Assembly (NCBI GenBank): GCA_024642505.1
Contig: JAHEAZ010000009.1
Coordinates: forward strand, 1-64,000
DNA from: Gammaproteobacteria bacterium
Lineage (GTDB): Bacteria > Pseudomonadota > Gammaproteobacteria > Steroidobacterales > Steroidobacteraceae
Direction of reading: 5' to 3'
Length of the DNA: 64,000 nt
The notes below the pieces were generated by a model. That model saw only the letters and a program-made list of their open reading frames with translations, ran no database searches and was not told where the DNA came from. Positions 1 to 64,000 of this stretch are shown in pieces; the stretch's first letter is position 1, and every line of letters begins with the position of its first letter. Both the position numbers and the translations under genes were made by a program.

Positions 1-464
1 GTCAACGCGCCAGAGCCTGCCTTGACCAGCAGCGAGTCGGAATGTCCGTGATAGCAACCTTCGAACTTGATGATCGTGTCGCGGTTCGTATAGCCGCGAG
101 CCAGCCGGATGGCGCTCATCGTGGCCTCGGTACCAGAACTGACCATGCGCACCAGCTCGATCGAGGGCACCAGCTCGGTGATCCTGCGTGCCAGCTCCGT
201 CTCGATCTCGGTTGGCGCGCCGAAGGACAGCCCGTCTAGCGCCTTCTCCCGTACCGCGCGGATGACGTCGGGATGTGCATGGCCGAGGATCATCGGGCCC
301 CAGGAGCCAACATAGTCGATATATTTTCGCCCGTCGGCAGACTCGATATGGGCACCGGAGGCCCTGGCGATGAATACCGGCTCGCCGCCGACCCCGCGAA
401 ATGCGCGCACGGGGGAATTCACGCCGCCGGGGATGTAGCGGCTCGCTTCCTGGAACAATGACAC
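1..464 (-). CDS. hemL: Glutamate-1-semialdehyde 2,1-aminomutase, N-terminal part (cut by window edge)
   Basis: HemL is a PLP enzyme that converts glutamate-1-semialdehyde to 5-aminolevulinate, the committed precursor of heme in the C5 pathway. About 154 codons are visible. They read [20 protein letters not shown], then GHAHPDV and [10 protein letters not shown], all typical of HemL rather than other class III aminotransferases. The PLP-lysine region lies beyond the window. I place the start at a GTG at 464 because GAGG lies 7 nt upstream and the protein then begins like other HemL proteins. The gene is divergent from nothing nearby; 379 bp separate it from the sulfotransferase gene. Confidence 0.93.
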
Positions 465-843
465 GTCTGGACCTCGTTACTGGCGGCGGGAAGGGGCGAC
501 ATTGTAGACCATCGGCAGTTCCGCCCGCGGCGGCCAAGGGGCGGGCACGTTCATCACCTCACGCCCGCAATAGGCGTGCCGACTACCATGGCCGGCCTGC
601 TGGTTGCGGGCGGGGAAGTCCCGCTTTCGCTACGAAGGCCGAAAGTCGCTCCAAGGGGACCCCGCCTTTGCCACGCGCCGGCGTGGCACCGCGGCGCAGT
701 GCGCGGGTGCGGGAAGGACGGTTCCCAAAGCGAGCAGGTTTCTGGCTTTCCGAGCGAGCGCAGGGTGGACCGGCCCGACCAACGCCCGCGCCGTGTTCTG
801 TCGCGACTCGCGCACACTGACACAGCGCCGGTCCGCAATGCGC
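465..843. other. 379-bp intergenic stretch without a recognisable gene
   Basis: All frames that are open here look like chance open frames in GC-rich DNA; none gives a family-like protein or has a good ribosome site. Two small stem-loops are visible: CTTTCG/CGAAAG at 624-645 and a perfect 7-bp stem GCCACGC/GCGTGGC with a 4-nt loop at 670-687. Neither is followed by a T tract. The hemL promoter region is at its left end. I see nothing else I can name. Confidence 0.5.
501..506 (-). promoter_or_regulatory. Candidate -10 element for hemL
   Basis: On the minus strand the hexamer TACAAT lies about 37 bp before the hemL GTG, which would give a leader of about 30 nt. No good -35 hexamer is seen at 16-18 bp spacing, so this is a weak call. 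Confidence 0.3.
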
Positions 844-1473
844 TCAGTCGAAGGTGTACCCGAACGCCTCGATCTCCCGCGCCCAGCGCTGCCGGACCAG
901 TTTGGCGAGCTCTGGCGTGTAGTAGGACTGGTAGGGCTCCCGTTCGGACACGTTGGCGCGAGGCAGCGGCTGGTAGGGAATGCCGATCTGCGTGCAGATG
1001 GAGGCCATGTCTTCCTTCAGCCGCTCGAAACGGCCGACGAAATCCACGCCGAGGTCGCCGCTGCGTCGCTCCAGCATCCACCACTGCGATCGCCTTGACC
1101 TGGCCAACTCGACCTGCACGAACTGTGCGAACGAGCCGGAATCCCGCACCTGGGCGTGGCGCCTGTGCCCGGTGTCCCTGAGGACGTACACGTACCAGGA
1201 TACGAGTCGATCCCAGGGATTGCGCACGAATGCGAACTTGTACAAGGAAGCAAAGACATCACGGGGAAGAACTCTTTCGGCGCGCCTCAGCGGAGCGTGA
1301 ATGCGAAAGTAGTTTCGGCGCCAGTCGCGCACCAGGCCGAGGTCCGAGGCGATCTTGTTGAGGCGACCCGCGGAGGGCGACAGGGCGTGCGGGGCCAGGA
1401 ATTGCGTGACGCTCGTTCCTGCCGTCTTCTGCACGTGCACGAACAGGAAGCGGTGGGATTCAGAGATCAGCAT
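844..1473 (-). CDS. Sulfotransferase family 2 protein
   Basis: This 209-residue protein resembles the Sulfotransfer_2 (carbohydrate sulfotransferase-like) family, which transfers sulfate from PAPS to a sugar or other acceptor. The 5'-phosphosulfate loop is HVQKTAGTS at residues 13-21 and the 3'-phosphate site is FVRNPWDRLVSWY at about 83-95. No signal peptide or membrane segment is evident, although many relatives act on envelope glycans. It starts 5 nt after the TraB/GumN stop codon and is probably the last gene of an operon cpdA-TraB/GumN-sulfotransferase. It is not a usual neighbour of hemL, so it may be an acquired accessory gene. The substrate cannot be told from sequence. Confidence 0.82.
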   Translation of the reverse strand: MLISESHRFLFVHVQKTAGTSVTQFLAPHALSPSAGRLNKIASDLGLVRDWRRNYFRIHAPLRRAERVLPRDVFASLYKFAFVRNPWDRLVSWYVYVLRDTGHRRHAQVRDSGSFAQFVQVELARSRRSQWWMLERRSGDLGVDFVGRFERLKEDMASICTQIGIPYQPLPRANVSEREPYQSYYTPELAKLVRQRWAREIEAFGYTFD

Positions 1474-1478
1474 CGCCG

Positions 1479-2360
1479 TCAGTGCCGGCTCAAACGCAGC
1501 CCGCGGCCGGCCAGCATGGCAGGCAGGCCGTCAGGGCCGACCAGGTGCAGGGCGCCGACGATGATCAGGTAGTCCCGGCCGTCGTCCAGTAGTCCTTCGA
1601 TTTGCTCGGCCCAGCTGCGGTTACGGTCCACCATGAGAGACTGGTAGAGGGCAGGAGCCGCGGCGAACTCGATGTCGAGTTGCTTTGCCAGGGCCTCGTC
1701 GTCCCCGGCACGCCATGCCCGCAGGAACTCGTCGAGCGACTCAGTTGGGCGCTCCGCGTCGTCCAGTGCCTTGAGCAGGAATTCGCGCTGAATGGCGAGT
1801 TCCATGGAATCGAGTGCCGCAAGCTGCTGGTCCAGAGTCTCGAGGCCCAGGATTTCCTTGCCGTCCGCGGCGGCGTGATCCTGAATAACCTGTTCGACGC
1901 CCGCGGCTGCCGTGTAGCCGTCACGTGCCAGCACCAGCGAAACAACGGTCAGGCCGGCGAACCAGGGCTCGAATTGGCCGAGCAGGTCCAGGTCGACGCC
2001 GATTCCTGCGGCACGCTCCCGGGCCAGTGCCGCATCGTCTCCCATCAATTCGTCGAGCGTCCGGCCCTCTGGATCGAGCGCCCGTTCGGTTGTCGCCGAG
2101 GCGATCTCCAGCGGCGACAGGTCGTCCATGTCCACCTCGAGGAACACCGCCTCGGAATCCTCGTAGGCGTCCTCGAGCTCACCTTGCAGTGTGAATTCAC
2201 CGGACTTGAGCAAATGCACGGATCCGAACAGGTAGACGGTGGTGCCGCGACCTGCGACCGACCAGACAGGCGGTCCGTCGGCCGCGGAAGCCGCGGTGAC
2301 CGGCACGATGAGTGCCATGAAGAATGTCACGGCGGTGAGGCAGGACTCCCTGACTTTCAT
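1479..2360 (-). CDS. TraB/GumN family protein (exported)
   Basis: A 293-residue protein of the TraB/GumN (PF01963) family. It has a signal peptide (MKVRESC... to about ASA at residues 24-26), then the family motifs FGSVHLL near the N-terminus and VGALHLVG near the C-terminus. These two GxxH motifs define the family and are thought to form a metal-dependent hydrolase site; the biological role is poorly known. The open frame extends 12 codons further upstream, but the signal peptide and the stop codon of cpdA at 2362 favour the ATG at 2360. It is coupled to cpdA (1-nt gap) and to the sulfotransferase gene. Confidence 0.85.
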   Translation of the reverse strand: MKVRESCLTAVTFFMALIVPVTAASAADGPPVWSVAGRGTTVYLFGSVHLLKSGEFTLQGELEDAYEDSEAVFLEVDMDDLSPLEIASATTERALDPEGRTLDELMGDDAALARERAAGIGVDLDLLGQFEPWFAGLTVVSLVLARDGYTAAAGVEQVIQDHAAADGKEILGLETLDQQLAALDSMELAIQREFLLKALDDAERPTESLDEFLRAWRAGDDEALAKQLDIEFAAAPALYQSLMVDRNRSWAEQIEGLLDDGRDYLIIVGALHLVGPDGLPAMLAGRGLRLSRH

Positions 2361-2361
2361 G

Positions 2362-3147
2362 CTATGTCCCGTGCACCCACACCACGCGGGTATCAATCGT
2401 TCCGTCCGGGTAGAGATGCAGCCAGCGGTAGCCTGGCGGACGCTCGTCGATCGCAGGCTCGTCGTGTCCTGGCACGAACTGAAAACAGGTGGACGGCGTG
2501 CTCATCATCGCGATGCCTTCGCGCATGAGCTCAAAGGACTGGTGAACATGGCCCCAGAGCATGCCGCGAACGCTGCGGTGGCGGGAAACCACTTCCAGCA
2601 GCTCTGGGCCGTTCATCAGGCGAATGGAGTCCAGCCAGGCCGAGCCCACGGGAACCGGATGATGGTGCAGCACGAGGAGCACGTGGCTGTCCGAAAACCG
2701 CGCGAGTGCATCGTCGAGGAATTCGAGCGTCTCCGCCGACAATTGCCCGTGTGCCGCCCTTGGAACCGAGGAATCGAGGTGCACCAGTGTCCAGTCGCCA
2801 TATCGCAGGACTGGCGACAGGTCGAAGGGCGGCTGGCCCAGCAGGGCGTCCATTTCCGAAGGCAGATCGTGATTGCCCGGCACGCAGTGAACGGGGCAGG
2901 TTTCCCGCGCCATGATTGCGGCGAGCTCGAGGTAGGCGCGCGAGTCGTCCTGCACCAGGTCGCCGGTCAACAGGACCGCGTCGACCGGCCAATGGTGCGA
3001 GCGGGCATGCTCCAGGCAGCGGCTGAAGCTCTCCATGGTATCCACACCCTTTACCCGGCCGGATCGATCGGGGCACAGGTGCATGTCGGTGAACTGCAGC
3101 AGGCGCAGGGGCTTCGCGCGGCGGCGGGGACTTCGGGTGCGGCTCAT
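2362..3147 (-). CDS. cpdA: CpdA-like metallophosphoesterase (3',5'-cyclic AMP phosphodiesterase family)
   Basis: A 261-residue class III phosphodiesterase of the calcineurin-like fold. The metal-binding motifs appear in order: TDMHL (residues 20-24), GDLVQD, GNHD, LHHHP and GHVHQ. This pattern and length fit CpdA, which hydrolyses cAMP to AMP and so tunes CRP-type signalling. The N-terminus is rich in arginine (SRTRSPRRRAK) before the first strand. It is the first gene of a three-gene minus-strand operon and lies 115 bp beyond ahcY, with a strong hairpin between them. The exact substrate is inferred from the family; other cyclic nucleotides or phosphodiesters remain possible. Confidence 0.85.
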   Translation of the reverse strand: MSRTRSPRRRAKPLRLLQFTDMHLCPDRSGRVKGVDTMESFSRCLEHARSHHWPVDAVLLTGDLVQDDSRAYLELAAIMARETCPVHCVPGNHDLPSEMDALLGQPPFDLSPVLRYGDWTLVHLDSSVPRAAHGQLSAETLEFLDDALARFSDSHVLLVLHHHPVPVGSAWLDSIRLMNGPELLEVVSRHRSVRGMLWGHVHQSFELMREGIAMMSTPSTCFQFVPGHDEPAIDERPPGYRWLHLYPDGTIDTRVVWVHGT

Positions 3148-3209
3148 GGCGCAATCCTAGGACAGCCGCGATCCGGATGCACTGCAATGCTCCTGGAAGA
3201 TGCACGAGC

Positions 3210-3238
3210 GCCGGCGGCCGCAAGGGCCGGCCGCCGGC
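3210..3238 (-). terminator. Strong hairpin after ahcY
   Basis: An 11-bp perfect GC stem (GCCGGCGGCCG with its complement) and a 7-nt loop lie 25 bp past the ahcY stop codon. There is no T tract, so it may end transcription only partly or protect the 3' end. Confidence 0.5.
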
Positions 3239-3262
3239 AGAACCGGTCGCCTCCCGGCCGAC

Positions 3263-4681
3263 TCAGTAGCGGTACTGGTCCGGCTTGAAAGGGCCCTCGG
3301 CGGGGATGCCGAGATAGGCGGACTGTTCCGCGGTCAATTCGGTCAGTCTGGCGCCGATCCTCTCGAGGTGCAGCTTGGCCACTTTCTCGTCGAGGTGCTT
3401 GGGCAGGACATAGACGTCGTTACCATATTTCTTGCCGTGCTTGTGCAGTTCGATCTGTGCCAGCACCTGGTTGGTGAACGAGTTCGACATGACGAACGAC
3501 GGATGCCCGGTGCCGCAACCGAGGTTCACCAGACGGCCTTCGGCCAGGATGATGATGCGCCTGCCGTCCGGGAACTCGACGTGGTCAACCTGTGGCTTGA
3601 TGTTCTCCCAGCGGTACTGGCGCAGCGAGGCGATGTCGATCTCGCTGTCGAAGTGGCCGATGTTGCAGACAATCGCCTGGTGCTTCATGCGGCGCATGTG
3701 GTCGTGGGCGATGACGTTCACGTTGCCGGTGGCCGTAACGAAGATGTCTGCTTGCGGGCAGGCGTCGTCCATGGTCACGACCCGATAGCCTTCCATCGCC
3801 GCCTGTAAAGCACAGATCGGATCGATCTCCGTGATCCAGACAGTTGCCCCGAGGCCGCGCAGTGACTGGGCGCAGCCCTTGCCGACGTCGCCGTATCCGG
3901 CGACGACCGCGATCTTGCCTGCGACCATTACGTCGGTCGCGCGCTTGATGCCGTCGACCAGCGATTCACGGCAGCCGTAGAGGTTGTCGAATTTTGACTT
4001 GGTCACGGAATCGTTGACATTGATCGCCGGAAAGGGCAGCTCGCCTTTCCTGGCCAGTTCGTAGAGGCGCTTGACACCGGTCGTGGTCTCCTCGGTGACG
4101 CCCCTGATGTGCCTCAGGCGGGCGGAGTACCAGCCGGGTTGTGTGGCGAGCCTGCGCCCGATGGCGGCAAAGAGGGCCTGCTCTTCTTCATTGCCAGGCT
4201 TGGCGATGACCGACGGGTCCTTTTCCGCGCGACTGCCCAGCATCAACAGCAGCGTCGCGTCGCCACCGTCGTCCAGGATCATGTTGGCGAACTCGCCTGC
4301 CGGCCAGTCGAAGATCCTGTGGGTGAATTCCCAGTACTCGTCGAGAGTCTCGCCCTTGTAAGCGAATACAGGCGTGCCAGCTGCGGCAATCGCGGCCGCG
4401 GCATGATCCTGAGTAGAGTAGATGTTGCACGAAACCCAGCGGACCTCCGCTCCCAGCGCTTTGAGCGTATCGATCAGCATGGCGGTCTGGATGGTCATGT
4501 GCAGCGAGCCGGCGATGCGGGCGCCCTTGAGCGGCTGTGCGTCCGCGTACTCGTGGCGGATCTGCATGAGACCGGGCATCTCGGTCTCGGCGATGGCCAT
4601 CTCCTTGCGGCCCCAGCCCGCAAGCGAGATGTCCTTGACGTAGAAATCCTGCGTTGATTTTGGGTTCACGACAGCGTTCAT
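3263..4681 (-). CDS. ahcY: S-adenosylhomocysteinase
   Basis: AhcY hydrolyses S-adenosylhomocysteine to homocysteine and adenosine, clearing the product inhibitor of methyltransferases. The 472-residue protein has the family landmarks: the NAD-binding loop [36 protein letters not shown] and the C-terminal PDQYRY. The start is the ATG at 4681, supported by AGGAG 7 nt upstream. The longer open frame to 4729 runs through the riboswitch and should not be used. It lies downstream of metK on the same strand, so the two steps of the activated methyl cycle are adjacent. Its own SAH riboswitch should raise expression when SAH accumulates. Confidence 0.97.
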
Positions 4682-4700
4682 GTCAGTCTCCTGATCATAA

Positions 4701-4773
4701 GAGCGCCGTTGCACGTGAGTCACCCACATTGCCGAGCCTGGCAGGGGCCTTCCCCGTTGCAGCGCTCCTCAGC
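4701..4773 (-). promoter_or_regulatory. SAH riboswitch in the ahcY leader
   Basis: Read on the minus strand, the leader matches the SAH riboswitch consensus: GAGGAGCGCTGCAACG at 4770-4755, CCAGGCTCGGCAA at 4741-4729 and AACGGCGCTC at 4710-4701. Helix P1 can form from GCTGAG (4773-4768) and CTCGGC (4736-4731). The pseudoknot pairs GAGCGC (4767-4762) with GCGCTC (4706-4701). An internal GGGG/CCCC hairpin lies between. The aptamer ends 9 nt before the AGGAG ribosome site of ahcY. This class is known to turn on ahcY when SAH binds. The placement directly before ahcY is exactly as expected. Confidence 0.93.
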
Positions 4774-4780
4774 ACGCGGG

Positions 4781-4803
4781 CTGGCCCGGCTCATCCGGGC
4801 CAG
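4781..4803 (-). terminator. Hairpin between metK and the SAH riboswitch
   Basis: A perfect 9-bp stem CTGGCCCGG/CCGGGCCAG with a 5-nt loop lies 17 bp beyond the metK stop codon and 7 nt before riboswitch helix P1. It lacks a T tract. It may end metK transcripts or insulate the folding of the aptamer. Confidence 0.45.
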
Positions 4804-4819
4804 AACATCCTGTCCGGAT

Positions 4820-6061
4820 TTACTTCAGACCTGCGGCCCTGCGCAATTCCTCTGCCTTGTCGGTCCGCTCCCAGGTGAACGAGGTAAACGTTTCGGAGCG
4901 CTGGATTCCCTTGCCTCCGTTGCGTTCTGTCCACTCGTAGGTGGTCTTCTGCGGCTTGCGACCGAAGTGGCCGTAGGCTGCGGTCGCGCGGTACATCGGC
5001 CGGACCAGGTCGAGCATCTCGATGATGCCGTACGGTCTCAGGTCGAAATGGCCGCGGATCAGCTTCTCCAGCCGCGCGTCGGACACTTTGCCGGTGCCAA
5101 AGGTCTCGACGGTGATCGAAGTCGGGCGTGCCACGCCGATCGCATAGGACACCTGGATCTCGCAACGCTCGGCGAGACCGGCCGCGACGATGTTCTTGGC
5201 CACGTAGCGTGCCGCGTAGGCCGCCGAGCGGTCCACCTTTGAGGGATCCTTGCCCGAGAAAGCCCCGCCGCCGTGACGGGCCGTGCCGCCATAGCTGTCC
5301 ACGATGATCTTGCGGCCAGTCAGGCCGCAGTCGCCGACCGGCCCGCCGATGACGAACTTGCCGGTAGGGTTGATGTGCACCCTGCTGGAAGGCAGCGCGT
5401 CGAGCCACTTCTTCGGCAGCACCGGCTTGAGTATGTGTTCCCTGACGCCTTCACGAAGGTCGCTCTTGCGCACCCCGGGGTCGTGCTGGGTCGACAGCAC
5501 CACCGCATCGAGCCCGGCGATCCTGCCATTCTCGTAGCGGAGCGTGACCTGCGACTTGGCGTCGGGACGGAGCCAAGGTAAGGGTGAGCGGCGCGCCTTG
5601 CGGACCCGCGCCTGCTGCTCGACCAGCCGATGTGAGTAATAGATCGGGGCTGGCATGAACTCGGGGGCCTCGTTGCAGGCAAAGCCGAACATCAGCCCCT
5701 GGTCGCCCGCGCCCTGTTCCTCCGGCCGCTTGCGGTCAACGCCCTGGTTGATGTCGGGTGACTGCTTGCCTATCAGGTTGAGCACGCCGCAGGTTGCACC
5801 GTCGAACCCGACCTCGGAGGACGTGTAGCCAATGTCCTTGATGACGCTGCGCACCAGGTCCTCGAGGTCTACCCAGGCATGTGTCGTCACCTCCCCGGCG
5901 ACGATGGCGACGCCCGTCTTGACCAGCGTCTCGCAGGCCACCCGGGCACGCCGGTCCTGCGCAAGGATGGCGTCAAGAACCGCATCGGAGATCTGGTCCG
6001 CAACCTTGTCGGGGTGGCCCTCGGAGACTGACTCGGACGTAAACAGGTATGACGAGGACAA
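4820..6061 (-). CDS. metK: S-adenosylmethionine synthetase
   Basis: MetK makes SAM from methionine and ATP. Landmarks are [12 protein letters not shown] at the N-terminus, [44 protein letters not shown] and the C-terminal RRAAGLK. With a start at TTG 6061 the protein has 413 residues; it is longer than the E. coli enzyme mainly because of a segment of about 25 residues between GHFGR and WERTDKA. I prefer TTG 6061 (GGAG 5 nt upstream, protein [12 protein letters not shown]) over the TTG at 6097. A perfect TATAAT covers the latter, which would therefore lie upstream of the transcript. It is divergent from tkt and upstream of the ahcY riboswitch. Confidence 0.95.
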
Positions 6062-6096
6062 GGTAGCTCCGTGAGTTTGCTGCCAAACAATCGCCA

Positions 6097-6102
6097 ATTA
6101 TA
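6097..6102 (-). promoter_or_regulatory. -10 element of the metK promoter
   Basis: A perfect TATAAT on the minus strand predicts a start of transcription near 6090 and a leader of about 30 nt to the TTG at 6061. The -35 region is poor (AGCCGT at 17 bp). The complementary strand reads AATTATAG, so a weak outward -10 for tkt could overlap it. Confidence 0.45.
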
Positions 6103-6190
6103 GCGTCACCCGGGCCGGGACGGCTGTTCCTGATTGCCCCCACCCCGCTCGATCGGGGAAAATGGCGGACTCACCATCAGGGGAGCTGGA

Positions 6191-9248
<3,058 letters not shown>

Positions 9249-9301
9249 TCCGGTAGCGCGCTCCGGCATTCCGACCAAGGCCGTTTTCCACGGAGGGCCG
9301 C

Positions 9302-10486
9302 ATGGCTTCCATCCTTCGCATGACCGACCTCGATCTCGCGGACCAGCGCGTGCTGATCCGCGAGGACCTCAACGTGCCTATCCAGGACGGCGTGGTAACG
9401 AGCGATGCACGCATTCGCGCTGCGCTGCCGACCATCCGCCTTGCACTCGAGCGCGGTGGCCGGGTCATGCTGATGTCGCACCTCGGGCGGCCCCGGGAGG
9501 GCGAATACGATCCGGCCCTGTCGCTGGAACCGGTGGCCCTGCGGCTGTCAGAGTTGCTTGGCCGGAAGGTCCCACTGATCCGGGACTGGCTCGATGGCGT
9601 GACCGCCGGGCCCGGCGAGGCGGTGTTGCTGGAGAACGTGCGCTTCAACAAGGGCGAAAAGAAGGACGACGAGGAGCTCGCGCGCAGGATGGCCCAGCTG
9701 TGTGACATCTTTGTCATGGACGCCTTCGGCACCGCGCATCGCGCCGAGGCCAGTACCCACGGCGTGGCGCGCTTCGCTCCGGTGGCCTGCGCCGGACCGT
9801 TACTGGTCAATGAGCTTGTTGCACTGGAAACGGCGCTCGACAAGCCCGCCCGTCCGCTGGTGGCCATCGTCGCGGGCTCGAAGGTTTCGACCAAGCTGAC
9901 CGTACTGGAGTCGCTGCTGGCCAGGGTTGACCAGCTGATCGTCGGCGGTGGCATAGCCAACACCTTCCTGGCCGCGGCCGGCCACCCGATCGGCAAGTCG
10001 CTCCACGAACCCGACATGATTGGCATCGCCCGGAAGCTGATGGATCAGTCACATGATCGAGGTGTGGACATCCCGATCCCGACCGACGTAGTCGTGGCCA
10101 AGGAGTTTGCCGCGAGTGCGGAAGCCGACGTCAAGGACGTTGCCGCAGTTGCCGAAGACGACATGATCCTGGACATCGGCCCGGATACCGCCGAGCGCTT
10201 TGCCGAAATCATTGCGCGGGCGGGCACGATAGTCTGGAACGGTCCTGTCGGCGTATTCGAGTTCGACCAGTTCGGCGAAGGCACCAAGGCCCTGGCCAAT
10301 GCAGTCGCACGCTCAGGGGCATTTTCGCTGGCCGGCGGGGGCGATACCCTGGCGGCGATCGAGAAATACGGGGTCGAGGAGGGGATGTCGTATATCTCCA
10401 CCGGCGGTGGCGCCTTCCTTGAATTCGTCGAGGGAAAGACGCTTCCGGCGGTCGCCGTGCTGGAGCAGCGGGCCGGCCCGACCTGA
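9302..10486 (+). CDS. pgk: Phosphoglycerate kinase
   Basis: Pgk transfers the acyl phosphate of 1,3-bisphosphoglycerate to ADP in glycolysis, and runs in reverse in gluconeogenesis. The 394-residue protein has the substrate motif [10 protein letters not shown] near residue 20, [30 protein letters not shown] and the C-terminal [13 protein letters not shown]. The ATG follows a clear GGAGG. It lies between gap and pyk on the same strand, giving three consecutive steps of lower glycolysis. No oddities were seen. Confidence 0.97.
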
Positions 10487-10571
10487 ACTGACACGGCAGG
10501 CCGGGCGACGGTGCCGGCCCGCTCTCGTCTATGATGTGCTGCGGTCACGAAACCGCGCCAGAGAAACGCGG

Positions 10572-12008
10572 ATGTCCCGTCACACCAAGATCGTAGCCAC
10601 GCTGGGTCCGGCAACCGACGACCTCAAGGTTCTCACCTCGCTGATCCGCGCCGGGGCCGACCTGGTGCGCATCAATTTCTCCCATGGCCACGCTGCGGAC
10701 CACGCGCGGCGGGTGCGACTGGTGCGTGACGCTGCGGATGCGGCCGGCCGCTACGTCGGCATACTCGGCGACCTGAGCGGACCCAAGATACGCATCGAGA
10801 AATTCGCAGCAGGGCCAGTCACCCTGAACGACGGCGACGAATTCACGCTCGACACCGCCATGGACCCTGGTGCGGGTACCCAGTCCTGCGTGGGTGTGAG
10901 CTACAAGAGCCTGCCTCGCGACGTCGTACCCGGCGACACACTGCTGTTGAATGACGGCCTGATAGCGTTGGAGGTCGCCACGATCGACGGTACCAGGGTC
11001 ATCACCCGGGTGGCCCTTGGCGGTGAGCTCAGCAACAACAAGGGCCTCAACAAGCAGGGCGGCGGGTTGTCGGCCGGTGCCCTGACAGCCAAGGACCGCG
11101 AGGATATTCACACGGCCGCGGAACTCGGCGTGGACTACCTCGCGGTGTCCTTCGTGCGCAATGCCGACGACATCAACGAAGCCAGGCAGTTGTTGAAGGC
11201 GGCGGGCGGCGAGGGGCGGATCGTCGCCAAGATCGAGCGCAGCGAGGCAATCGAGCAACTCGAGCGCATCGTGCAGGCGAGCGATGCGGTCATGGTGGCA
11301 CGCGGCGACCTCGGCGTGGAGATGGGCTACGCCGAGTTGACGGGCCTGCAGAAACGGATCATCCAGCTGGCACGCGCCCGCAACCGTCCGGTCATTACGG
11401 CCACCCAGATGATGGAGTCGATGATCGTCAATCCGGTGCCGACGCGGGCGGAAGTCTCGGACGTGGCAAATGCCGTGATGGACGGCACCGATGCCGTGAT
11501 GCTGTCGGCTGAAACCGCGGTCGGCAGGTATCCGGTCAAGGTCGTCAGGGCCATGGCACAGGTGATCGAGGGCGCCGAGAAGTGGCACCTGGCCTACCGG
11601 CGCCAGCGAACGCATCTCGATGGGCACTTCACGCGTACCGACGAGGCGATTGCGGCGGCGGTAATGTACACCGCCAATCACCTGGACGTGACGGCTATCG
11701 TAGCTTTGACCGAGTCCGGTTCAACGCCGTTGTGGATGTCACGAATCCGCTCGGATATTCCGATTTATGCGTTCACGCGGCAGGAACGGACTCGAGGCCG
11801 GGTGACCCTCTATCGAGGCGTATACCCGATCGCATTCGATGTGACGCATACGCAGCCCGAAATCCTCTATCCGGAGATCTTCAAGGAGCTCGTCAGGCTA
11901 GGTCTTGCGGCGGAAGGGGACATGATCATCATGACCAAGGGCGAGTTGTCGGGTGTCACCGGCGGCACGAACTCGATGAAGATACTGAAGGTCATGCTGT
12001 CGGTGTGA
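10572..12008 (+). CDS. pyk: Pyruvate kinase
   Basis: Pyruvate kinase makes pyruvate and ATP from phosphoenolpyruvate. The 478-residue protein begins SRHTKIVATLGPA and carries NFSHG, GDLSGPKIRIEKF, MVARGDLGVEMG and ITATQMMESM, which together form the substrate and metal sites. Its size fits the type II enzyme. The start is the ATG at 10572; the open frame runs back into pgk in another frame. The ribosome site is weak (AGAGAA). It lies 85 bp after pgk and only 3 nt before the penicillin-acylase family gene. Confidence 0.96.
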   Translation: MSRHTKIVATLGPATDDLKVLTSLIRAGADLVRINFSHGHAADHARRVRLVRDAADAAGRYVGILGDLSGPKIRIEKFAAGPVTLNDGDEFTLDTAMDPGAGTQSCVGVSYKSLPRDVVPGDTLLLNDGLIALEVATIDGTRVITRVALGGELSNNKGLNKQGGGLSAGALTAKDREDIHTAAELGVDYLAVSFVRNADDINEARQLLKAAGGEGRIVAKIERSEAIEQLERIVQASDAVMVARGDLGVEMGYAELTGLQKRIIQLARARNRPVITATQMMESMIVNPVPTRAEVSDVANAVMDGTDAVMLSAETAVGRYPVKVVRAMAQVIEGAEKWHLAYRRQRTHLDGHFTRTDEAIAAAVMYTANHLDVTAIVALTESGSTPLWMSRIRSDIPIYAFTRQERTRGRVTLYRGVYPIAFDVTHTQPEILYPEIFKELVRLGLAAEGDMIIMTKGELSGVTGGTNSMKILKVMLSV

Positions 12009-12011
12009 TCG

Positions 12012-14414
12012 ATGCGGCGACCGGCCCGATTCCTGCTGCGCGCCCTGGCATGGCTGCTGCTGTTCGCGGCGCTGGCGCTGCTGGCGGCGTGGCTGGCGCT
12101 GCGTGCCAGCCTGCCCGAGGTTGACGGCGAACAACGTGTCGCCGGGCTCGTGGGTACGGTACTGGTCGAGCGGGACGCTGCTGGCGTCCCCGTCATCCGC
12201 GCCGGGACGCGCATGGACGTCGCCCGGGCGACCGGATTTGTCCATGCCCAGGAGCGTTTTTTCCAGATGGACCTGATGCGCCGTGCCGCGGCCGGCGAGT
12301 TGGCTGCCTTGCTCGGCCCGCCGCTGCTGGGGACCGATCGGCGGATCAGGCCGCACCGCTTCCGGACCCGAGCGCGGCAGGCGCTGGCGACCGTGGAGCG
12401 GCGGGAGGCCGCGCTGCTGCGTGCCTATGCAGAGGGCGTAAACGCTGGTCTCGGCGTCCTGCGGGCGCGGCCGTTCGAGTATCTGTTGCTGCGCTCGGAG
12501 CCAGAGCCCTGGACGCCCGAGGATTCCCTGCTGGTGATCTACTCGATGTGGCTCGACCTTCAGGGAGCTGCACCGCGCCAGGAACTGCAGCAGGACCGCC
12601 TCCACGCGACGCTGCCCGAGTCCGTATACCGGCTGGTTGCGTTGAGCCCGTCGACCTGGGATGCGGCGCTCGATGGCAGCGTGCTTGAACCTGTGCCTCT
12701 GCCTGGTGCCGGGGACTACGACCTCCGTGGGCTCGATCGGTCTCTGTTCAGGGACGGCGCCGCAGTGGACAGCAACGCGATGCGCCTGACCTGGAATCCC
12801 GACGGACCCGACGGACCCGACGGCATGGTCGGCAGCAACAACTGGGCTCTGTCCGGTGCGCGCACGCTGAGCGGCCACGCGCTGGTCGCCAACGACATGC
12901 ATCTCGGCCTGCGCGTGCCAAACACGTGGTATCGCGCGCGATTGATTGCGGCGGCGGAGGGGGTGGACGTGACTGGCGTCATGCTTCCCGGTGTGCCAGG
13001 CATCATCGCCGGCAGCAACGGCCACGTCGCATGGGGTTTCACCAACAGCTACGGTGACTTCCAGGATCTCGTGGTCGTAGAGCCTGCCGAAGGCTTGCCG
13101 GAGGATTACCTGACGCCAGATGGTCCGCGCCATCTGGAACAGGCCGTTGAGACAATCGAAGTCGCGGGAGGGCAATCCGAAACGCTGTTGGTGGAGGAAA
13201 CCATCTGGGGTCCGTTGATAGGCATCGACTCGCAGGGAAGAAGGCTGGCGCTGGCCTGGACTGCGCATCGTGCCGGGGGCATCAACTTGCGGCTGGCGGC
13301 GATGGAATCTGCCCGCAACCTCGACGAGGCGGTGGAGATCGCGGCGACGGCAGGCATCCCGGCACAGAACGCCCTGATCGGCGACACGACTGGCCGATTG
13401 GCCTGGGTCGTTGCCGGGCGGATCCCCACCCGCCATGGATACGATCCGGGGCTGCCAGCATCCTGGGCCAGGGAGGGGGTCGGTTGGAGCGGCTGGTTGC
13501 CGGTGGAATCGCAGCCTGCGCTGAAGGACCCACTGGGAGGCGCCGCATGGAGCGCCAATGCGCGTGTGGTCGGCGGCGAAATGCTGACCTTGATCGGCGA
13601 CGGCGGCTACGCACACGGGGCCCGATCCCACCAGATACGCGACGACCTTGCAGGTCTGTCGCGAGCGGTGCCGGCCGACTTCCTGCGAATCCACCTCGAT
13701 GACCGGGCAGGTTACATTCGACAATGGCAGCCATTGCTGGAATCGGTCCTGGCACGTGGTGGGGGCTCGCGCGCCGAGGCCTTGCAACTGGCTCGTACCT
13801 GGTCTGGTCGAGCATCCGCCAACGATGCCGGCTATCGCCTGTTGCGCGAGTTCGAGCGGACCGTGACCGATCGGGCCTTTGCGATGCTCACCGTCGAAGC
13901 GCGCCAGCGCTGGCCCGATTTCAAATGGCAGCCACCATCGCGGTTTTCCGACGTCGCCTGGCGACTCGTGGAAGAACAACCGACAAACCTGCTGGATCCG
14001 CGCTACGAGTCCTGGGACGCCTGGTTGGCGGCGGCGGTCGATGCTGCCATCGAGTCCTCGCGCAAGGGCTGTAAAGCGCTGGCGCAGTGCACCTGGGGGC
14101 AGGCCAACACCACGCGGATCCGGCATCCGCTGAGCGCCGCAGTGCCGTGGCTTTCCGGTTTGCTAGACATGCCGGCCACCGAGATGCCGGGCGACTGGTC
14201 GACTCCGCGGGTGCAGTCGCCCACTTTCGGTGCCTCGGAGCGTTTCGCCGTCGAGCCGGGGCGCGAGCAGGACGGTTACTTCCACATGCCTGGTGGGCAG
14301 AGTGGCCACCCGCTGTCGCCTTACTACCGCGCAGGGCATGAAGCCTGGGTCAAGGGTGAGCCAACGCCATTCCTGCCCGGGCCGGCGGAGCGCGTCCTGA
14401 TGCTGCATCCCTAG
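12012..14414 (+). CDS. Penicillin acylase family protein (Ntn hydrolase, membrane-anchored)
   Basis: This 800-residue protein belongs to the penicillin amidase (PF01804) family: secreted N-terminal-nucleophile amidases that cut themselves into alpha and beta chains. An N-terminal membrane anchor or signal (residues 8-31) is followed by the alpha-chain motif GFVHAQERFFQMDLMRR. The predicted self-cleavage and nucleophile site is Ser275 in GSNNWAL. VAWGFTNSYGDFQD, typical of the beta chain, follows. Natural substrates could be acyl-homoserine lactones, N-acyl amino acids or beta-lactam-like amides; sequence cannot decide. It starts 3 nt after pyk and is likely co-transcribed with the glycolytic genes. 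A short DGPDGPDG repeat lies just before the cleavage site. Confidence 0.9.
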   Translation: MRRPARFLLRALAWLLLFAALALLAAWLALRASLPEVDGEQRVAGLVGTVLVERDAAGVPVIRAGTRMDVARATGFVHAQERFFQMDLMRRAAAGELAALLGPPLLGTDRRIRPHRFRTRARQALATVERREAALLRAYAEGVNAGLGVLRARPFEYLLLRSEPEPWTPEDSLLVIYSMWLDLQGAAPRQELQQDRLHATLPESVYRLVALSPSTWDAALDGSVLEPVPLPGAGDYDLRGLDRSLFRDGAAVDSNAMRLTWNPDGPDGPDGMVGSNNWALSGARTLSGHALVANDMHLGLRVPNTWYRARLIAAAEGVDVTGVMLPGVPGIIAGSNGHVAWGFTNSYGDFQDLVVVEPAEGLPEDYLTPDGPRHLEQAVETIEVAGGQSETLLVEETIWGPLIGIDSQGRRLALAWTAHRAGGINLRLAAMESARNLDEAVEIAATAGIPAQNALIGDTTGRLAWVVAGRIPTRHGYDPGLPASWAREGVGWSGWLPVESQPALKDPLGGAAWSANARVVGGEMLTLIGDGGYAHGARSHQIRDDLAGLSRAVPADFLRIHLDDRAGYIRQWQPLLESVLARGGGSRAEALQLARTWSGRASANDAGYRLLREFERTVTDRAFAMLTVEARQRWPDFKWQPPSRFSDVAWRLVEEQPTNLLDPRYESWDAWLAAAVDAAIESSRKGCKALAQCTWGQANTTRIRHPLSAAVPWLSGLLDMPATEMPGDWSTPRVQSPTFGASERFAVEPGREQDGYFHMPGGQSGHPLSPYYRAGHEAWVKGEPTPFLPGPAERVLMLHP

Positions 14415-14437
14415 GGCCACTGGCCGCGTGCCGAACC

Positions 14438-15613
14438 TCAACTCAACGCCCGCATCGCCCGGTCGAGTCCCTTCAACGTCATCGGATACATGCGTTCATC
14501 AAAGATTTCGCGGGTAATCCTGACCGAGGGCGTCCACTCCCAGCGGTCCTCGGGTTCCGGATTCAGCCACGCGTGGCGCGGGTAGGAGGCCAGCAGCCGG
14601 CGCGCCCAGGCTGACCCCGGCTCGTCGTTCCAGTGCTCGATGCTGCCCCCGGGCTGCAGGATCTCGTAGGGGCTCATGGTTGCGTCGCCGACAAATACAA
14701 GCTTGTAGTCGGCGCCGTAGGTACGCATCACCTCCATGGTCGGGATGCGTTCGGAATGCCTCCGGCGATTGTCCTTCCACACCGACTCGTAGACGAAGTT
14801 GTGGAAATAGAAGTACTCGAGGTGCTTGAACTCGCTGCGGGTTGCCGAGAACAGTTCCTGGCAGATGCGCACGTGGTCGTCCATGGAACCGCCAACGTCA
14901 AGGAACAGCAGGACCTTCACCGCGTTATGGCGTTCCGGCACCATGTGGATGTCGAGAATGCCCGCATTGCGCGCGGTAAGGTCTATGGTGCCGTCGATGT
15001 CGAACTGGTCGGCGGCGCCCTGGCGCGCGAATTTCCTGAGGCGCCTCAGGGCGATCTTGATGTTGCGGGTGCCGAGTTCAATCGAATCGTCGAGATTGGC
15101 GAAGTCGCGCCGGTCCCAGACTTTGACCGCGCGCCGGTTGCGCGACTCATGCTGGCCGATCCGCACGCCTTCCGGGTTGTAACCGTAAGCGCCGAAGGGC
15201 GAGGTGCCACCTGTGCCGATCCACTTGCTGCCGCCCTGGTGACGCTCCTTCTGTTCCTCGAGCCGGGCTCTGAGCGTTTCCATCAGCTTGTCCCAGCCGC
15301 CGAGCGACTCGATGCGCGCCTTCTCCTCGTCGGTGAGGAAAAGCTCGTTGGTTCGTCGCAGCCATTCGGCCGGTAGTTCAGCGACCAGCGTCTCGAATGC
15401 GGCCTCTAGTCCCCTGAAATGGGCGGCGAATACAATGTCGAAGCGGTCGTAGTAACGTTCGTCCTTCACTATTACCGCGCGCGCCAGCCAGTAGAATTCC
15501 TCGGCGGACAGGCTGACGATGCGCGCTGCGAGTGCCTCAAGCAGGGTCAGGAACTCCGTAATCGAGACCGGTACGCCGCCTTCGCGCAACATGTAGAAGA
15601 AGCGGATCAGCAC
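14438..15613 (-). CDS. CoxE-like VWA domain protein
   Basis: A 391-residue protein of the VWA/CoxE type (begins LIRFFYMLREGGVPVS). An alpha-helical N-terminal half is followed by a von Willebrand A domain. The metal-site motif reads FLDVGGSMDDH, that is DxGxS rather than classical DxSxS, as is common in CoxE relatives. FVGDATMSPYE follows. Proteins of this type usually work with a MoxR ATPase to mature or load metal or cofactor enzymes. The partner gene lies 19 nt upstream on the same strand. It converges with the penicillin-acylase family gene (23-bp gap). The client is unknown. Confidence 0.85.
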   Translation of the reverse strand: MLIRFFYMLREGGVPVSITEFLTLLEALAARIVSLSAEEFYWLARAVIVKDERYYDRFDIVFAAHFRGLEAAFETLVAELPAEWLRRTNELFLTDEEKARIESLGGWDKLMETLRARLEEQKERHQGGSKWIGTGGTSPFGAYGYNPEGVRIGQHESRNRRAVKVWDRRDFANLDDSIELGTRNIKIALRRLRKFARQGAADQFDIDGTIDLTARNAGILDIHMVPERHNAVKVLLFLDVGGSMDDHVRICQELFSATRSEFKHLEYFYFHNFVYESVWKDNRRRHSERIPTMEVMRTYGADYKLVFVGDATMSPYEILQPGGSIEHWNDEPGSAWARRLLASYPRHAWLNPEPEDRWEWTPSVRITREIFDERMYPMTLKGLDRAMRALS

Positions 15614-15632
15614 GCCAGGGCTCGCGACCGAT

Positions 15633-16493
15633 TCAGGACGGGCGGTTGGCGCGGCGGTGCAGGAATACGAGCTGCTCGAACAGGTGCACGTCCTGCTCGT
15701 TCTTCAGCAGCGCGCCATAAAGAGGTGGAATCGAGCCCTTCTGGTCGTCCGTGCGGAGCGCCTCAGGCGGAATGTCCTCCGCCACTAGCAGCTTGATCCA
15801 GTCGAGCAGCTCCGAGGTAGACGGCTTCTTCTTCAGGCCCGGCACCTCGCGAATCCGGTAGAACGCCTCCAGGGCTTCCTTCAGGAGCGACTTCTTCAGA
15901 CCCGGGTAGTGGACGTCGACGATGCGGGTCATCGTGTCAGTGTCGGGGAAGCGGATGTAGTGGAAGAAGCAGCGGCGCAGGAAGGCGTCGGGCAGTTCCT
16001 TCTCGTTGTTGCTGGTGATCACCACGATGGGACGGTGCCTGGCGCGCACGAGCTCGCGGGTCTCGTACACGTAGAATTCCATGCGGTCGAGCTCGCGCAG
16101 CAAGTCGTTCGGGAACTCGATGTCGGCCTTGTCGATCTCATCGATCAGCAGCACGGACTGTTGCTCGCTGTCGAAGGTCCGCCACAGCATGCCCTTGACG
16201 ATGTAGTTGGAGATGTCCTGGACACGTGAGTCGCCAAGCTGTGAGTCGCGCAGCCGGGATACCGCGTCGTACTCGTACAGGCCCTGCTGGGCCTTTGTGG
16301 TCGACTTGATGTGCCACTCAAGGAGCGGACGGTCCAGCGAACGCGCGACCTCCTGGGCCAGCTGGGTCTTGCCGGTTCCCGGCTCGCCCTTTATCAGGAG
16401 CGGGCGGCCGAGCGTCACGGCGGCGTTGACGGCCAGCTTCAACTCATCAGTTGCGACGTAGCTGTCGGTGTCTTCGAATCGCTGGCGTTCCAT
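15633..16493 (-). CDS. MoxR family AAA+ ATPase
   Basis: A 286-residue AAA+ ATPase. Walker A is GEPGTGKT (about residues 37-44), Walker B is LLIDEIDKA, sensor 1 is VITSNNEKELPDAFLRRC and the arginine-finger region lies in FLRRCFFHYIRFP. It matches the MoxR branch, chaperone-like ATPases that act with VWA proteins. It precedes the VWA gene in what looks like a two-gene operon. The ATG at 16493 lacks a strong ribosome site. No oxidase, dehydrogenase or nitric-oxide reductase genes lie next to the pair, so its client is not evident. Confidence 0.88.
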   Translation of the reverse strand: MERQRFEDTDSYVATDELKLAVNAAVTLGRPLLIKGEPGTGKTQLAQEVARSLDRPLLEWHIKSTTKAQQGLYEYDAVSRLRDSQLGDSRVQDISNYIVKGMLWRTFDSEQQSVLLIDEIDKADIEFPNDLLRELDRMEFYVYETRELVRARHRPIVVITSNNEKELPDAFLRRCFFHYIRFPDTDTMTRIVDVHYPGLKKSLLKEALEAFYRIREVPGLKKKPSTSELLDWIKLLVAEDIPPEALRTDDQKGSIPPLYGALLKNEQDVHLFEQLVFLHRRANRPS

Positions 16494-16624
16494 GCAAGGC
16501 TTACCTCATCACTGCGGAGGACCGTTGCAGCGGCTCCCCGGCGATCCGGCCATCTGGCTGGGAACGTGCCCGCGCACAGGCCGGCCGGACCCATTGCAGG
16601 CACCCGCCGCGCCCCAGTTGCAAC

Positions 16625-17185
16625 TCAGCCGGTCTTGTCGGCCGGCGCCTTGGCGCCCAGTTTCTTGAGATCCGCCAGCACCATCGCCGAGTGGCTGGCC
16701 GGGTCCACCTTCATGTAGTGCTTGGCGATTCGACCCTCCGGGTCGACAATGAAAGTGTCGCGACGGGCCAATTCCATCATGCCCAGAAACTTGGTCAATA
16801 CGCCGTAGCGGGTCGTGACCTGCTTGTCGGCGTCGGCCAGGATGACGAAGGGCAGTCCGTGTTCCTCCGCAAAGGTCTTGTGCGAGGCGACGTCGTCGAC
16901 GCTTATTCCAAGGATTACGGCGCCGATGTCGCGGAATGCGAAGATGTTATCCCGCAGGTCGCAGGCCTGGGTCGTGCATCCCGGAGTGTTGTCCTTGGGG
17001 TAGAAATACATCACTACCCACTTGCCGCGATAGTCATCCAGCGAATGCCATTTTCCGTGTTGATCCTGAAGCCGGAATGCCGGCGCCACGTCGCCCGCGC
17101 CAGGGGAGTCCTGGGCGACCGCTCCGGCGGTGACGATCATTGAGGCGATCAATGCGGTCCCGATGCGGCATGCCGCTGCAATCAT
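16625..17185 (-). CDS. Exported Bcp-type peroxiredoxin
   Basis: A 186-residue AhpC/TSA family thiol peroxidase that reduces hydroperoxides. The peroxidatic cysteine is Cys70 in NTPGCTTQACD, and Cys75 is spaced as the resolving cysteine of CxxxxC Bcp proteins. Unlike cytoplasmic Bcp it carries a signal peptide (residues 1-24, ending AVA), so it should act in the periplasm. The start is the ATG at 17185, with GGAG upstream; the open frame extending to 17476 overlaps the divergent patatin gene and is not coding. It lies 131 bp downstream of the MoxR gene. Confidence 0.87.
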   Translation of the reverse strand: MIAAACRIGTALIASMIVTAGAVAQDSPGAGDVAPAFRLQDQHGKWHSLDDYRGKWVVMYFYPKDNTPGCTTQACDLRDNIFAFRDIGAVILGISVDDVASHKTFAEEHGLPFVILADADKQVTTRYGVLTKFLGMMELARRDTFIVDPEGRIAKHYMKVDPASHSAMVLADLKKLGAKAPADKTG

Positions 17186-17267
17186 GAATAGCGTCTCCGG
17201 TGTTTGAAGTAGGTTCGGGGGCTGATCCCGGCCGGGGGCTAGAATAGCAGCCTTGTCCCATGGGTAG

Positions 17268-18452
17268 ATGACTCCGATCGATCGCAAGGGTTCCCCACAA
17301 GTGGATCTTTCCCAGGAATCGCGGCTATCCGCTGGCCCCCGGATCGCACTGGTCCTGCCCGGCGGGGGAGCCAGATCCGCGTACCAGGTAGGTGTCCTGA
17401 AGGCAATTTCGGGATGGTATCCCGCCGGGACGCCGCTGCCCTTCCGGGTGGTCTGCGGAACCTCGGCTGGTGCCATCCTGGCTGCTGTGCTCGCTTCCTA
17501 CGCACCGCGCTTTCGCCAAGGCGCCTCGGCGCTCGACCGGGTCTGGCGCGGCTTCCGCGTCAACCAGGTATTTCGTTCGGATCCACTCAGCATGCTGCGT
17601 TCTGGGGCGCAGGTCCTGCTGGCGCTGCTTTCTGGTGGCTGGCTCGTGCCGCCGCCCCGTTCCCTGTTTGATAACGATCCCCTCAGGCACCTGCTCGAGT
17701 GGCGGGTCAACTTCGCCCGCGTCCGTCAGGCCCTGGACTCAGGCCTTCTGGATGCCCTGGCGATCACCGCGACCAGCTTTGCGAGCGGCGAGTCGGTGTC
17801 GTTCATTGATTCCTCCAGCCCGGTGCAGGGCTGGGAGCGTCCCGGTCAGCGTGGCGTGGCGGCGGAGCTTCGGCTCGACCATCTGATGGCCAGTGCGGCG
17901 ATCCCCTTCCTTTTTCCGCCAGTCAAGATGCTGGGGTCATACTTCGGGGATGGCGCCATGCGCCAGGTCACGCCGCTGTCGCCGGCGATCCGTCTCGGGG
18001 CAGACCGGATACTGGTGATCGGTGTCCGCGAGCGCGGCCGTGCTCCGGTCGGGGCGTCCATGACTGGCTCCCCGACATTCGGTCAGATGTTCGGCTTCAT
18101 GCTAGACACCCTGTTCATGGAAGGCCTCGATGCCGATCTCGAGCGGTTGCAGCGGATCAACGGCCTGATTACGGACGCGCCGACGGCCACGCCGCTGCGC
18201 GGCATGAGGCGTATCGAGTCCCTGGTGATGCATCCTGCCGGCGATCTGTCAGCGGCAGCGATGGAGCATGCGGGCGAAATGCCGCGCAGCGTGAGGTCGC
18301 TGCTCAGGACCATGGGCGCGGCCAGCGAAATGGGCGGGCAACTGACGTCCTACTTGTTGTTCGAGACCGGTTACACGAGCAAGCTGATAGGGATGGGCTA
18401 CGCCGAGGCGCAGCTGCGGCGCGAGGAAATCGGGATATTCCTCGGTCTCTAG
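17268..18452 (+). CDS. Patatin-like phospholipase
   Basis: A 394-residue patatin-family lipid acyl hydrolase. The oxyanion motif is GGGARSAYQVGVL (residues 31-43), the nucleophile serine lies in CGTSAGA, and the catalytic aspartate is in YFGDGAMRQ. The dyad is complete, so the enzyme should be active. The N-terminal 22 residues are polar with no signal peptide; a hydrophobic stretch in the middle (VLLALLSGGWLVPPP) may touch the membrane. The ribosome site before ATG 17268 is weak and a later GTG at about 17301 is possible. It is divergent from the peroxiredoxin and overlaps the end of mgtE by 4 nt tail to tail. Confidence 0.87.
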   Translation: MTPIDRKGSPQVDLSQESRLSAGPRIALVLPGGGARSAYQVGVLKAISGWYPAGTPLPFRVVCGTSAGAILAAVLASYAPRFRQGASALDRVWRGFRVNQVFRSDPLSMLRSGAQVLLALLSGGWLVPPPRSLFDNDPLRHLLEWRVNFARVRQALDSGLLDALAITATSFASGESVSFIDSSSPVQGWERPGQRGVAAELRLDHLMASAAIPFLFPPVKMLGSYFGDGAMRQVTPLSPAIRLGADRILVIGVRERGRAPVGASMTGSPTFGQMFGFMLDTLFMEGLDADLERLQRINGLITDAPTATPLRGMRRIESLVMHPAGDLSAAAMEHAGEMPRSVRSLLRTMGAASEMGGQLTSYLLFETGYTSKLIGMGYAEAQLRREEIGIFLGL

Positions 18453-19777
18453 AGAAGAAACAGTGTGCCCAGGCCGAGCAGGGCCGCAAATCCAACGACG
18501 TCTGTGATGGTGGTCAGGATCACGCCGCCGGCCAGTGCCGGGTCGATGCGCAGACGCTGCAGGGCCAGCGGAATCAGCACTCCTGCGACCGCCGCCGCGG
18601 CTATGTTGATCACGATGGCTGCGCAGATGACGGCCGCGATTTCCCAGGTCCCGAACCAGGCCCAGGTTGCGAGCGCAACCACCGTGGCCCAGATCAGGCC
18701 ATTAAGGGCGCCGACCGAGAGTTCCTTGAAGAATAGCCAGCGCGCGTTCGAGCTCTGGATCTGGCCGAGCGCGATGCCGCGAATGATCAGTGTGACTGTC
18801 TGGGTTCCGGCGATACCACCCATGCTGGCGACGACCGGCATCAGAACGGCCAGTGCCACGATCCTGTCGATGGTGGCTTCGAACAAACCGACCACCCAGG
18901 AAGCGATGAAGGCCGTGATCAGGTTGATACCCAGCCACAGCGCCCGGCGGCGCGCGCTCTTCCGCACGCCAGCAAAGACGTCCTCCTCGTCCTCCAGGCC
19001 GGCCGCCGCCAGCAGCGGATGTTCGGCCTGCTCACGCACCACGTCGAGCACGTCGTCGATGGTGACCCGGCCCAGCAACTGGCGAGAGGAACTGACGATG
19101 GCGGCGGATAGGAGGTCACGACCCTCGAACAGCCGCGCGACCTCGGAATCCATCACGATGGAAACCGTCTTTTCCTGGTCCTCGGTCAGCAAGCGGGTCA
19201 CCGGCAGTGCACCGAGGTAGCGGTCGTCGCGGTCCACCACGAACAGGCAGTCGGTCCTCTCGGGAAGTTCGCCACGCATGCGAAGGTAACGCAGCACGAC
19301 TTCCAGAGTGACGTCTGGCCGCACCGTCACCGTATCGGTGTTCATCAGGCCGCCAGCGCTGTCCTCGGGGTAGGCCAGCACGGCCGTCAGCCGGACGCGG
19401 TCCTGCTGATCCATGGATTTGAGAACCTGCCGGGTAACGACCTCGGGCAGTTCTGCCAGCAGGTCGGCCAGATCGTCGAGGTCGAGACCTTCGGCAGCCG
19501 CCACGATCTCGTGCGTGTCCATCTCGTCGATGAGTTCTGCACGCACTTCTTCGGACAGCTCGATCAGCACGTCGCCGTCGCGCTCACGCTCGACGAGTTC
19601 CCATGCCAGCTCTCGCTGCGCCGGAGGCAGGGACTCGAGCAGGTGAGCGATCTCGGCGGGGTGTAGCGCGTTGATCATGCGTTGCGCGCCACGCAGCGTG
19701 CCCGACTCGAGGGCGGCGCGCAGCGACGCCAGCCGGGTGGCGCGATCATTGCGGTTGTCTAAGGTCGCCGTGGCCAC
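18449..19777 (-). CDS. mgtE: Magnesium transporter MgtE with a shortened second CBS domain
   Basis: MgtE is a Mg2+-gated Mg2+ channel of the inner membrane. The 442-residue protein has the MgtE_N helical domain (about 1-130), a first CBS domain starting at YPEDSAGGLM, a second CBS domain ending in RVTIDDVLDVV, a connecting helix and five membrane helices (about 275-442) with the pore motif region MPVVASMGGIAGTQT. Between VMDSE and VARLFE about a dozen residues found in relatives are absent, and VVDEEG-like sequence is replaced by IVSSSR. The pore looks intact, so gating may be altered. It lies 93 bp after rapZ on the same strand. Confidence 0.93.
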   Translation of the reverse strand: MATATLDNRNDRATRLASLRAALESGTLRGAQRMINALHPAEIAHLLESLPPAQRELAWELVERERDGDVLIELSEEVRAELIDEMDTHEIVAAAEGLDLDDLADLLAELPEVVTRQVLKSMDQQDRVRLTAVLAYPEDSAGGLMNTDTVTVRPDVTLEVVLRYLRMRGELPERTDCLFVVDRDDRYLGALPVTRLLTEDQEKTVSIVMDSEVARLFEGRDLLSAAIVSSSRQLLGRVTIDDVLDVVREQAEHPLLAAAGLEDEEDVFAGVRKSARRRALWLGINLITAFIASWVVGLFEATIDRIVALAVLMPVVASMGGIAGTQTVTLIIRGIALGQIQSSNARWLFFKELSVGALNGLIWATVVALATWAWFGTWEIAAVICAAIVINIAAAAVAGVLIPLALQRLRIDPALAGGVILTTITDVVGFAALLGLGTLFLL

Positions 19778-19870
19778 TTTCAGGTTCCCCTGGGAGTCAC
19801 TGCGGGAGTCCGCGCGAGTCTAACGGTAGCCGCCGCGGCGGGCCACCGGCCGTTTCGGCCCGTCGGTCCG

Positions 19871-20731
19871 CTAGGGGAGGCCGGTATGTCTGGCGAGCAC
19901 CTGCGAATCACGGCCGGTGAAACGGGCCGCCAGCTGCTCGACGAGATATACGGAGCGATGCTGTCCGCCGGTGCAGCCGACCGCCACCGTGAGATATGCG
20001 CGGTTGTTCCGCTCGAACTCGGGGATCCTGGCTTCCAGGAATCGAGCTATGTCCTCGAGGAGGACGCTGACGGCAGGGCTCGCTTCCAGGAACTTCTGAA
20101 CCAGCGGGTCCCTGCCGGTAAGCGGCCTGAGTGCCAGGTCCCAGTACGGATTCGGAAGTGTGCGCGCGTCGAATACGAAATCGGCGTCTCCTGGAATGCC
20201 TGTCTTGTAGGCAAAAGACTGGAACAAGATCGCCAGCCGCGCCGTCCGCCGCTCGTCCACCCGGCGGCGGATCAGTTCGCGCAGCGAGTGTATGCTGATA
20301 GCCGAGGTGTCGACGACCAGGTCGCCTGCGTCAGCCAAAGAGTGCAGCAATGCCCGCTCGGCCGCGATGGCTTCCGCCAGGCTAGCACCGTCCGCCGCCA
20401 GGGGATGGCGGCGACGGGTCTCGGCAAACCTTCGTAGCAACGTCTGGTCGGAAGCGTGCAGGTAGATCTCTTCGCAACGGATCCCGCTGCGCCGGAAGTC
20501 GGCGATCATTGACGGGATCGAATCGAGGTCGCCGGGTCGGTTGCGCGCGTCGAGTCCTACCGCAACCCGTTGGTATATTGGTGCTTCGTCTTGCAGCGTA
20601 TGTGCGACGAGGTCCTGCAGCAGTCCGGCTGGAATGTTGTCCACGCAGAACCAACCGAGGTCCTCGAGCGTGTTGAGTGCGACGCTCTTGCCGGAACCCG
20701 ATAAACCGCTGACGACGACGAGACGCATCAT
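19871..20731 (-). CDS. rapZ: RNase adapter protein / nucleotide-binding protein RapZ
   Basis: RapZ binds the small RNA GlmZ and RNase E in enteric bacteria and so controls glucosamine-6-phosphate supply for the cell wall. The 286-residue protein has Walker A GLSGSGKS (residues 9-16), CVDNIPAGLL, and the C-terminal domain with CTGGQHRSVYLVE, which in E. coli senses GlcN6P. Two ATG codons follow each other at 20731 and 20728. It is the last but one gene of the kdsD-to-mgtE run. In relatives ptsN usually stands between hpf and rapZ; here there are only 103 bp and no gene. Confidence 0.95.
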   Translation of the reverse strand: MMRLVVVSGLSGSGKSVALNTLEDLGWFCVDNIPAGLLQDLVAHTLQDEAPIYQRVAVGLDARNRPGDLDSIPSMIADFRRSGIRCEEIYLHASDQTLLRRFAETRRRHPLAADGASLAEAIAAERALLHSLADAGDLVVDTSAISIHSLRELIRRRVDERRTARLAILFQSFAYKTGIPGDADFVFDARTLPNPYWDLALRPLTGRDPLVQKFLEASPAVSVLLEDIARFLEARIPEFERNNRAYLTVAVGCTGGQHRSVYLVEQLAARFTGRDSQVLARHTGLP

Positions 20732-20834
20732 TGCACCAGGCAGGCTGGAGTTAGCCGGTCTGCGCCGGCGGGATTACATCCTACGTGTCCGGGGCGGCGC
20801 AGCGCCAATGCCGGCCGTCAGGCGGACATCCGGA

Positions 20835-21152
20835 TCAGCCGCGGCGCCGGGCAACCTCGGCTGCGTGGTGATCGGTCATCTTCTCCTTGTGCTTCTTCAC
20901 CAGCCGGTCGAGCTTGTCGGTGAGAGCGTCAATCGCAGCATACATGTCGCCGTCGGTGGCATCGGCATGGAGCTTGCCGCCGCTCACTGCGAGCGTGGCC
21001 TCGGCCTGGTGCCGTAGTTTTTCGACGCTGAGTACGCAGTGAACGTCAATGACCTGGTCGAAGTGCCTCAAGATGCGGTCCAGTTTCTTTTCTACGTAGC
21101 CGCGCAGCGCCGGCGTGATGTCGATGTGATGCCCAGTGAGAGTCAACTGCAT
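20835..21152 (-). CDS. hpf: Ribosome hibernation promoting factor, short form
   Basis: A 105-residue HPF/RaiA-family protein (begins QLTLTGHHIDITPALRGYV) that binds the 30S subunit and promotes 100S ribosome dimers in stationary phase. The length matches the short HPF form, with no C-terminal dimerisation domain. It lies 31 bp after rpoN, its usual neighbour, and should be co-transcribed with it. The C-terminus is basic (VKKHKEKMTDHHAAEVARRRG in part), as usual. Confidence 0.94.
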   Translation of the reverse strand: MQLTLTGHHIDITPALRGYVEKKLDRILRHFDQVIDVHCVLSVEKLRHQAEATLAVSGGKLHADATDGDMYAAIDALTDKLDRLVKKHKEKMTDHHAAEVARRRG

Positions 21153-21183
21153 TCCATTTCCTCCTTCATCAATCGCCCGGCGT

Positions 21184-22620
21184 TCACTTGACTGGCATGC
21201 GGCGCCTCTCGCTGGAAGACGCGATCCCCATCGCTTCGCGGTATTTGGCTACCGTCCGGCGCGCGACCTTGATCCCGTCCTGCAGCAGCATTTCCGCAAT
21301 CTTGCTGTCCGACAGCGGATCGGCGCTGTCCTCCGCCGCGACCAGCTTCCTGATTCTGGCACGTATCGCCGTCGACGACACCTCGGCGCCACCGTCCCCT
21401 GAAACGCGGCTGGAGAAGAAGAAACGGAATTCCAGGACTCCACGCGGCGTGTGCATGTACTTTCCGGTGGTGACTCGCGACACGGTGGACTCATGCATCT
21501 CGATGGCATCTGCTACGTCCTTCAGCACCATCGGCTCCATTGCCTCGTCGCCGTGCTCGAGGAACGCGGCCTGGCGCTGGACGATAGTCCTGGCGACCTT
21601 CAGTAGCGTATCGTTGCGGATCTCCAGGCTGCGTAGCAGCCAGCGCGCTTCCTGCAGCTGGTTGCGCAGCACGGCGTGGTCTACCGAACGGGTCACCAAT
21701 CCGGCATAGGTCTTGTTGAGCGCGATTCGCGGCAGGGCTGACGGGTTCAACTCGACCAGCCAGCCACCGGGCGTGCGGCGGACATATACGTCGGGGACGA
21801 CATATTCGATGCGGGTTTGCTGCATTGCGGACCCTGGGCGCGGGTGACATCCGCGCACCAGTGTCAGGGCTGTGTCGAGATCTTCGACCGAGCAGTGCAG
21901 CTGGCGCCGTAACACGGCGAATTGCTGGCCGGCGATCAGGTCCAGATGGTCGCGTGCCAGCTCGAACGCCAGCTCGAGTGCCGGCGTCGACGGATCGAGC
22001 TGGGCCAGCTGCAGCGTTAGGCATTCGGACACCGAGCGGGCGCCGACGCCCGCCGGGTCGAGCTGCTGCACCGCTTCGAGCACAGCCTCTATTTCGGCGG
22101 GTTCCGCCTCGATTTCGGGCCGCAGGGTGGCAGCTATTTCCGCCGGGTCCTCGGTCAGGTAGCCGTCATCGTTGATCGCGTCGACGATCGCCCGGCCGAT
22201 CATCAGCGTGCGCGGCTCGAGGTGGGCCAGTTCCAGTTGCCACAACAGGTGGTCGGTGAGCGTCTGCCCCGATTCGTCGGCCAGGTCGAGCATGCGGTCA
22301 TCGTCGCCGCCAGACCAGGGAGCGTTCGATTCAACCGCGGTTGGTTCGGGCCAGTCCTCGCCGAATTCTACTGTCGGCTCTTCCGCGACTGTCTCGGCCG
22401 GGTCCGTGCTGTCGTTTTCCCTGGACTCGGCGAGATCATCGAGGGAAAGGTTGTCCTCGGCTTCCTCATCGGTCTCGAGCATGACATTACTCTCGAGCGC
22501 CTCGCGTATCTGGGCCTGCAGCTCGAGCGCCGGCAGCTGCAGCAGGCGGATTGCCTGCTGCAGCTGCGGTGTCATCGTCAGCTGCTGCCCGATGCGGAGC
22601 TGCAGGGAAGGTTTCATCAT
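21184..22620 (-). CDS. rpoN: RNA polymerase sigma-54 factor
   Basis: Sigma-54 directs RNA polymerase to -24/-12 promoters and needs an AAA+ enhancer-binding protein. The 478-residue protein has the glutamine- and leucine-rich activator region I (QLTMTPQLQQAIRLLQLP at residues 12-29), an acidic region II (about 48-100) and the C-terminal RpoN box ARRTVAKYRE. The start is ATG 22620, one of two tandem ATG codons. It stands between lptB and hpf, the classic gammaproteobacterial order. Confidence 0.97.
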   Translation of the reverse strand: MMKPSLQLRIGQQLTMTPQLQQAIRLLQLPALELQAQIREALESNVMLETDEEAEDNLSLDDLAESRENDSTDPAETVAEEPTVEFGEDWPEPTAVESNAPWSGGDDDRMLDLADESGQTLTDHLLWQLELAHLEPRTLMIGRAIVDAINDDGYLTEDPAEIAATLRPEIEAEPAEIEAVLEAVQQLDPAGVGARSVSECLTLQLAQLDPSTPALELAFELARDHLDLIAGQQFAVLRRQLHCSVEDLDTALTLVRGCHPRPGSAMQQTRIEYVVPDVYVRRTPGGWLVELNPSALPRIALNKTYAGLVTRSVDHAVLRNQLQEARWLLRSLEIRNDTLLKVARTIVQRQAAFLEHGDEAMEPMVLKDVADAIEMHESTVSRVTTGKYMHTPRGVLEFRFFFSSRVSGDGGAEVSSTAIRARIRKLVAAEDSADPLSDSKIAEMLLQDGIKVARRTVAKYREAMGIASSSERRRMPVK

Positions 22621-22689
22621 GCGGTCGTATCAGCCTGGAGGAACGAAGGGCAAAGACGCCTCACAAAGGGGCTCCTTCCCGATACCTGT

Positions 22690-23415
22690 TCAGAGGCGGA
22701 AGTCCTGCCCCAAGTAGACCTCGCGGACGTCCGGATTGGCAAGGATGTCATCGGCACTGCCGGACGCCAAGATTGTGCCCTGGTTCACGATGTAAGCACG
22801 ACTGCATATGCCGAGTGTCTCGCGGACGTTGTGATCGGTGATCAGTACGCCGATGCCGCGGTTGGCCAGGTGGCGCACGATGCGCTGAATGTCGTTGACG
22901 GAGAGGGGGTCGACGCCGGCGAATGGTTCGTCCAGCAGCACGAATGCCGGGTCGGCCGCCAGCGCGCGGGCAATCTCGACCCGGCGTCGTTCGCCACCCG
23001 AGAGGCTGATGCCCAGGCTCTCCCGAATGTGCCCGATGTGGAGCTCCTCGAGTAACTCCTCCAGCCGCTGCTCGCGCTGTTCCTTGTCGAGCCCCGGACG
23101 GGTCTCGAGGATGGCGAGCAGGTTGTCGGCGACCGACAGCTTGCGGAACACCGAGGCCTCCTGTGGCAGGTATCCCAGCCCCAGCCGGGCACGCGCATGC
23201 ATGGGCAAGCGCGTTACGTCCCTGCCGTCGAGTTCGATCTGTCCGCCGTCGCAGGCGATCAGACCGACGATCATGTAGAAGGCGGTCGTCTTGCCGGCGC
23301 CATTGGGACCCAGCAGACCGACCACCTCGCCGCTGGAAATTTCCACTGACAAGTCCTTCACCACGGTCCGCTTGCGGAACGACTTGCTCAAACCGAGCGC
23401 GCGCAGCGTGCTCAT
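22690..23415 (-). CDS. lptB: LPS export ABC transporter ATPase
   Basis: LptB powers extraction of LPS from the inner membrane by the LptB2FGC complex. The 241-residue protein has Walker [10 protein letters not shown], the Q-loop in [11 protein letters not shown], signature LSGGERRR, Walker [11 protein letters not shown] and the switch histidine in LITDHNVRE. Its start overlaps the lptA stop by 4 nt, so translation is coupled. LptF and LptG are not in the window. Confidence 0.97.
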
Positions 23416-24038
23416 GGAGCGGTCCCCGGCTCGCTGTCCTTCGGTCCGCCGGGCGGCGACTTGGGATTGATCGTAATGCGCACCGGCTGACCGCCTTGCT
23501 CACCGGCCTCGGCGACGACTCGTTCCTCCAGCATGCTGTAGACCAGCGTGGAGCCGGAAATGTCGTTGTTGCCATCGGAAAGCCAGGCGCCACCGGCGAG
23601 CCGGACGCGGCCCGATGCCAGGTCATAGTCGATGCGGCTGGCGCGGCCCTCGGCCCGTTGTTCGCCGCGCTGCTGCGAGAAGGAAGCGGGAGTGCCGGTG
23701 ACCTGTGCGACGGAGATCTCGTTGGCGACGAAGCTGACGGTTGCAAGGTCGCTCGAAAGGTACCCGCCCTCGGCCTGGATGCGCACATGCCCCTCCAGAC
23801 GCCACTTGCTGTTCTCGAACTCGAGCCCGGTGGCGGTCGCGCGATCGGCCTCGACCCGGGCGTCACCCTGCGTAATGACGACGCGGGTAAACACCAGCAC
23901 GCCGTTCTTGTAGTCAAAATCGCTCGACTCGGCCTCGACCGAGATCGGCAGCACCGCGCGCGGACTGGCCGCGTGCACCGGCGGGATGGCAGCAAGTAAC
24001 AGCGCAGCCAGCGTGAGGCTAGGGGTTGAAGCGGCCAT
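23412..24038 (-). CDS. lptA: LPS transport periplasmic protein LptA
   Basis: LptA forms the periplasmic bridge that passes LPS from LptC to LptD. The 208-residue protein has a signal peptide ending near HAASP (residue 23), then the OstA-like beta-jellyroll ([20 protein letters not shown] onward). The C-terminal tail is rich in proline and glycine. It overlaps lptC by 20 nt upstream and lptB by 4 nt downstream. Assignment rests on the fold pattern and on the operon, since LptA proteins vary in sequence. Confidence 0.92.
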
Positions 24039-24573
24039 TGACCTTGGATTCCAACTTCAGGGTCTCAGCCTTCAAATCCGCACGCATGCCAGTGGCTGCG
24101 ATGACGTAGGCGCCGAAGCCGAGCGTAACTGGCGCGTCCGTGACCGCCAGCTGCGCCGCGGTGTCGAGCGTCATCCTCTCAGTCCGTACCACTGCCGGCT
24201 CGGGAAGGGACCCGCGCTCGCCCTTCATGACCACGTCGCCCTCCAGCTCCACCACCTCGGATCCCGGCGTGATCTGCCCGCGTTCGGCGGTTAGCCGCCA
24301 TTGCTGCCCTTGTAGCGCAAAGTAATCGAGTGCCACGGATTCCATGTCCACGATCTGGCGGGCCGGATCCTCGGTCGCGGAGCGAACCGCGAGTTGCAGC
24401 CGCACCTTGCCGTCAACACCATATTCGGTGACGGTCGAATCGCGCAGGTAGTAGCCGGTCTGCTGGGGTGATCTGGACGCACCGTCGGCCAGGCCGGAGT
24501 CGTCCCTGGCCAGCCTGAGGATGGCGAGGATCAAGCCCACCAGCGCAACAAGCAATAGCAGACGCGGCATCAT
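24019..24573 (-). CDS. lptC: LPS export protein LptC
   Basis: LptC is a single-pass inner-membrane protein that hands LPS from LptB2FG to LptA. The 184-residue protein has one N-terminal membrane helix (residues 4-20, LLLLVALVGLILAI) followed by a periplasmic jellyroll domain with the family-like YYLRDSTVTEY and GDVVMKG. It overlaps kdsC by 4 nt and lptA by 20 nt, as expected in a coupled LPS operon. Confidence 0.92.
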   Translation of the reverse strand: MMPRLLLLVALVGLILAILRLARDDSGLADGASRSPQQTGYYLRDSTVTEYGVDGKVRLQLAVRSATEDPARQIVDMESVALDYFALQGQQWRLTAERGQITPGSEVVELEGDVVMKGERGSLPEPAVVRTERMTLDTAAQLAVTDAPVTLGFGAYVIAATGMRADLKAETLKLESKVNGRFNP

Positions 24574-25070
24574 GGCGCGGCTTCCCGCTGCGCGAGCAGC
24601 CAGTCGCAGAATTCCCGCACCGCGCCGTGTCCGCCGGGAAGCCGGGTGACATGACGCGCTGCGGCCAGCACCTGTGGGTGCGCGTCCGCCACGGCGGCCG
24701 GCAGTCCGACGGTGTGCATCATCGGCAGGTCTGGCAGATCGTCAACCAGGCAGGCGGCGCGCCCAGCCGGTATTCCCAGCGACTCAAGCAATGCGTCGAG
24801 GGCGGCCTGCTTGTCACCGGCTCCCTGGATGACATGCTCGACACCGAGTTCGTGCATCCGCGCGTCCACCGCGGCGCTGCTCCGGCCGGAAATGATCGCT
24901 ACCATCACGCCTGCTGCGCGCAACTGCTTGATGCCGTGGCCGTCGCGAACGTGGAAGCTCTTGAACGACTCGCCCTCGGGGCCGAACCACAAGCGTCCAT
25001 CGGTCAGGACGCCGTCGACATCCAGTACCAGCAGATCGACACCGGGATCCTTGCCGCGACGCCCGGTCAC
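24570..25070 (-). CDS. kdsC: 3-deoxy-D-manno-octulosonate 8-phosphate phosphatase
   Basis: KdsC removes the phosphate of Kdo-8-phosphate, giving Kdo for the LPS inner core. The 166-residue protein is a C0-type HAD phosphatase: LDVDGVLTDGRLW holds the nucleophile and acid/base aspartates near residues 16-18, VAIISGRSS gives motif II, and CLVDDLPDLPMM the metal-binding loop. It follows kdsD with a 4-nt overlap; the two catalyse linked steps of Kdo synthesis. Confidence 0.95.
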   Translation of the reverse strand: MTGRRGKDPGVDLLVLDVDGVLTDGRLWFGPEGESFKSFHVRDGHGIKQLRAAGVMVAIISGRSSAAVDARMHELGVEHVIQGAGDKQAALDALLESLGIPAGRAACLVDDLPDLPMMHTVGLPAAVADAHPQVLAAARHVTRLPGGHGAVREFCDWLLAQREAAP

Positions 25071-26050
25071 ATTACCCCCGCCCGAAGCAGATCGTGAACG
25101 TTGAGTGCACCGACCAGCCGGTTATCCTGGTCCACGACCAGCAGACCGGTAATCCGATGCTGTTCCATCAGGTGCACCGCCTCGGCCGCCAGCTCGCCAG
25201 CGCCGATGGTCTTGCAGCCGCGCGTCATGACCTGGCGCATGCGCGTGCCGTGGACATCGATCTGGCCGTCCAGCGCGCGCCGCAGATCCCCGTCGGTAAA
25301 GATCCCGGCGACCTTGCCATGGCTGTCTACGATCGCGGTCAGCCCGAGGCCCTTGCGGGACATCTCCAGCAGACCTCCAGACAGGTTCGTGTCTTCGGCG
25401 ACTGAGGGTAGCGCCTCTCCCGTTCGCATCACGTCCGCGACCCGCAGCAGCAAACGGCGTCCCAGCGTGCCGCCGGGGTGGGATAGCGCGAAGTCCTCCG
25501 GCGTAAAGCCGCGAAGTTCGAGCAGCGCCACTGCCAGCGCATCGCCCATGGCAAGCGATGCGGTGGTACTGGCTGTCGGCGCCAGGTTGAGCGGGCAGGC
25601 TTCGGCAGGCACGCTGACGTCCAGGTGAACCTGCCCCTCGCGTGCCAGCGTCGAGGCCGGCTGGCCCGTCATCGACACCAGCGGCACACCCATGCGCCTG
25701 ATGAGCGGCAGGATGGTGAGGATTTCCGCCGTTTCACCCGAGTTGGAAAGGGCCAGCACCATGTCGTCGCGGGTGATCATCCCCAGGTCGCCGTGGCTGG
25801 CCTCGGCAGGATGCAGGAAAAATGCCGGGGTGCCGGTGCTCGCCAGGGTCGCGGCAATCTTGCCGGCGACGTGTCCAGACTTGCCCATGCCGGTAACGAC
25901 CACGCGGCCACGACATTTCATGAACATACGGCAGGCAGCCACGAACGAGCCGTCGAGCCTTCCAGCCAGCGCGGCAACGGCATCGGCCTCGATTGACAGC
26001 GATTTGCGGCCTGCAGCGAGGACGCGGCTGTCGTCGATTGCTTCGCTCAT
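25067..26050 (-). CDS. kdsD: Arabinose-5-phosphate isomerase
   Basis: KdsD converts ribulose-5-phosphate to arabinose-5-phosphate, the first step of Kdo synthesis. The protein has 327 residues: a SIS domain (GMGKSGHVAGKIAATLAS near residue 54, then LALSNSGETAE), the catalytic-region SHPGGTLGR, and two C-terminal CBS domains (about 205-325). I choose ATG 26050; a GTG at 26101 keeps the frame open but sits at a likely -10 element. It heads the LPS/rpoN operon and is divergent from ibaG-murA. Confidence 0.95.
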   Translation of the reverse strand: MSEAIDDSRVLAAGRKSLSIEADAVAALAGRLDGSFVAACRMFMKCRGRVVVTGMGKSGHVAGKIAATLASTGTPAFFLHPAEASHGDLGMITRDDMVLALSNSGETAEILTILPLIRRMGVPLVSMTGQPASTLAREGQVHLDVSVPAEACPLNLAPTASTTASLAMGDALAVALLELRGFTPEDFALSHPGGTLGRRLLLRVADVMRTGEALPSVAEDTNLSGGLLEMSRKGLGLTAIVDSHGKVAGIFTDGDLRRALDGQIDVHGTRMRQVMTRGCKTIGAGELAAEAVHLMEQHRITGLLVVDQDNRLVGALNVHDLLRAGVM

Positions 26051-26092
26051 GGGGTCAGCGGGACATGTCCGGGTGAGGTTGCCAGGTGGGGC

Positions 26093-26120
26093 ATCATACA
26101 CTGCGAGGCCTGGCTGCCAT
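26093..26120 (-). promoter_or_regulatory. Candidate promoter of the kdsD-lpt-rpoN operon
   Basis: On the minus strand ATGGCA (26120-26115) and TATGAT (26098-26093) are 16 bp apart, which predicts transcription from about 26086 and a leader of about 36 nt to the kdsD ATG. Match to consensus is moderate. Confidence 0.4.
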
Positions 26121-26220
26121 GCCGGACACTGCCCGTCTCCTCGCGGCAGGTACCAAAGGCTCTAGGCCGATGCGCCCGGTTTGACTACCATTGGCGTCCC
26201 TCCGGAGTAAACACCACATC

Positions 26221-26466
26221 ATGACCGCCGACGAAGTCCAGCAGAAAATCCAGGACGCCCTGCCGGGCGCCACCGTTCACGTCCGCTCCGGCGACAACGT
26301 TCACTTCGAGGCGCTGATCGTCGCGGCGCAATTCGACGGCCTGCGTACGATCAAGCGGCACCAGCTCGTCTATGCGGCGCTTGGGGCGGCTGTCGGCGGA
26401 GAAATTCATGCCCTGTCGCTCGAGACCCCGACGCCGGACGAGTGGGCCGCTCGCCGCGGCAACTGA
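26221..26466 (+). CDS. ibaG: BolA family protein IbaG
   Basis: An 81-residue BolA-family protein. The central stretch [28 protein letters not shown] holds the helix-turn-helix-like signature and a conserved histidine; related IbaG proteins bind glutaredoxin-linked iron-sulfur clusters and respond to acid stress. The ATG at 26221 has GGAG 13 nt upstream, a long spacing. It lies 6 nt before murA, a conserved pairing in gammaproteobacteria. Confidence 0.92.
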
Positions 26467-27741
<1,275 letters not shown>

Positions 27742-27765
27742 CAGGAAGCAGGCGCCAAAAGGAAC

Positions 27766-27785
27766 AAGGAGACGGTCTCCTTTTT
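27766..27785 (+). terminator. Intrinsic terminator of murA
   Basis: A 7-bp stem AAGGAGA/TCTCCTT with a CGG loop runs into a five-T tract, 25 bp past the murA stop codon. It overlaps the stop codon of the convergent degS gene. Confidence 0.75.
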
Positions 27786-29026
27786 CAGGATGAAGCCGCG
27801 GCCTGGGCGGGCCGCTCGATCACCTTGATCTGGACGGTATGCTCGCGAGGCTGGCCCTCGAACGGCGGCCCGCGGCGCACGGTCAGCCTGACAGAATCCC
27901 CCGGCGCCAGCCCGGCGATACGGGCCAGCAGGTCCTCGGCACCGTTGATGGCCTGACCATTGACCTGGGTGATCACGTCGCCCGGGCGCACACCCTCGGT
28001 CACTGCCGGTGCGCCGCGATACACAGCCGTTACGATGACGGATCCCTGGGGGAAACCGAACTGCCGTGACTCCTCGGCCTTCAGGCTCTGCGGGCGGATT
28101 CCGATCCAGCCGCGAACCACCCGGCCCTGGCGAACGATGGCGTCGACGACGCCGCGCACCAGGTCGACCGGAATGGCGAAGCCAATGCCCTCGATGCCGG
28201 CATTGCGCGCGATGATGGCAGTGTTGATGCCAACCAGTTCGCCGCTGGCGTTGACCAGGGCACCGCCAGAGTTGCCGAAGTTGATCGCGGCGTCGGTCTG
28301 GATGAAGTTTTCGAAGGTCGAGACGCCAAGGCGGCCACGGCCGGTGGCGCTGACTATTCCCTGCGTTACCGTCTGGCCCAGTCCCATCGGGTTACCGATC
28401 GCCAGCACCGGCTCGCCGACTTGCAGCCGGTCAGACCGGCCGAGCCTGATTCCGGGCAGCTTCGACAGGCGCACCTGTAGTACCGCGAGGTCCGTGTCCC
28501 GGTCACTGCCGACCAGTTCGGCCGCGGCCTCGCGCCCGTCACGCAGTTGCACGCTGATCTGCGTCGCCCCGGCTATGACGTGGTAATTGGTCACGACGTG
28601 CCCGGCGCGGTCGTAGATCACGCCGGAGCCGAGGCTGCGCTCCACCCGCTCCCGGTAGGAATTCCACATGTCGCCGAAGAACGGGGCGAGTTCCGGCGGC
28701 AGGTTGCGCACACTCGGGACTCTCACGACGCGCTCGGTATAGACGTTGACTACTGCCGGCGCCGAATTTTCCACGGCGTCCACGTAGCTGACCAGCGACC
28801 CTGGAACTGTGTTGGGCTCTATCTGGACTGAAGCCGGGGCCGCCGCCTGGTCCGTGGCCGGCGTCGGAACCGTTACCGCCAGTGGCTCACCCGCGGGCCG
28901 GCCTCCTTCAGCGGCGGGCCTGTGCTGAAGCAGTTCCGGCCGCAGAGCCACCACAGCCAGCGCCAGCGCCAGTCCCAGCGCCACCCATGGCGAGGCCCAC
29001 TTGATCCATCGCAGCAAAACCTTCAT
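27785..29026 (-). CDS. degS: Membrane-anchored trypsin-like protease with PDZ domain (DegS/AlgW type)
   Basis: A 413-residue HtrA-family periplasmic serine protease. It has one N-terminal membrane anchor (about residues 12-29), a proline- and alanine-rich linker, a protease domain with triad His149 (TNYHVIAG), Asp179 (DTDLAVLQ) and Ser253 (NFGNSGGAL), and a single PDZ domain (about 310-400). One PDZ plus an anchor fits DegS/AlgW, which senses misfolded outer-membrane proteins and starts the sigma-E cascade by cutting the anti-sigma factor. A soluble DegQ-like role cannot be excluded. ATG 29026 is chosen because the anchor follows it directly. Confidence 0.88.
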   Translation of the reverse strand: MKVLLRWIKWASPWVALGLALALAVVALRPELLQHRPAAEGGRPAGEPLAVTVPTPATDQAAAPASVQIEPNTVPGSLVSYVDAVENSAPAVVNVYTERVVRVPSVRNLPPELAPFFGDMWNSYRERVERSLGSGVIYDRAGHVVTNYHVIAGATQISVQLRDGREAAAELVGSDRDTDLAVLQVRLSKLPGIRLGRSDRLQVGEPVLAIGNPMGLGQTVTQGIVSATGRGRLGVSTFENFIQTDAAINFGNSGGALVNASGELVGINTAIIARNAGIEGIGFAIPVDLVRGVVDAIVRQGRVVRGWIGIRPQSLKAEESRQFGFPQGSVIVTAVYRGAPAVTEGVRPGDVITQVNGQAINGAEDLLARIAGLAPGDSVRLTVRRGPPFEGQPREHTVQIKVIERPAQAAASS

Positions 29027-29091
29027 ATGGCTGTCCCAACTCCCGTTGCCGCCCGGCTTGTGCGGTGCATGAATCACCCCGGACCTGCGTG

Positions 29092-29097
29092 TATAAT
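29092..29097 (+). promoter_or_regulatory. -10 element of the petABC promoter
   Basis: A perfect TATAAT lies about 100 bp before petA, giving a leader of about 92 nt. No clear -35 hexamer is found at the usual spacing. Confidence 0.42.
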
Positions 29098-29141
29098 GCG
29101 CAATCCCTCAAAGGAACGAAAACAGGGCCGTGCGGGGATGT

Positions 29142-29157
29142 TCAGGGGCTTCCCTGA
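29142..29157 (+). other. Stem-loop in the petA leader
   Basis: TCAGGG/CCCTGA with a GCTT loop forms a 6-bp hairpin about 40 nt before the petA ATG. It has no T tract and could affect mRNA stability or be incidental. Confidence 0.3.
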
Positions 29158-29195
29158 GCGTGGCTGTGGGCTGAAGATCATCCAGGGGTTAGCTG

Positions 29196-29789
29196 ATGAG
29201 CGAGCACGTTGACAAGGGTCGCCGGCAGTTGCTGACGGCCGCCACGGCCCTGACCGGCGCAGTGGGCGCGGCCTTCGCTGCCACGCCGTTCCTGGCTTCA
29301 TGGAAGCCGAGTGCGCGAGCCAAGGCGCTGGGCGCGCCGGTGGAGATCGACATCTCCAAGCTGGAAGCCGGCGCCATGCTGAAGGTGGAGTGGCGCGGCA
29401 AGCCGGTCTGGGTAGTCCGCCGCACTCCCGAGATGCTCGAGAGCCTTGCGAGCGTCGATGAGCGCCTGGCCGATCCCGCTTCCGAGGCTTCCAGTCAGCC
29501 CGAGTATGCGCAAAACGAAGCACGGGCGATCCGGCCGGAATACCTGGTCGTGCTGGGTGTCTGCACGCACCTCGGGTGCGCGCCGCTGAGTCGCTTCACG
29601 CGCGGTGACGTTGAGCTCGGTGCCGACTGGCCGGGTGGGTTCTATTGTCCCTGCCATGGCTCGAAGTTCGACCTGTCTGGTCGCGTATACAAGGGCGTGC
29701 CGGCGCCGACGAACCTGTCGATACCACCCTACGCATTCGTGGACGACAATCACATCCTGGTCGGTCAGGACCAGTCGAGGGCTGTGTAA
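29196..29789 (+). CDS. petA: Ubiquinol-cytochrome c reductase, Rieske iron-sulfur subunit
   Basis: The Rieske subunit carries electrons from ubiquinol to cytochrome c1 in complex III. The 197-residue protein has a twin-arginine-like start (DKGRRQLLTAAT), one membrane helix, and the two cluster-binding boxes CTHLGC (123-128) and CPCHGS (151-156). It has AGGGG upstream of the ATG and overlaps petB by 1 nt (TAATG). It heads the petABC operon. Confidence 0.97.
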   Translation: MSEHVDKGRRQLLTAATALTGAVGAAFAATPFLASWKPSARAKALGAPVEIDISKLEAGAMLKVEWRGKPVWVVRRTPEMLESLASVDERLADPASEASSQPEYAQNEARAIRPEYLVVLGVCTHLGCAPLSRFTRGDVELGADWPGGFYCPCHGSKFDLSGRVYKGVPAPTNLSIPPYAFVDDNHILVGQDQSRAV

Positions 29790-31063
29790 TGGCGAATGGT
29801 GCAAGCGACGCTGCGACTGGAGGCGGCCGAATGAAGGCGCTGATGGACTGGATCGACGACCGGTTCCCGCTCACCCAGATGTGGAACGAGCAGTGGGGCA
29901 AGTACTACGCGCCAAAGAACCTCAATAATTGGTATTACTTCGGCTCGTTGTCGCTGGTGGTGCTGGTCCTGCAGATCATCACGGGTATCTTCCTGACGAT
30001 GAACTACAAGCCGGCCGCGGCCGACGCCTTCGCCTCCGTCGAATACATCATGCGCGACGTGGAGTGGGGGTGGCTGATCCGCTACCTGCATTCGACCGGT
30101 GCCTCGGCCTTCTTCCTGGTCGTGTACCTGCACATGTTCCGCGCGATGCTCTACGGTTCCTATCGCAAGCCGCGTGAGCTGCTGTGGATATTCGGCATGG
30201 TCATCTACCTGGTGCTGATGGGAGAGGCATTCTTCGGCTACCTGTTGCCCTGGGGAAACATGTCCTACTGGGGAGCCCAGGTCATCGTCTCGCTGTTCGG
30301 CACGCTGCCGGTGATTGGCGCCGGTCTGGTCGAGTGGATCCGCGGGGATTTCTATATCTCGGACATCACCCTGAACAGGTTCTTTGCGCTGCACGTCATC
30401 GCGCTGCCGCTGGTGCTGGTGTTCCTGGTCATGGCGCACCTGCTGGCATTGCACGAGGTCGGCTCCAACAACCCGGACGGTATCGAGGTCAAGAAGAACA
30501 AGGGCCCGGATGGCCACCCGCTCGACTCCATCCCGAGTCACCCGTACTACTCGGTCAAGGACCTGATGGGGCTGGCGTTCTTCCTGGTGCTGTTCTGCGG
30601 CGTGGTCTTTTTCGCACCGGAGCTCGGCGGCCTGTTCCTCGAGCCGCCGAATTTCGAGCCGGCGAACCCCATGCAGACGCCGGCCCACATTGCACCGGTC
30701 TGGTACTTCACGCCCTTCTACGCGATGCTCCGCGCGGTTCCGGCCTTCTTCGGTACCCAGGTGTGGGGCGTGCTGGTGATGGGCGGCGCGATCGTGCTGC
30801 TGTTCTTCCTGCCCTGGCTCGACCGCGCGCCGGTCAAGTCGATCCGCTATCGTGGTCCTGTCTACAAGGTAGCCCTGGCGCTGTTCGTCGTGGTGTTCGT
30901 CGTGCTGGGCTACTGCGGCCTCAAGCCGGCTGTGCAGCCTTTCAAGACGCTGTCGGTTGTTGGCACCATCTACTACTTTGCGTTCTTCCTGCTGATGCCT
31001 TGGTACACGCGCATCGACAGCCACAAGCCGGAGCCGCAGAGGGTTACGTACCATGCTCATTAA
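29789..31063 (+). CDS. petB: Cytochrome b subunit of the bc1 complex
   Basis: A 424-residue polytopic membrane protein that binds two hemes b and both quinone sites of complex III. It begins ANGASDAATGGGRMKAL, then WIDDRFPLTQMWNEQW. Helix B has LHSTGASAFFLVVYLHMFR and helix D has FFALHVIALPLVLVFLVMAH, with heme-ligand histidines. It also carries the Qo-site-type sequence SNNPDG and PIxx-like EPPNFEPANP. Start ATG 29789 overlaps the petA stop; longer versions run back through petA. It overlaps petC by 11 nt. Confidence 0.96.
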   Translation: MANGASDAATGGGRMKALMDWIDDRFPLTQMWNEQWGKYYAPKNLNNWYYFGSLSLVVLVLQIITGIFLTMNYKPAAADAFASVEYIMRDVEWGWLIRYLHSTGASAFFLVVYLHMFRAMLYGSYRKPRELLWIFGMVIYLVLMGEAFFGYLLPWGNMSYWGAQVIVSLFGTLPVIGAGLVEWIRGDFYISDITLNRFFALHVIALPLVLVFLVMAHLLALHEVGSNNPDGIEVKKNKGPDGHPLDSIPSHPYYSVKDLMGLAFFLVLFCGVVFFAPELGGLFLEPPNFEPANPMQTPAHIAPVWYFTPFYAMLRAVPAFFGTQVWGVLVMGGAIVLLFFLPWLDRAPVKSIRYRGPVYKVALALFVVVFVVLGYCGLKPAVQPFKTLSVVGTIYYFAFFLLMPWYTRIDSHKPEPQRVTYHAH

Positions 31064-31790
31064 GAAGATCGTCTTCGCCGCGGCGATGCTGGCCCCGGCA
31101 ATGGCCCTTGGCGAGGCCGCCGCGCACCTCGACCACGCCGGCACCGACATCCACAACGACGCGTCGCTGCAACGCGGCGCACGCAACTTCGTGAACTATT
31201 GTCTCGGCTGTCACTCCGCCCAGTACGTGCGCTGGAATCGTGTTGCGGCCGACCTTGGCATCGGCGAGGCGGAACTCGAGCGGAACCTGATGTTCACCGG
31301 CGGCAAGTCGTACGACACGATCAAGAGTGCGATGCCCCGCGCGCAGGCGACTGAGTGGTTCGGCGTTGCGCCGCCCGACCTGTCACTGATCGCGCGCAGT
31401 CGCGGCACCGATTACATCTACACCTTCCTGCGGACCTTCTACGCGGATCCGTCGCGGCCCGCCGGAGTGAACAATCTGGTGTTGCCCAACACGGCCATGC
31501 CGCATGTGCTTGCCGACCTGCAGGGGGTCCAGACTCCGAGGGTAGAACTGGTAACTCGTGAGGGCGCGACCGAGGAACACATAGTGGGGCTTACCGGCGG
31601 CTCGCCCGGAACCCTGTCAGGGGAGGAGTACGATGAGTTCGTGCGGGACACCGTCAACTTCCTCGACTACATCGGTGAGCCGGTCAAGGCCAAGCGCCAG
31701 TCCATGGGCGTGTGGGTGGTGCTGTTCCTGCTGGTTTTCTGGCTGTTCACGTACCTCCTGAAGAAGGAGTACTGGAAGGACATTCATTGA
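31053..31790 (+). CDS. petC: Cytochrome c1
   Basis: The heme c subunit of complex III. The 245-residue protein has a signal peptide (about 1-23), the heme-binding motif CLGCH (50-54), a downstream methionine-ligand region PNTAMPHVL, and a C-terminal membrane anchor (WVVLFLLVFWLFTYLLKK). It completes petABC. In many gammaproteobacteria sspA follows; here 85 bp lead directly to sspB. Confidence 0.96.
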   Translation: MLIKKIVFAAAMLAPAMALGEAAAHLDHAGTDIHNDASLQRGARNFVNYCLGCHSAQYVRWNRVAADLGIGEAELERNLMFTGGKSYDTIKSAMPRAQATEWFGVAPPDLSLIARSRGTDYIYTFLRTFYADPSRPAGVNNLVLPNTAMPHVLADLQGVQTPRVELVTREGATEEHIVGLTGGSPGTLSGEEYDEFVRDTVNFLDYIGEPVKAKRQSMGVWVVLFLLVFWLFTYLLKKEYWKDIH

Positions 31791-31875
31791 CAGCGCGGGC
31801 GTTCATCGCCCATGCGCGGAACGCCCCGGGGCGGACAGCACTGCCCCGGAGGGCAGCTGCCGGAGGCCGCCCGGT

Positions 31876-32265
31876 TTGACTGCGACGCCCACTTCCCGGC
31901 GACCCTACCTCGTGCGCGCCATGCACGAGTGGATGACGGACAATGGTCAGACTCCGCATCTCGTCGTCGACGCCGGGGTCGACGGAGTGGAGGTGCCTTC
32001 TGCCTACGTCAAGGACGGTCGCGTCATCCTCAATGTCAGCTGGCAGGCGACCCAGAGCCTGAAACTCGGCAATGACTTCATCGAATTTTCGGCACGCTTC
32101 GGCGGTGTCTCTCACCATGTCCTGGTCCCGGGCAGGGCTGTACTCGGCATCTATGCGCGCGAGACCGGCCAGGGAATGCTCTTCCAGGACGAGGAAGGCG
32201 ATACGCAGCCGCCGCCGCCCGCGTCCGGGGGCGGCGGCAAGCCGAAGCTGCGCGTCGTGAAGTAG
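31876..32265 (+). CDS. sspB: ClpXP protease specificity-enhancing factor SspB
   Basis: SspB delivers ssrA-tagged proteins to ClpXP. The 129-residue protein has SRRPYLVRAMHEWMTDN at the N-terminus, TPHLVVDA, ARFGG and the C-terminal ClpX-binding tail PKLRVVK after a proline- and glycine-rich linker. The start is a TTG at 31876, supported by GGAGG 9 nt upstream and by the conserved RPYL segment that precedes the first ATG. SspA, its usual upstream partner, is absent here. Confidence 0.93.
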   Translation: MTATPTSRRPYLVRAMHEWMTDNGQTPHLVVDAGVDGVEVPSAYVKDGRVILNVSWQATQSLKLGNDFIEFSARFGGVSHHVLVPGRAVLGIYARETGQGMLFQDEEGDTQPPPPASGGGGKPKLRVVK

Positions 32266-32299
32266 GCGCCGTTCCGGCTTCAGTCGCGGTGGGAGTGGC

Positions 32300-32674
32300 C
32301 TAGAGACTGAAGGCCGCGCGGATCAGCCGGCAATTCAGGTTCTCTGGCTCACCGTCCACTTCGACGACGTCAAAGCGCGCCGGCAACCCGGCGAGCCGGG
32401 GGTATCGCATCAGGAGGGCCTGCGCGGCGCGCACCAGGCGTGCACGCTTGGCGCGCGTGATACTGGCGGCCGCGCCGCCAAAATCATTCCGTGACCGGTA
32501 GCGGACCTCGATAATCGCAAGTACGCCGTCTTCGACCGCTACGATATCGAGCTCGCCCTGGCGGTTGCGGAAATTGCGGGTCACCACGACGTAGCCGGCG
32601 TATTCGAGATAGCGGCAGGCGGCATCCTCCGCCGCCTGGCCGACGGTCAGGTGGTGGGGGGCCTGCCGTGTCAC
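32300..32674 (-). CDS. yraN: YraN family endonuclease-like protein (UPF0102)
   Basis: A 124-residue UPF0102 protein with a restriction-endonuclease-like fold. The conserved core is RNFRNRQGELDIVA, then IIEVRYRS, giving the E-x-D...ExK-like site (here ExR). Its role is not established. It overlaps lpoA by 4 nt on the same strand, the common gammaproteobacterial order rsmI / lpoA-yraN. Confidence 0.92.
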   Translation of the reverse strand: MTRQAPHHLTVGQAAEDAACRYLEYAGYVVVTRNFRNRQGELDIVAVEDGVLAIIEVRYRSRNDFGGAAASITRAKRARLVRAAQALLMRYPRLAGLPARFDVVEVDGEPENLNCRLIRAAFSL

Positions 32675-34497
32675 TGGCCTGGGCCAAGGCCCGACTGCAG
32701 CAGTGGCTGTGGAAGGCCGCCGTTGACCTGTACGAATTCGAGCTGGCGGTGGACTCGTCCCTGTCCGTCAAGGGAGAAGCGTCCGGTCAGCCCGGCTACC
32801 GTGCCGCCGAAGGGGGCGCGCCGGCGGGCAAGTTCGGCAACGATGCCGTAGGCGTCGTAGCCGAACGCGTACAGGCGGCTGCGCGCCGGCGAACGATCCG
32901 GCCAGGTAGACGCCGCGATTTCACGCTGCAGCGCCGCAGGGCCCGCCGCGTCAATTACCCACGGCATGTCAGGGAAAATCACGCCATCGAGGTCGTTGTT
33001 GCCGCTGCCGCCCGGCTCGAAGATTTCGGAAGTCGAGTACATCGGAAGGCTGCCCGCGTAATTGAAGCGCAGCTGTGTCCTGATCAGCCTGCCGGCCACC
33101 GACTGCGCCGCCACGAAAATGAACTGGGCGTCCGGGCGGTAGGCGAAGGTCGGCTGGTCACTGTCGGTCTCGACCGGCCTAAGGTCGATCAGTCCGTTGA
33201 TGATGTCCCGGAAATCGGTCGTGCCAGGCGCGTAGACGCTGCGCGCCGCCAGCGTTCCGCCGGCGGCTGCCAGTTCCTCGGAGAAGGCTGCCAGCACCCG
33301 CTGTCCCCAGTCGTTGGCGGGAACCAGCGCCACTCCGCTGACCAGTCCGTCGGCCACGGCGCGCCGCGCGGACTGCCGCGCCTCGTCCTCCGGGGACAGC
33401 GCGAACTGAAAAAAATCGCTCGGCGTGATGGTTCCCTCGGGCAGGAAGTTCAGCACCAGCGTCTTGGCACGGCCGTCGGCGATCGAGGCGAGCCTGGCGA
33501 CCTCCTCGCGTGTCAACGGGCCGACTACGATGCGCGCTCCATCGGCCAGGGCGGCGAGGTAGGCGTTGCCCGCATCCGATGCGGCCACGTCATAGAGCCT
33601 GATATGTGGGCGGGTGCCCTCGGGTTGCTGGTAATAGGCGCTCAGGAATCCGTTCTGGACCGCCAGGCCGGCACTCGCGGCGCGTCCGCTCAGCGGCAGC
33701 AGCAGCGCTATATGGGACGAGGGCTCGATGGAGGAGGTATAGCGTTCGGCAAGTTCCGGCCAGAGGGTGGCGTTGGCCGGATGCGCCGGGTAGCGCAGCC
33801 GCCAGGCTTGTAACTGGCTGCGCGTGCCGGCGCTGCCGATGGACGCGTCGGCCTCGATGCGGCCCAGCTCGAGCCATCCGGCGACAACCTGGTCGGTACC
33901 CGGGGGCGGCCGGACGTCGGCGCCGCGCCGTGCCGCACCCGCAACGCTTTCGATGATCATGGCCTGGTTGGCAAGCCTGGCTTCGTCGCCGCGCAGTTGA
34001 CCCTCGCGCGATACCAGCGTCACGACAGCCTCGGGAACTTGGCCGAGCGCGAACTGTGCCCGCGCGCGGGTGGCGAGCGAAGCGGGGTCTGGCGGAGCAC
34101 CCGATTCGTCGAGCAGAGCGAGCGCCTTTTCTGGCTGTCTGGCGAGGAGGGCTAGCTCGGCCATGAGCCGGCGCCTTTCCTGGCTGTCCGCGGCCAAGAC
34201 CGGCTCAGCGAGCCGGCCGAGCGTACGCTCCACCGCGGCCCTGTCGCCCGCTGCAAGCCATTCGCGCGCAGCGGCAAGCCACAGGCCGTTGACACGCGGC
34301 TGTGGCGCCATTGCCGCGGCTTCCTCCCAGGACCGGGCGGCGGCGGCGTGCTCCCCGCGCTGGCCGAGTTGCACGGCTCGTGTTTCGATTGCGCCAGTTG
34401 CGTCAGGCCGGACCCCGGTCGTCGGCTGGCATGCTGCCGCGAGTACGGTGACAAGAAGGGCTGCTGCCAGACGCGGCGGGGTGTATGAGGCTTGCAT
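32671..34497 (-). CDS. lpoA: Penicillin-binding protein activator LpoA (LppC family lipoprotein)
   Basis: LpoA is an outer-membrane lipoprotein that reaches through the periplasm to activate PBP1A. The 608-residue protein has a lipoprotein signal with Cys23 (TVLAAAC), an N-terminal TPR-like helical region (about 40-240) and a C-terminal periplasmic-binding-protein-like domain starting at HIALLLPLSGR. The open frame extends 270 codons upstream, over rsmI, but that part is antisense to a clear gene; ATG 34497 is the real start. Confidence 0.93.
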   Translation of the reverse strand: MQASYTPPRLAAALLVTVLAAACQPTTGVRPDATGAIETRAVQLGQRGEHAAAARSWEEAAAMAPQPRVNGLWLAAAREWLAAGDRAAVERTLGRLAEPVLAADSQERRRLMAELALLARQPEKALALLDESGAPPDPASLATRARAQFALGQVPEAVVTLVSREGQLRGDEARLANQAMIIESVAGAARRGADVRPPPGTDQVVAGWLELGRIEADASIGSAGTRSQLQAWRLRYPAHPANATLWPELAERYTSSIEPSSHIALLLPLSGRAASAGLAVQNGFLSAYYQQPEGTRPHIRLYDVAASDAGNAYLAALADGARIVVGPLTREEVARLASIADGRAKTLVLNFLPEGTITPSDFFQFALSPEDEARQSARRAVADGLVSGVALVPANDWGQRVLAAFSEELAAAGGTLAARSVYAPGTTDFRDIINGLIDLRPVETDSDQPTFAYRPDAQFIFVAAQSVAGRLIRTQLRFNYAGSLPMYSTSEIFEPGGSGNNDLDGVIFPDMPWVIDAAGPAALQREIAASTWPDRSPARSRLYAFGYDAYGIVAELARRRAPFGGTVAGLTGRFSLDGQGRVHRQLEFVQVNGGLPQPLLQSGLGPGQ

Positions 34498-34550
34498 CGC
34501 GATACGCCCTTGGCGAGGATCGTTGCGCCGCGCCATGCGGCCGGGAGTGA

Positions 34551-34556
34551 CATTAT
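34551..34556 (-). promoter_or_regulatory. Candidate -10 element of lpoA-yraN
   Basis: A perfect TATAAT on the minus strand lies 54 bp before the lpoA ATG and would start transcription near 34544. The -35 region is poor. It overlaps the start region of the divergent rsmI gene. Confidence 0.35.
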
Positions 34557-34557
34557 A

Positions 34558-35400
34558 GTGACCAAGACGGGCCGTCTTTACGTGGTATCGACCCCGATCG
34601 GCAATATGGGCGACCTGTCGGCCCGCGCCCGCGAGGTGCTCGCAGGCGTGGCAGTGGTGGCCGCCGAGGACACGCGCCACAGCGGTCGGTTGCTGCAGTC
34701 CCTGGGGATTTCCCGCCTGCTTGTATCGCTGCACGAGCACAATGAGCGCGAACGGGTACCCGAATTGCTCGATCGGCTGCGGCGCGGCGAGGACGTCGCG
34801 CTGGTCAGCGACGCCGGCACGCCGCTGGTCAGCGACCCCGGATTCCACCTGGTTCGCGGCGCCATCGCTGCCGGGGTGACTGTCAGCCCGGTGCCGGGTC
34901 CGTGTGCGGCGGTCGCGGCGCTCAGCGTATCCGGCCTGCCCGTCGATCGATTCTGCTTCGAGGGATTCCTGCCGCCGCGCCGCGCCGCGCGCCGGGCGCG
35001 ACTCGAGGGCCTGGTCGCGGAGATGCGTACCCTGGTGTTCTACGAGGCTCCGCAACGGCTGGCGGATAGCCTGGCGGATGCAGCCGCCAAGCTCGGCGCG
35101 GGACGCAACGCGGCCGTCGCGCGCGAGTTGACCAAGCTGCATGAAAGCCTCTACCACGGGACCCTGGGCGAACTTGCCCGCCGCGCGGCGGAGGAGTCCG
35201 ACATGAATCGTGGCGAGATGGTGCTGATCATCGGCGGTGCCGCCGCCCCGGCCCCAATCCGGTCCGCGGAACTCGACAGGACGCTGAAATCCTTGCTCAA
35301 GTTTCATTCTCCGTCGCAGGCTGCATCGCTCGCCGCGGAAATCACCGGCTTACGCCGTAACGCGTGCTACTCGCGTGCGCTCGAACTGGCCGGCAGTTGA
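34558..35400 (+). CDS. rsmI: 16S rRNA (cytidine-1402 2'-O)-methyltransferase
   Basis: RsmI adds the 2'-O-methyl group to C1402 in the decoding centre of 16S rRNA. The 280-residue protein begins RLYVVSTPIGNMGDLS and has AEDTRHSGRLLQ, LVSDAGTPLVSDPG and VPGPCAAVAALSVSGLP, the SAM-binding signature of the tetrapyrrole-methylase fold. GTG 34558 is preceded by GGGAG at 10 nt. It is divergent from lpoA and 48 bp before rnpB. Confidence 0.96.
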   Translation: MTKTGRLYVVSTPIGNMGDLSARAREVLAGVAVVAAEDTRHSGRLLQSLGISRLLVSLHEHNERERVPELLDRLRRGEDVALVSDAGTPLVSDPGFHLVRGAIAAGVTVSPVPGPCAAVAALSVSGLPVDRFCFEGFLPPRRAARRARLEGLVAEMRTLVFYEAPQRLADSLADAAAKLGAGRNAAVARELTKLHESLYHGTLGELARRAAEESDMNRGEMVLIIGGAAAPAPIRSAELDRTLKSLLKFHSPSQAASLAAEITGLRRNACYSRALELAGS

Positions 35401-35413
35401 TAGTTGATGTCGC

Positions 35414-35442
35414 TTGAATACGCGCCCCAAAGCCCCTATGTT
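35414..35442 (+). promoter_or_regulatory. rnpB promoter
   Basis: TTGAAT at 35414-35419 and TATGTT at 35437-35442 are exactly 17 bp apart and predict a start at 35449, the first base of the RNase P P1 helix. Confidence 0.75.
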
Positions 35443-35448
35443 GCCTGC

Positions 35449-35819
<371 letters not shown>

Positions 35820-35944
35820 ACTTCTCACCACAAATCTGCGCGTTCCACCCTGAAACGTGCTGAACTCTAATAAGCCGCACGAAGTTAGTTCTATAAGTGC
35901 CTGATTTCAGGGCCCCAGAGAAAGCCTGCCGCTGCATGAAAGAT

Positions 35945-35980
35945 CGGCTCTAAGTCTCTGAGCCGCAAGAATTTTTTTTT
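35945..35980 (+). terminator. Terminator-like hairpin and T9 tract after rnpB
   Basis: CGGCTC (35945-35950) pairs with GAGCCG (35960-35965), then after 6 nt comes a run of nine T. The gap between stem and T tract is larger than ideal. The T tract lies at about -54 to -46 of the mraZ promoter and may also act as an UP element. Confidence 0.5.
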
Positions 35981-35990
35981 CAAGAAGCCG

Positions 35991-36019
35991 TTGACCGCCA
36001 GCACTCGTCTGCCTATAGT
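35991..36019 (+). promoter_or_regulatory. Promoter of the dcw cluster (Pmra)
   Basis: TTGACC at 35991-35996 and TATAGT at 36014-36019 have a 17-bp spacer, close to the sigma-70 consensus. Transcription should start near 36026, right before the MraZ boxes and 48 nt before mraZ. No other equally strong promoter is seen inside the cluster. Confidence 0.82.
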
Positions 36020-36028
36020 GGCGCGAAG

Positions 36029-36053
36029 TGGGAGAAAGTGGGAGGAAATGGGA
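36029..36053 (+). promoter_or_regulatory. MraZ operator: three TGGGA repeats
   Basis: TGGGA occurs at 36029, 36039 and 36049, each separated by 5 nt, giving a 10-bp period on one face of the helix. This is the known MraZ-binding pattern. It starts 3 bp after the predicted transcription start, so bound MraZ should block its own operon. Confidence 0.78.
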
Positions 36054-36073
36054 GAAAATCCCGTTCCTGAACT

Positions 36074-36526
36074 GTGTTTCGCGGCGCAAACAAAGTCACT
36101 CTGGATGCCAAAGGCCGGATGGTCATGCCCACCCGGTATCGCGAGCGCCTGTTCGAGCGCTGCGAAGGCAAGCTCGTGATTACGGTCGACCGGGACCAGT
36201 GCCTGCTTCTCTATCCGCTGCCCGACTGGGAAGAGATCGAGCGCAAATTGATGCGCCTGCCGACGTTGAACGAACAGGCGCGGCGACTGCAGCGGCTGAT
36301 GGTCGGACACGCCTCTGACGTCGAACTCGACGGTCACGGCCGCGTGCTGCTGCCGCCCAAGCTGCGCGAGTTCGCGCATCTCGTTCGCAACGCGATCCTC
36401 ATCGGACAGGGTGCTCGCTTCGAGTTGTGGGACGAGCAGAGGTGGGACGAGCGCCGCGACGAGTGGCTCAACGCCGGGCACTCGGCGGAGCTATTGCCGC
36501 CGGAGCTCGGCTCGCTGTCCCTGTAA
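36074..36526 (+). CDS. mraZ: Transcriptional regulator MraZ
   Basis: MraZ is a ring-forming AbrB-fold repressor that controls the dcw cluster, including itself. The 150-residue protein has two copies of the DxxGR motif: LDAKGRMVMPTRYR near residue 10 and LDGHGRVLLPPKLRE near residue 82. The start is GTG 36074 (FRGANKVTLDAKGR), with only a weak ribosome site. It is first in the cluster, 12 nt before rsmH, and its operator lies in its own leader. Confidence 0.96.
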   Translation: MFRGANKVTLDAKGRMVMPTRYRERLFERCEGKLVITVDRDQCLLLYPLPDWEEIERKLMRLPTLNEQARRLQRLMVGHASDVELDGHGRVLLPPKLREFAHLVRNAILIGQGARFELWDEQRWDERRDEWLNAGHSAELLPPELGSLSL

Positions 36527-36538
36527 GACGCGCGAGCT

Positions 36539-37495
36539 GTGGCGGGCAACGCGGGCGGGGTTTCGGGCGGCGCGGCCGAACACGCGCCGGTGCTGCTCGA
36601 CGAGGCACTCGGAGCGCTCGTCTTGCGGCCCGACGGGTTCTACGTCGACGCCACGTTCGGCCGGGGAGGGCACACGCGGGCCATCCTTGCACTGCTTGGG
36701 AAACAGGGGAAATTGCTTGCCATCGACCGGGACCCGCAGGCTGTCAGCGCAGCGAGGGCGTTGCTTGATCCGGATCCGCGGGCCAGCGTCGTCCATTCAC
36801 CTTTCTCCCAGCTGGGCGAGGCAATCCACGGCTTCGGGCGTCCCGTCGACGGAATCCTGCTCGACCTTGGCGTTTCGTCCCCGCAGCTTGACGACGCGGC
36901 GCGCGGCTTCAGCTTTCTGCGCGACGGTCCGCTCGACATGCGCATGGATCCGGAGGGTGGAGAGACCGCTGCCGCGTGGCTGGCGCGCGCAAGCGAAAGG
37001 GAGATCGCAACGGTGATCTCACGACTCGGGGAAGAGCGCTATGCCCGCCGCATCGCCCATGCAATCGTTACCGCCCGCATCGAGCATCCGATCGTCACGA
37101 CTGCCGGACTGGCTGGCGTCGTGTCGCAGGCGGTGCCGACACGCGAACCGGGCAAGCATCCGGCGACGCGCACCTTCCAGGCCCTGCGCATCTACGTCAA
37201 CCGCGAGCTCGAGGAGCTTGAACAGGTTCTGCCGCAGGCCGTGGAATGTCTGGCGCCAGGCGGGCGTCTGGTGGTGATCAGCTTCCACTCGCTCGAAGAC
37301 CGGATCGTGAAGCGGTTCATGCGGCGCGAGTCCAGGGACGATCCGGCCTGGGCCGGTCTGCCAACGGTGCCCGACCAGGCGCGTGCCCGCTTGAGCCTGG
37401 TCGGTCGCGCCGTGTTTCCATCCGATGACGAAGTGCGGCGCAATCCGCGTGCCCGCAGCGCGGTGCTGCGCGCGGCAGAGAAGGTGGCGGCATGA
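36539..37495 (+). CDS. rsmH: 16S rRNA (cytosine-1402 N4)-methyltransferase
   Basis: RsmH adds the N4-methyl group to C1402 of 16S rRNA, the same base that RsmI modifies; both genes lie within 2 kb. The 318-residue protein has [26 protein letters not shown] (SAM site), [15 protein letters not shown] and [17 protein letters not shown]. It starts at GTG 36539 and overlaps ftsL by 4 nt. Confidence 0.97.
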
Positions 37496-37770
37496 AGTCC
37501 GGCCGCTTGGTGTTGTTGATCCTGCCGCTGCTATGGCTGGCAGTACTGGCTTCGGCGGTCGGAGTGGTTTTCGTGCGCCACGAGGCGCGCAGCCTGTTCA
37601 CTGAACTGGAGCAGCTCTCGTCGGAGCGCGACCAGCTCAATATCGAGTGGGGCCAGTTGCAGCTCGAGCAGAGCGCGTGGTCCAACCACGGCTTCGTCGA
37701 GCGGGTAGCCAACGACAAGCTTCGCATGACTCTGCCCCAGCCAGCCGAAGTACGGATCGTCACACCATGA
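37492..37770 (+). CDS. ftsL: Cell division protein FtsL
   Basis: FtsL is a small bitopic division protein that forms a complex with FtsB and FtsQ and activates FtsWI. The 92-residue protein has one membrane helix (residues 5-27) and a periplasmic leucine-zipper coiled coil ([20 protein letters not shown]). The sequence is poorly conserved in this family; position between rsmH and ftsI settles the call. Both ends overlap neighbours by 4 nt. Confidence 0.93.
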
Positions 37771-39491
37771 AGCGCCGGCAAGACATGGGCGAGTTCGACC
37801 CCGGCCGCTTCCGTGGCCGTTCGCGGCTGGTCGTGACCGGCCTGGTATTGATGGCCTGTGCGCTAACCGCGCGCGCAGTGCACCTGCAGGTGCTCGACCA
37901 GGAGTTCCTGGCGCAGGAGGGTGACAAGCGCTACCTGCGCGAAGCCAAGGTGCCGGCTCACCGCGGTGCGGTCGTCGATCGCTTCGGCGAGCCGCTCGCC
38001 GTCAGTTCACCGGTGGACACGGTCTGGGTCAACCCGCAGGTGCTGGCCCAGTCGCCGGACGAAATCACCCGTCTGGCCAAGGCGCTGGATCGCGATTCCC
38101 GCTGGCTGGCGCAGCGTGTCACCAGCAACCTCGATCGCCAGTTCCTGTACGTCGCGCGCCACATGGACCCGCCCGACGCCGCGAAGGTCAAGGCTCTCGG
38201 TATCCCCGGCGTAGAGCTGATGCGCGAGTACAAGCGCTATTACCCGAATGGTGAAGTGACCGGCCATGTGCTTGGCTTCACCAACCTCGACGAGGCCGGC
38301 CAGGAAGGACTCGAACTGGCGTATGACCAGTCGCTGGCGGGAATCGACGGGCTGAAGCGCGTGATCAAGGACGCGAAGGGCCGCACAGTCGAAAACGTCG
38401 AGAGCATCCGGGCGCCACGTCCGGGGGAAGACCTGGAAACCAGCGTCGACCTGCGCATCCAGTATCTCGCCTACCGCGAGCTGAAGGCCGCTGTACGCCG
38501 GAACCGTGCGCTCGCTGGGTCGGTGATCGTTCTTGACGTACAGACCGGCGAAGTGCTGGCGATGGTCAACCAGCCGTCGTTCAATCCAAACGACCGCGCC
38601 CAGTACGAAGTATCGCGCTACCGAAACCGCGCCGTCACCGACATCATCGAACCCGGCTCGAGCATCAAGCCCTTCATCCTTGCCGCGGCACTCGGCTCGG
38701 GCCGGTACCACCCCGAGACGGTGGTCGACACATCGCCGGGTTCGGTCCGGGTAGGCATCAAGACGATCACCGACAAGCACAACCTCGGCGCGGTCGACGT
38801 GAATACGATCCTGGCGCGCTCGAGCAACGTCGGCATGGCCAAGATCGCGCTGTCGCTCGAGCCCGAGCAGATCCATACGACTCTGACCACGCTCGGCTTC
38901 GGGCAGGTGACCGCCAGCGGCTTTCCAGGCGAGTCCGCCGGCCTGTTGAGCAATGCCTCGCACTGGCGGCCGATCGGCATCGCAACGCTGGCCTACGGCT
39001 ACGGCATGTCGGTGACACCGCTGCAGCTGGCGCAGGCCTACGCCACCATCGGTTCGTTTGGCGTCCGCCGGCCGATCACTTTCCGGCGCGTCGATGGACC
39101 GGTACCTGGCGAGCGCGTGATCGCCGAGCCCGTGTCGCGCGACCTGCTCGGGCTGCTCGAGCGCGTCGTCAGCCCGAGCGGCACCGGCATCAAGGCCACC
39201 GTGCCGGGCTATACAGTTGCCGGCAAGACGGGCACCGCCTGGAAAGCCGCGGACGGCGGCTATTCGCAGCATCGCTACACCTCGGTATTTGCTGGCCTGG
39301 TACCCGCATCTCGTCCCAGGCTAGCCGTCGTCGTGCTGATCGACGAACCTTCAGGTGCCCTGTACTACGGCGGCGACGTCGCCGCGCCCGTGTTTGCCTC
39401 GGTAATGTCCGGGGCATTGCGCCTGATGGGCGTTGCGCCCGACGACCTGAGCCACGTCGAGCCGGCAACCGTCGTGCAGGCCGGGCCATGA
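37767..39491 (+). CDS. ftsI: Peptidoglycan transpeptidase FtsI (PBP3)
   Basis: FtsI crosslinks septal peptidoglycan. The 574-residue protein has one N-terminal membrane helix (about 19-38), the pedestal domain with RGAVVDRFGEPLAVS, and the penicillin-binding domain with Ser298 in GSSIKPF, the SSN motif in ARSSNVGM and KTGTAW. All three active-site motifs are intact. The start is ATG 37767, overlapping ftsL by 4 nt; the longer frame overlaps ftsL. Confidence 0.97.
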   Translation: MKRRQDMGEFDPGRFRGRSRLVVTGLVLMACALTARAVHLQVLDQEFLAQEGDKRYLREAKVPAHRGAVVDRFGEPLAVSSPVDTVWVNPQVLAQSPDEITRLAKALDRDSRWLAQRVTSNLDRQFLYVARHMDPPDAAKVKALGIPGVELMREYKRYYPNGEVTGHVLGFTNLDEAGQEGLELAYDQSLAGIDGLKRVIKDAKGRTVENVESIRAPRPGEDLETSVDLRIQYLAYRELKAAVRRNRALAGSVIVLDVQTGEVLAMVNQPSFNPNDRAQYEVSRYRNRAVTDIIEPGSSIKPFILAAALGSGRYHPETVVDTSPGSVRVGIKTITDKHNLGAVDVNTILARSSNVGMAKIALSLEPEQIHTTLTTLGFGQVTASGFPGESAGLLSNASHWRPIGIATLAYGYGMSVTPLQLAQAYATIGSFGVRRPITFRRVDGPVPGERVIAEPVSRDLLGLLERVVSPSGTGIKATVPGYTVAGKTGTAWKAADGGYSQHRYTSVFAGLVPASRPRLAVVVLIDEPSGALYYGGDVAAPVFASVMSGALRLMGVAPDDLSHVEPATVVQAGP

Positions 39492-40984
39492 GCGCCACGC
39501 CTCCGCACATCGTCGCTCTCGATGAGCTGCTCGACGGCTTTGCCGTTGCGCCGCGAATCAACGTGGCGGGCCTCGGGCTCGACAGCCGTGCGATCCAGGC
39601 GGGAGAAGCGTTCGTCGCCGTGCAGGGACTGAGTTCGCACGGACTCGATTTCGTTGCCCAGGCACTCCAACGTGGGGCGTCTGCGGTGCTGTTCGACCCG
39701 GCCGACGCCGCGGCACCAGCGCTGCCTGCGGGTGTCCTGGCCGTGGCCGTGCCGGCACTGAAGTCCTGCCTTGGCGCGATCGCCGACCGCTGCTATGGAG
39801 CGCCCAGCACGCGACTGTCGATCGCCGGCGTAACCGGCACCAACGGCAAGACAACCTGCGCCTGGTTGCTCGCCAGCGCTGCCTCGCGGCTCGGTCCGAA
39901 GACGGCCTACGTCGGCACATTGGGTACGGGATTCCCACCCTCGTTGGCCGCGACGACACATACGACGCCCGATGTGCTGAGCATTCACCGGGTGCTGGCC
40001 GGTATTGCTTCCGCCGGCGCCAGACGCGCGGCCATGGAAGTGTCCTCGCACGCGCTCGACCAGGACCGGCTGGCTGCGGTGCGCCTGGAAATCGCGGCCT
40101 TCACCAACCTGACCCGGGATCACCTCGACTACCACGGCACCCTGGCGGCCTATGCGGCCGCGAAGCGGCGCATCTTTGCGTTTCCGGGCGTGACCCACGC
40201 GGTGATCAACATCGGCGACCCGGTCGGGCGCGAATTCGCGGCCGGGCTGCCGTCCGGGATCGAGCTGACCACGGTGAGCGTGGGCGAGGCAGCGGGCATG
40301 GCTGCTGCGCGCCGCGTGCAGGTCACTGCCATCGAACCCGCGGCGAACGGCCTGATGCTGACCGTTCAGGGCGAGTTCGGCGAACGGACCATGCGTTCGC
40401 CTCTGATAGGCGCCTTCAACGCGGAGAATCTCGCGGTCGTGCTGGGAGTGCTGCTCGCCTGGGGACATCCGGTCGACGCCGCCATTGCTGCACTGGCTGG
40501 CGGGCAGGCGCCGCCGGGGCGGATGGAGGCGTTCCCGACAGTCGCCGGAGCGTTGGCCATCGTCGACTATGCTCACACCCCCGATGCGCTGGCGAAGGTG
40601 CTCGAAGCAGCGCGCCGCCACGCCAGTGGACGACTGACGGTTGTCTTTGGCTGCGGCGGCGAGCGGGATTCCGGCAAGCGCGGACTGATGGGTGGCATTG
40701 CCGAGCGCCTCGCAGACGACGTCATCGTCACCGATGACAACCCGCGGCGCGAAGATCCGGAACGCATCGCCGCCATGATTCTCGGTGGCATGACGACGCC
40801 CTCTCTCGTGCGGGTCATCCACGGCCGCGAAGCGGCGATCTCCGCGGCGCTTGCAGACGCCGCCGACGGCGACGTGGTGGTGGTCGCGGGGAAGGGGCAC
40901 GAGCAGCAGCAGGTCGTCGGCACCGAGGCGCGTGACTTCAGCGATCGTGACTGCGTGAAGCGGCTCGCGGGGAGCGTGGCATGA
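39488..40984 (+). CDS. murE: UDP-MurNAc-L-Ala-D-Glu:meso-diaminopimelate ligase
   Basis: MurE adds meso-diaminopimelate to the stem peptide. The 498-residue protein has the ATP loop VTGTNGKTTCAW, MEVSSHALDQDR, FTNLTRDHLDYHGT and the DAP-specificity motif DNPRREDP, which indicates meso-DAP rather than lysine. It overlaps ftsI and murF by 4 nt each. Confidence 0.97.
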   Translation: MSATPPHIVALDELLDGFAVAPRINVAGLGLDSRAIQAGEAFVAVQGLSSHGLDFVAQALQRGASAVLFDPADAAAPALPAGVLAVAVPALKSCLGAIADRCYGAPSTRLSIAGVTGTNGKTTCAWLLASAASRLGPKTAYVGTLGTGFPPSLAATTHTTPDVLSIHRVLAGIASAGARRAAMEVSSHALDQDRLAAVRLEIAAFTNLTRDHLDYHGTLAAYAAAKRRIFAFPGVTHAVINIGDPVGREFAAGLPSGIELTTVSVGEAAGMAAARRVQVTAIEPAANGLMLTVQGEFGERTMRSPLIGAFNAENLAVVLGVLLAWGHPVDAAIAALAGGQAPPGRMEAFPTVAGALAIVDYAHTPDALAKVLEAARRHASGRLTVVFGCGGERDSGKRGLMGGIAERLADDVIVTDDNPRREDPERIAAMILGGMTTPSLVRVIHGREAAISAALADAADGDVVVVAGKGHEQQQVVGTEARDFSDRDCVKRLAGSVA

Positions 40985-42357
40985 GCCGCACGCTGCATTT
41001 CCTGGCGCAGGCTTGCGGCGGGCGACTGGTCGGCGACGATCACGAGTTTGCCGCCGTTTCGATCGACTCGCGCACACTCGATCCTGGCGACTTGTTCGTC
41101 GCGGTCCGCGGCGATCGCTTCGACGGGCATGACTTCGCCGCAGCGGCCGCCGAACGAGGCGCCTGCGCGCTGGTCGTGTCACGGCAACTTCCGCTCGACC
41201 TGCCGCAGCTGGTCGTGGCAGACACGCTCGCAGCTCTCGCCAGCGGCGCCCGGGCGTGGCGCCAGCAGTTCGGGCTGCCGCTCGTGGGCGTCGGCGGCAG
41301 TAACGGCAAGACCACGACCAAGGAACTGCTCGCTGCCATCCTGGCGAAGCTTGGCCGGACACTCGCGACGCGCGGCAACCTGAACAATCACATCGGCGTC
41401 CCGTTGACACTATTCCGGCTCGAGCCAAACCACCGGGCGGCTGTGGTCGAGATGGGCGCCAACCATGCGGGTGAGATTGCGTCGCTGGTCGACATCGCCA
41501 GACCAACCGTCGGACTGGTGACGAACGCTGGCGCAGAGCACCTCGAAGGCTTTGGCAGCCTCGAGGGTGTGGCCCGTGCCGAGGGCGAGATGTTTGCCGG
41601 GCTCGGTGGCGACGCCACGGCGGTGATTAACGCCGACGACGATTTCGAGCCGCTATGGCGCGAACTTTCTACGGCTCGCCGCAGCGTGACTTTTGGTATC
41701 GACAGTGATGCCGATTTCCGGGCGCTTGCGATCTCGACCGGCATCGAGGCGGGCGCCTGGGTATCGCACTTCGAGCTCGCTACGCCGACAGGTCGCGCAC
41801 CAGTGCGACTCGCACTGCCGGGTCGCCACAACGTGCTGAACGCCACCGCAGCCGCTGCTGCGGCCTGGGCCTGCGGAGCCAGCTTGCGGCAGATCGTGGA
41901 TGGGCTGGCGGCGGTGCAACCCGTCCGCGGTCGCCTGCAGCTGAAGCCGGCACTGTGTGGCGCGTGGCTGATCGACGATTCCTACAACGCCAACCCGACC
42001 TCGGCGCTGGCCGGGCTCGAGGTGCTCGGCGGCCTGGACGGCGAGCGATGGCTGGTGCTCGGCGAGATGGCCGAGCTCGGTGAGCATGCCGCCGCGGGTC
42101 ACGCCGAGGTTGGCGCTGCGGCTCGAGCCCAGGGCGTGACGCGGCTGTTCGCAGTCGGCCCGACTACGCTGCACGCGGTCGAGGCTTTTGGACAGGGTGG
42201 GCACTGGTTTCCGGACACCAACGCGCTGGTTGCAGCGGTCAGGGAATCCATGCGGCCGGGCGTCGCGCTATTGGTCAAAGGATCGCGCGTCAATCGGCTC
42301 GAACGGGTCGTCGAGGTTCTCGTCGAGGCGCCGCCCACGGCGTGCAACGGCAACTGA
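40981..42357 (+). CDS. murF: UDP-MurNAc-tripeptide D-alanyl-D-alanine ligase
   Basis: MurF attaches D-Ala-D-Ala to the tripeptide precursor. The 458-residue protein has [15 protein letters not shown] at the N-terminus, the P-loop [39 protein letters not shown] and [10 protein letters not shown]. The 13-nt gap to mraY is the only break in the chain of coupled starts in this part of the cluster. Confidence 0.97.
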
Positions 42358-42370
42358 GGACGCGGTAAAG

Positions 42371-43456
42371 ATGCTGCTTCTGCTCTTTGACTGGTTGTCA
42401 GACTTCTACGGCGGATTCCGCGTGTTCGGCTACCTGACGCTGCGCGCGATCCTGGCTGTGCTCACCGCACTCGCATTCTCCCTCATGGTTGGCCCGTGGA
42501 TGATCCGCAAGCTGGCGGAAAGACAGATCGGTCAGGTAGTGCGCGAGTACGGGCCACAGACCCACCTGGGCAAGAAGGGAACGCCCACGATGGGCGGCGC
42601 GCTGATCCTGGTGGCGATCGCGGCCGGTACGTTGCTCTGGGGCGACCTGACGAACCGATTCGTCTGGATCGTGCTCGGCGTGACCCTTGCATTCGGGCTG
42701 ATCGGTTTCTACGACGACTATCTGAAGCTTGTCGTGAAGGATCCTCGCGGCCTTGCGGCACGCTGGAAGTACCTGTGGCAATCGCTGGCCGGGCTAGGCG
42801 CGGCCCTCGCCTTATGGACCACGGCGCAGGGACCGACTGAAACCTCTCTCTACGTGCCGTTCTTCAAGGATGTCGTCCTGCCCATGGGCGCGCTTGCCTA
42901 CGTCGGCTTCACCTACCTGGTGATCGTCGGTGCAAGTAATGCGGTCAACCTGACCGATGGTCTGGACGGGTTGGCGATCATGCCCTGCGTGATGGTGGCC
43001 GGCGCCCTCGGCGTATTCGCCTACGTCACCGGCAACGTCAATTTCGCGAGTTACCTGCAGATCCCCTACGTACCGGGCGTGGGCGAGATGCTCATCTTCC
43101 TCGGTACCATCGCCGGCGCCGGACTCGGCTTCCTCTGGTTTAACACCTATCCCGCTCAGGTGTTCATGGGCGACGTCGGCGCCCTGGCACTCGGTGCCGC
43201 GCTCGGCGTGGTTGCGGTGATCGTCAGGCAGGAACTCGTGCTGGCCATCATGGGCGGCATCTTCGTCCTGGAGACCGTCTCCGTGATGGTCCAGGTCGCC
43301 TCGTTCAAGCTGCGCGGCAAGCGCGTCTTCCGCATGGCCCCCATTCACCATCACTACGAGCTCAAGGGCTGGGCTGAACCGAAGGTGATCGTCCGTTTCT
43401 GGATCATTTCCTTCGTGCTCGTCCTGGTCGGGCTCGCCACGTTGAAGATCCGCTGA
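42371..43456 (+). CDS. mraY: Phospho-N-acetylmuramoyl-pentapeptide transferase
   Basis: MraY links the UDP-MurNAc-pentapeptide to undecaprenyl phosphate to make lipid I. The 361-residue protein has about ten membrane helices and the motifs [27 protein letters not shown] and [15 protein letters not shown], which hold the catalytic aspartates and histidines. ATG 42371 is chosen because a GGTAAAG site precedes it and upstream codons overlap murF. Confidence 0.97.
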
Positions 43457-44817
43457 TGGAAGCCCAGGCCATGCATCGCAGCCAGGAGAACGGACCACGC
43501 CCGGTCAGCGTAATACTCGGGCTCGGCCGTACCGGAGTCTCCTGCGCCCGTCATCTTGCGCTGCGCGGCCATGAATTGCGGGTCACCGACTCGCGCCGCG
43601 AACCGCCCGGCCTGGACGAACTGCAGCGCGCCCACACGGACGCCAGGCTCGCGCTCGGCGGATTCGACCAATCATTGCTAGAGGGTGCGGACCAGGTGGT
43701 GATCTCGCCCGGAGTATCGATGCGCGAGCCGATCGTCGTGGCGGCTCTGAACCGTGGCCTCGACGTCGTGGGCGACATTGAGCTGTTCGCACGCGAGGCA
43801 GGCGGCCGCACGGTCGGCATCACCGGGACCAATGGCAAGAGTACGGTGACCACGCTGGTCGGCGAGATCGCCGAGGCGGCCCGGATGAACGTGCGGGTCG
43901 GCGGCAACATAGGTCGCCCGGCACTCGAACTGCTGGTCGGCGAGCCCGCTGAGCTGTACGTGCTCGAGCTGTCGAGTTTTCAGCTGGAGGCGACCCGCTC
44001 GCTCGCACTCGAGGCGGCGGTGGTCCTCAACATCACGGCAGATCATTTCGACCGCTACAGCGACCTGTCCGAATATGGCGCTGCCAAGGCGAGGATTTAC
44101 GACCACTGCGCCACTGCCGTGGTCAATCTCGACGATGAGCTGGTGCGGCGCATGCCGCGGCCCGGGCAGCGAACCATCGGCTTCAGCCTGGCGCGTACGG
44201 ACGCGGATTACTCTCTGCAGGACCTGTCTGGCTCCACCTGGCTGATGGCCGGCAGCGAGCCGGTGCTTCCGTCACAGGAGCTACGCCTGAGCGGCCGTCA
44301 CAACGCGGCCAATGCGCTTGCCGCGCTGGCGCTCGCCGACGCCTGTGGGCTGCCGCGCAGCGCGGCCATCACCGCGCTTCAGCATTTTCCGGGCCTGCCA
44401 CACCGCACGCAGTGGGTCGCTGATATCCGTGGCGTTCGCTGGATCGACGATTCCAAGGCGACCAACGTTGGCGCAACGCTGGCCGCCGTAGACGGTCTCG
44501 GCGGCCCGCTGGTGCTTATCGCCGGTGGCGAAGGCAAGGGCCAGGATTTCACGCCGCTCGCGAGGGCGTTTCACCGCAAGGTGCGGCGCGCGGTGCTGAT
44601 CGGTCGCGACGCGCGGGCGGTCGGCGCGGCGCTTGCCGGGGCCTGCGAGGTCGAATTCGTCGCATCGATGGACGAGGCGGTCGCCGCCGCAGGGCGGGTG
44701 GCGCAGCCCGGCGATACCGTCATGCTGTCGCCCGCCTGCGCCAGCTTCGACATGTTTCGTGACTACGCACACCGCGGTGAAGCGTTCGCCGCGGCAGTCC
44801 GGGGAGGCGCTGCATGA
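43456..44817 (+). CDS. murD: UDP-N-acetylmuramoylalanine--D-glutamate ligase
   Basis: MurD adds D-glutamate to UDP-MurNAc-L-Ala. The 453-residue protein has ILGLGRTGVSCAR near the N-terminus, ITGTNGKSTVTTLVGE, VLELSSFQLE, LNITADHFDRY and WIDDSKATNVGAT. It overlaps the mraY stop by 1 nt (TGATG) and ftsW by 4 nt. Confidence 0.97.
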   Translation: MEAQAMHRSQENGPRPVSVILGLGRTGVSCARHLALRGHELRVTDSRREPPGLDELQRAHTDARLALGGFDQSLLEGADQVVISPGVSMREPIVVAALNRGLDVVGDIELFAREAGGRTVGITGTNGKSTVTTLVGEIAEAARMNVRVGGNIGRPALELLVGEPAELYVLELSSFQLEATRSLALEAAVVLNITADHFDRYSDLSEYGAAKARIYDHCATAVVNLDDELVRRMPRPGQRTIGFSLARTDADYSLQDLSGSTWLMAGSEPVLPSQELRLSGRHNAANALAALALADACGLPRSAAITALQHFPGLPHRTQWVADIRGVRWIDDSKATNVGATLAAVDGLGGPLVLIAGGEGKGQDFTPLARAFHRKVRRAVLIGRDARAVGAALAGACEVEFVASMDEAVAAAGRVAQPGDTVMLSPACASFDMFRDYAHRGEAFAAAVRGGAA

Positions 44818-45995
44818 CCGCTGCAGCATCACTGGCCTATTCCCGCTCGGCCGGGCGCCAGCCACGACTGGCGATCGATCCGGTGATTGTCGCGGCCACG
44901 CTGGGTCTGTTGCTGCTCGGGCTGGTCATGGTGACCTCGTCATCGGTGACGATAGCCGAGCGCCAGGCAGCCGACCCGTTCATGTACCTGGACCGGCAGC
45001 TGCTGTCAGCCGTCCTCGGGCTGATCTGCGCTGTGGCGATGCTCGCGGTTCCCATGTCGGTATGGGAACGCGCTGCGCCGTTGCTGCTTGCTGCCGGATT
45101 CATCCTGATCGTGCTGGTGCTGATACCGGGCGTAGGCCATGAGGTCAACGGCAGCCGCCGCTGGATCCGGATCGGGCCGATCAATTTCCAGCCTTCCGAA
45201 GTGACGCGGGTGGCGTTGCTTGCCTACGTCTGCGCCTACGCGGTGCGTTACCAGGAAACGCTGGCGAGTTCCTGGCAGGGTTTCTTCAAGCCCCTGACGG
45301 TGCTTGGAGTGGCTGCGGCGGTGCTGCTCCTCGAACCGGACTTCGGGGCAGCGGTGGTACTGCTGGCAACAGGTGCGATCGTGCTGTTCCTGGCGGGTGC
45401 CCGCTGGCGCGACTTCCTCGGCGTCGCCGCGATCGGTGCGCTGGGTGTTGCGACGCTGGCGCTCACCTCGGATTACCGTGTTCGCCGGCTCACTGCATTC
45501 ATGGATCCCTGGGCGGACCCTTATGACAGCGGCTTCCAGCTCACCCAGTCGCTGATCGCGATCGGCCGGGGAGAATGGCTTGGGGTCGGGCTCGGATCGA
45601 GTATCCAGAAGCTGTCCTACCTCCCCGAGGCGCATACCGATTTCGTCTTTGCCGTGCTGGCGGAAGAGCTGGGACTGGTCGGCGTTGTCGGGGTTCTGCT
45701 GCTGTTTCTGGTGCTGGTACTCCGGAGCCTGAGGCTCTCGCGGCTGGCAGCAGATGCCGGCATGCCCTTTCACGCCTGCATGGCGGCGGCCTTCGGCGTG
45801 TGGCTCGGTCTGCAGGCTTTCATCAACATCGGCGTGAACATGGGGCTGCTTCCGACCAAGGGCCTGACCCTGCCGCTGTTGTCCTACGGCCGCTCCAGCA
45901 TGCTGGTCACGCTGGCATGGATCGGCGTACTGCTCCGGATTAACCACGAAGTGATTGCCTCCGGACGCGTGACCGCGGACAGGAGGTCGCCATGA
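44814..45995 (+). CDS. ftsW: Peptidoglycan glycosyltransferase FtsW
   Basis: FtsW is the SEDS polymerase that makes septal glycan strands with FtsI. The 393-residue protein has about ten membrane helices, with the SEDS motifs GSRRWIRIGPINFQPSE, LLEPDFGAAVVL, GLGSSIQKLSYLPEAHTDFVFA and LPTKGLTLPLLSYGRSS. It overlaps murD and murG by 4 nt each. Confidence 0.97.
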   Translation: MTAAASLAYSRSAGRQPRLAIDPVIVAATLGLLLLGLVMVTSSSVTIAERQAADPFMYLDRQLLSAVLGLICAVAMLAVPMSVWERAAPLLLAAGFILIVLVLIPGVGHEVNGSRRWIRIGPINFQPSEVTRVALLAYVCAYAVRYQETLASSWQGFFKPLTVLGVAAAVLLLEPDFGAAVVLLATGAIVLFLAGARWRDFLGVAAIGALGVATLALTSDYRVRRLTAFMDPWADPYDSGFQLTQSLIAIGRGEWLGVGLGSSIQKLSYLPEAHTDFVFAVLAEELGLVGVVGVLLLFLVLVLRSLRLSRLAADAGMPFHACMAAAFGVWLGLQAFINIGVNMGLLPTKGLTLPLLSYGRSSMLVTLAWIGVLLRINHEVIASGRVTADRRSP

Positions 45996-47077
45996 CCGGC
46001 CCGGTGCTGATCATGGCCGGCGGTACGGGCGGCCACGTCTTTCCGGCCCTGGCAGTGGCGCGCGCCCTGCGTACCGGTGGGCACGACGTGGTGTGGCTCG
46101 GCACGCGCCGCCGCATCGAGGCGCGGTTGGTGCCCGCCGAAGGCATTCCCATCGAGTGGGTCGACGTCGAGGGCCTGCGCGGGCGTGGCTTCGGCGGCTG
46201 GCTCGCCGCTCCGGTGAAGCTGCTGCGTGCCATATCGCAGGCACTATCTGTCCTGCGGCGCGTGCGTCCGGCCGTGGTGTTCGGTGGTGGTGGCTTCGTG
46301 TCGGGTCCGGGCGGCCTCGCTGCGTGGCTCATGCGTACACCGCTGGTCATTCACGAGCAGAATGCCGCCGCCGGCCTGACCAACCGCTGGCTGGCTCGCC
46401 TCGCCGGCACGGTAGCCGAGGCCTTCCCCGGCAGTTTCCCGGGACGTAAGGATGTGGTCACGACGGGCAACCCGGTGCGGCGCGAGATCGCTGCCTTGCC
46501 GCCGCCGGAAGAACGCTTTTCCCGCCGCGCCGGCCGGTTGCGGCTGCTGGTTTTCGGCGGCAGCCAGGGCGCTGCGGTGCTGAACCGTGTGGTGCCACAG
46601 GCCCTGGCCATGCTGCCCGACGCCGTCCGGCCGCTGGTGCTGCACCAGGCCGGCGGGCCGCAACTCGAGCAGACCGCGGCTCTCTACCGCCAGTTGGGCG
46701 TGGAAGCCGACGTGCGGGCGTTCATCGACGAAATGGCCGCGGCTTATGGCGCGGTGGACTTCGCCGTCACCCGCTCGGGTTCGACCGTATCCGAGCTCGC
46801 GGCAGCGGGCCTCGGTGCGCTGCTGGTGCCCCTCGCGACAGCCATGGACGACCATCAGACCAAGAACGCCAGTTTCCTGGTTGCCGCCGGCGCCGCACGG
46901 TTGATCCGCGAGGCTGAGCTGACGCCCGAACGGCTCGCGCATGAGCTTCTCGAGATTCTCGAGGACGGACGCGAAGTGCCGCTGGCCATGGCGCGCGCCG
47001 CGCGCGCGGTCGCCGTCACCGACGCAGCCGAGCGGCTGGCGGGGTTGTGCCTGGACGCCGCGGAGGGCAGGCCATGA
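45992..47077 (+). CDS. murG: UDP-GlcNAc:lipid I N-acetylglucosamine transferase
   Basis: MurG converts lipid I to lipid II at the inner face of the membrane. The 361-residue protein has the glycine-rich loop [40 protein letters not shown] and the donor-site run [14 protein letters not shown]. It starts with ATGA overlapping ftsW and ends overlapping murC. Confidence 0.97.
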
Positions 47078-48483
47078 CCGACCGCATGCGCCGGATCCAC
47101 CGCATACACTTCGTCGGCATTGGTGGCGCCGGCATGGGCGGCATCGCGGAAGTGCTCTTGAACCTGGGCTACGCGGTGCAGGGGTCGGACCTCAAGCACA
47201 ATGCGGTTACCCGGCAGCTGGTTCGGCTCGGCGCGACGGTGCACATAGGCCACGAAGCCTCGCAGGTCGCTGCCGCCGACGTGGTGGTCGCGTCCACGGC
47301 GGTCCCACAGGACAACCCCGAACTCGTCGCGGCCCGCGAGGCGCGGTTGCCGGTGGTGCAGCGCGCCGAGATGCTGGCTGAGCTGATGCGTTTCCGTCAG
47401 GGCATCGCCGTGGCCGGCACCCACGGCAAGACCACCACTACGAGCCTGGTGGCAAGCCTGCTCGCTGGCGGTGGGCTGGACCCGACCTTCGTGATCGGTG
47501 GGCAGCTGAAGAGCGCTGGCACCAATGCACGCCTGGGAGCGGGCCGTTACCTCGTTGCCGAGGCTGACGAGAGCGATGCCTCGTTCCTGCACCTGCAACC
47601 CGTCATCGCGGTCGTCACCAACATCGACCGCGACCACCTTGCCGCCTACGACGGCGACTTCAACCGGCTGAAGCAGGGCTTCGTCGAGTTCCTGCACAAC
47701 CTGCCGTTCTGGGGCCTGGCGGTTCTGTGTGCCGATGACGCGGAGGTACGTGAGATCGTACCGCAGGTACCGCGGCCGATGATTACCTACGGACTGTCGG
47801 CACATGCCGACCTACGGGCAGTCAACCTGTGCCGCTCGGGTTTCCGCTCGGAATTCGACGTGCTGCGCGAGGGCCGGCCGCCGTTACCGGTCAGCCTCAA
47901 CCTGCCAGGCACGCACAACGTGCTGAACGCGCTAGCTGCCATTGCGGTGGCCACCGACCTCGATGTCGGCGATGAGGCGATCCGTGAGGCACTGGCAGAC
48001 TTCGAGGGCATCGGTCGTCGACTCGAGCGGATTGGCACGGTGACCACCTCCCGCGGGCGGATCGATATCGTCGATGACTACGGCCACCATCCGACCGAGA
48101 TCGCGGCGACGCTGGAGGCCGTGCGCCAGGGCTGGCCTGGGCGCCGCGTGGTGCTGGCGTTCCAGCCCCATCGCTACACGCGTACCAGCGACCTCATGGA
48201 CGACTTCGGACAAGTACTGTCCGGGGCCGACGCATTGCTGGTCACCGAGGTGTACCCGGCGGGCGAGCAATCGATCGCCAATGCGGACGGCCGCGCCGTG
48301 TGCCGCGCAGTGCGCTCGCGCGGCCGGGTCGAGCCCGTGTTCGTCGAGGACGTCCTGACGCTGGCCGGCTCGCTGGCCGACATGATCGAGGACGGCGATC
48401 TGGTCGTCACCATGGGCGCCGGCAATATCGGCGCGGTGGCCCACGAGCTGCCCGTGAAGCTCGGCTCCGGAGGCGACGCATGA
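47074..48483 (+). CDS. murC: UDP-N-acetylmuramate--L-alanine ligase
   Basis: MurC adds L-alanine to UDP-MurNAc, the first amino acid of the stem. The 469-residue protein has [48 protein letters not shown] and [12 protein letters not shown] 47074 has GGAGGGCAG upstream; the longer frame overlaps murG. It overlaps murB by 4 nt. Confidence 0.97.
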
Positions 48484-49379
48484 CGGAGATTGCGGTGCCG
48501 CCGGGCTTCGACTCACGAATTCGTCACGACGAACTGATGTCGCGCCATACCTCCTGGCACATTGGTGGACCCGCCGACCTGTGGTTCGTGCCGCGCAACG
48601 TGGCCGACCTGTCCGAGTTCCTGGCGCAGCTGCCGCTGGAAATTCCTGTGACCTGGGTCGGGCTGGGTAGTAATGCGCTGGTTCGCGATGGCGGCATACG
48701 CGGCGTGGTGATCTGCCCGCACGGTTCCCTCAACTCGCTGGAACGCCTCGACGAGACCCTCATCCGGGCCGAGGCGGGCGTACCCTGCGCGCGAATCGGC
48801 CGGCAGGTCATCAAGTGGGGCCTCGGTCCCGCAGAGTTCTTCGCCGGCATTCCCGGCACCCTCGGTGGGGCGCTGGCGATGAATGCGGGCGCGTGGGGCC
48901 AGGAGACGTGGCCGCGGGTCGTTGAAGTCGAGACCATCGATCGATCCGGCGTAGTGCGCCGCCGCATGCCGTCCGAATACCACATTGCCTACCGTAGCGT
49001 GACGCATCCCGCGGGCGGCGAGTGGTTCGTCGCCGCCACGCTGAGCTTCGAGCCGGACCCGCAGGCGAGCACCGAGTCGATTCGCCGGTTGCTGGAGCGG
49101 CGCCTGGCGAGCCAGCCGATCGGCGAGTGGAGTTGCGGCTCGGTGTTCACCAACCCGCCGGGCGACCATGCGGCGCGCCTGATCGAGACGGCCGGGCTGA
49201 AAGGCTACCGCGTCGGGGACGCAGCGGTGTCCACCAAGCATGCCAATTTCATCATCAACCAGGGTCATGCCAGGGCAGCCGACGTGGAGGCGGTGATCCG
49301 TCACGTGCAGGAAACGGTGGCGCGGGTCCACGGGGTGCGGCTGCATCCGGAAGTGCGGGTCCTGGGAGAAACGGTATGA
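48480..49379 (+). CDS. murB: UDP-N-acetylenolpyruvoylglucosamine reductase
   Basis: MurB uses FAD and NADPH to reduce the MurA product to UDP-MurNAc. The 299-residue protein has the FAD motifs [12 protein letters not shown] and [33 protein letters not shown], and CGSVFTNP, where the catalytic serine lies, followed by HANFIINQG. The size fits the shorter type II MurB found with ddl in dcw clusters. Overlaps murC and ddl by 4 nt. Confidence 0.97.
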
Positions 49380-50344
49380 GTTCGCTGAGGGTGACGGGCG
49401 TCGAGTTTCGCCGGATTCAGGAGGCCAAGGCGTTCGGCAAGGTCGCCGTGCTGCTGGGCGGCCGCTCGAGCGAACGCGAGGTCTCGTTGATGTCCGGCAA
49501 CGCGGTCCTCGCTGGCCTTAAGCGGCGCGGCATCGACGCGCACGGCTTTGACCCGGCTGAGCTGCCATTGTCCGCGCTGCTCACGGAGAGTTTCGATCGT
49601 ACCTGGATCGCCCTGCACGGCCCGGGCGGCGAGGACGGCACGGTACAGGGCGCGCTCGAGTGGCTGGGGATGCCTTACACCGGTAGCGGGGTGCTCGGCT
49701 CGGCCATCGGCATGGACAAACTCCGTACCAAGCAGCTGGCGCTTGCCAACGGCCTGGCGACGCCGCCTTTCCTGGTCCTGAGCGGCGCCGACGACTGCCG
49801 CCGGGCCGCGGAACAACTCGGGCTGCCGCTCGCGATCAAGCCGGCTACGCAGGGATCCAGCGTCGGCATGTCGAAGGTCGAGCGGATCGAGGACCTGGCC
49901 ACGGCATGGCGCAGTGCCTCGGCGCTCGACCCCGTAGTGATCGCCGAGCCATGGATCGCCGGGCAGGAACTGACCGTCGGCGTCCTGCAGGGCGAGGCCT
50001 TGCCAGCAATTCGCATCGAGACGCCGCGGACCTTCTACGACTACCAGGCCAAGTATTTCGCCGACGACACGCGGTACCACATTCCCTGCGGGCTCGAGGC
50101 TGGCGCCGAGCGGGCTTTGCAGCGCGCGGCACTCGCGGCCTTCCGGGCGGCCGGCGCCCAGGGCTGGGGACGCATCGATTTCATGATGGGCGAAGACGGC
50201 GTGCCGCTGCTGCTCGAGATCAACACGGTGCCCGGCATGACGGATCACAGTCTGGTGCCGATGGCGGCGCGGGCGGTGGGCGTCGACTTCGACGAACTGG
50301 TGTGGCGCGTCCTCGAGACGAGCTTCGCGCGTGAAACGGCATGA
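49376..50344 (+). CDS. ddl: D-alanine--D-alanine ligase
   Basis: Ddl makes D-Ala-D-Ala. The 322-residue ATP-grasp protein has VLLGGRSSEREVSLMSG, LHGPGGEDGTVQG, TGSGVLGSAIGMDK, LEINTVPGMTDHSLVPMAA. The N-terminal 20 residues before the GGRSSERE region are an extension of little meaning. It lies between murB and ftsQ, so it is the DdlB-type copy of the dcw cluster, with ATGA overlaps on both sides. Confidence 0.96.
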   Translation: MSSLRVTGVEFRRIQEAKAFGKVAVLLGGRSSEREVSLMSGNAVLAGLKRRGIDAHGFDPAELPLSALLTESFDRTWIALHGPGGEDGTVQGALEWLGMPYTGSGVLGSAIGMDKLRTKQLALANGLATPPFLVLSGADDCRRAAEQLGLPLAIKPATQGSSVGMSKVERIEDLATAWRSASALDPVVIAEPWIAGQELTVGVLQGEALPAIRIETPRTFYDYQAKYFADDTRYHIPCGLEAGAERALQRAALAAFRAAGAQGWGRIDFMMGEDGVPLLLEINTVPGMTDHSLVPMAARAVGVDFDELVWRVLETSFARETA

Positions 50345-51153
50345 GTCTGTTGCGCAAACGCAATCGACGCAAGGCGGCCACCCGCCGGCATTTCGCCCTG
50401 CCCGTCCTGGACTGGCGCCGTATCGGCGCAACCGCGGCGGCCATTGGCGCGTTGTCGGCGCTCGGCTACCTGGTCTCGGTAGGTCTCGACCAGCCGGTGC
50501 GCAAGGTCACGCTGGAAGGCTCATTCCAGCGGATTTCCGCGGTTGATGTGGAACAGGTGATGAGGGCATCGCTGAACGGGGGCTTTGTCACTGCCAATCT
50601 CGACGAGCTGCGTGCGGCGATTGAGGCCCTGGCATGGGTCGACCGGGCACGTGTGCAGCGCCGCTGGCCCGACACGATCGTAGTCGAGGTGCTGGAGCAG
50701 CAGCCGGCAGCACGCTGGGGCGAAGACGGGTTGCTCAACACCCGCGGCGAGCTGTTCGTGACCGGCTCGCGGCACCTGCCGCCAGAGTTGCCGCGACTGG
50801 ACGGTCCGCCGGGCGCCGAGGCTCTGGTGGCGCAGCGCTACCTTGCGGTTCAGGGGCGCCTGCTCGACCTCGGCCTGCGTCTCACGGCGCTGCGGCTGGA
50901 TCCGCGCGGCGCCTGGGAAATGGACCTGTCAAACGGAGTGACGGTCCGGCTCGGCCGTAGCCAGGTGGACCAGCGGACCGACCGGTTCATGCGCGTCGCT
51001 GCACAGGTAATCGCCGGTCGCGCGGCCGAAATCGAACACGTGGACATGCGCTATTCCAATGGCTTCTCGATCGGGTGGCGAGCCGGAGCTGGTCGGAAAC
51101 CGAACCGCGCGGCCGCCACGATGAGGACTGGGGAAATTGATACAGATGCCTAA
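50341..51153 (+). CDS. ftsQ: Cell division protein FtsQ
   Basis: FtsQ bridges early and late division proteins. The 270-residue bitopic protein has a basic cytoplasmic N-terminus, one membrane helix (about 28-46), a POTRA domain (VRKVTLEGSFQRISAVDVEQ onward) and the FtsQ beta domain with WPDTIVVEVLEQQPAARW. It overlaps ddl by 4 nt and ftsA by 8 nt. Confidence 0.95.
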   Translation: MSLLRKRNRRKAATRRHFALPVLDWRRIGATAAAIGALSALGYLVSVGLDQPVRKVTLEGSFQRISAVDVEQVMRASLNGGFVTANLDELRAAIEALAWVDRARVQRRWPDTIVVEVLEQQPAARWGEDGLLNTRGELFVTGSRHLPPELPRLDGPPGAEALVAQRYLAVQGRLLDLGLRLTALRLDPRGAWEMDLSNGVTVRLGRSQVDQRTDRFMRVAAQVIAGRAAEIEHVDMRYSNGFSIGWRAGAGRKPNRAAATMRTGEIDTDA

Positions 51154-52378
51154 GCGCTCGGACCGCAGCCTGATAGTCGGGCTCGACATAGGAACCTCGA
51201 AAGTAGTCGCCTTGGTGGGCGAGCTGCATGCCGACGGCAGCCTCGAAGTCATTGGGCTCGGTTCGCACCCATCGCGCGGCCTCAAGAAAGGCGTGGTGGT
51301 CAATATCGACTCGACCGTGCAATCGATTCAGCGCGCCGTCGAGGAAGCGGAGCTGATGGCGGGCGTGGAGATCCGCTCGGTCTTCACCGGCATCGCTGGC
51401 AGCCACGTGCGCAGCCTGAACTCCCACGGGATCGTCGCGATCAAGGACAAGGAAGTGACCAGCGGCGACGTCGCGCGCGTGATGGATGCCGCCCAGGCGG
51501 TCGCGATCCCGGCGGACCAGAAGATCCTGCACGTGCTGCCGCAGGAATTCATCATCGACGGGCAGGAGGGCATCCGCGAGCCGATCGGTATGTCGGGCGT
51601 GCGCCTCGAGGCGCGCGTGCACATCGTCACCGGCGCCGACAGCGCCGCCCAGAACATCGTCAAGTGTGTGCAGCGCTGCGGACTCGAGGTCGAGGACATC
51701 GTGCTCGAGCAGCTTGCCTCGAGCTTTGCGGTGCTGACCGACGACGAGAAGGAACTGGGCGCCTGCATCGTCGACATCGGCGGCGGAACCACCGACATCG
51801 CCGTCTTCTCCGGTGGCGCCATCCGCCACACCGCAGTCATTCCGATCGCCGGCGACCAGGTTACCAACGACATTGCGGTGTCGATGCGCACGCCGACACC
51901 GTATGCGGAGGAGATCAAGATCCGCTACGCCTGCGCGCTGTCGCAGCTGGCAAATCCCGACGAGACCATCGAGGTGCCGAGCGTCGGCGACCGCCCGCCG
52001 CGGCGGCTGGCCCGCCAGACGCTGGCCGAGATCGTCGAGCCGCGCTACGAGGAGCTGTTCACGCTGATCCGCGACGAGCTGCGCCGCTCCGGCTTCGAGG
52101 AGGCGATCGCGGCCGGCGTCGTGCTGACCGGCGGCAGCGCCAAGATGGAAGGGGCCGTCGAGCTGGCGGAGGAGATCTTTCACATGCCGGTGCGCTTGGG
52201 TGTGCCGCACGGCGTCACTGGGCTTGCGGACGTCGTCCGCAACCCGATCCACGCGACCGGAACGGGGCTGTTGCTGTACGGCAGGGCCAACGCCAGCCAG
52301 CCGGCGCCGCGGATCGTAGGCGAGGGCGTGAAAACGGTGATGGAGAGGATGAAGTCCTGGTTCCAGGGCTACTTCTGA
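51146..52378 (+). CDS. ftsA: Cell division protein FtsA
   Basis: FtsA is an actin-like ATPase that ties FtsZ filaments to the membrane. The 410-residue protein has GLDIGTSKVVALVGE, VVNIDSTVQSI, the 1C domain, ACIVDIGGGTTDIAVF, LTGGSAKMEG and a C-terminal amphipathic helix (VMERMKSWFQGYF) that binds the membrane. ATG 51146 is chosen over TTG 51137 because the GGGGA site is only 3 nt from the TTG. It lies 59 bp before ftsZ. Confidence 0.97.
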   Translation: MPKRSDRSLIVGLDIGTSKVVALVGELHADGSLEVIGLGSHPSRGLKKGVVVNIDSTVQSIQRAVEEAELMAGVEIRSVFTGIAGSHVRSLNSHGIVAIKDKEVTSGDVARVMDAAQAVAIPADQKILHVLPQEFIIDGQEGIREPIGMSGVRLEARVHIVTGADSAAQNIVKCVQRCGLEVEDIVLEQLASSFAVLTDDEKELGACIVDIGGGTTDIAVFSGGAIRHTAVIPIAGDQVTNDIAVSMRTPTPYAEEIKIRYACALSQLANPDETIEVPSVGDRPPRRLARQTLAEIVEPRYEELFTLIRDELRRSGFEEAIAAGVVLTGGSAKMEGAVELAEEIFHMPVRLGVPHGVTGLADVVRNPIHATGTGLLLYGRANASQPAPRIVGEGVKTVMERMKSWFQGYF

Positions 52379-52437
52379 ACGATCGGGGGCGAGTGCCCCG
52401 CAATGAAGCAGGGTCAATCAGCGGAGGAGATGACGAC

Positions 52438-53631
52438 ATGTTCGAACTAATGGATACATACAGCCAGAGCGCGGTGATCAAGGTGCTCGGGGTCGGTGGC
52501 GGCGGCGGCAACGCCGTGTCGCACATGTCCCAGAGCGGCATTGAGGGGGTCGAATTCATCTGCGTGAACACCGACGCGCAGGCGCTCAAGCACTCCAAGG
52601 TGAAGACGGCGTTGCAGATCGGCTGCAACATCACCAAGGGTCTTGGCGCGGGCGCCAACCCCGAGGTGGGGCGTCAGGCCGCCATGGAAGATCGCGACCG
52701 GATCATCGAGCTCGTCGAGGGTTGCGACATGCTGTTCATCACTGCCGGCATGGGCGGTGGAACGGGCACCGGAGCGGCGCCGGTCGTCGCACAGGTGGCG
52801 AAGGAGCTCGGCATCCTGACGGTCGCGGTGGTCACCAAGCCCTTCGCAATGGAGGGCGCCAAGCGCGGTGCGATTGCTGATACGGGCATTCTCGAGCTTT
52901 CGAAGTACGTGGACTCGCTGATCACGATTCCCAACCAGAAGCTGCTCTCGGTGCTGGGGGGATCGACCACGTTGCTGGACGCGTTCCGGCAGGCCAACGA
53001 TGTGCTGCAGGGTGCCGTGCAGGGCATCGCCGAGCTGATCACCCGTCCGGGACTGATCAACGTCGACTTCGCCGATGTGCGTACCGTCATGGAGGAAACC
53101 GGCGTGGCGATGATGGGAACCGGCTTCGGCACCGGCGAGAGCCGCGCGCGCATCGCCGCCGAGATGGCCGTGTCGAGCCCGCTGCTCGAGGACATCAATC
53201 TCGCCGGCGCGCAGGGCATCCTGGTGAACGTCACCGCCGGCCTCGACCTGGCCATCGGCGAGTTCGAGGAAGTCGGCACCACGGTGAAGCAGTTTGCCGC
53301 CGAGGATGCCACGGTGGTGGTCGGGACCGTCATCGACCCGGCACTCGAGGGTGAGCTACGGGTAACCGTGGTGGCGACTGGCCTGAACCGTCCGGCGGCG
53401 CGGGTCGCTGCGCCTCCGGTGATCACGCCGGTCCAGACGCCACGGCGCAGGCCAGACGTCGCAGTCGTGAACGGCCGTAGCGGCAGCTCTGCACCGGACT
53501 ACAGCCGCTTCGAGGCGCCCGCCGCCTCGCGCGGCCGCCAGCAGCGCGCCGTTGGCGATGGACTCCGGGCGGACCTGCCGGATGAAGACGTTCTCGATAT
53601 CCCGGCGTTCCTGCGGCGCCAGGCCGACTGA
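52438..53631 (+). CDS. ftsZ: Cell division protein FtsZ
   Basis: FtsZ is the tubulin-like GTPase that forms the division ring. The 397-residue protein has GVGGGGGNAVSHM, the GTP loop GMGGGTGTGAAP (around residues 104-115), the T7 loop NVDFADVRTVM and the C-terminal FtsA/ZipA-binding peptide LDIPAFLRRQAD. A disordered linker of about 60 residues precedes it. ATG 52438 has GGAGGA upstream; the open frame running 258 codons further back lies over ftsA and is not coding. Confidence 0.98.
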   Translation: MFELMDTYSQSAVIKVLGVGGGGGNAVSHMSQSGIEGVEFICVNTDAQALKHSKVKTALQIGCNITKGLGAGANPEVGRQAAMEDRDRIIELVEGCDMLFITAGMGGGTGTGAAPVVAQVAKELGILTVAVVTKPFAMEGAKRGAIADTGILELSKYVDSLITIPNQKLLSVLGGSTTLLDAFRQANDVLQGAVQGIAELITRPGLINVDFADVRTVMEETGVAMMGTGFGTGESRARIAAEMAVSSPLLEDINLAGAQGILVNVTAGLDLAIGEFEEVGTTVKQFAAEDATVVVGTVIDPALEGELRVTVVATGLNRPAARVAAPPVITPVQTPRRRPDVAVVNGRSGSSAPDYSRFEAPAASRGRQQRAVGDGLRADLPDEDVLDIPAFLRRQAD

Positions 53632-53648
53632 GCCGTCGGTGATGCAAC

Positions 53649-53688
53649 GGAACCCGTCCGCCGTTTTCTCCGCTGGGCGGCGGGTTCC
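53649..53688 (+). terminator. Large hairpin between ftsZ and lpxC
   Basis: GGAACCCGtCCGCC at 53649-53662 pairs with GGCGGCGGGTTCC at 53676-53688 (13 bp, one bulge). There is no T tract; the region after it is richer in A and T (TTAAATTACC) and may hold the lpxC promoter. It could end part of the dcw transcripts. Confidence 0.42.
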
Positions 53689-53787
53689 GGCTGCTTCCTC
53701 TGTGTTAAATTACCGGGCTATTACAGTGGCTTGTCCGCTTGGCGGACGCCCTGGCCCAAGGCAATTCCGTACCGTCAGAGCCAGACC

Positions 53788-54699
53788 TTGAAGCAACGAA
53801 CGCTCAAGAATTCAATTCGCGCCACCGGCGTCGGGCTGCATACCGGCCGCAAGGTGCTGCTCGTCCTTCGGCCCGCGCCCGCCAACGTCGGCATCGTCTT
53901 TCGACGCACCGACCTCGACAATCCGGTCGATGTCCCGGCGCGCGCAACCAACGTCACCGAGACGACACTCGGCACGACGCTCGCGGTCGGCGATACCAAG
54001 GTATCGACGGTCGAGCATCTTTTGTCCGCACTGGCCGGGCTTGGCATCGACAACGCCTTCGTCGAGCTTTCCGCGCCGGAAGTGCCGATCATGGATGGCA
54101 GTGCCGGCCCGTTCGTCTTCCTGGTGCAATCGGCCGGCATCGAGGAACAGTCGGCGCCCAAGCGCTTCGTGCGCATCTGCAAGACCGTCGAGGTCAGGGA
54201 CGGCGACAAGTGGGCCCGCTTCGACCCCTACGAGGGCTTCAAGGTCAACTTCGAGATCGAGTTCGAGCACCCGATCTTCCGCAAGCACGGCCAGCGTGCG
54301 AGCATGGATTTCTCGACTAGCGCTTTTCTTCGGGAAATCAGCCGGGCGCGAACCTTCGGCTTCGTCCGCGATCTGGAGTTCATGCGTTCACGCAACCTGG
54401 CGCTGGGCGGGACCATGGACAACGCCATCGTCCTCGACGACTACCGGGTTCTGAACGAGGACGGCCTGCGCTACGAGGATGAGTTCGTAAAGCACAAGAT
54501 TCTCGACGCAATCGGCGACCTGTATCTGCTCGGGCACAGCCTGATCGGCGAGTTCACCGGCTTCAAGTCCGGCCACGGTCTCAACAACAAGCTGCTCAGG
54601 GTGCTGCTCGCCGATGCCGAGTCCTGGCAGGAAGTGACCTTCGACGAGCCGGCCGCGGCGCCGATTTCCTACGTGGATCCGGTTGCCGTCGCCATTTGA
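53788..54699 (+). CDS. lpxC: UDP-3-O-acyl-N-acetylglucosamine deacetylase
   Basis: LpxC is the zinc deacetylase of the committed step of lipid A synthesis. The 303-residue protein has [19 protein letters not shown] at the start, [11 protein letters not shown] with one zinc histidine, MDGSAGPFV, and [14 protein letters not shown] with the second histidine and the aspartate. The start is a TTG at 53788, chosen because relatives begin just before QRTLK. The position after ftsZ is conserved. Confidence 0.95.
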
Positions 54700-54744
54700 C
54701 CCGGGAGTTCCGTAACCTGATTCCGTACCGGCCCGGCACGGGTC

Positions 54745-54760
54745 CCCGGCGTTGGCCGGG
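54745..54760. terminator. Small hairpin between convergent lpxC and DUF721 gene
   Basis: CCCGGC/GCCGGG with a GTTG loop lies in the 162-bp gap between two convergent genes. It lacks T tracts on either strand, so function is uncertain. The rest of the gap holds nothing I recognise. Confidence 0.25.
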
Positions 54761-54861
54761 TGGTACTGGGGGTCGACACCTCTGGGCCGCGACGCTTGGG
54801 TGGGCGCTGGTCTGGCCGGCCCGGTCTTTGGCCACGGTATCGTCGGAGACGCGGGCACTGG

Positions 54862-55185
54862 TCAGGCCGGCCCTCCCGCGCCTGCCGGTCTGGCTCGTAC
54901 CAGAACCCGTTCGATCGCTGTACCGAGCCGGCGGGCAGCGGACTCCTTCAGTTCCGGGGCACGGTAGCGGATGCGCGTGGCCCACGCCGCTGAGTCGACC
55001 AGTACGGTCAGGGTCCCGTCCCGTACCGCCGCGCCCCAGACGTGGGCGCCCAGACCGTCTGGCAACTCGTCCCGGACCGCCCGAAGAACCCTGTCGGCCG
55101 TGGCCGAGCCCTGGCGTAACTGCTTAAGAAGTCCTGTGCTTTTATCCAGCAAGTCACTGACCGACGTTGGTTTTTTCCCCTTCAA
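54862..55185 (-). CDS. DUF721 (DciA-like) protein
   Basis: A 107-residue DUF721 protein. It has SVSDLLDKSTGLLKQLRQ, then LPDGLGAHVWGAAVRDGTLTV and SAAWATRIRYRAPEL, the typical KH-like core of the family. DciA, a family member, loads the replicative helicase in many bacteria; this copy is shorter than most DciA proteins, so the role is inferred. The start is TTG 55185 with GGAGA at 11 nt. The lpxC / DUF721 / M23 / secA order is conserved in pseudomonads. Confidence 0.82.
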   Translation of the reverse strand: MKGKKPTSVSDLLDKSTGLLKQLRQGSATADRVLRAVRDELPDGLGAHVWGAAVRDGTLTVLVDSAAWATRIRYRAPELKESAARRLGTAIERVLVRARPAGAGGPA

Positions 55186-55432
55186 CGGTATTATGTCTCC
55201 TGGTCTTTATTGTAAAAGTGCTTGAAATAACAAGGGATTTTTGGCATTTTGCGACCTCCATCGGCACCTGCCGGGGGCCGGTCGTGGCCTGATGTCAGGC
55301 AACTGGGACCCTTAGCGTAGGGCTCTGAGAGATTACGGCAAGTGGTGCCTTTCCGTCTGCGTAGGCGGGGAAGGAAACTGCCGGTGGGTTCCAGGGACGG
55401 ATCGATCGCTGAAATCGCCAGAGGGCCTGCCT
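55186..55432. other. Divergent intergenic region, DUF721 gene and M23 peptidase gene
   Basis: This 247-bp region is AT-richer than its surroundings at 55186-55260. A possible plus-strand promoter is TTGAAA (55222-55227), 17 bp, CATTTT (55245-55250). On the minus strand TACAAT at 55211-55206 could serve the DUF721 gene. No coding sequence is seen. Confidence 0.35.
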
Positions 55433-56353
55433 ATGGGCTTCGATACTGTTGCGCTCTTCCGCCGTCTGCCGAGGCTGGACTTGTCGCGTCCACGGACCCT
55501 TGCGCTGACGCTCGGTGGCGCCGTCTTCCTCATGGCCTGCGCCTTCCTCGCGGGCACGGTGACGGGCTCGAGCTACGTTGAGCGCAGCGCGCTGGCTGAT
55601 CTCGAGCACTGGTCCAGCGACCTGCAGTCGCAACGGCAGGCGATCGTCGAGGCCAGGTCGGTAGCGGAGCAGCAGATCAGCGCCCTGGCTGCCCGCATCG
55701 GCCAGATGCATGCCAGGCTGATTCGCCTCGATGCGCTGGGCAAGCGCCTGACCGAGGCGGCCAACCTGGACCGCGGCGAATTCGACTTCGACAACCCACC
55801 GGCCGTCGGTGGTCCCGAGGATTCGGCTCCGGCAGGGGAGTCCCCCACCATACCGACCGTGGCCGGACTCCTGGATTCGCTCACCACGACCATTGACGAT
55901 CGCAGTCGACAGCTGGCGGCCCTCGAGACTCTCATCCTGTCGCGAGAACTGGCCAGCCAGATTGTGCCGGGCGGCCGGCCGGTCGAGTCCGGGTACATTT
56001 CCTCCTTTTTCGGGAAGCGCCCCGATCCGTTTTCCGGCGAGACGGTCTTCCATGCGGGGCTCGATTTCGCCGGCGCACCGGGCACACGAGTGCTCGCGGC
56101 GGCCGGTGGCGTGGTCAGTTTCGCGGGCCGGGACAAGGGTTACGGCAAGCTGGTCGAGATTACCCACGGCAACGGCTATGTCACCCGCTATGCCCACAAC
56201 GCCTCGCTGCTGGTCGAGCCTGGCCAGACGGTGCGTCGGGGCGATCCGTTGGCCTTGATGGGGTCCACCGGTCGGTCTACCGGTACCCACCTGCATTTCG
56301 AGGTCCTGCGCGACGGTCGACCCGTCAATCCGGTGTCGTTCGTCCGCCGTTGA
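55433..56353 (+). CDS. M23 family peptidase (LytM domain, membrane-anchored)
   Basis: A 306-residue periplasmic protein with one N-terminal membrane helix (about 24-45), a coiled-coil region (about 60-115 and 145-165) and a C-terminal LytM/M23 domain. The zinc-site motifs HAGLDFAG and HLHFEV are present, so it is likely an active endopeptidase that cuts peptidoglycan crosslinks rather than an EnvC/NlpD-type activator. GAGGG precedes the ATG. It lies 120 bp before secA, a conserved order. Confidence 0.9.
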   Translation: MGFDTVALFRRLPRLDLSRPRTLALTLGGAVFLMACAFLAGTVTGSSYVERSALADLEHWSSDLQSQRQAIVEARSVAEQQISALAARIGQMHARLIRLDALGKRLTEAANLDRGEFDFDNPPAVGGPEDSAPAGESPTIPTVAGLLDSLTTTIDDRSRQLAALETLILSRELASQIVPGGRPVESGYISSFFGKRPDPFSGETVFHAGLDFAGAPGTRVLAAAGGVVSFAGRDKGYGKLVEITHGNGYVTRYAHNASLLVEPGQTVRRGDPLALMGSTGRSTGTHLHFEVLRDGRPVNPVSFVRR

Positions 56354-56473
56354 AGTCACCTGGTTCCGCCGGGTACGCTCCGGCGCCCAAAAACCGTACA
56401 ATACCGGGCTTTTAGCCGGCGCCGCACGGGGCACACACCTTGTCCCGGTGGCCGACCCGGAGGACCCATTCCC

Positions 56474-59263
<2,790 letters not shown>

Positions 59264-59291
59264 TCAGTCACACATCGTCAGGGCGCACGGC

Positions 59292-60209
59292 ATGGGAGCG
59301 ACGCAGGCCAGGCCCGAAGTACATGTCATGGCCGGCGTGCTGTCGGACGACCAGGGCCGGGTGCTGATTGCCCAGCGTCCGGTCGGCAAGCACCTGGCGG
59401 GGCGCTGGGAGTTTCCCGGTGGCAAGCTGGCCAGGAACGAGGCGCCGCTGGCTGGCCTGAAACGCGAAATCGAGGAGGAGCTGGGCGTCAGCGTGCTGGC
59501 AGCCGAGCCGTTGATCCGGCTGCGCCACGACTACAGCGACCGGCGCGTGCTGCTCGACGTCTGGACGGTGAGCGACTATGCGGGCGAGCCGCGCGGGCTG
59601 GATGCCCAGGCAATCGAGTGGGTGGCCCCCGACGATCTGCCTTCGATCGACTTGCTCGAGGCTGACCGGCCCATCATCACCGCATTGCGCTTACCGAGAA
59701 TCGCTCGCTGCATTGCCGGCGCCAAGGCGCTGCTCGAATCGACTGCGGGAACAAGACCTGAGGCGTTGTTCTGGAGCCTGCAGGATGCCGAAGCGGGATC
59801 GGAGGCGATTCGCGAGGCGGTCCGCGCAGCGCGCCGCGCCGGTCACCGGGTGATCGTCAAGGGGGAGGGCGTCGAGGCCGCGATGGCTGCTGCCGCGGCG
59901 GGCGCCGATGGAATGCTGCTCGAACCCACGGGCGGCATGCTGACCATCGATCCGAACGGGTCCTTCATGGTCGGGGCGATTTGCCCGACCGTGGCGGCGG
60001 CGGAGTATGCCGCCGCGGCCGGTGCGCACTTCCTGGTGCTGGCGCCCGGTGCCGAGGGTACTGACCAGAGGCAGTTCAACAAGCTGCTCGGGCAACTGGG
60101 GCTGCCGGCCTATCTCGGCTGGTATCGGGATGCAGACGCGCTCAAGCGGATGCTGGCAGGCGGCGCCCACGGTTGCGCCATCGGTCCCGCCGCCGACGAT
60201 GCCGGGTAG
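59292..60209 (+). CDS. Nudix hydrolase fused to a TenI/ThiE-like domain
   Basis: A 305-residue fusion. The N-terminal half (about 1-135) is a MutT-type Nudix hydrolase with the box GGKLARNEAPLAGLKREIEEELGV split here as GGK...REIEEELG, likely cleaning 8-oxo-dGTP from the nucleotide pool. The C-terminal half (about 155-300) is like thiamine-phosphate synthase/TenI. It has lost usual motifs: GADGMLL for GADGVHL and AICPT for ASCHD, so it is probably not an active ThiE. ATG 59292 has AGGG 8 nt upstream; a GTG at 59256 inside secA is the alternative. It follows secA by 28 bp; argJ is often between them elsewhere. Confidence 0.88.
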   Translation: MGATQARPEVHVMAGVLSDDQGRVLIAQRPVGKHLAGRWEFPGGKLARNEAPLAGLKREIEEELGVSVLAAEPLIRLRHDYSDRRVLLDVWTVSDYAGEPRGLDAQAIEWVAPDDLPSIDLLEADRPIITALRLPRIARCIAGAKALLESTAGTRPEALFWSLQDAEAGSEAIREAVRAARRAGHRVIVKGEGVEAAMAAAAAGADGMLLEPTGGMLTIDPNGSFMVGAICPTVAAAEYAAAAGAHFLVLAPGAEGTDQRQFNKLLGQLGLPAYLGWYRDADALKRMLAGGAHGCAIGPAADDAG

Positions 60210-60238
60210 CTATCAGCGCGGTCCAGGGAGTTCGATCC

Positions 60239-61669
60239 ATGCATGCCATCGACGTCACCAACCCGCGCACCGGCCAGGTCGACTACCAATTCACGCCGCT
60301 TGGTGCGAGCGAGCTCCAGGCGCTCTGTGGGCGCCTGCGTACGGCACAGCCCGCCTGGCGCGATGCCGGCATGGATCATCGCGTAGCCGTACTGCAGCGC
60401 TTCAAGGTGGCTCTCGAACGTCATCAGGCCGAAATCGTCGCGGCACTCTGCACGGACACGGGCCGCTACCTGATGGCCGCGGGCGAGGTCACCTCAACCA
60501 TTGGGGCCATTGACCGCTGGTGCCGGGAGGCGCCCGGCCTGATGCGGGAGGCAGAGGGTCGCTCCACCCAGGTACCGACCATTCACTACCGCAACCAGTG
60601 GGTGCCCTACCCGCTGATCGGCGTGATCAGCCCATGGAACTTCCCGATGGTGCTGGCTTTCATCGACGCGATTCCGGCGCTCCTCGCTGGCTGCGCGGTG
60701 CTGATCAAGCCGAGCGAAATCACGCCGCGGTTCGCCGATGCGGTCAGGCCCGCCATCGAGGACGTGCCGGAGCTTGCCACCGTGCTCGCAATCCATGCCG
60801 GCGCCGGCGAAACGGGAGCGGCGATGGTGCCGCTTGTCGACGCCGTATGCTTCACCGGTAGCGTGCGCACCGGCCGCATCGTTGCGGAGTCCGCGGCGCG
60901 TGCGTTCATCCCCGCCTTCCTCGAGCTTGGCGGCAAGGATCCGGTCATTGTCACCGAGACCGCTGACCTCGACCTGGCGACCACCGTGGTGCTGCGCGCC
61001 TCGGTGCTGACGACCGGACAGGCCTGCCAGTCGCTGGAGCGCGTGTACGTACATGGCAAGCTGTATGACGACTTCGTGGCCCGGCTGGCAGAGAAGGCTG
61101 CGCGCGTGACCCTCAACTGGCCCGACCTGCACCAGGGCGAGATCGGGCCCTTCATCTGGGGCCGCCAGGCCGACATCGTGCAGGACCAGATCGATGAGGC
61201 GGTGACCCAGGGCGCCAGGGTTCTTTGCGGCGGCAAGGTGGAGGACCACGGCGGCAAGTGGCTGCGGCCGACGGTGCTGGTGGACGTCACGCACGACATG
61301 AAGATCATGGGCGAGGAGACCTTCGGGCCGGTGATGCCGGTCATGCGCTATCGCGACGTGGAGGAGGCGATCTGTCTGGCCAACGATGGTGTCTACGGCC
61401 TGTCCGCGGCAGTCATCGCCGGAACGGAAGCCGAGGCCGAGGCCATCGGTCGGCGCATCGACGCCGGCGGCATCAGCATCAACGACGGTGCGCTGACCGG
61501 CGTGATGCATGAATGCGAGAAGAACTCCTTCAAGTGCTCGGGGATGGGCGGCTCGCGCATGGGCCCGGGCGGCTTCACGCGCTTCTTCCGCAAGAAGGCG
61601 CTGATTTTCCAGACCGCCAGGCCGGTGCCGATCGAGGCATTTGACGAAGCGAACGCGGCGCCGAAGTAA
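60239..61669 (+). CDS. Aldehyde dehydrogenase family protein
   Basis: A 476-residue NAD(P)-dependent aldehyde dehydrogenase. SPWNFPM holds the oxyanion asparagine, FLELGGKDPVIV the general-base glutamate and TTGQACQSLER the catalytic cysteine; GEETFGPVMPV and the C-terminal GGSRMGPGGFTRFFRKK are also present. Substrate cannot be told, though the C-terminus resembles ALDHs acting on coniferyl- or medium-chain-like aldehydes. GGGAG lies 9 nt before ATG 60239. It is 29 bp after the Nudix fusion and convergent with a CurA-like reductase (17-bp gap). Confidence 0.92.
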   Translation: MHAIDVTNPRTGQVDYQFTPLGASELQALCGRLRTAQPAWRDAGMDHRVAVLQRFKVALERHQAEIVAALCTDTGRYLMAAGEVTSTIGAIDRWCREAPGLMREAEGRSTQVPTIHYRNQWVPYPLIGVISPWNFPMVLAFIDAIPALLAGCAVLIKPSEITPRFADAVRPAIEDVPELATVLAIHAGAGETGAAMVPLVDAVCFTGSVRTGRIVAESAARAFIPAFLELGGKDPVIVTETADLDLATTVVLRASVLTTGQACQSLERVYVHGKLYDDFVARLAEKAARVTLNWPDLHQGEIGPFIWGRQADIVQDQIDEAVTQGARVLCGGKVEDHGGKWLRPTVLVDVTHDMKIMGEETFGPVMPVMRYRDVEEAICLANDGVYGLSAAVIAGTEAEAEAIGRRIDAGGISINDGALTGVMHECEKNSFKCSGMGGSRMGPGGFTRFFRKKALIFQTARPVPIEAFDEANAAPK

Positions 61670-61686
61670 GCGTTGCCAGGCACCTT

Positions 61687-62739
61687 CTACTGCCGACGTG
61701 GCTCGACGGTCGTAACCGGCGTTGCCACCTTCACCAGCTGCTTGCCGACGTTGCTGCCGTCGTAGAGTCGCATCAGCGCCCGCGGCATTTGCTCAATACC
61801 TTCCAGCACGTCTTCCTGGTAGCTCATCAGGCCGGCGGCGATCCACTCGGCCATCTGCGTCTCGGCCGCCGGGAAATGCTTCTCCAGGTCGTAGATAAAG
61901 AAACCTTGCATGCCGGCACGATGCTGCCCGACCCGCCACCAGTTCCTCAGGCAGTATTTCTCCTCGTCGGACTTCAGGTATTCAGATATCCGGCCGCAGA
62001 GCACGATGCGGGCGTAACGGTTGATGTGGGCGAGCGCCGCGTCGAGGATCGGGCCGCCGACGTTGTCGAAGAACACGTCGACACCCTGCGGGCACAGTTC
62101 GCCGACGCGTTGCTCAGCGTCTTCCGTTCGATAGTTGATGGCGGCTTCATAGCCGAGCCGGTCCACCAGCAGGCGGCACTTGTCATCGGTACCAGCGATG
62201 CCGACGACGCGGCACCCCAGGTTGCGGGCGATGAAGCCGCAGTTCGAGCCGACCCCGCCGGCGGCGCCGGACACCAGCACGGTCTCGCCGTGCTTGATGC
62301 GCCCAATCTTGGTCAGGCCGAGGTAGGAAGTGAACCCGGTCATGCCCAGCACGCCAAGCGCAGTCGAGAAGGGCACCAGCCTCTGCTCGACCTTGTACAT
62401 CATGAAATACGGCGAGCCGTCGCTGATCGAATACTCCTGCCAGCCGAGCTTGCCCTGGACGATGTCGCCGACGGCGAAGCCCGGGTGGTTGGACTCGACC
62501 ACTTCGCCGACGCCGCGTCCGCGCATGGTCTCGCCGGTCTCGAGCGGCTTTTCGATGCCCGCACCGTCAATCAGGTACATGCGCATGACCGGCGCGAGCG
62601 ACAGGTACAGCGTGCGAATCAGGAACTGGCCGGGACCGGGAGCCGGGACCGGCACCGACTCGAGCTGGAAATTGTCCTCGCGGACGTCCGGATCCGGGCG
62701 GGAGGCCATGACCCAGCGGCGGTTGACGCGAGCGGTCAT
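61687..62739 (-). CDS. NADPH-dependent MDR-family oxidoreductase (CurA/PTGR-like)
   Basis: A 350-residue zinc-free medium-chain reductase. Landmarks are LYLSLAPVMRMYL near the N-terminus, the cofactor loop VSGAAGGVGSNCG (about residues 158-170) and FFDNVGGPILDAALAHIN. The family reduces the C=C bond of alpha,beta-unsaturated ketones and aldehydes using NADPH. Its neighbour across a 17-bp gap oxidises aldehydes, so both may deal with reactive carbonyls, but that is inference. Its start overlaps the tpm stop by 4 nt. Confidence 0.92.
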   Translation of the reverse strand: MTARVNRRWVMASRPDPDVREDNFQLESVPVPAPGPGQFLIRTLYLSLAPVMRMYLIDGAGIEKPLETGETMRGRGVGEVVESNHPGFAVGDIVQGKLGWQEYSISDGSPYFMMYKVEQRLVPFSTALGVLGMTGFTSYLGLTKIGRIKHGETVLVSGAAGGVGSNCGFIARNLGCRVVGIAGTDDKCRLLVDRLGYEAAINYRTEDAEQRVGELCPQGVDVFFDNVGGPILDAALAHINRYARIVLCGRISEYLKSDEEKYCLRNWWRVGQHRAGMQGFFIYDLEKHFPAAETQMAEWIAAGLMSYQEDVLEGIEQMPRALMRLYDGSNVGKQLVKVATPVTTVEPRRQ

Positions 62740-63392
62740 CGGTGTTCGAGCCGGAAGATGGCTTCGTAGAAATAATCGAGTCCGCGCTCGGCAAAGCGCG
62801 GGTTTGCAACGAGTACGTCCTCGCGTTCGAGCAACTCGACTGTGAATTCGCGATCGAACAATTCGTGGACTTCGTCGATCGACACCGAGAATGGTGGGCC
62901 GTCCATTTGTTCCTGCGGATACTCGAGCGTTATCAGCAGGCCGCGCGCAGCGGGCGCCAGCAGGCCTCCCAGGTGCTCCGCATAGCGACGGCGCATGGGT
63001 GGTGGCAGCGCGATCAGGGCGGCACGATCGTACCAGGCCGCAATCGGGCCGGCGATCGGTGGCGCCAGTTCGAAGAAATCTCCCTGCAGGATCTCGTAAC
63101 CCTCGGACGTGTAGGCGGCATACGGACCGCGCGGGGCGACCTGCGGCACGATCCTCTCGTGTTCGAAGAAACCCGCCGCCGCAACTGCGCTCAGTTCAAC
63201 GCCCAGCACCGGATGCCCGCGGCGAGCCAGCCAGACCATGTCCAGGCTGCGGCCACACAACGGTACAAACACCTGCCTTTCCGGGTCGACGCCGAGTCCG
63301 GGCCAGTAGCGCGGGAGCGACGGATGGAAATCGGGTTGGTGAAAGCCGATCTGGCCCTGCTGCCAACGCTGGTGCCAGAACTCCGGTTCCAT
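62736..63392 (-). CDS. tpm: Thiopurine S-methyltransferase
   Basis: A 218-residue SAM-dependent methyltransferase of the TPMT family. It starts MEPEFWHQRWQQGQIGFHQ and has VFVPLCGRSLDMVWLARRGH, GVELSAVAA and WYDRAALIALPPPMRRRYA. Bacterial TPMT proteins are linked to methylation of selenium, tellurium or thiopurine compounds; the natural substrate is uncertain. It is coupled to the CurA-like gene downstream and follows yacG by 2 nt. Confidence 0.95.
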   Translation of the reverse strand: MEPEFWHQRWQQGQIGFHQPDFHPSLPRYWPGLGVDPERQVFVPLCGRSLDMVWLARRGHPVLGVELSAVAAAGFFEHERIVPQVAPRGPYAAYTSEGYEILQGDFFELAPPIAGPIAAWYDRAALIALPPPMRRRYAEHLGGLLAPAARGLLITLEYPQEQMDGPPFSVSIDEVHELFDREFTVELLEREDVLVANPRFAERGLDYFYEAIFRLEHR

Positions 63393-63394
63393 GG

Positions 63395-63589
63395 TCAGTG
63401 TTGACGATCGCGGTCGTCGGCGTCGGAATCTTCCGCCATGTCGAGCGCGGGTTCACCCGGGATGGCATGCTCTTCCTTGAACCAGGCGCCAAGGTCGATC
63501 AGCTTGCAGCGCTCGCTGCAGAAGGGGCGCCACGGGTTGGCAGGACTCCACTCCAGCATGCGTCCGCAGCCAGGGCATTTCACGGTCAT
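63395..63589 (-). CDS. yacG: DNA gyrase inhibitor YacG
   Basis: A 64-residue zinc protein with Cys5, Cys8, Cys24 and Cys28 (CPGC...CSERC) followed by [18 protein letters not shown], the YacG hallmark. E. coli YacG binds GyrB and inhibits gyrase. The acidic tail [12 protein letters not shown] is typical. It lies 13 bp after zapD, its usual neighbour. Confidence 0.95.
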
Positions 63590-63602
63590 GGTCGCCCTCC
63601 TG

Positions 63603-64000
63603 TCAGCTGCAGCAGGTGAGCGTGAAGGGAATGTCTTCCTGTGGCTGCACCGGCCGGGCCTGCACGCCGGTCCAGCGCAGGAAGCGCACGCTGCAGCGAT
63701 AGTGGCTTCCGCTCACTTCGGGAAACAGCTCGGAGCCGCCCGGCAGTTCGATCCGCAGCAGCTGTATCGGGTGCTCGCGCTCGAAGGTGATCTGGAACAC
63801 ACCGCCCGGCGCGGTTTCCTTCTTCGGCCGCGCGTTTTCGCGGGTGACCCACAGTAACTCGGACACGCTTTCGCAAAGTGCACGAAGGCGACTCATCCAT
63901 TCATCCAGGTCGCGCTCACGGACAGCTGCCGGTCGGTTCAGCCAATGGAAGTAGTCGGGCAGGTCGAATTCGCAGGTGCCGCCGGGAATGGCGCTGCGAT
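63603..64000 (-). CDS. zapD: Cell division protein ZapD, C-terminal part (cut by window edge)
   Basis: ZapD crosslinks FtsZ filaments at the division ring. About 132 codons of the C-terminal part are visible: [15 protein letters not shown], then [27 protein letters not shown] and the end [10 protein letters not shown], all typical of ZapD. The N-terminal part lies past the window. The downstream neighbour yacG supports the call, since zapD-yacG is a conserved pair. Confidence 0.92.

Follow-up and report, generated by a model that had tools for sequence, protein, structure and literature searches.

The question raised by this locus is how metK, whose product makes SAM, and ahcY, whose product clears SAH, could be tuned unequally if both genes are read from one transcript. 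In the following, the window is the whole stretch of DNA that was analysed, 64,000 nucleotides in length; coordinates are window positions, and the features of the metK-ahcY junction lie on the minus strand unless stated otherwise. According to the original prediction, an SAH riboswitch stands ahead of ahcY. Our models indicate that this riboswitch probably raises the translation of AhcY on SAH accumulation by releasing the ribosome site, i.e. that it is a translational ON switch. Such a switch suggests how unequal tuning of the two genes could be obtained, and it gives a testable model for the whole class, in which SAH riboswitches release the ribosome site with a partner strand that varies by lineage.

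The identity of the element was addressed by covariance search. The Rfam SAH riboswitch model RF01057 matched 4776-4694 with 57.5 bits (E 5.7e-8; gathering score 37 bits), and this was the only match in the whole genome. The alignment is full-length (model 1-78 of 78), with the P1 and P2 helices both present and two non-standard pairs flagged, which bears out the conserved aptamer blocks predicted for the minus-strand leader and gives the proposed Rfam search a positive outcome. P1 is read as six pairs, one of them G-U, between GCTGAG (4773-4768) and CTCGGC (4736-4731), also in line with the Rfam alignment. Likewise, the pseudoknot 5' strand GAGCGC (4767-4762) is complementary to the 3' strand GCGCTC (4706-4701), so that both pairings can form as predicted. 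In the Rfam scan of the window at gathering score, RF01057 and RNase P were found and nothing else; SAM-Chlorobi, SAM/SAH and the remaining Rfam SAM riboswitch families gave no match. By its sequence, the element near certainly belongs to the SAH riboswitch family, and the aptamer is to be seen as an ordinary RF01057 member, thus a new instance of a known riboswitch class.

The pseudoknot is also reflected in covariation among relatives. In 96 distinct aptamers, its second pair was A-U in 78, G-C in 10, G-U in 8 and A-C in none, so that the two positions covary (Fisher p 3.9e-9, kinship being ignored). Because the strands were found by pattern, this test asks only whether two variable bases go together. 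The set leaves out L101 and L108, which do not fit the 5' pattern, and L010, L050 and L128, which do not fit the 3' pattern.

Both neighbouring genes scored above their NCBIfam equivalog cut-offs, which confirms the predicted place of the aptamer ahead of ahcY and beside metK. The methionine adenosyltransferase gene metK (4820..6061) matched TIGR01034 with 586.5 bits (cut-off 309.4), scored on the longer ORF 4820-6097; its likely start, as read from the sequence, is TTG 6061-6059, preceded by GGAG 6070-6067. The adenosylhomocysteinase gene ahcY (3263..4681, 472 aa) matched TIGR00936 with 614 bits (cut-off 497.6), with its ATG at 4681-4679 and the SD AGGAG at 4692-4688. Measured from the bounds of the Rfam match, the aptamer lies 43 nt past metK and 12 nt ahead of ahcY. 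The close spacing to the ahcY ribosome site also stood, although the pseudoknot 3' strand and the SD are 8 nt apart instead of the 9 nt first given.

This spacing points to a common metK-ahcY transcript; against it, one locus of the same genus, L002, has metK 1157 nt away. A separate promoter between metK and ahcY was considered and rejected: two promoter-like minus-strand sites were detected (0.2 expected), one within the aptamer (4723-4694) and one across the ahcY start (4686-4657), neither ahead of the aptamer and both taken as chance. As a separate observation by eye, a TATAAT at 6102-6097, about 35 nt before the likely metK TTG and in the short gap to a divergent transketolase-like ORF, is a possible metK promoter; it is absent from the output of the consensus promoter scan.

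A possible mechanism was derived from predicted folds around the ahcY start. The SD and the AUG are held together in a hairpin (4678..4700, with the layout UUAUG-A-UCAG-GAGA-CUGA-CAUGA) that starts one base past the pseudoknot 3' strand; in a 26-nt fold of 4701-4676 it has -7.9 kcal/mol, and 1 of 200 shuffles was as stable. A like hairpin was predicted in the six loci of the genus that were folded, where the 5' arms facing the start-codon arm read UUAUG, UUGUG, UCGUG (twice), UUCGUG and UUCA. In longer folds of these six loci, the partners of the pseudoknot strand or its neighbours are the first codons of ahcY; L002 and L004 deviate in detail. In the case of the window, the minimum-free-energy folds predict an outer helix (4661..4726) that encloses the SD/AUG hairpin. 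Its core, ACGGCG 4709-4704 with 4676-4671 (ahcY codons 2-4), overlaps the pseudoknot strand and is extended by 4718-4714 with 4670-4666; core and extension appear in both folds, the outermost segment (4726-4722 with 4665-4661) in one of them only. As modelled, the core helix and the pseudoknot cannot coexist. When the coding part after 4678 was excluded from the fold, the two pseudoknot strands formed their pairing, and the SD/AUG hairpin persisted.

These folds suggest GCGCTC 4706-4701 as the switching strand. Without SAH, 4709-4704, which takes in bases of this strand and its neighbours and also belongs to the aptamer core, would be paired to ahcY codons 2-4, and the ribosome site would be shut within a long hairpin. 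With SAH, the pseudoknot would take the strand away, the outer helix would be lost, and the short inner SD/AUG hairpin would remain for the ribosome to open. The aptamer, usually co-transcribed with metK, would act on ahcY alone, and SAH would then raise the enzyme that removes it while the SAM-making enzyme stays unraised. The SAH riboswitch class is described as turning genes on upon binding, and the modelled evidence, in which release is significant over 57 loci and non-significant for the window alone, favours ON as the direction of control. Against this reading stands the inner hairpin (-7.9 kcal/mol), which persists in the model of the bound state and could still impede ribosomes. That ahcY codons take part in the switch of the window is a possibility to which, judging by the folds, we give somewhat less than an even chance. 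About as tentative is the wider proposal that in this group the first codons of ahcY are the partner of the pseudoknot strand on a metK-ahcY transcript, so that coding sequence joins the expression platform, and that across the class lineages have re-invented the partner of the strand (SD, start codon or first codons) around a fixed aptamer.

Ribosome-site release was then evaluated over the class as the cost of opening the stretch from SD through AUG, with the pseudoknot strand either free (ligand-free model) or withdrawn (bound model). The segment folded began 5 nt ahead of the pseudoknot strand, reached to 18 nt from the AUG and contained no other part of the aptamer; in the shuffles, the aptamer strand, the SD and the start codon were kept. 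Tertiary contacts, Mg2+ and co-transcriptional folding do not enter the energies, and the SD-through-AUG measure was adopted after the SD-only result of the whole-aptamer model had been seen. From 108 aptamer loci, four (L010, L050, L057, L128) were dropped for want of a recognised pseudoknot strand or start, nine long-leader loci were set apart from the remaining 104, and removal of near-copies (80% alike) reduced the 95 compact loci to 57 non-redundant ones. Sham strands were placed before two kinds of control sites. The first were 23 riboswitch-less ahcY sites drawn from 32 loci, nine having been dropped as near-copies or for lack of a start, an SD or enough sequence; the second were 32 metK sites with a start and a clear SD (at least 4 bases, spacing 4-11), near-copies removed. 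Because the tests share sequences and several measures were tried, p-values are only guides, and the controls matter more.

In the 57 loci, opening cost 10.22 kcal/mol with the strand free and 6.64 kcal/mol with it withdrawn, a release of 3.57 kcal/mol; the corresponding values for shuffles were 7.26, 5.81 and 1.45 kcal/mol. The ligand-free cost was higher than in shuffles (p 4.9e-10), and release exceeded the shuffle mean in 45 of the 57 loci (p 2.0e-7). Shuffling the linker only gave p 1.9e-9 for the cost and 5.4e-5 for release (42/57). The excess was also seen at lower redundancy, with p 4.3e-4 for the cost and 6.2e-3 for release in 15 loci (13/15), and with 7.8e-3 and 1.6e-2 in the lowest-redundancy set of seven (6/7). 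In 51 of the 57 loci, withdrawal of the strand lowered the opening cost of the ribosome site by 1 kcal/mol or more; in four, release was negative.

The sham strands produced no excess, neither before the 23 riboswitch-less ahcY sites (cost p 0.24, release p 0.15) nor before the 32 metK sites (p 0.996 and 0.40). Compared with the sham strands, the real ones gave a larger excess release (p 0.0038 against the ahcY sites, 0.00024 against the metK sites). In three half-swap control sets, the p-values for cost and release were 0.37/0.17, 0.022/0.036 and 0.10/0.37, so that one of the three shows an excess. Without the pseudoknot strand, ribosome sites linked to an aptamer had slightly more structure than their shuffles (57 loci, p 0.012). 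No such excess was seen at riboswitch-less ahcY sites (23 loci, p 0.71), and metK sites had less structure than shuffles (32 loci, p 0.002). Among the real loci, compared with each other and not with shuffles, release tends to be larger where there is little local structure (Spearman -0.40, p 0.002), as though local structure and strand pairing were two routes to sequestration.

In the case of the window, opening cost 11.2 kcal/mol with the strand free and 7.0 kcal/mol with it withdrawn, a release of 4.2 kcal/mol compared to 2.0 in shuffles. Its ligand-free burial lies 2.1 standard deviations above shuffles; its release taken alone is non-significant, 19% of shuffles reaching 4.2 kcal/mol. The modelled window thus fits the class-wide release pattern, yet it is no proof by itself. 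For the window, the whole-aptamer model, in which the opening of the SD only was counted, showed no release (5.1 kcal/mol for either state); other loci gave a mixed outcome, as seen from individual rows without statistics.

As the switch of the window, a direct duplex between pseudoknot strand and SD (CUCUU/AGGAG, 5 bp by eye) was rejected, since the duplex energy of strand and ribosome site is weaker than in shuffles (z +0.9). Over the 57 loci, this energy was -7.95 kcal/mol for matched partners against a permutation mean of -6.70 kcal/mol, and none of 20000 permutations was as low. Within-locus shuffles, however, gave p 0.15, and for this reason direct strand-SD pairing is not relied on here; it appears strong in single relatives, e.g. 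L012, L023 and L048.

We also considered that the SAH riboswitch acts on the transcript level, by termination, Rho or RNA decay, instead of on ribosome access, which we regard as unlikely. This alternative draws on the long leaders of some distant relatives (e.g. L090, L108, L120, L130), in which the strand can pair, by eye, in a separate downstream hairpin that could serve another kind of platform. In the window, however, a terminator scan of 4600-6250 found two sites (0.9 expected), 4635-4657 on the plus strand and 6105-6092 before metK, and none on the minus strand between aptamer and ahcY. Moreover, only 12 nt separate the Rfam match from the start codon, and burial of the ribosome site is unusually strong in compact members. 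Distinctly less probable is an OFF switch, in which the bound aptamer and the adjacent pseudoknot sterically block the ribosome. The pseudoknot strand does end within the reach of the ribosome, 8 nt before the SD, and direct occlusion is described in a review for SAM-II/V, SAM-III and SAM-SAH riboswitches (PMC10907184). Yet withdrawal of the strand eases opening by 1 kcal/mol or more in those same 51 of 57 loci. The published class is described as an activating one, and more SAH hydrolase at high SAH is the sensible direction. A relic, with the form of the aptamer conserved and regulation of ahcY lost here, is very improbable: close AhcY relatives often differ in aptamer presence (10 changes in 79 labelled proteins), and the aptamer can therefore be gained or lost, but here it is intact at 57.5 bits and the five other searched genomes of the genus all keep it.

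Between metK and the aptamer, the 9-bp hairpin originally described at 4781-4803 exists: it is G+C-rich, lacks a U-tract and folds with -18.8 kcal/mol, a stability reached by none of 200 shuffles. Of the six loci of the genus, the five in which the stretch after metK was inspected (L001, L004, L009, L011, L015) all have it; the sixth is L002, with metK 1157 nt upstream. Relatives with the order metK-riboswitch-ahcY, L018, L024, L030 and L005 among them, where the aptamer follows 13-16 nt past metK, have no such hairpin, and other relatives show, by eye, different hairpins or none after metK. The role given to it, that of separating metK from ahcY and letting ahcY be tuned apart, found no support. 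An insulator role is weakly founded because there is no U-tract and because several relatives have just 10-16 nt after metK; moreover, a translational switch located 3' of metK would act on ahcY alone, and the hairpin is therefore not needed. It may shape the 3' end of metK, and we found no ground for naming it an insulator.

The distribution of the riboswitch was followed in several samples. It was found in 32 of 59 genomes of a search among relatives (the genome of the window counted), in all six searched genomes of the genus (own included), in 154 of 369 genomes of a class sample, and in 48 of 80 named loci with close AhcY, with 17, 10, 10 and 11 in successive batches of 20. Judged by AhcY, the closest named relatives are uncultured Gammaproteobacteria and a Steroidobacteraceae bacterium. 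From contig number and length, L062 appears to duplicate L009, and L065 to duplicate L003. Gene order was counted in non-random samples. Of the 32 matches of the relatives' search 30 were counted, and 29 of these have metK upstream of the aptamer (28 within 300 nt). The same order is seen for 25 of the 30 best-scoring class loci, 22 of them with metK within 300 nt, and for 24 of the 48 named aptamer loci, 21 of them within that distance. Almost all of the remaining 24 named loci belong to Burkholderiales, and in some rows the absence of metK is uninformative because little upstream sequence is available (about 100 nt in L053, 1 nt in L073). Between the metK stop and the aptamer there are 10-16 nt in L018, L024, L030, L005, L069, L095 and L099, a gap too small to hold a promoter or terminator.

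Loci without an aptamer showed a similar gene order, with metK upstream in 27 of 32 named loci, 18 of these within 60 nt. An aptamer hidden at these riboswitch-less junctions was rejected, the gap of at most 60 nt in 18 of the 27 being too short; longer junctions were judged by eye. In a quick tree of 81 AhcY proteins, 79 of them labelled, the presence of the aptamer needs 10 changes, about 6 or 7 of which are forced by the starred branches alone; the tree gives these changes without direction, so that gain and loss look the same. Because 27 of the 32 aptamer-less loci keep metK and because the label changes 10 times, the aptamer looks, from these sequence comparisons, like an element that can be removed from between the two genes of a conserved metK-ahcY pair.

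Compared to known systems, the element shares with the SAH riboswitch RF01057 the full-length match, P1, P2, the pseudoknot and the place before ahcY. The aptamer shows no visible difference; here it is intergenic with metK directly upstream. In a published survey, the SAH riboswitch precedes ahcY in every genome covered, and metK is not under its control (PMC4239095), which agrees with a switch placed after metK. The same survey reports metF in the ahcY operon of all SAH-riboswitch lineages but Xanthomonadales (PMC4239095); in this genome, the single metF match lies on another contig (C33). A likeness exists to the SAM-Chlorobi motif (RF01724), which precedes operons with metK and ahcY (PMC2864571), but that motif is a different RNA family without a match here at gathering score. 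The SAM/SAH riboswitch (RF01727), a small aptamer that binds SAH and also SAM (PMC2864571), differs in that it belongs to Rhodobacterales and lies upstream of metK, and it too had no match here at gathering score. In the part of the open literature that our search covered, with the founding papers of the class outside its reach, there was no account of a metK-riboswitch-ahcY junction and no class-wide test of the expression platform. Since those founding papers may well describe ribosome-site release, no novelty is claimed for the mechanism.

Several further observations were made along the way. In the long leaders (L090, L107, L108, L120, L126, L130, L063, L043), the distance from strand to start codon is 71-114 nt, and the strand with its 3' flank has, by eye, a complementary downstream copy (in L090, GCTCGCCTCT/AGAGGCGAG); perhaps these leaders use another type of expression platform. 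In a different set, nearly all from Burkholderiales (L068, L070-L073, L075-L078, L083, L086-L088, L094, L106, L117, L121, L125, L127, L129, L134 and L138-L141), bases between SD and start codon can pair with the last part of the pseudoknot strand. The two words seem, by eye, to vary in concert, being CTCACG/CGTGA in most of the set and CTCGC/GCGAG in L117 and L138. Two Natronospirales contigs without a riboswitch match, L080 and L084, carry an ORF-like insertion between metK and ahcY (gaps of 473 and 438 nt), which by eye we take to resemble a small four-helix-bundle gene. The contigs L122 and L132 are labelled Anaerolineae (Chloroflexota) and their AhcY groups with proteobacterial ones, pointing to transfer or to mis-binned contigs. 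Lastly, the window holds an RNase P RNA of bacterial class A at 35450-35822 (334.7 bits).
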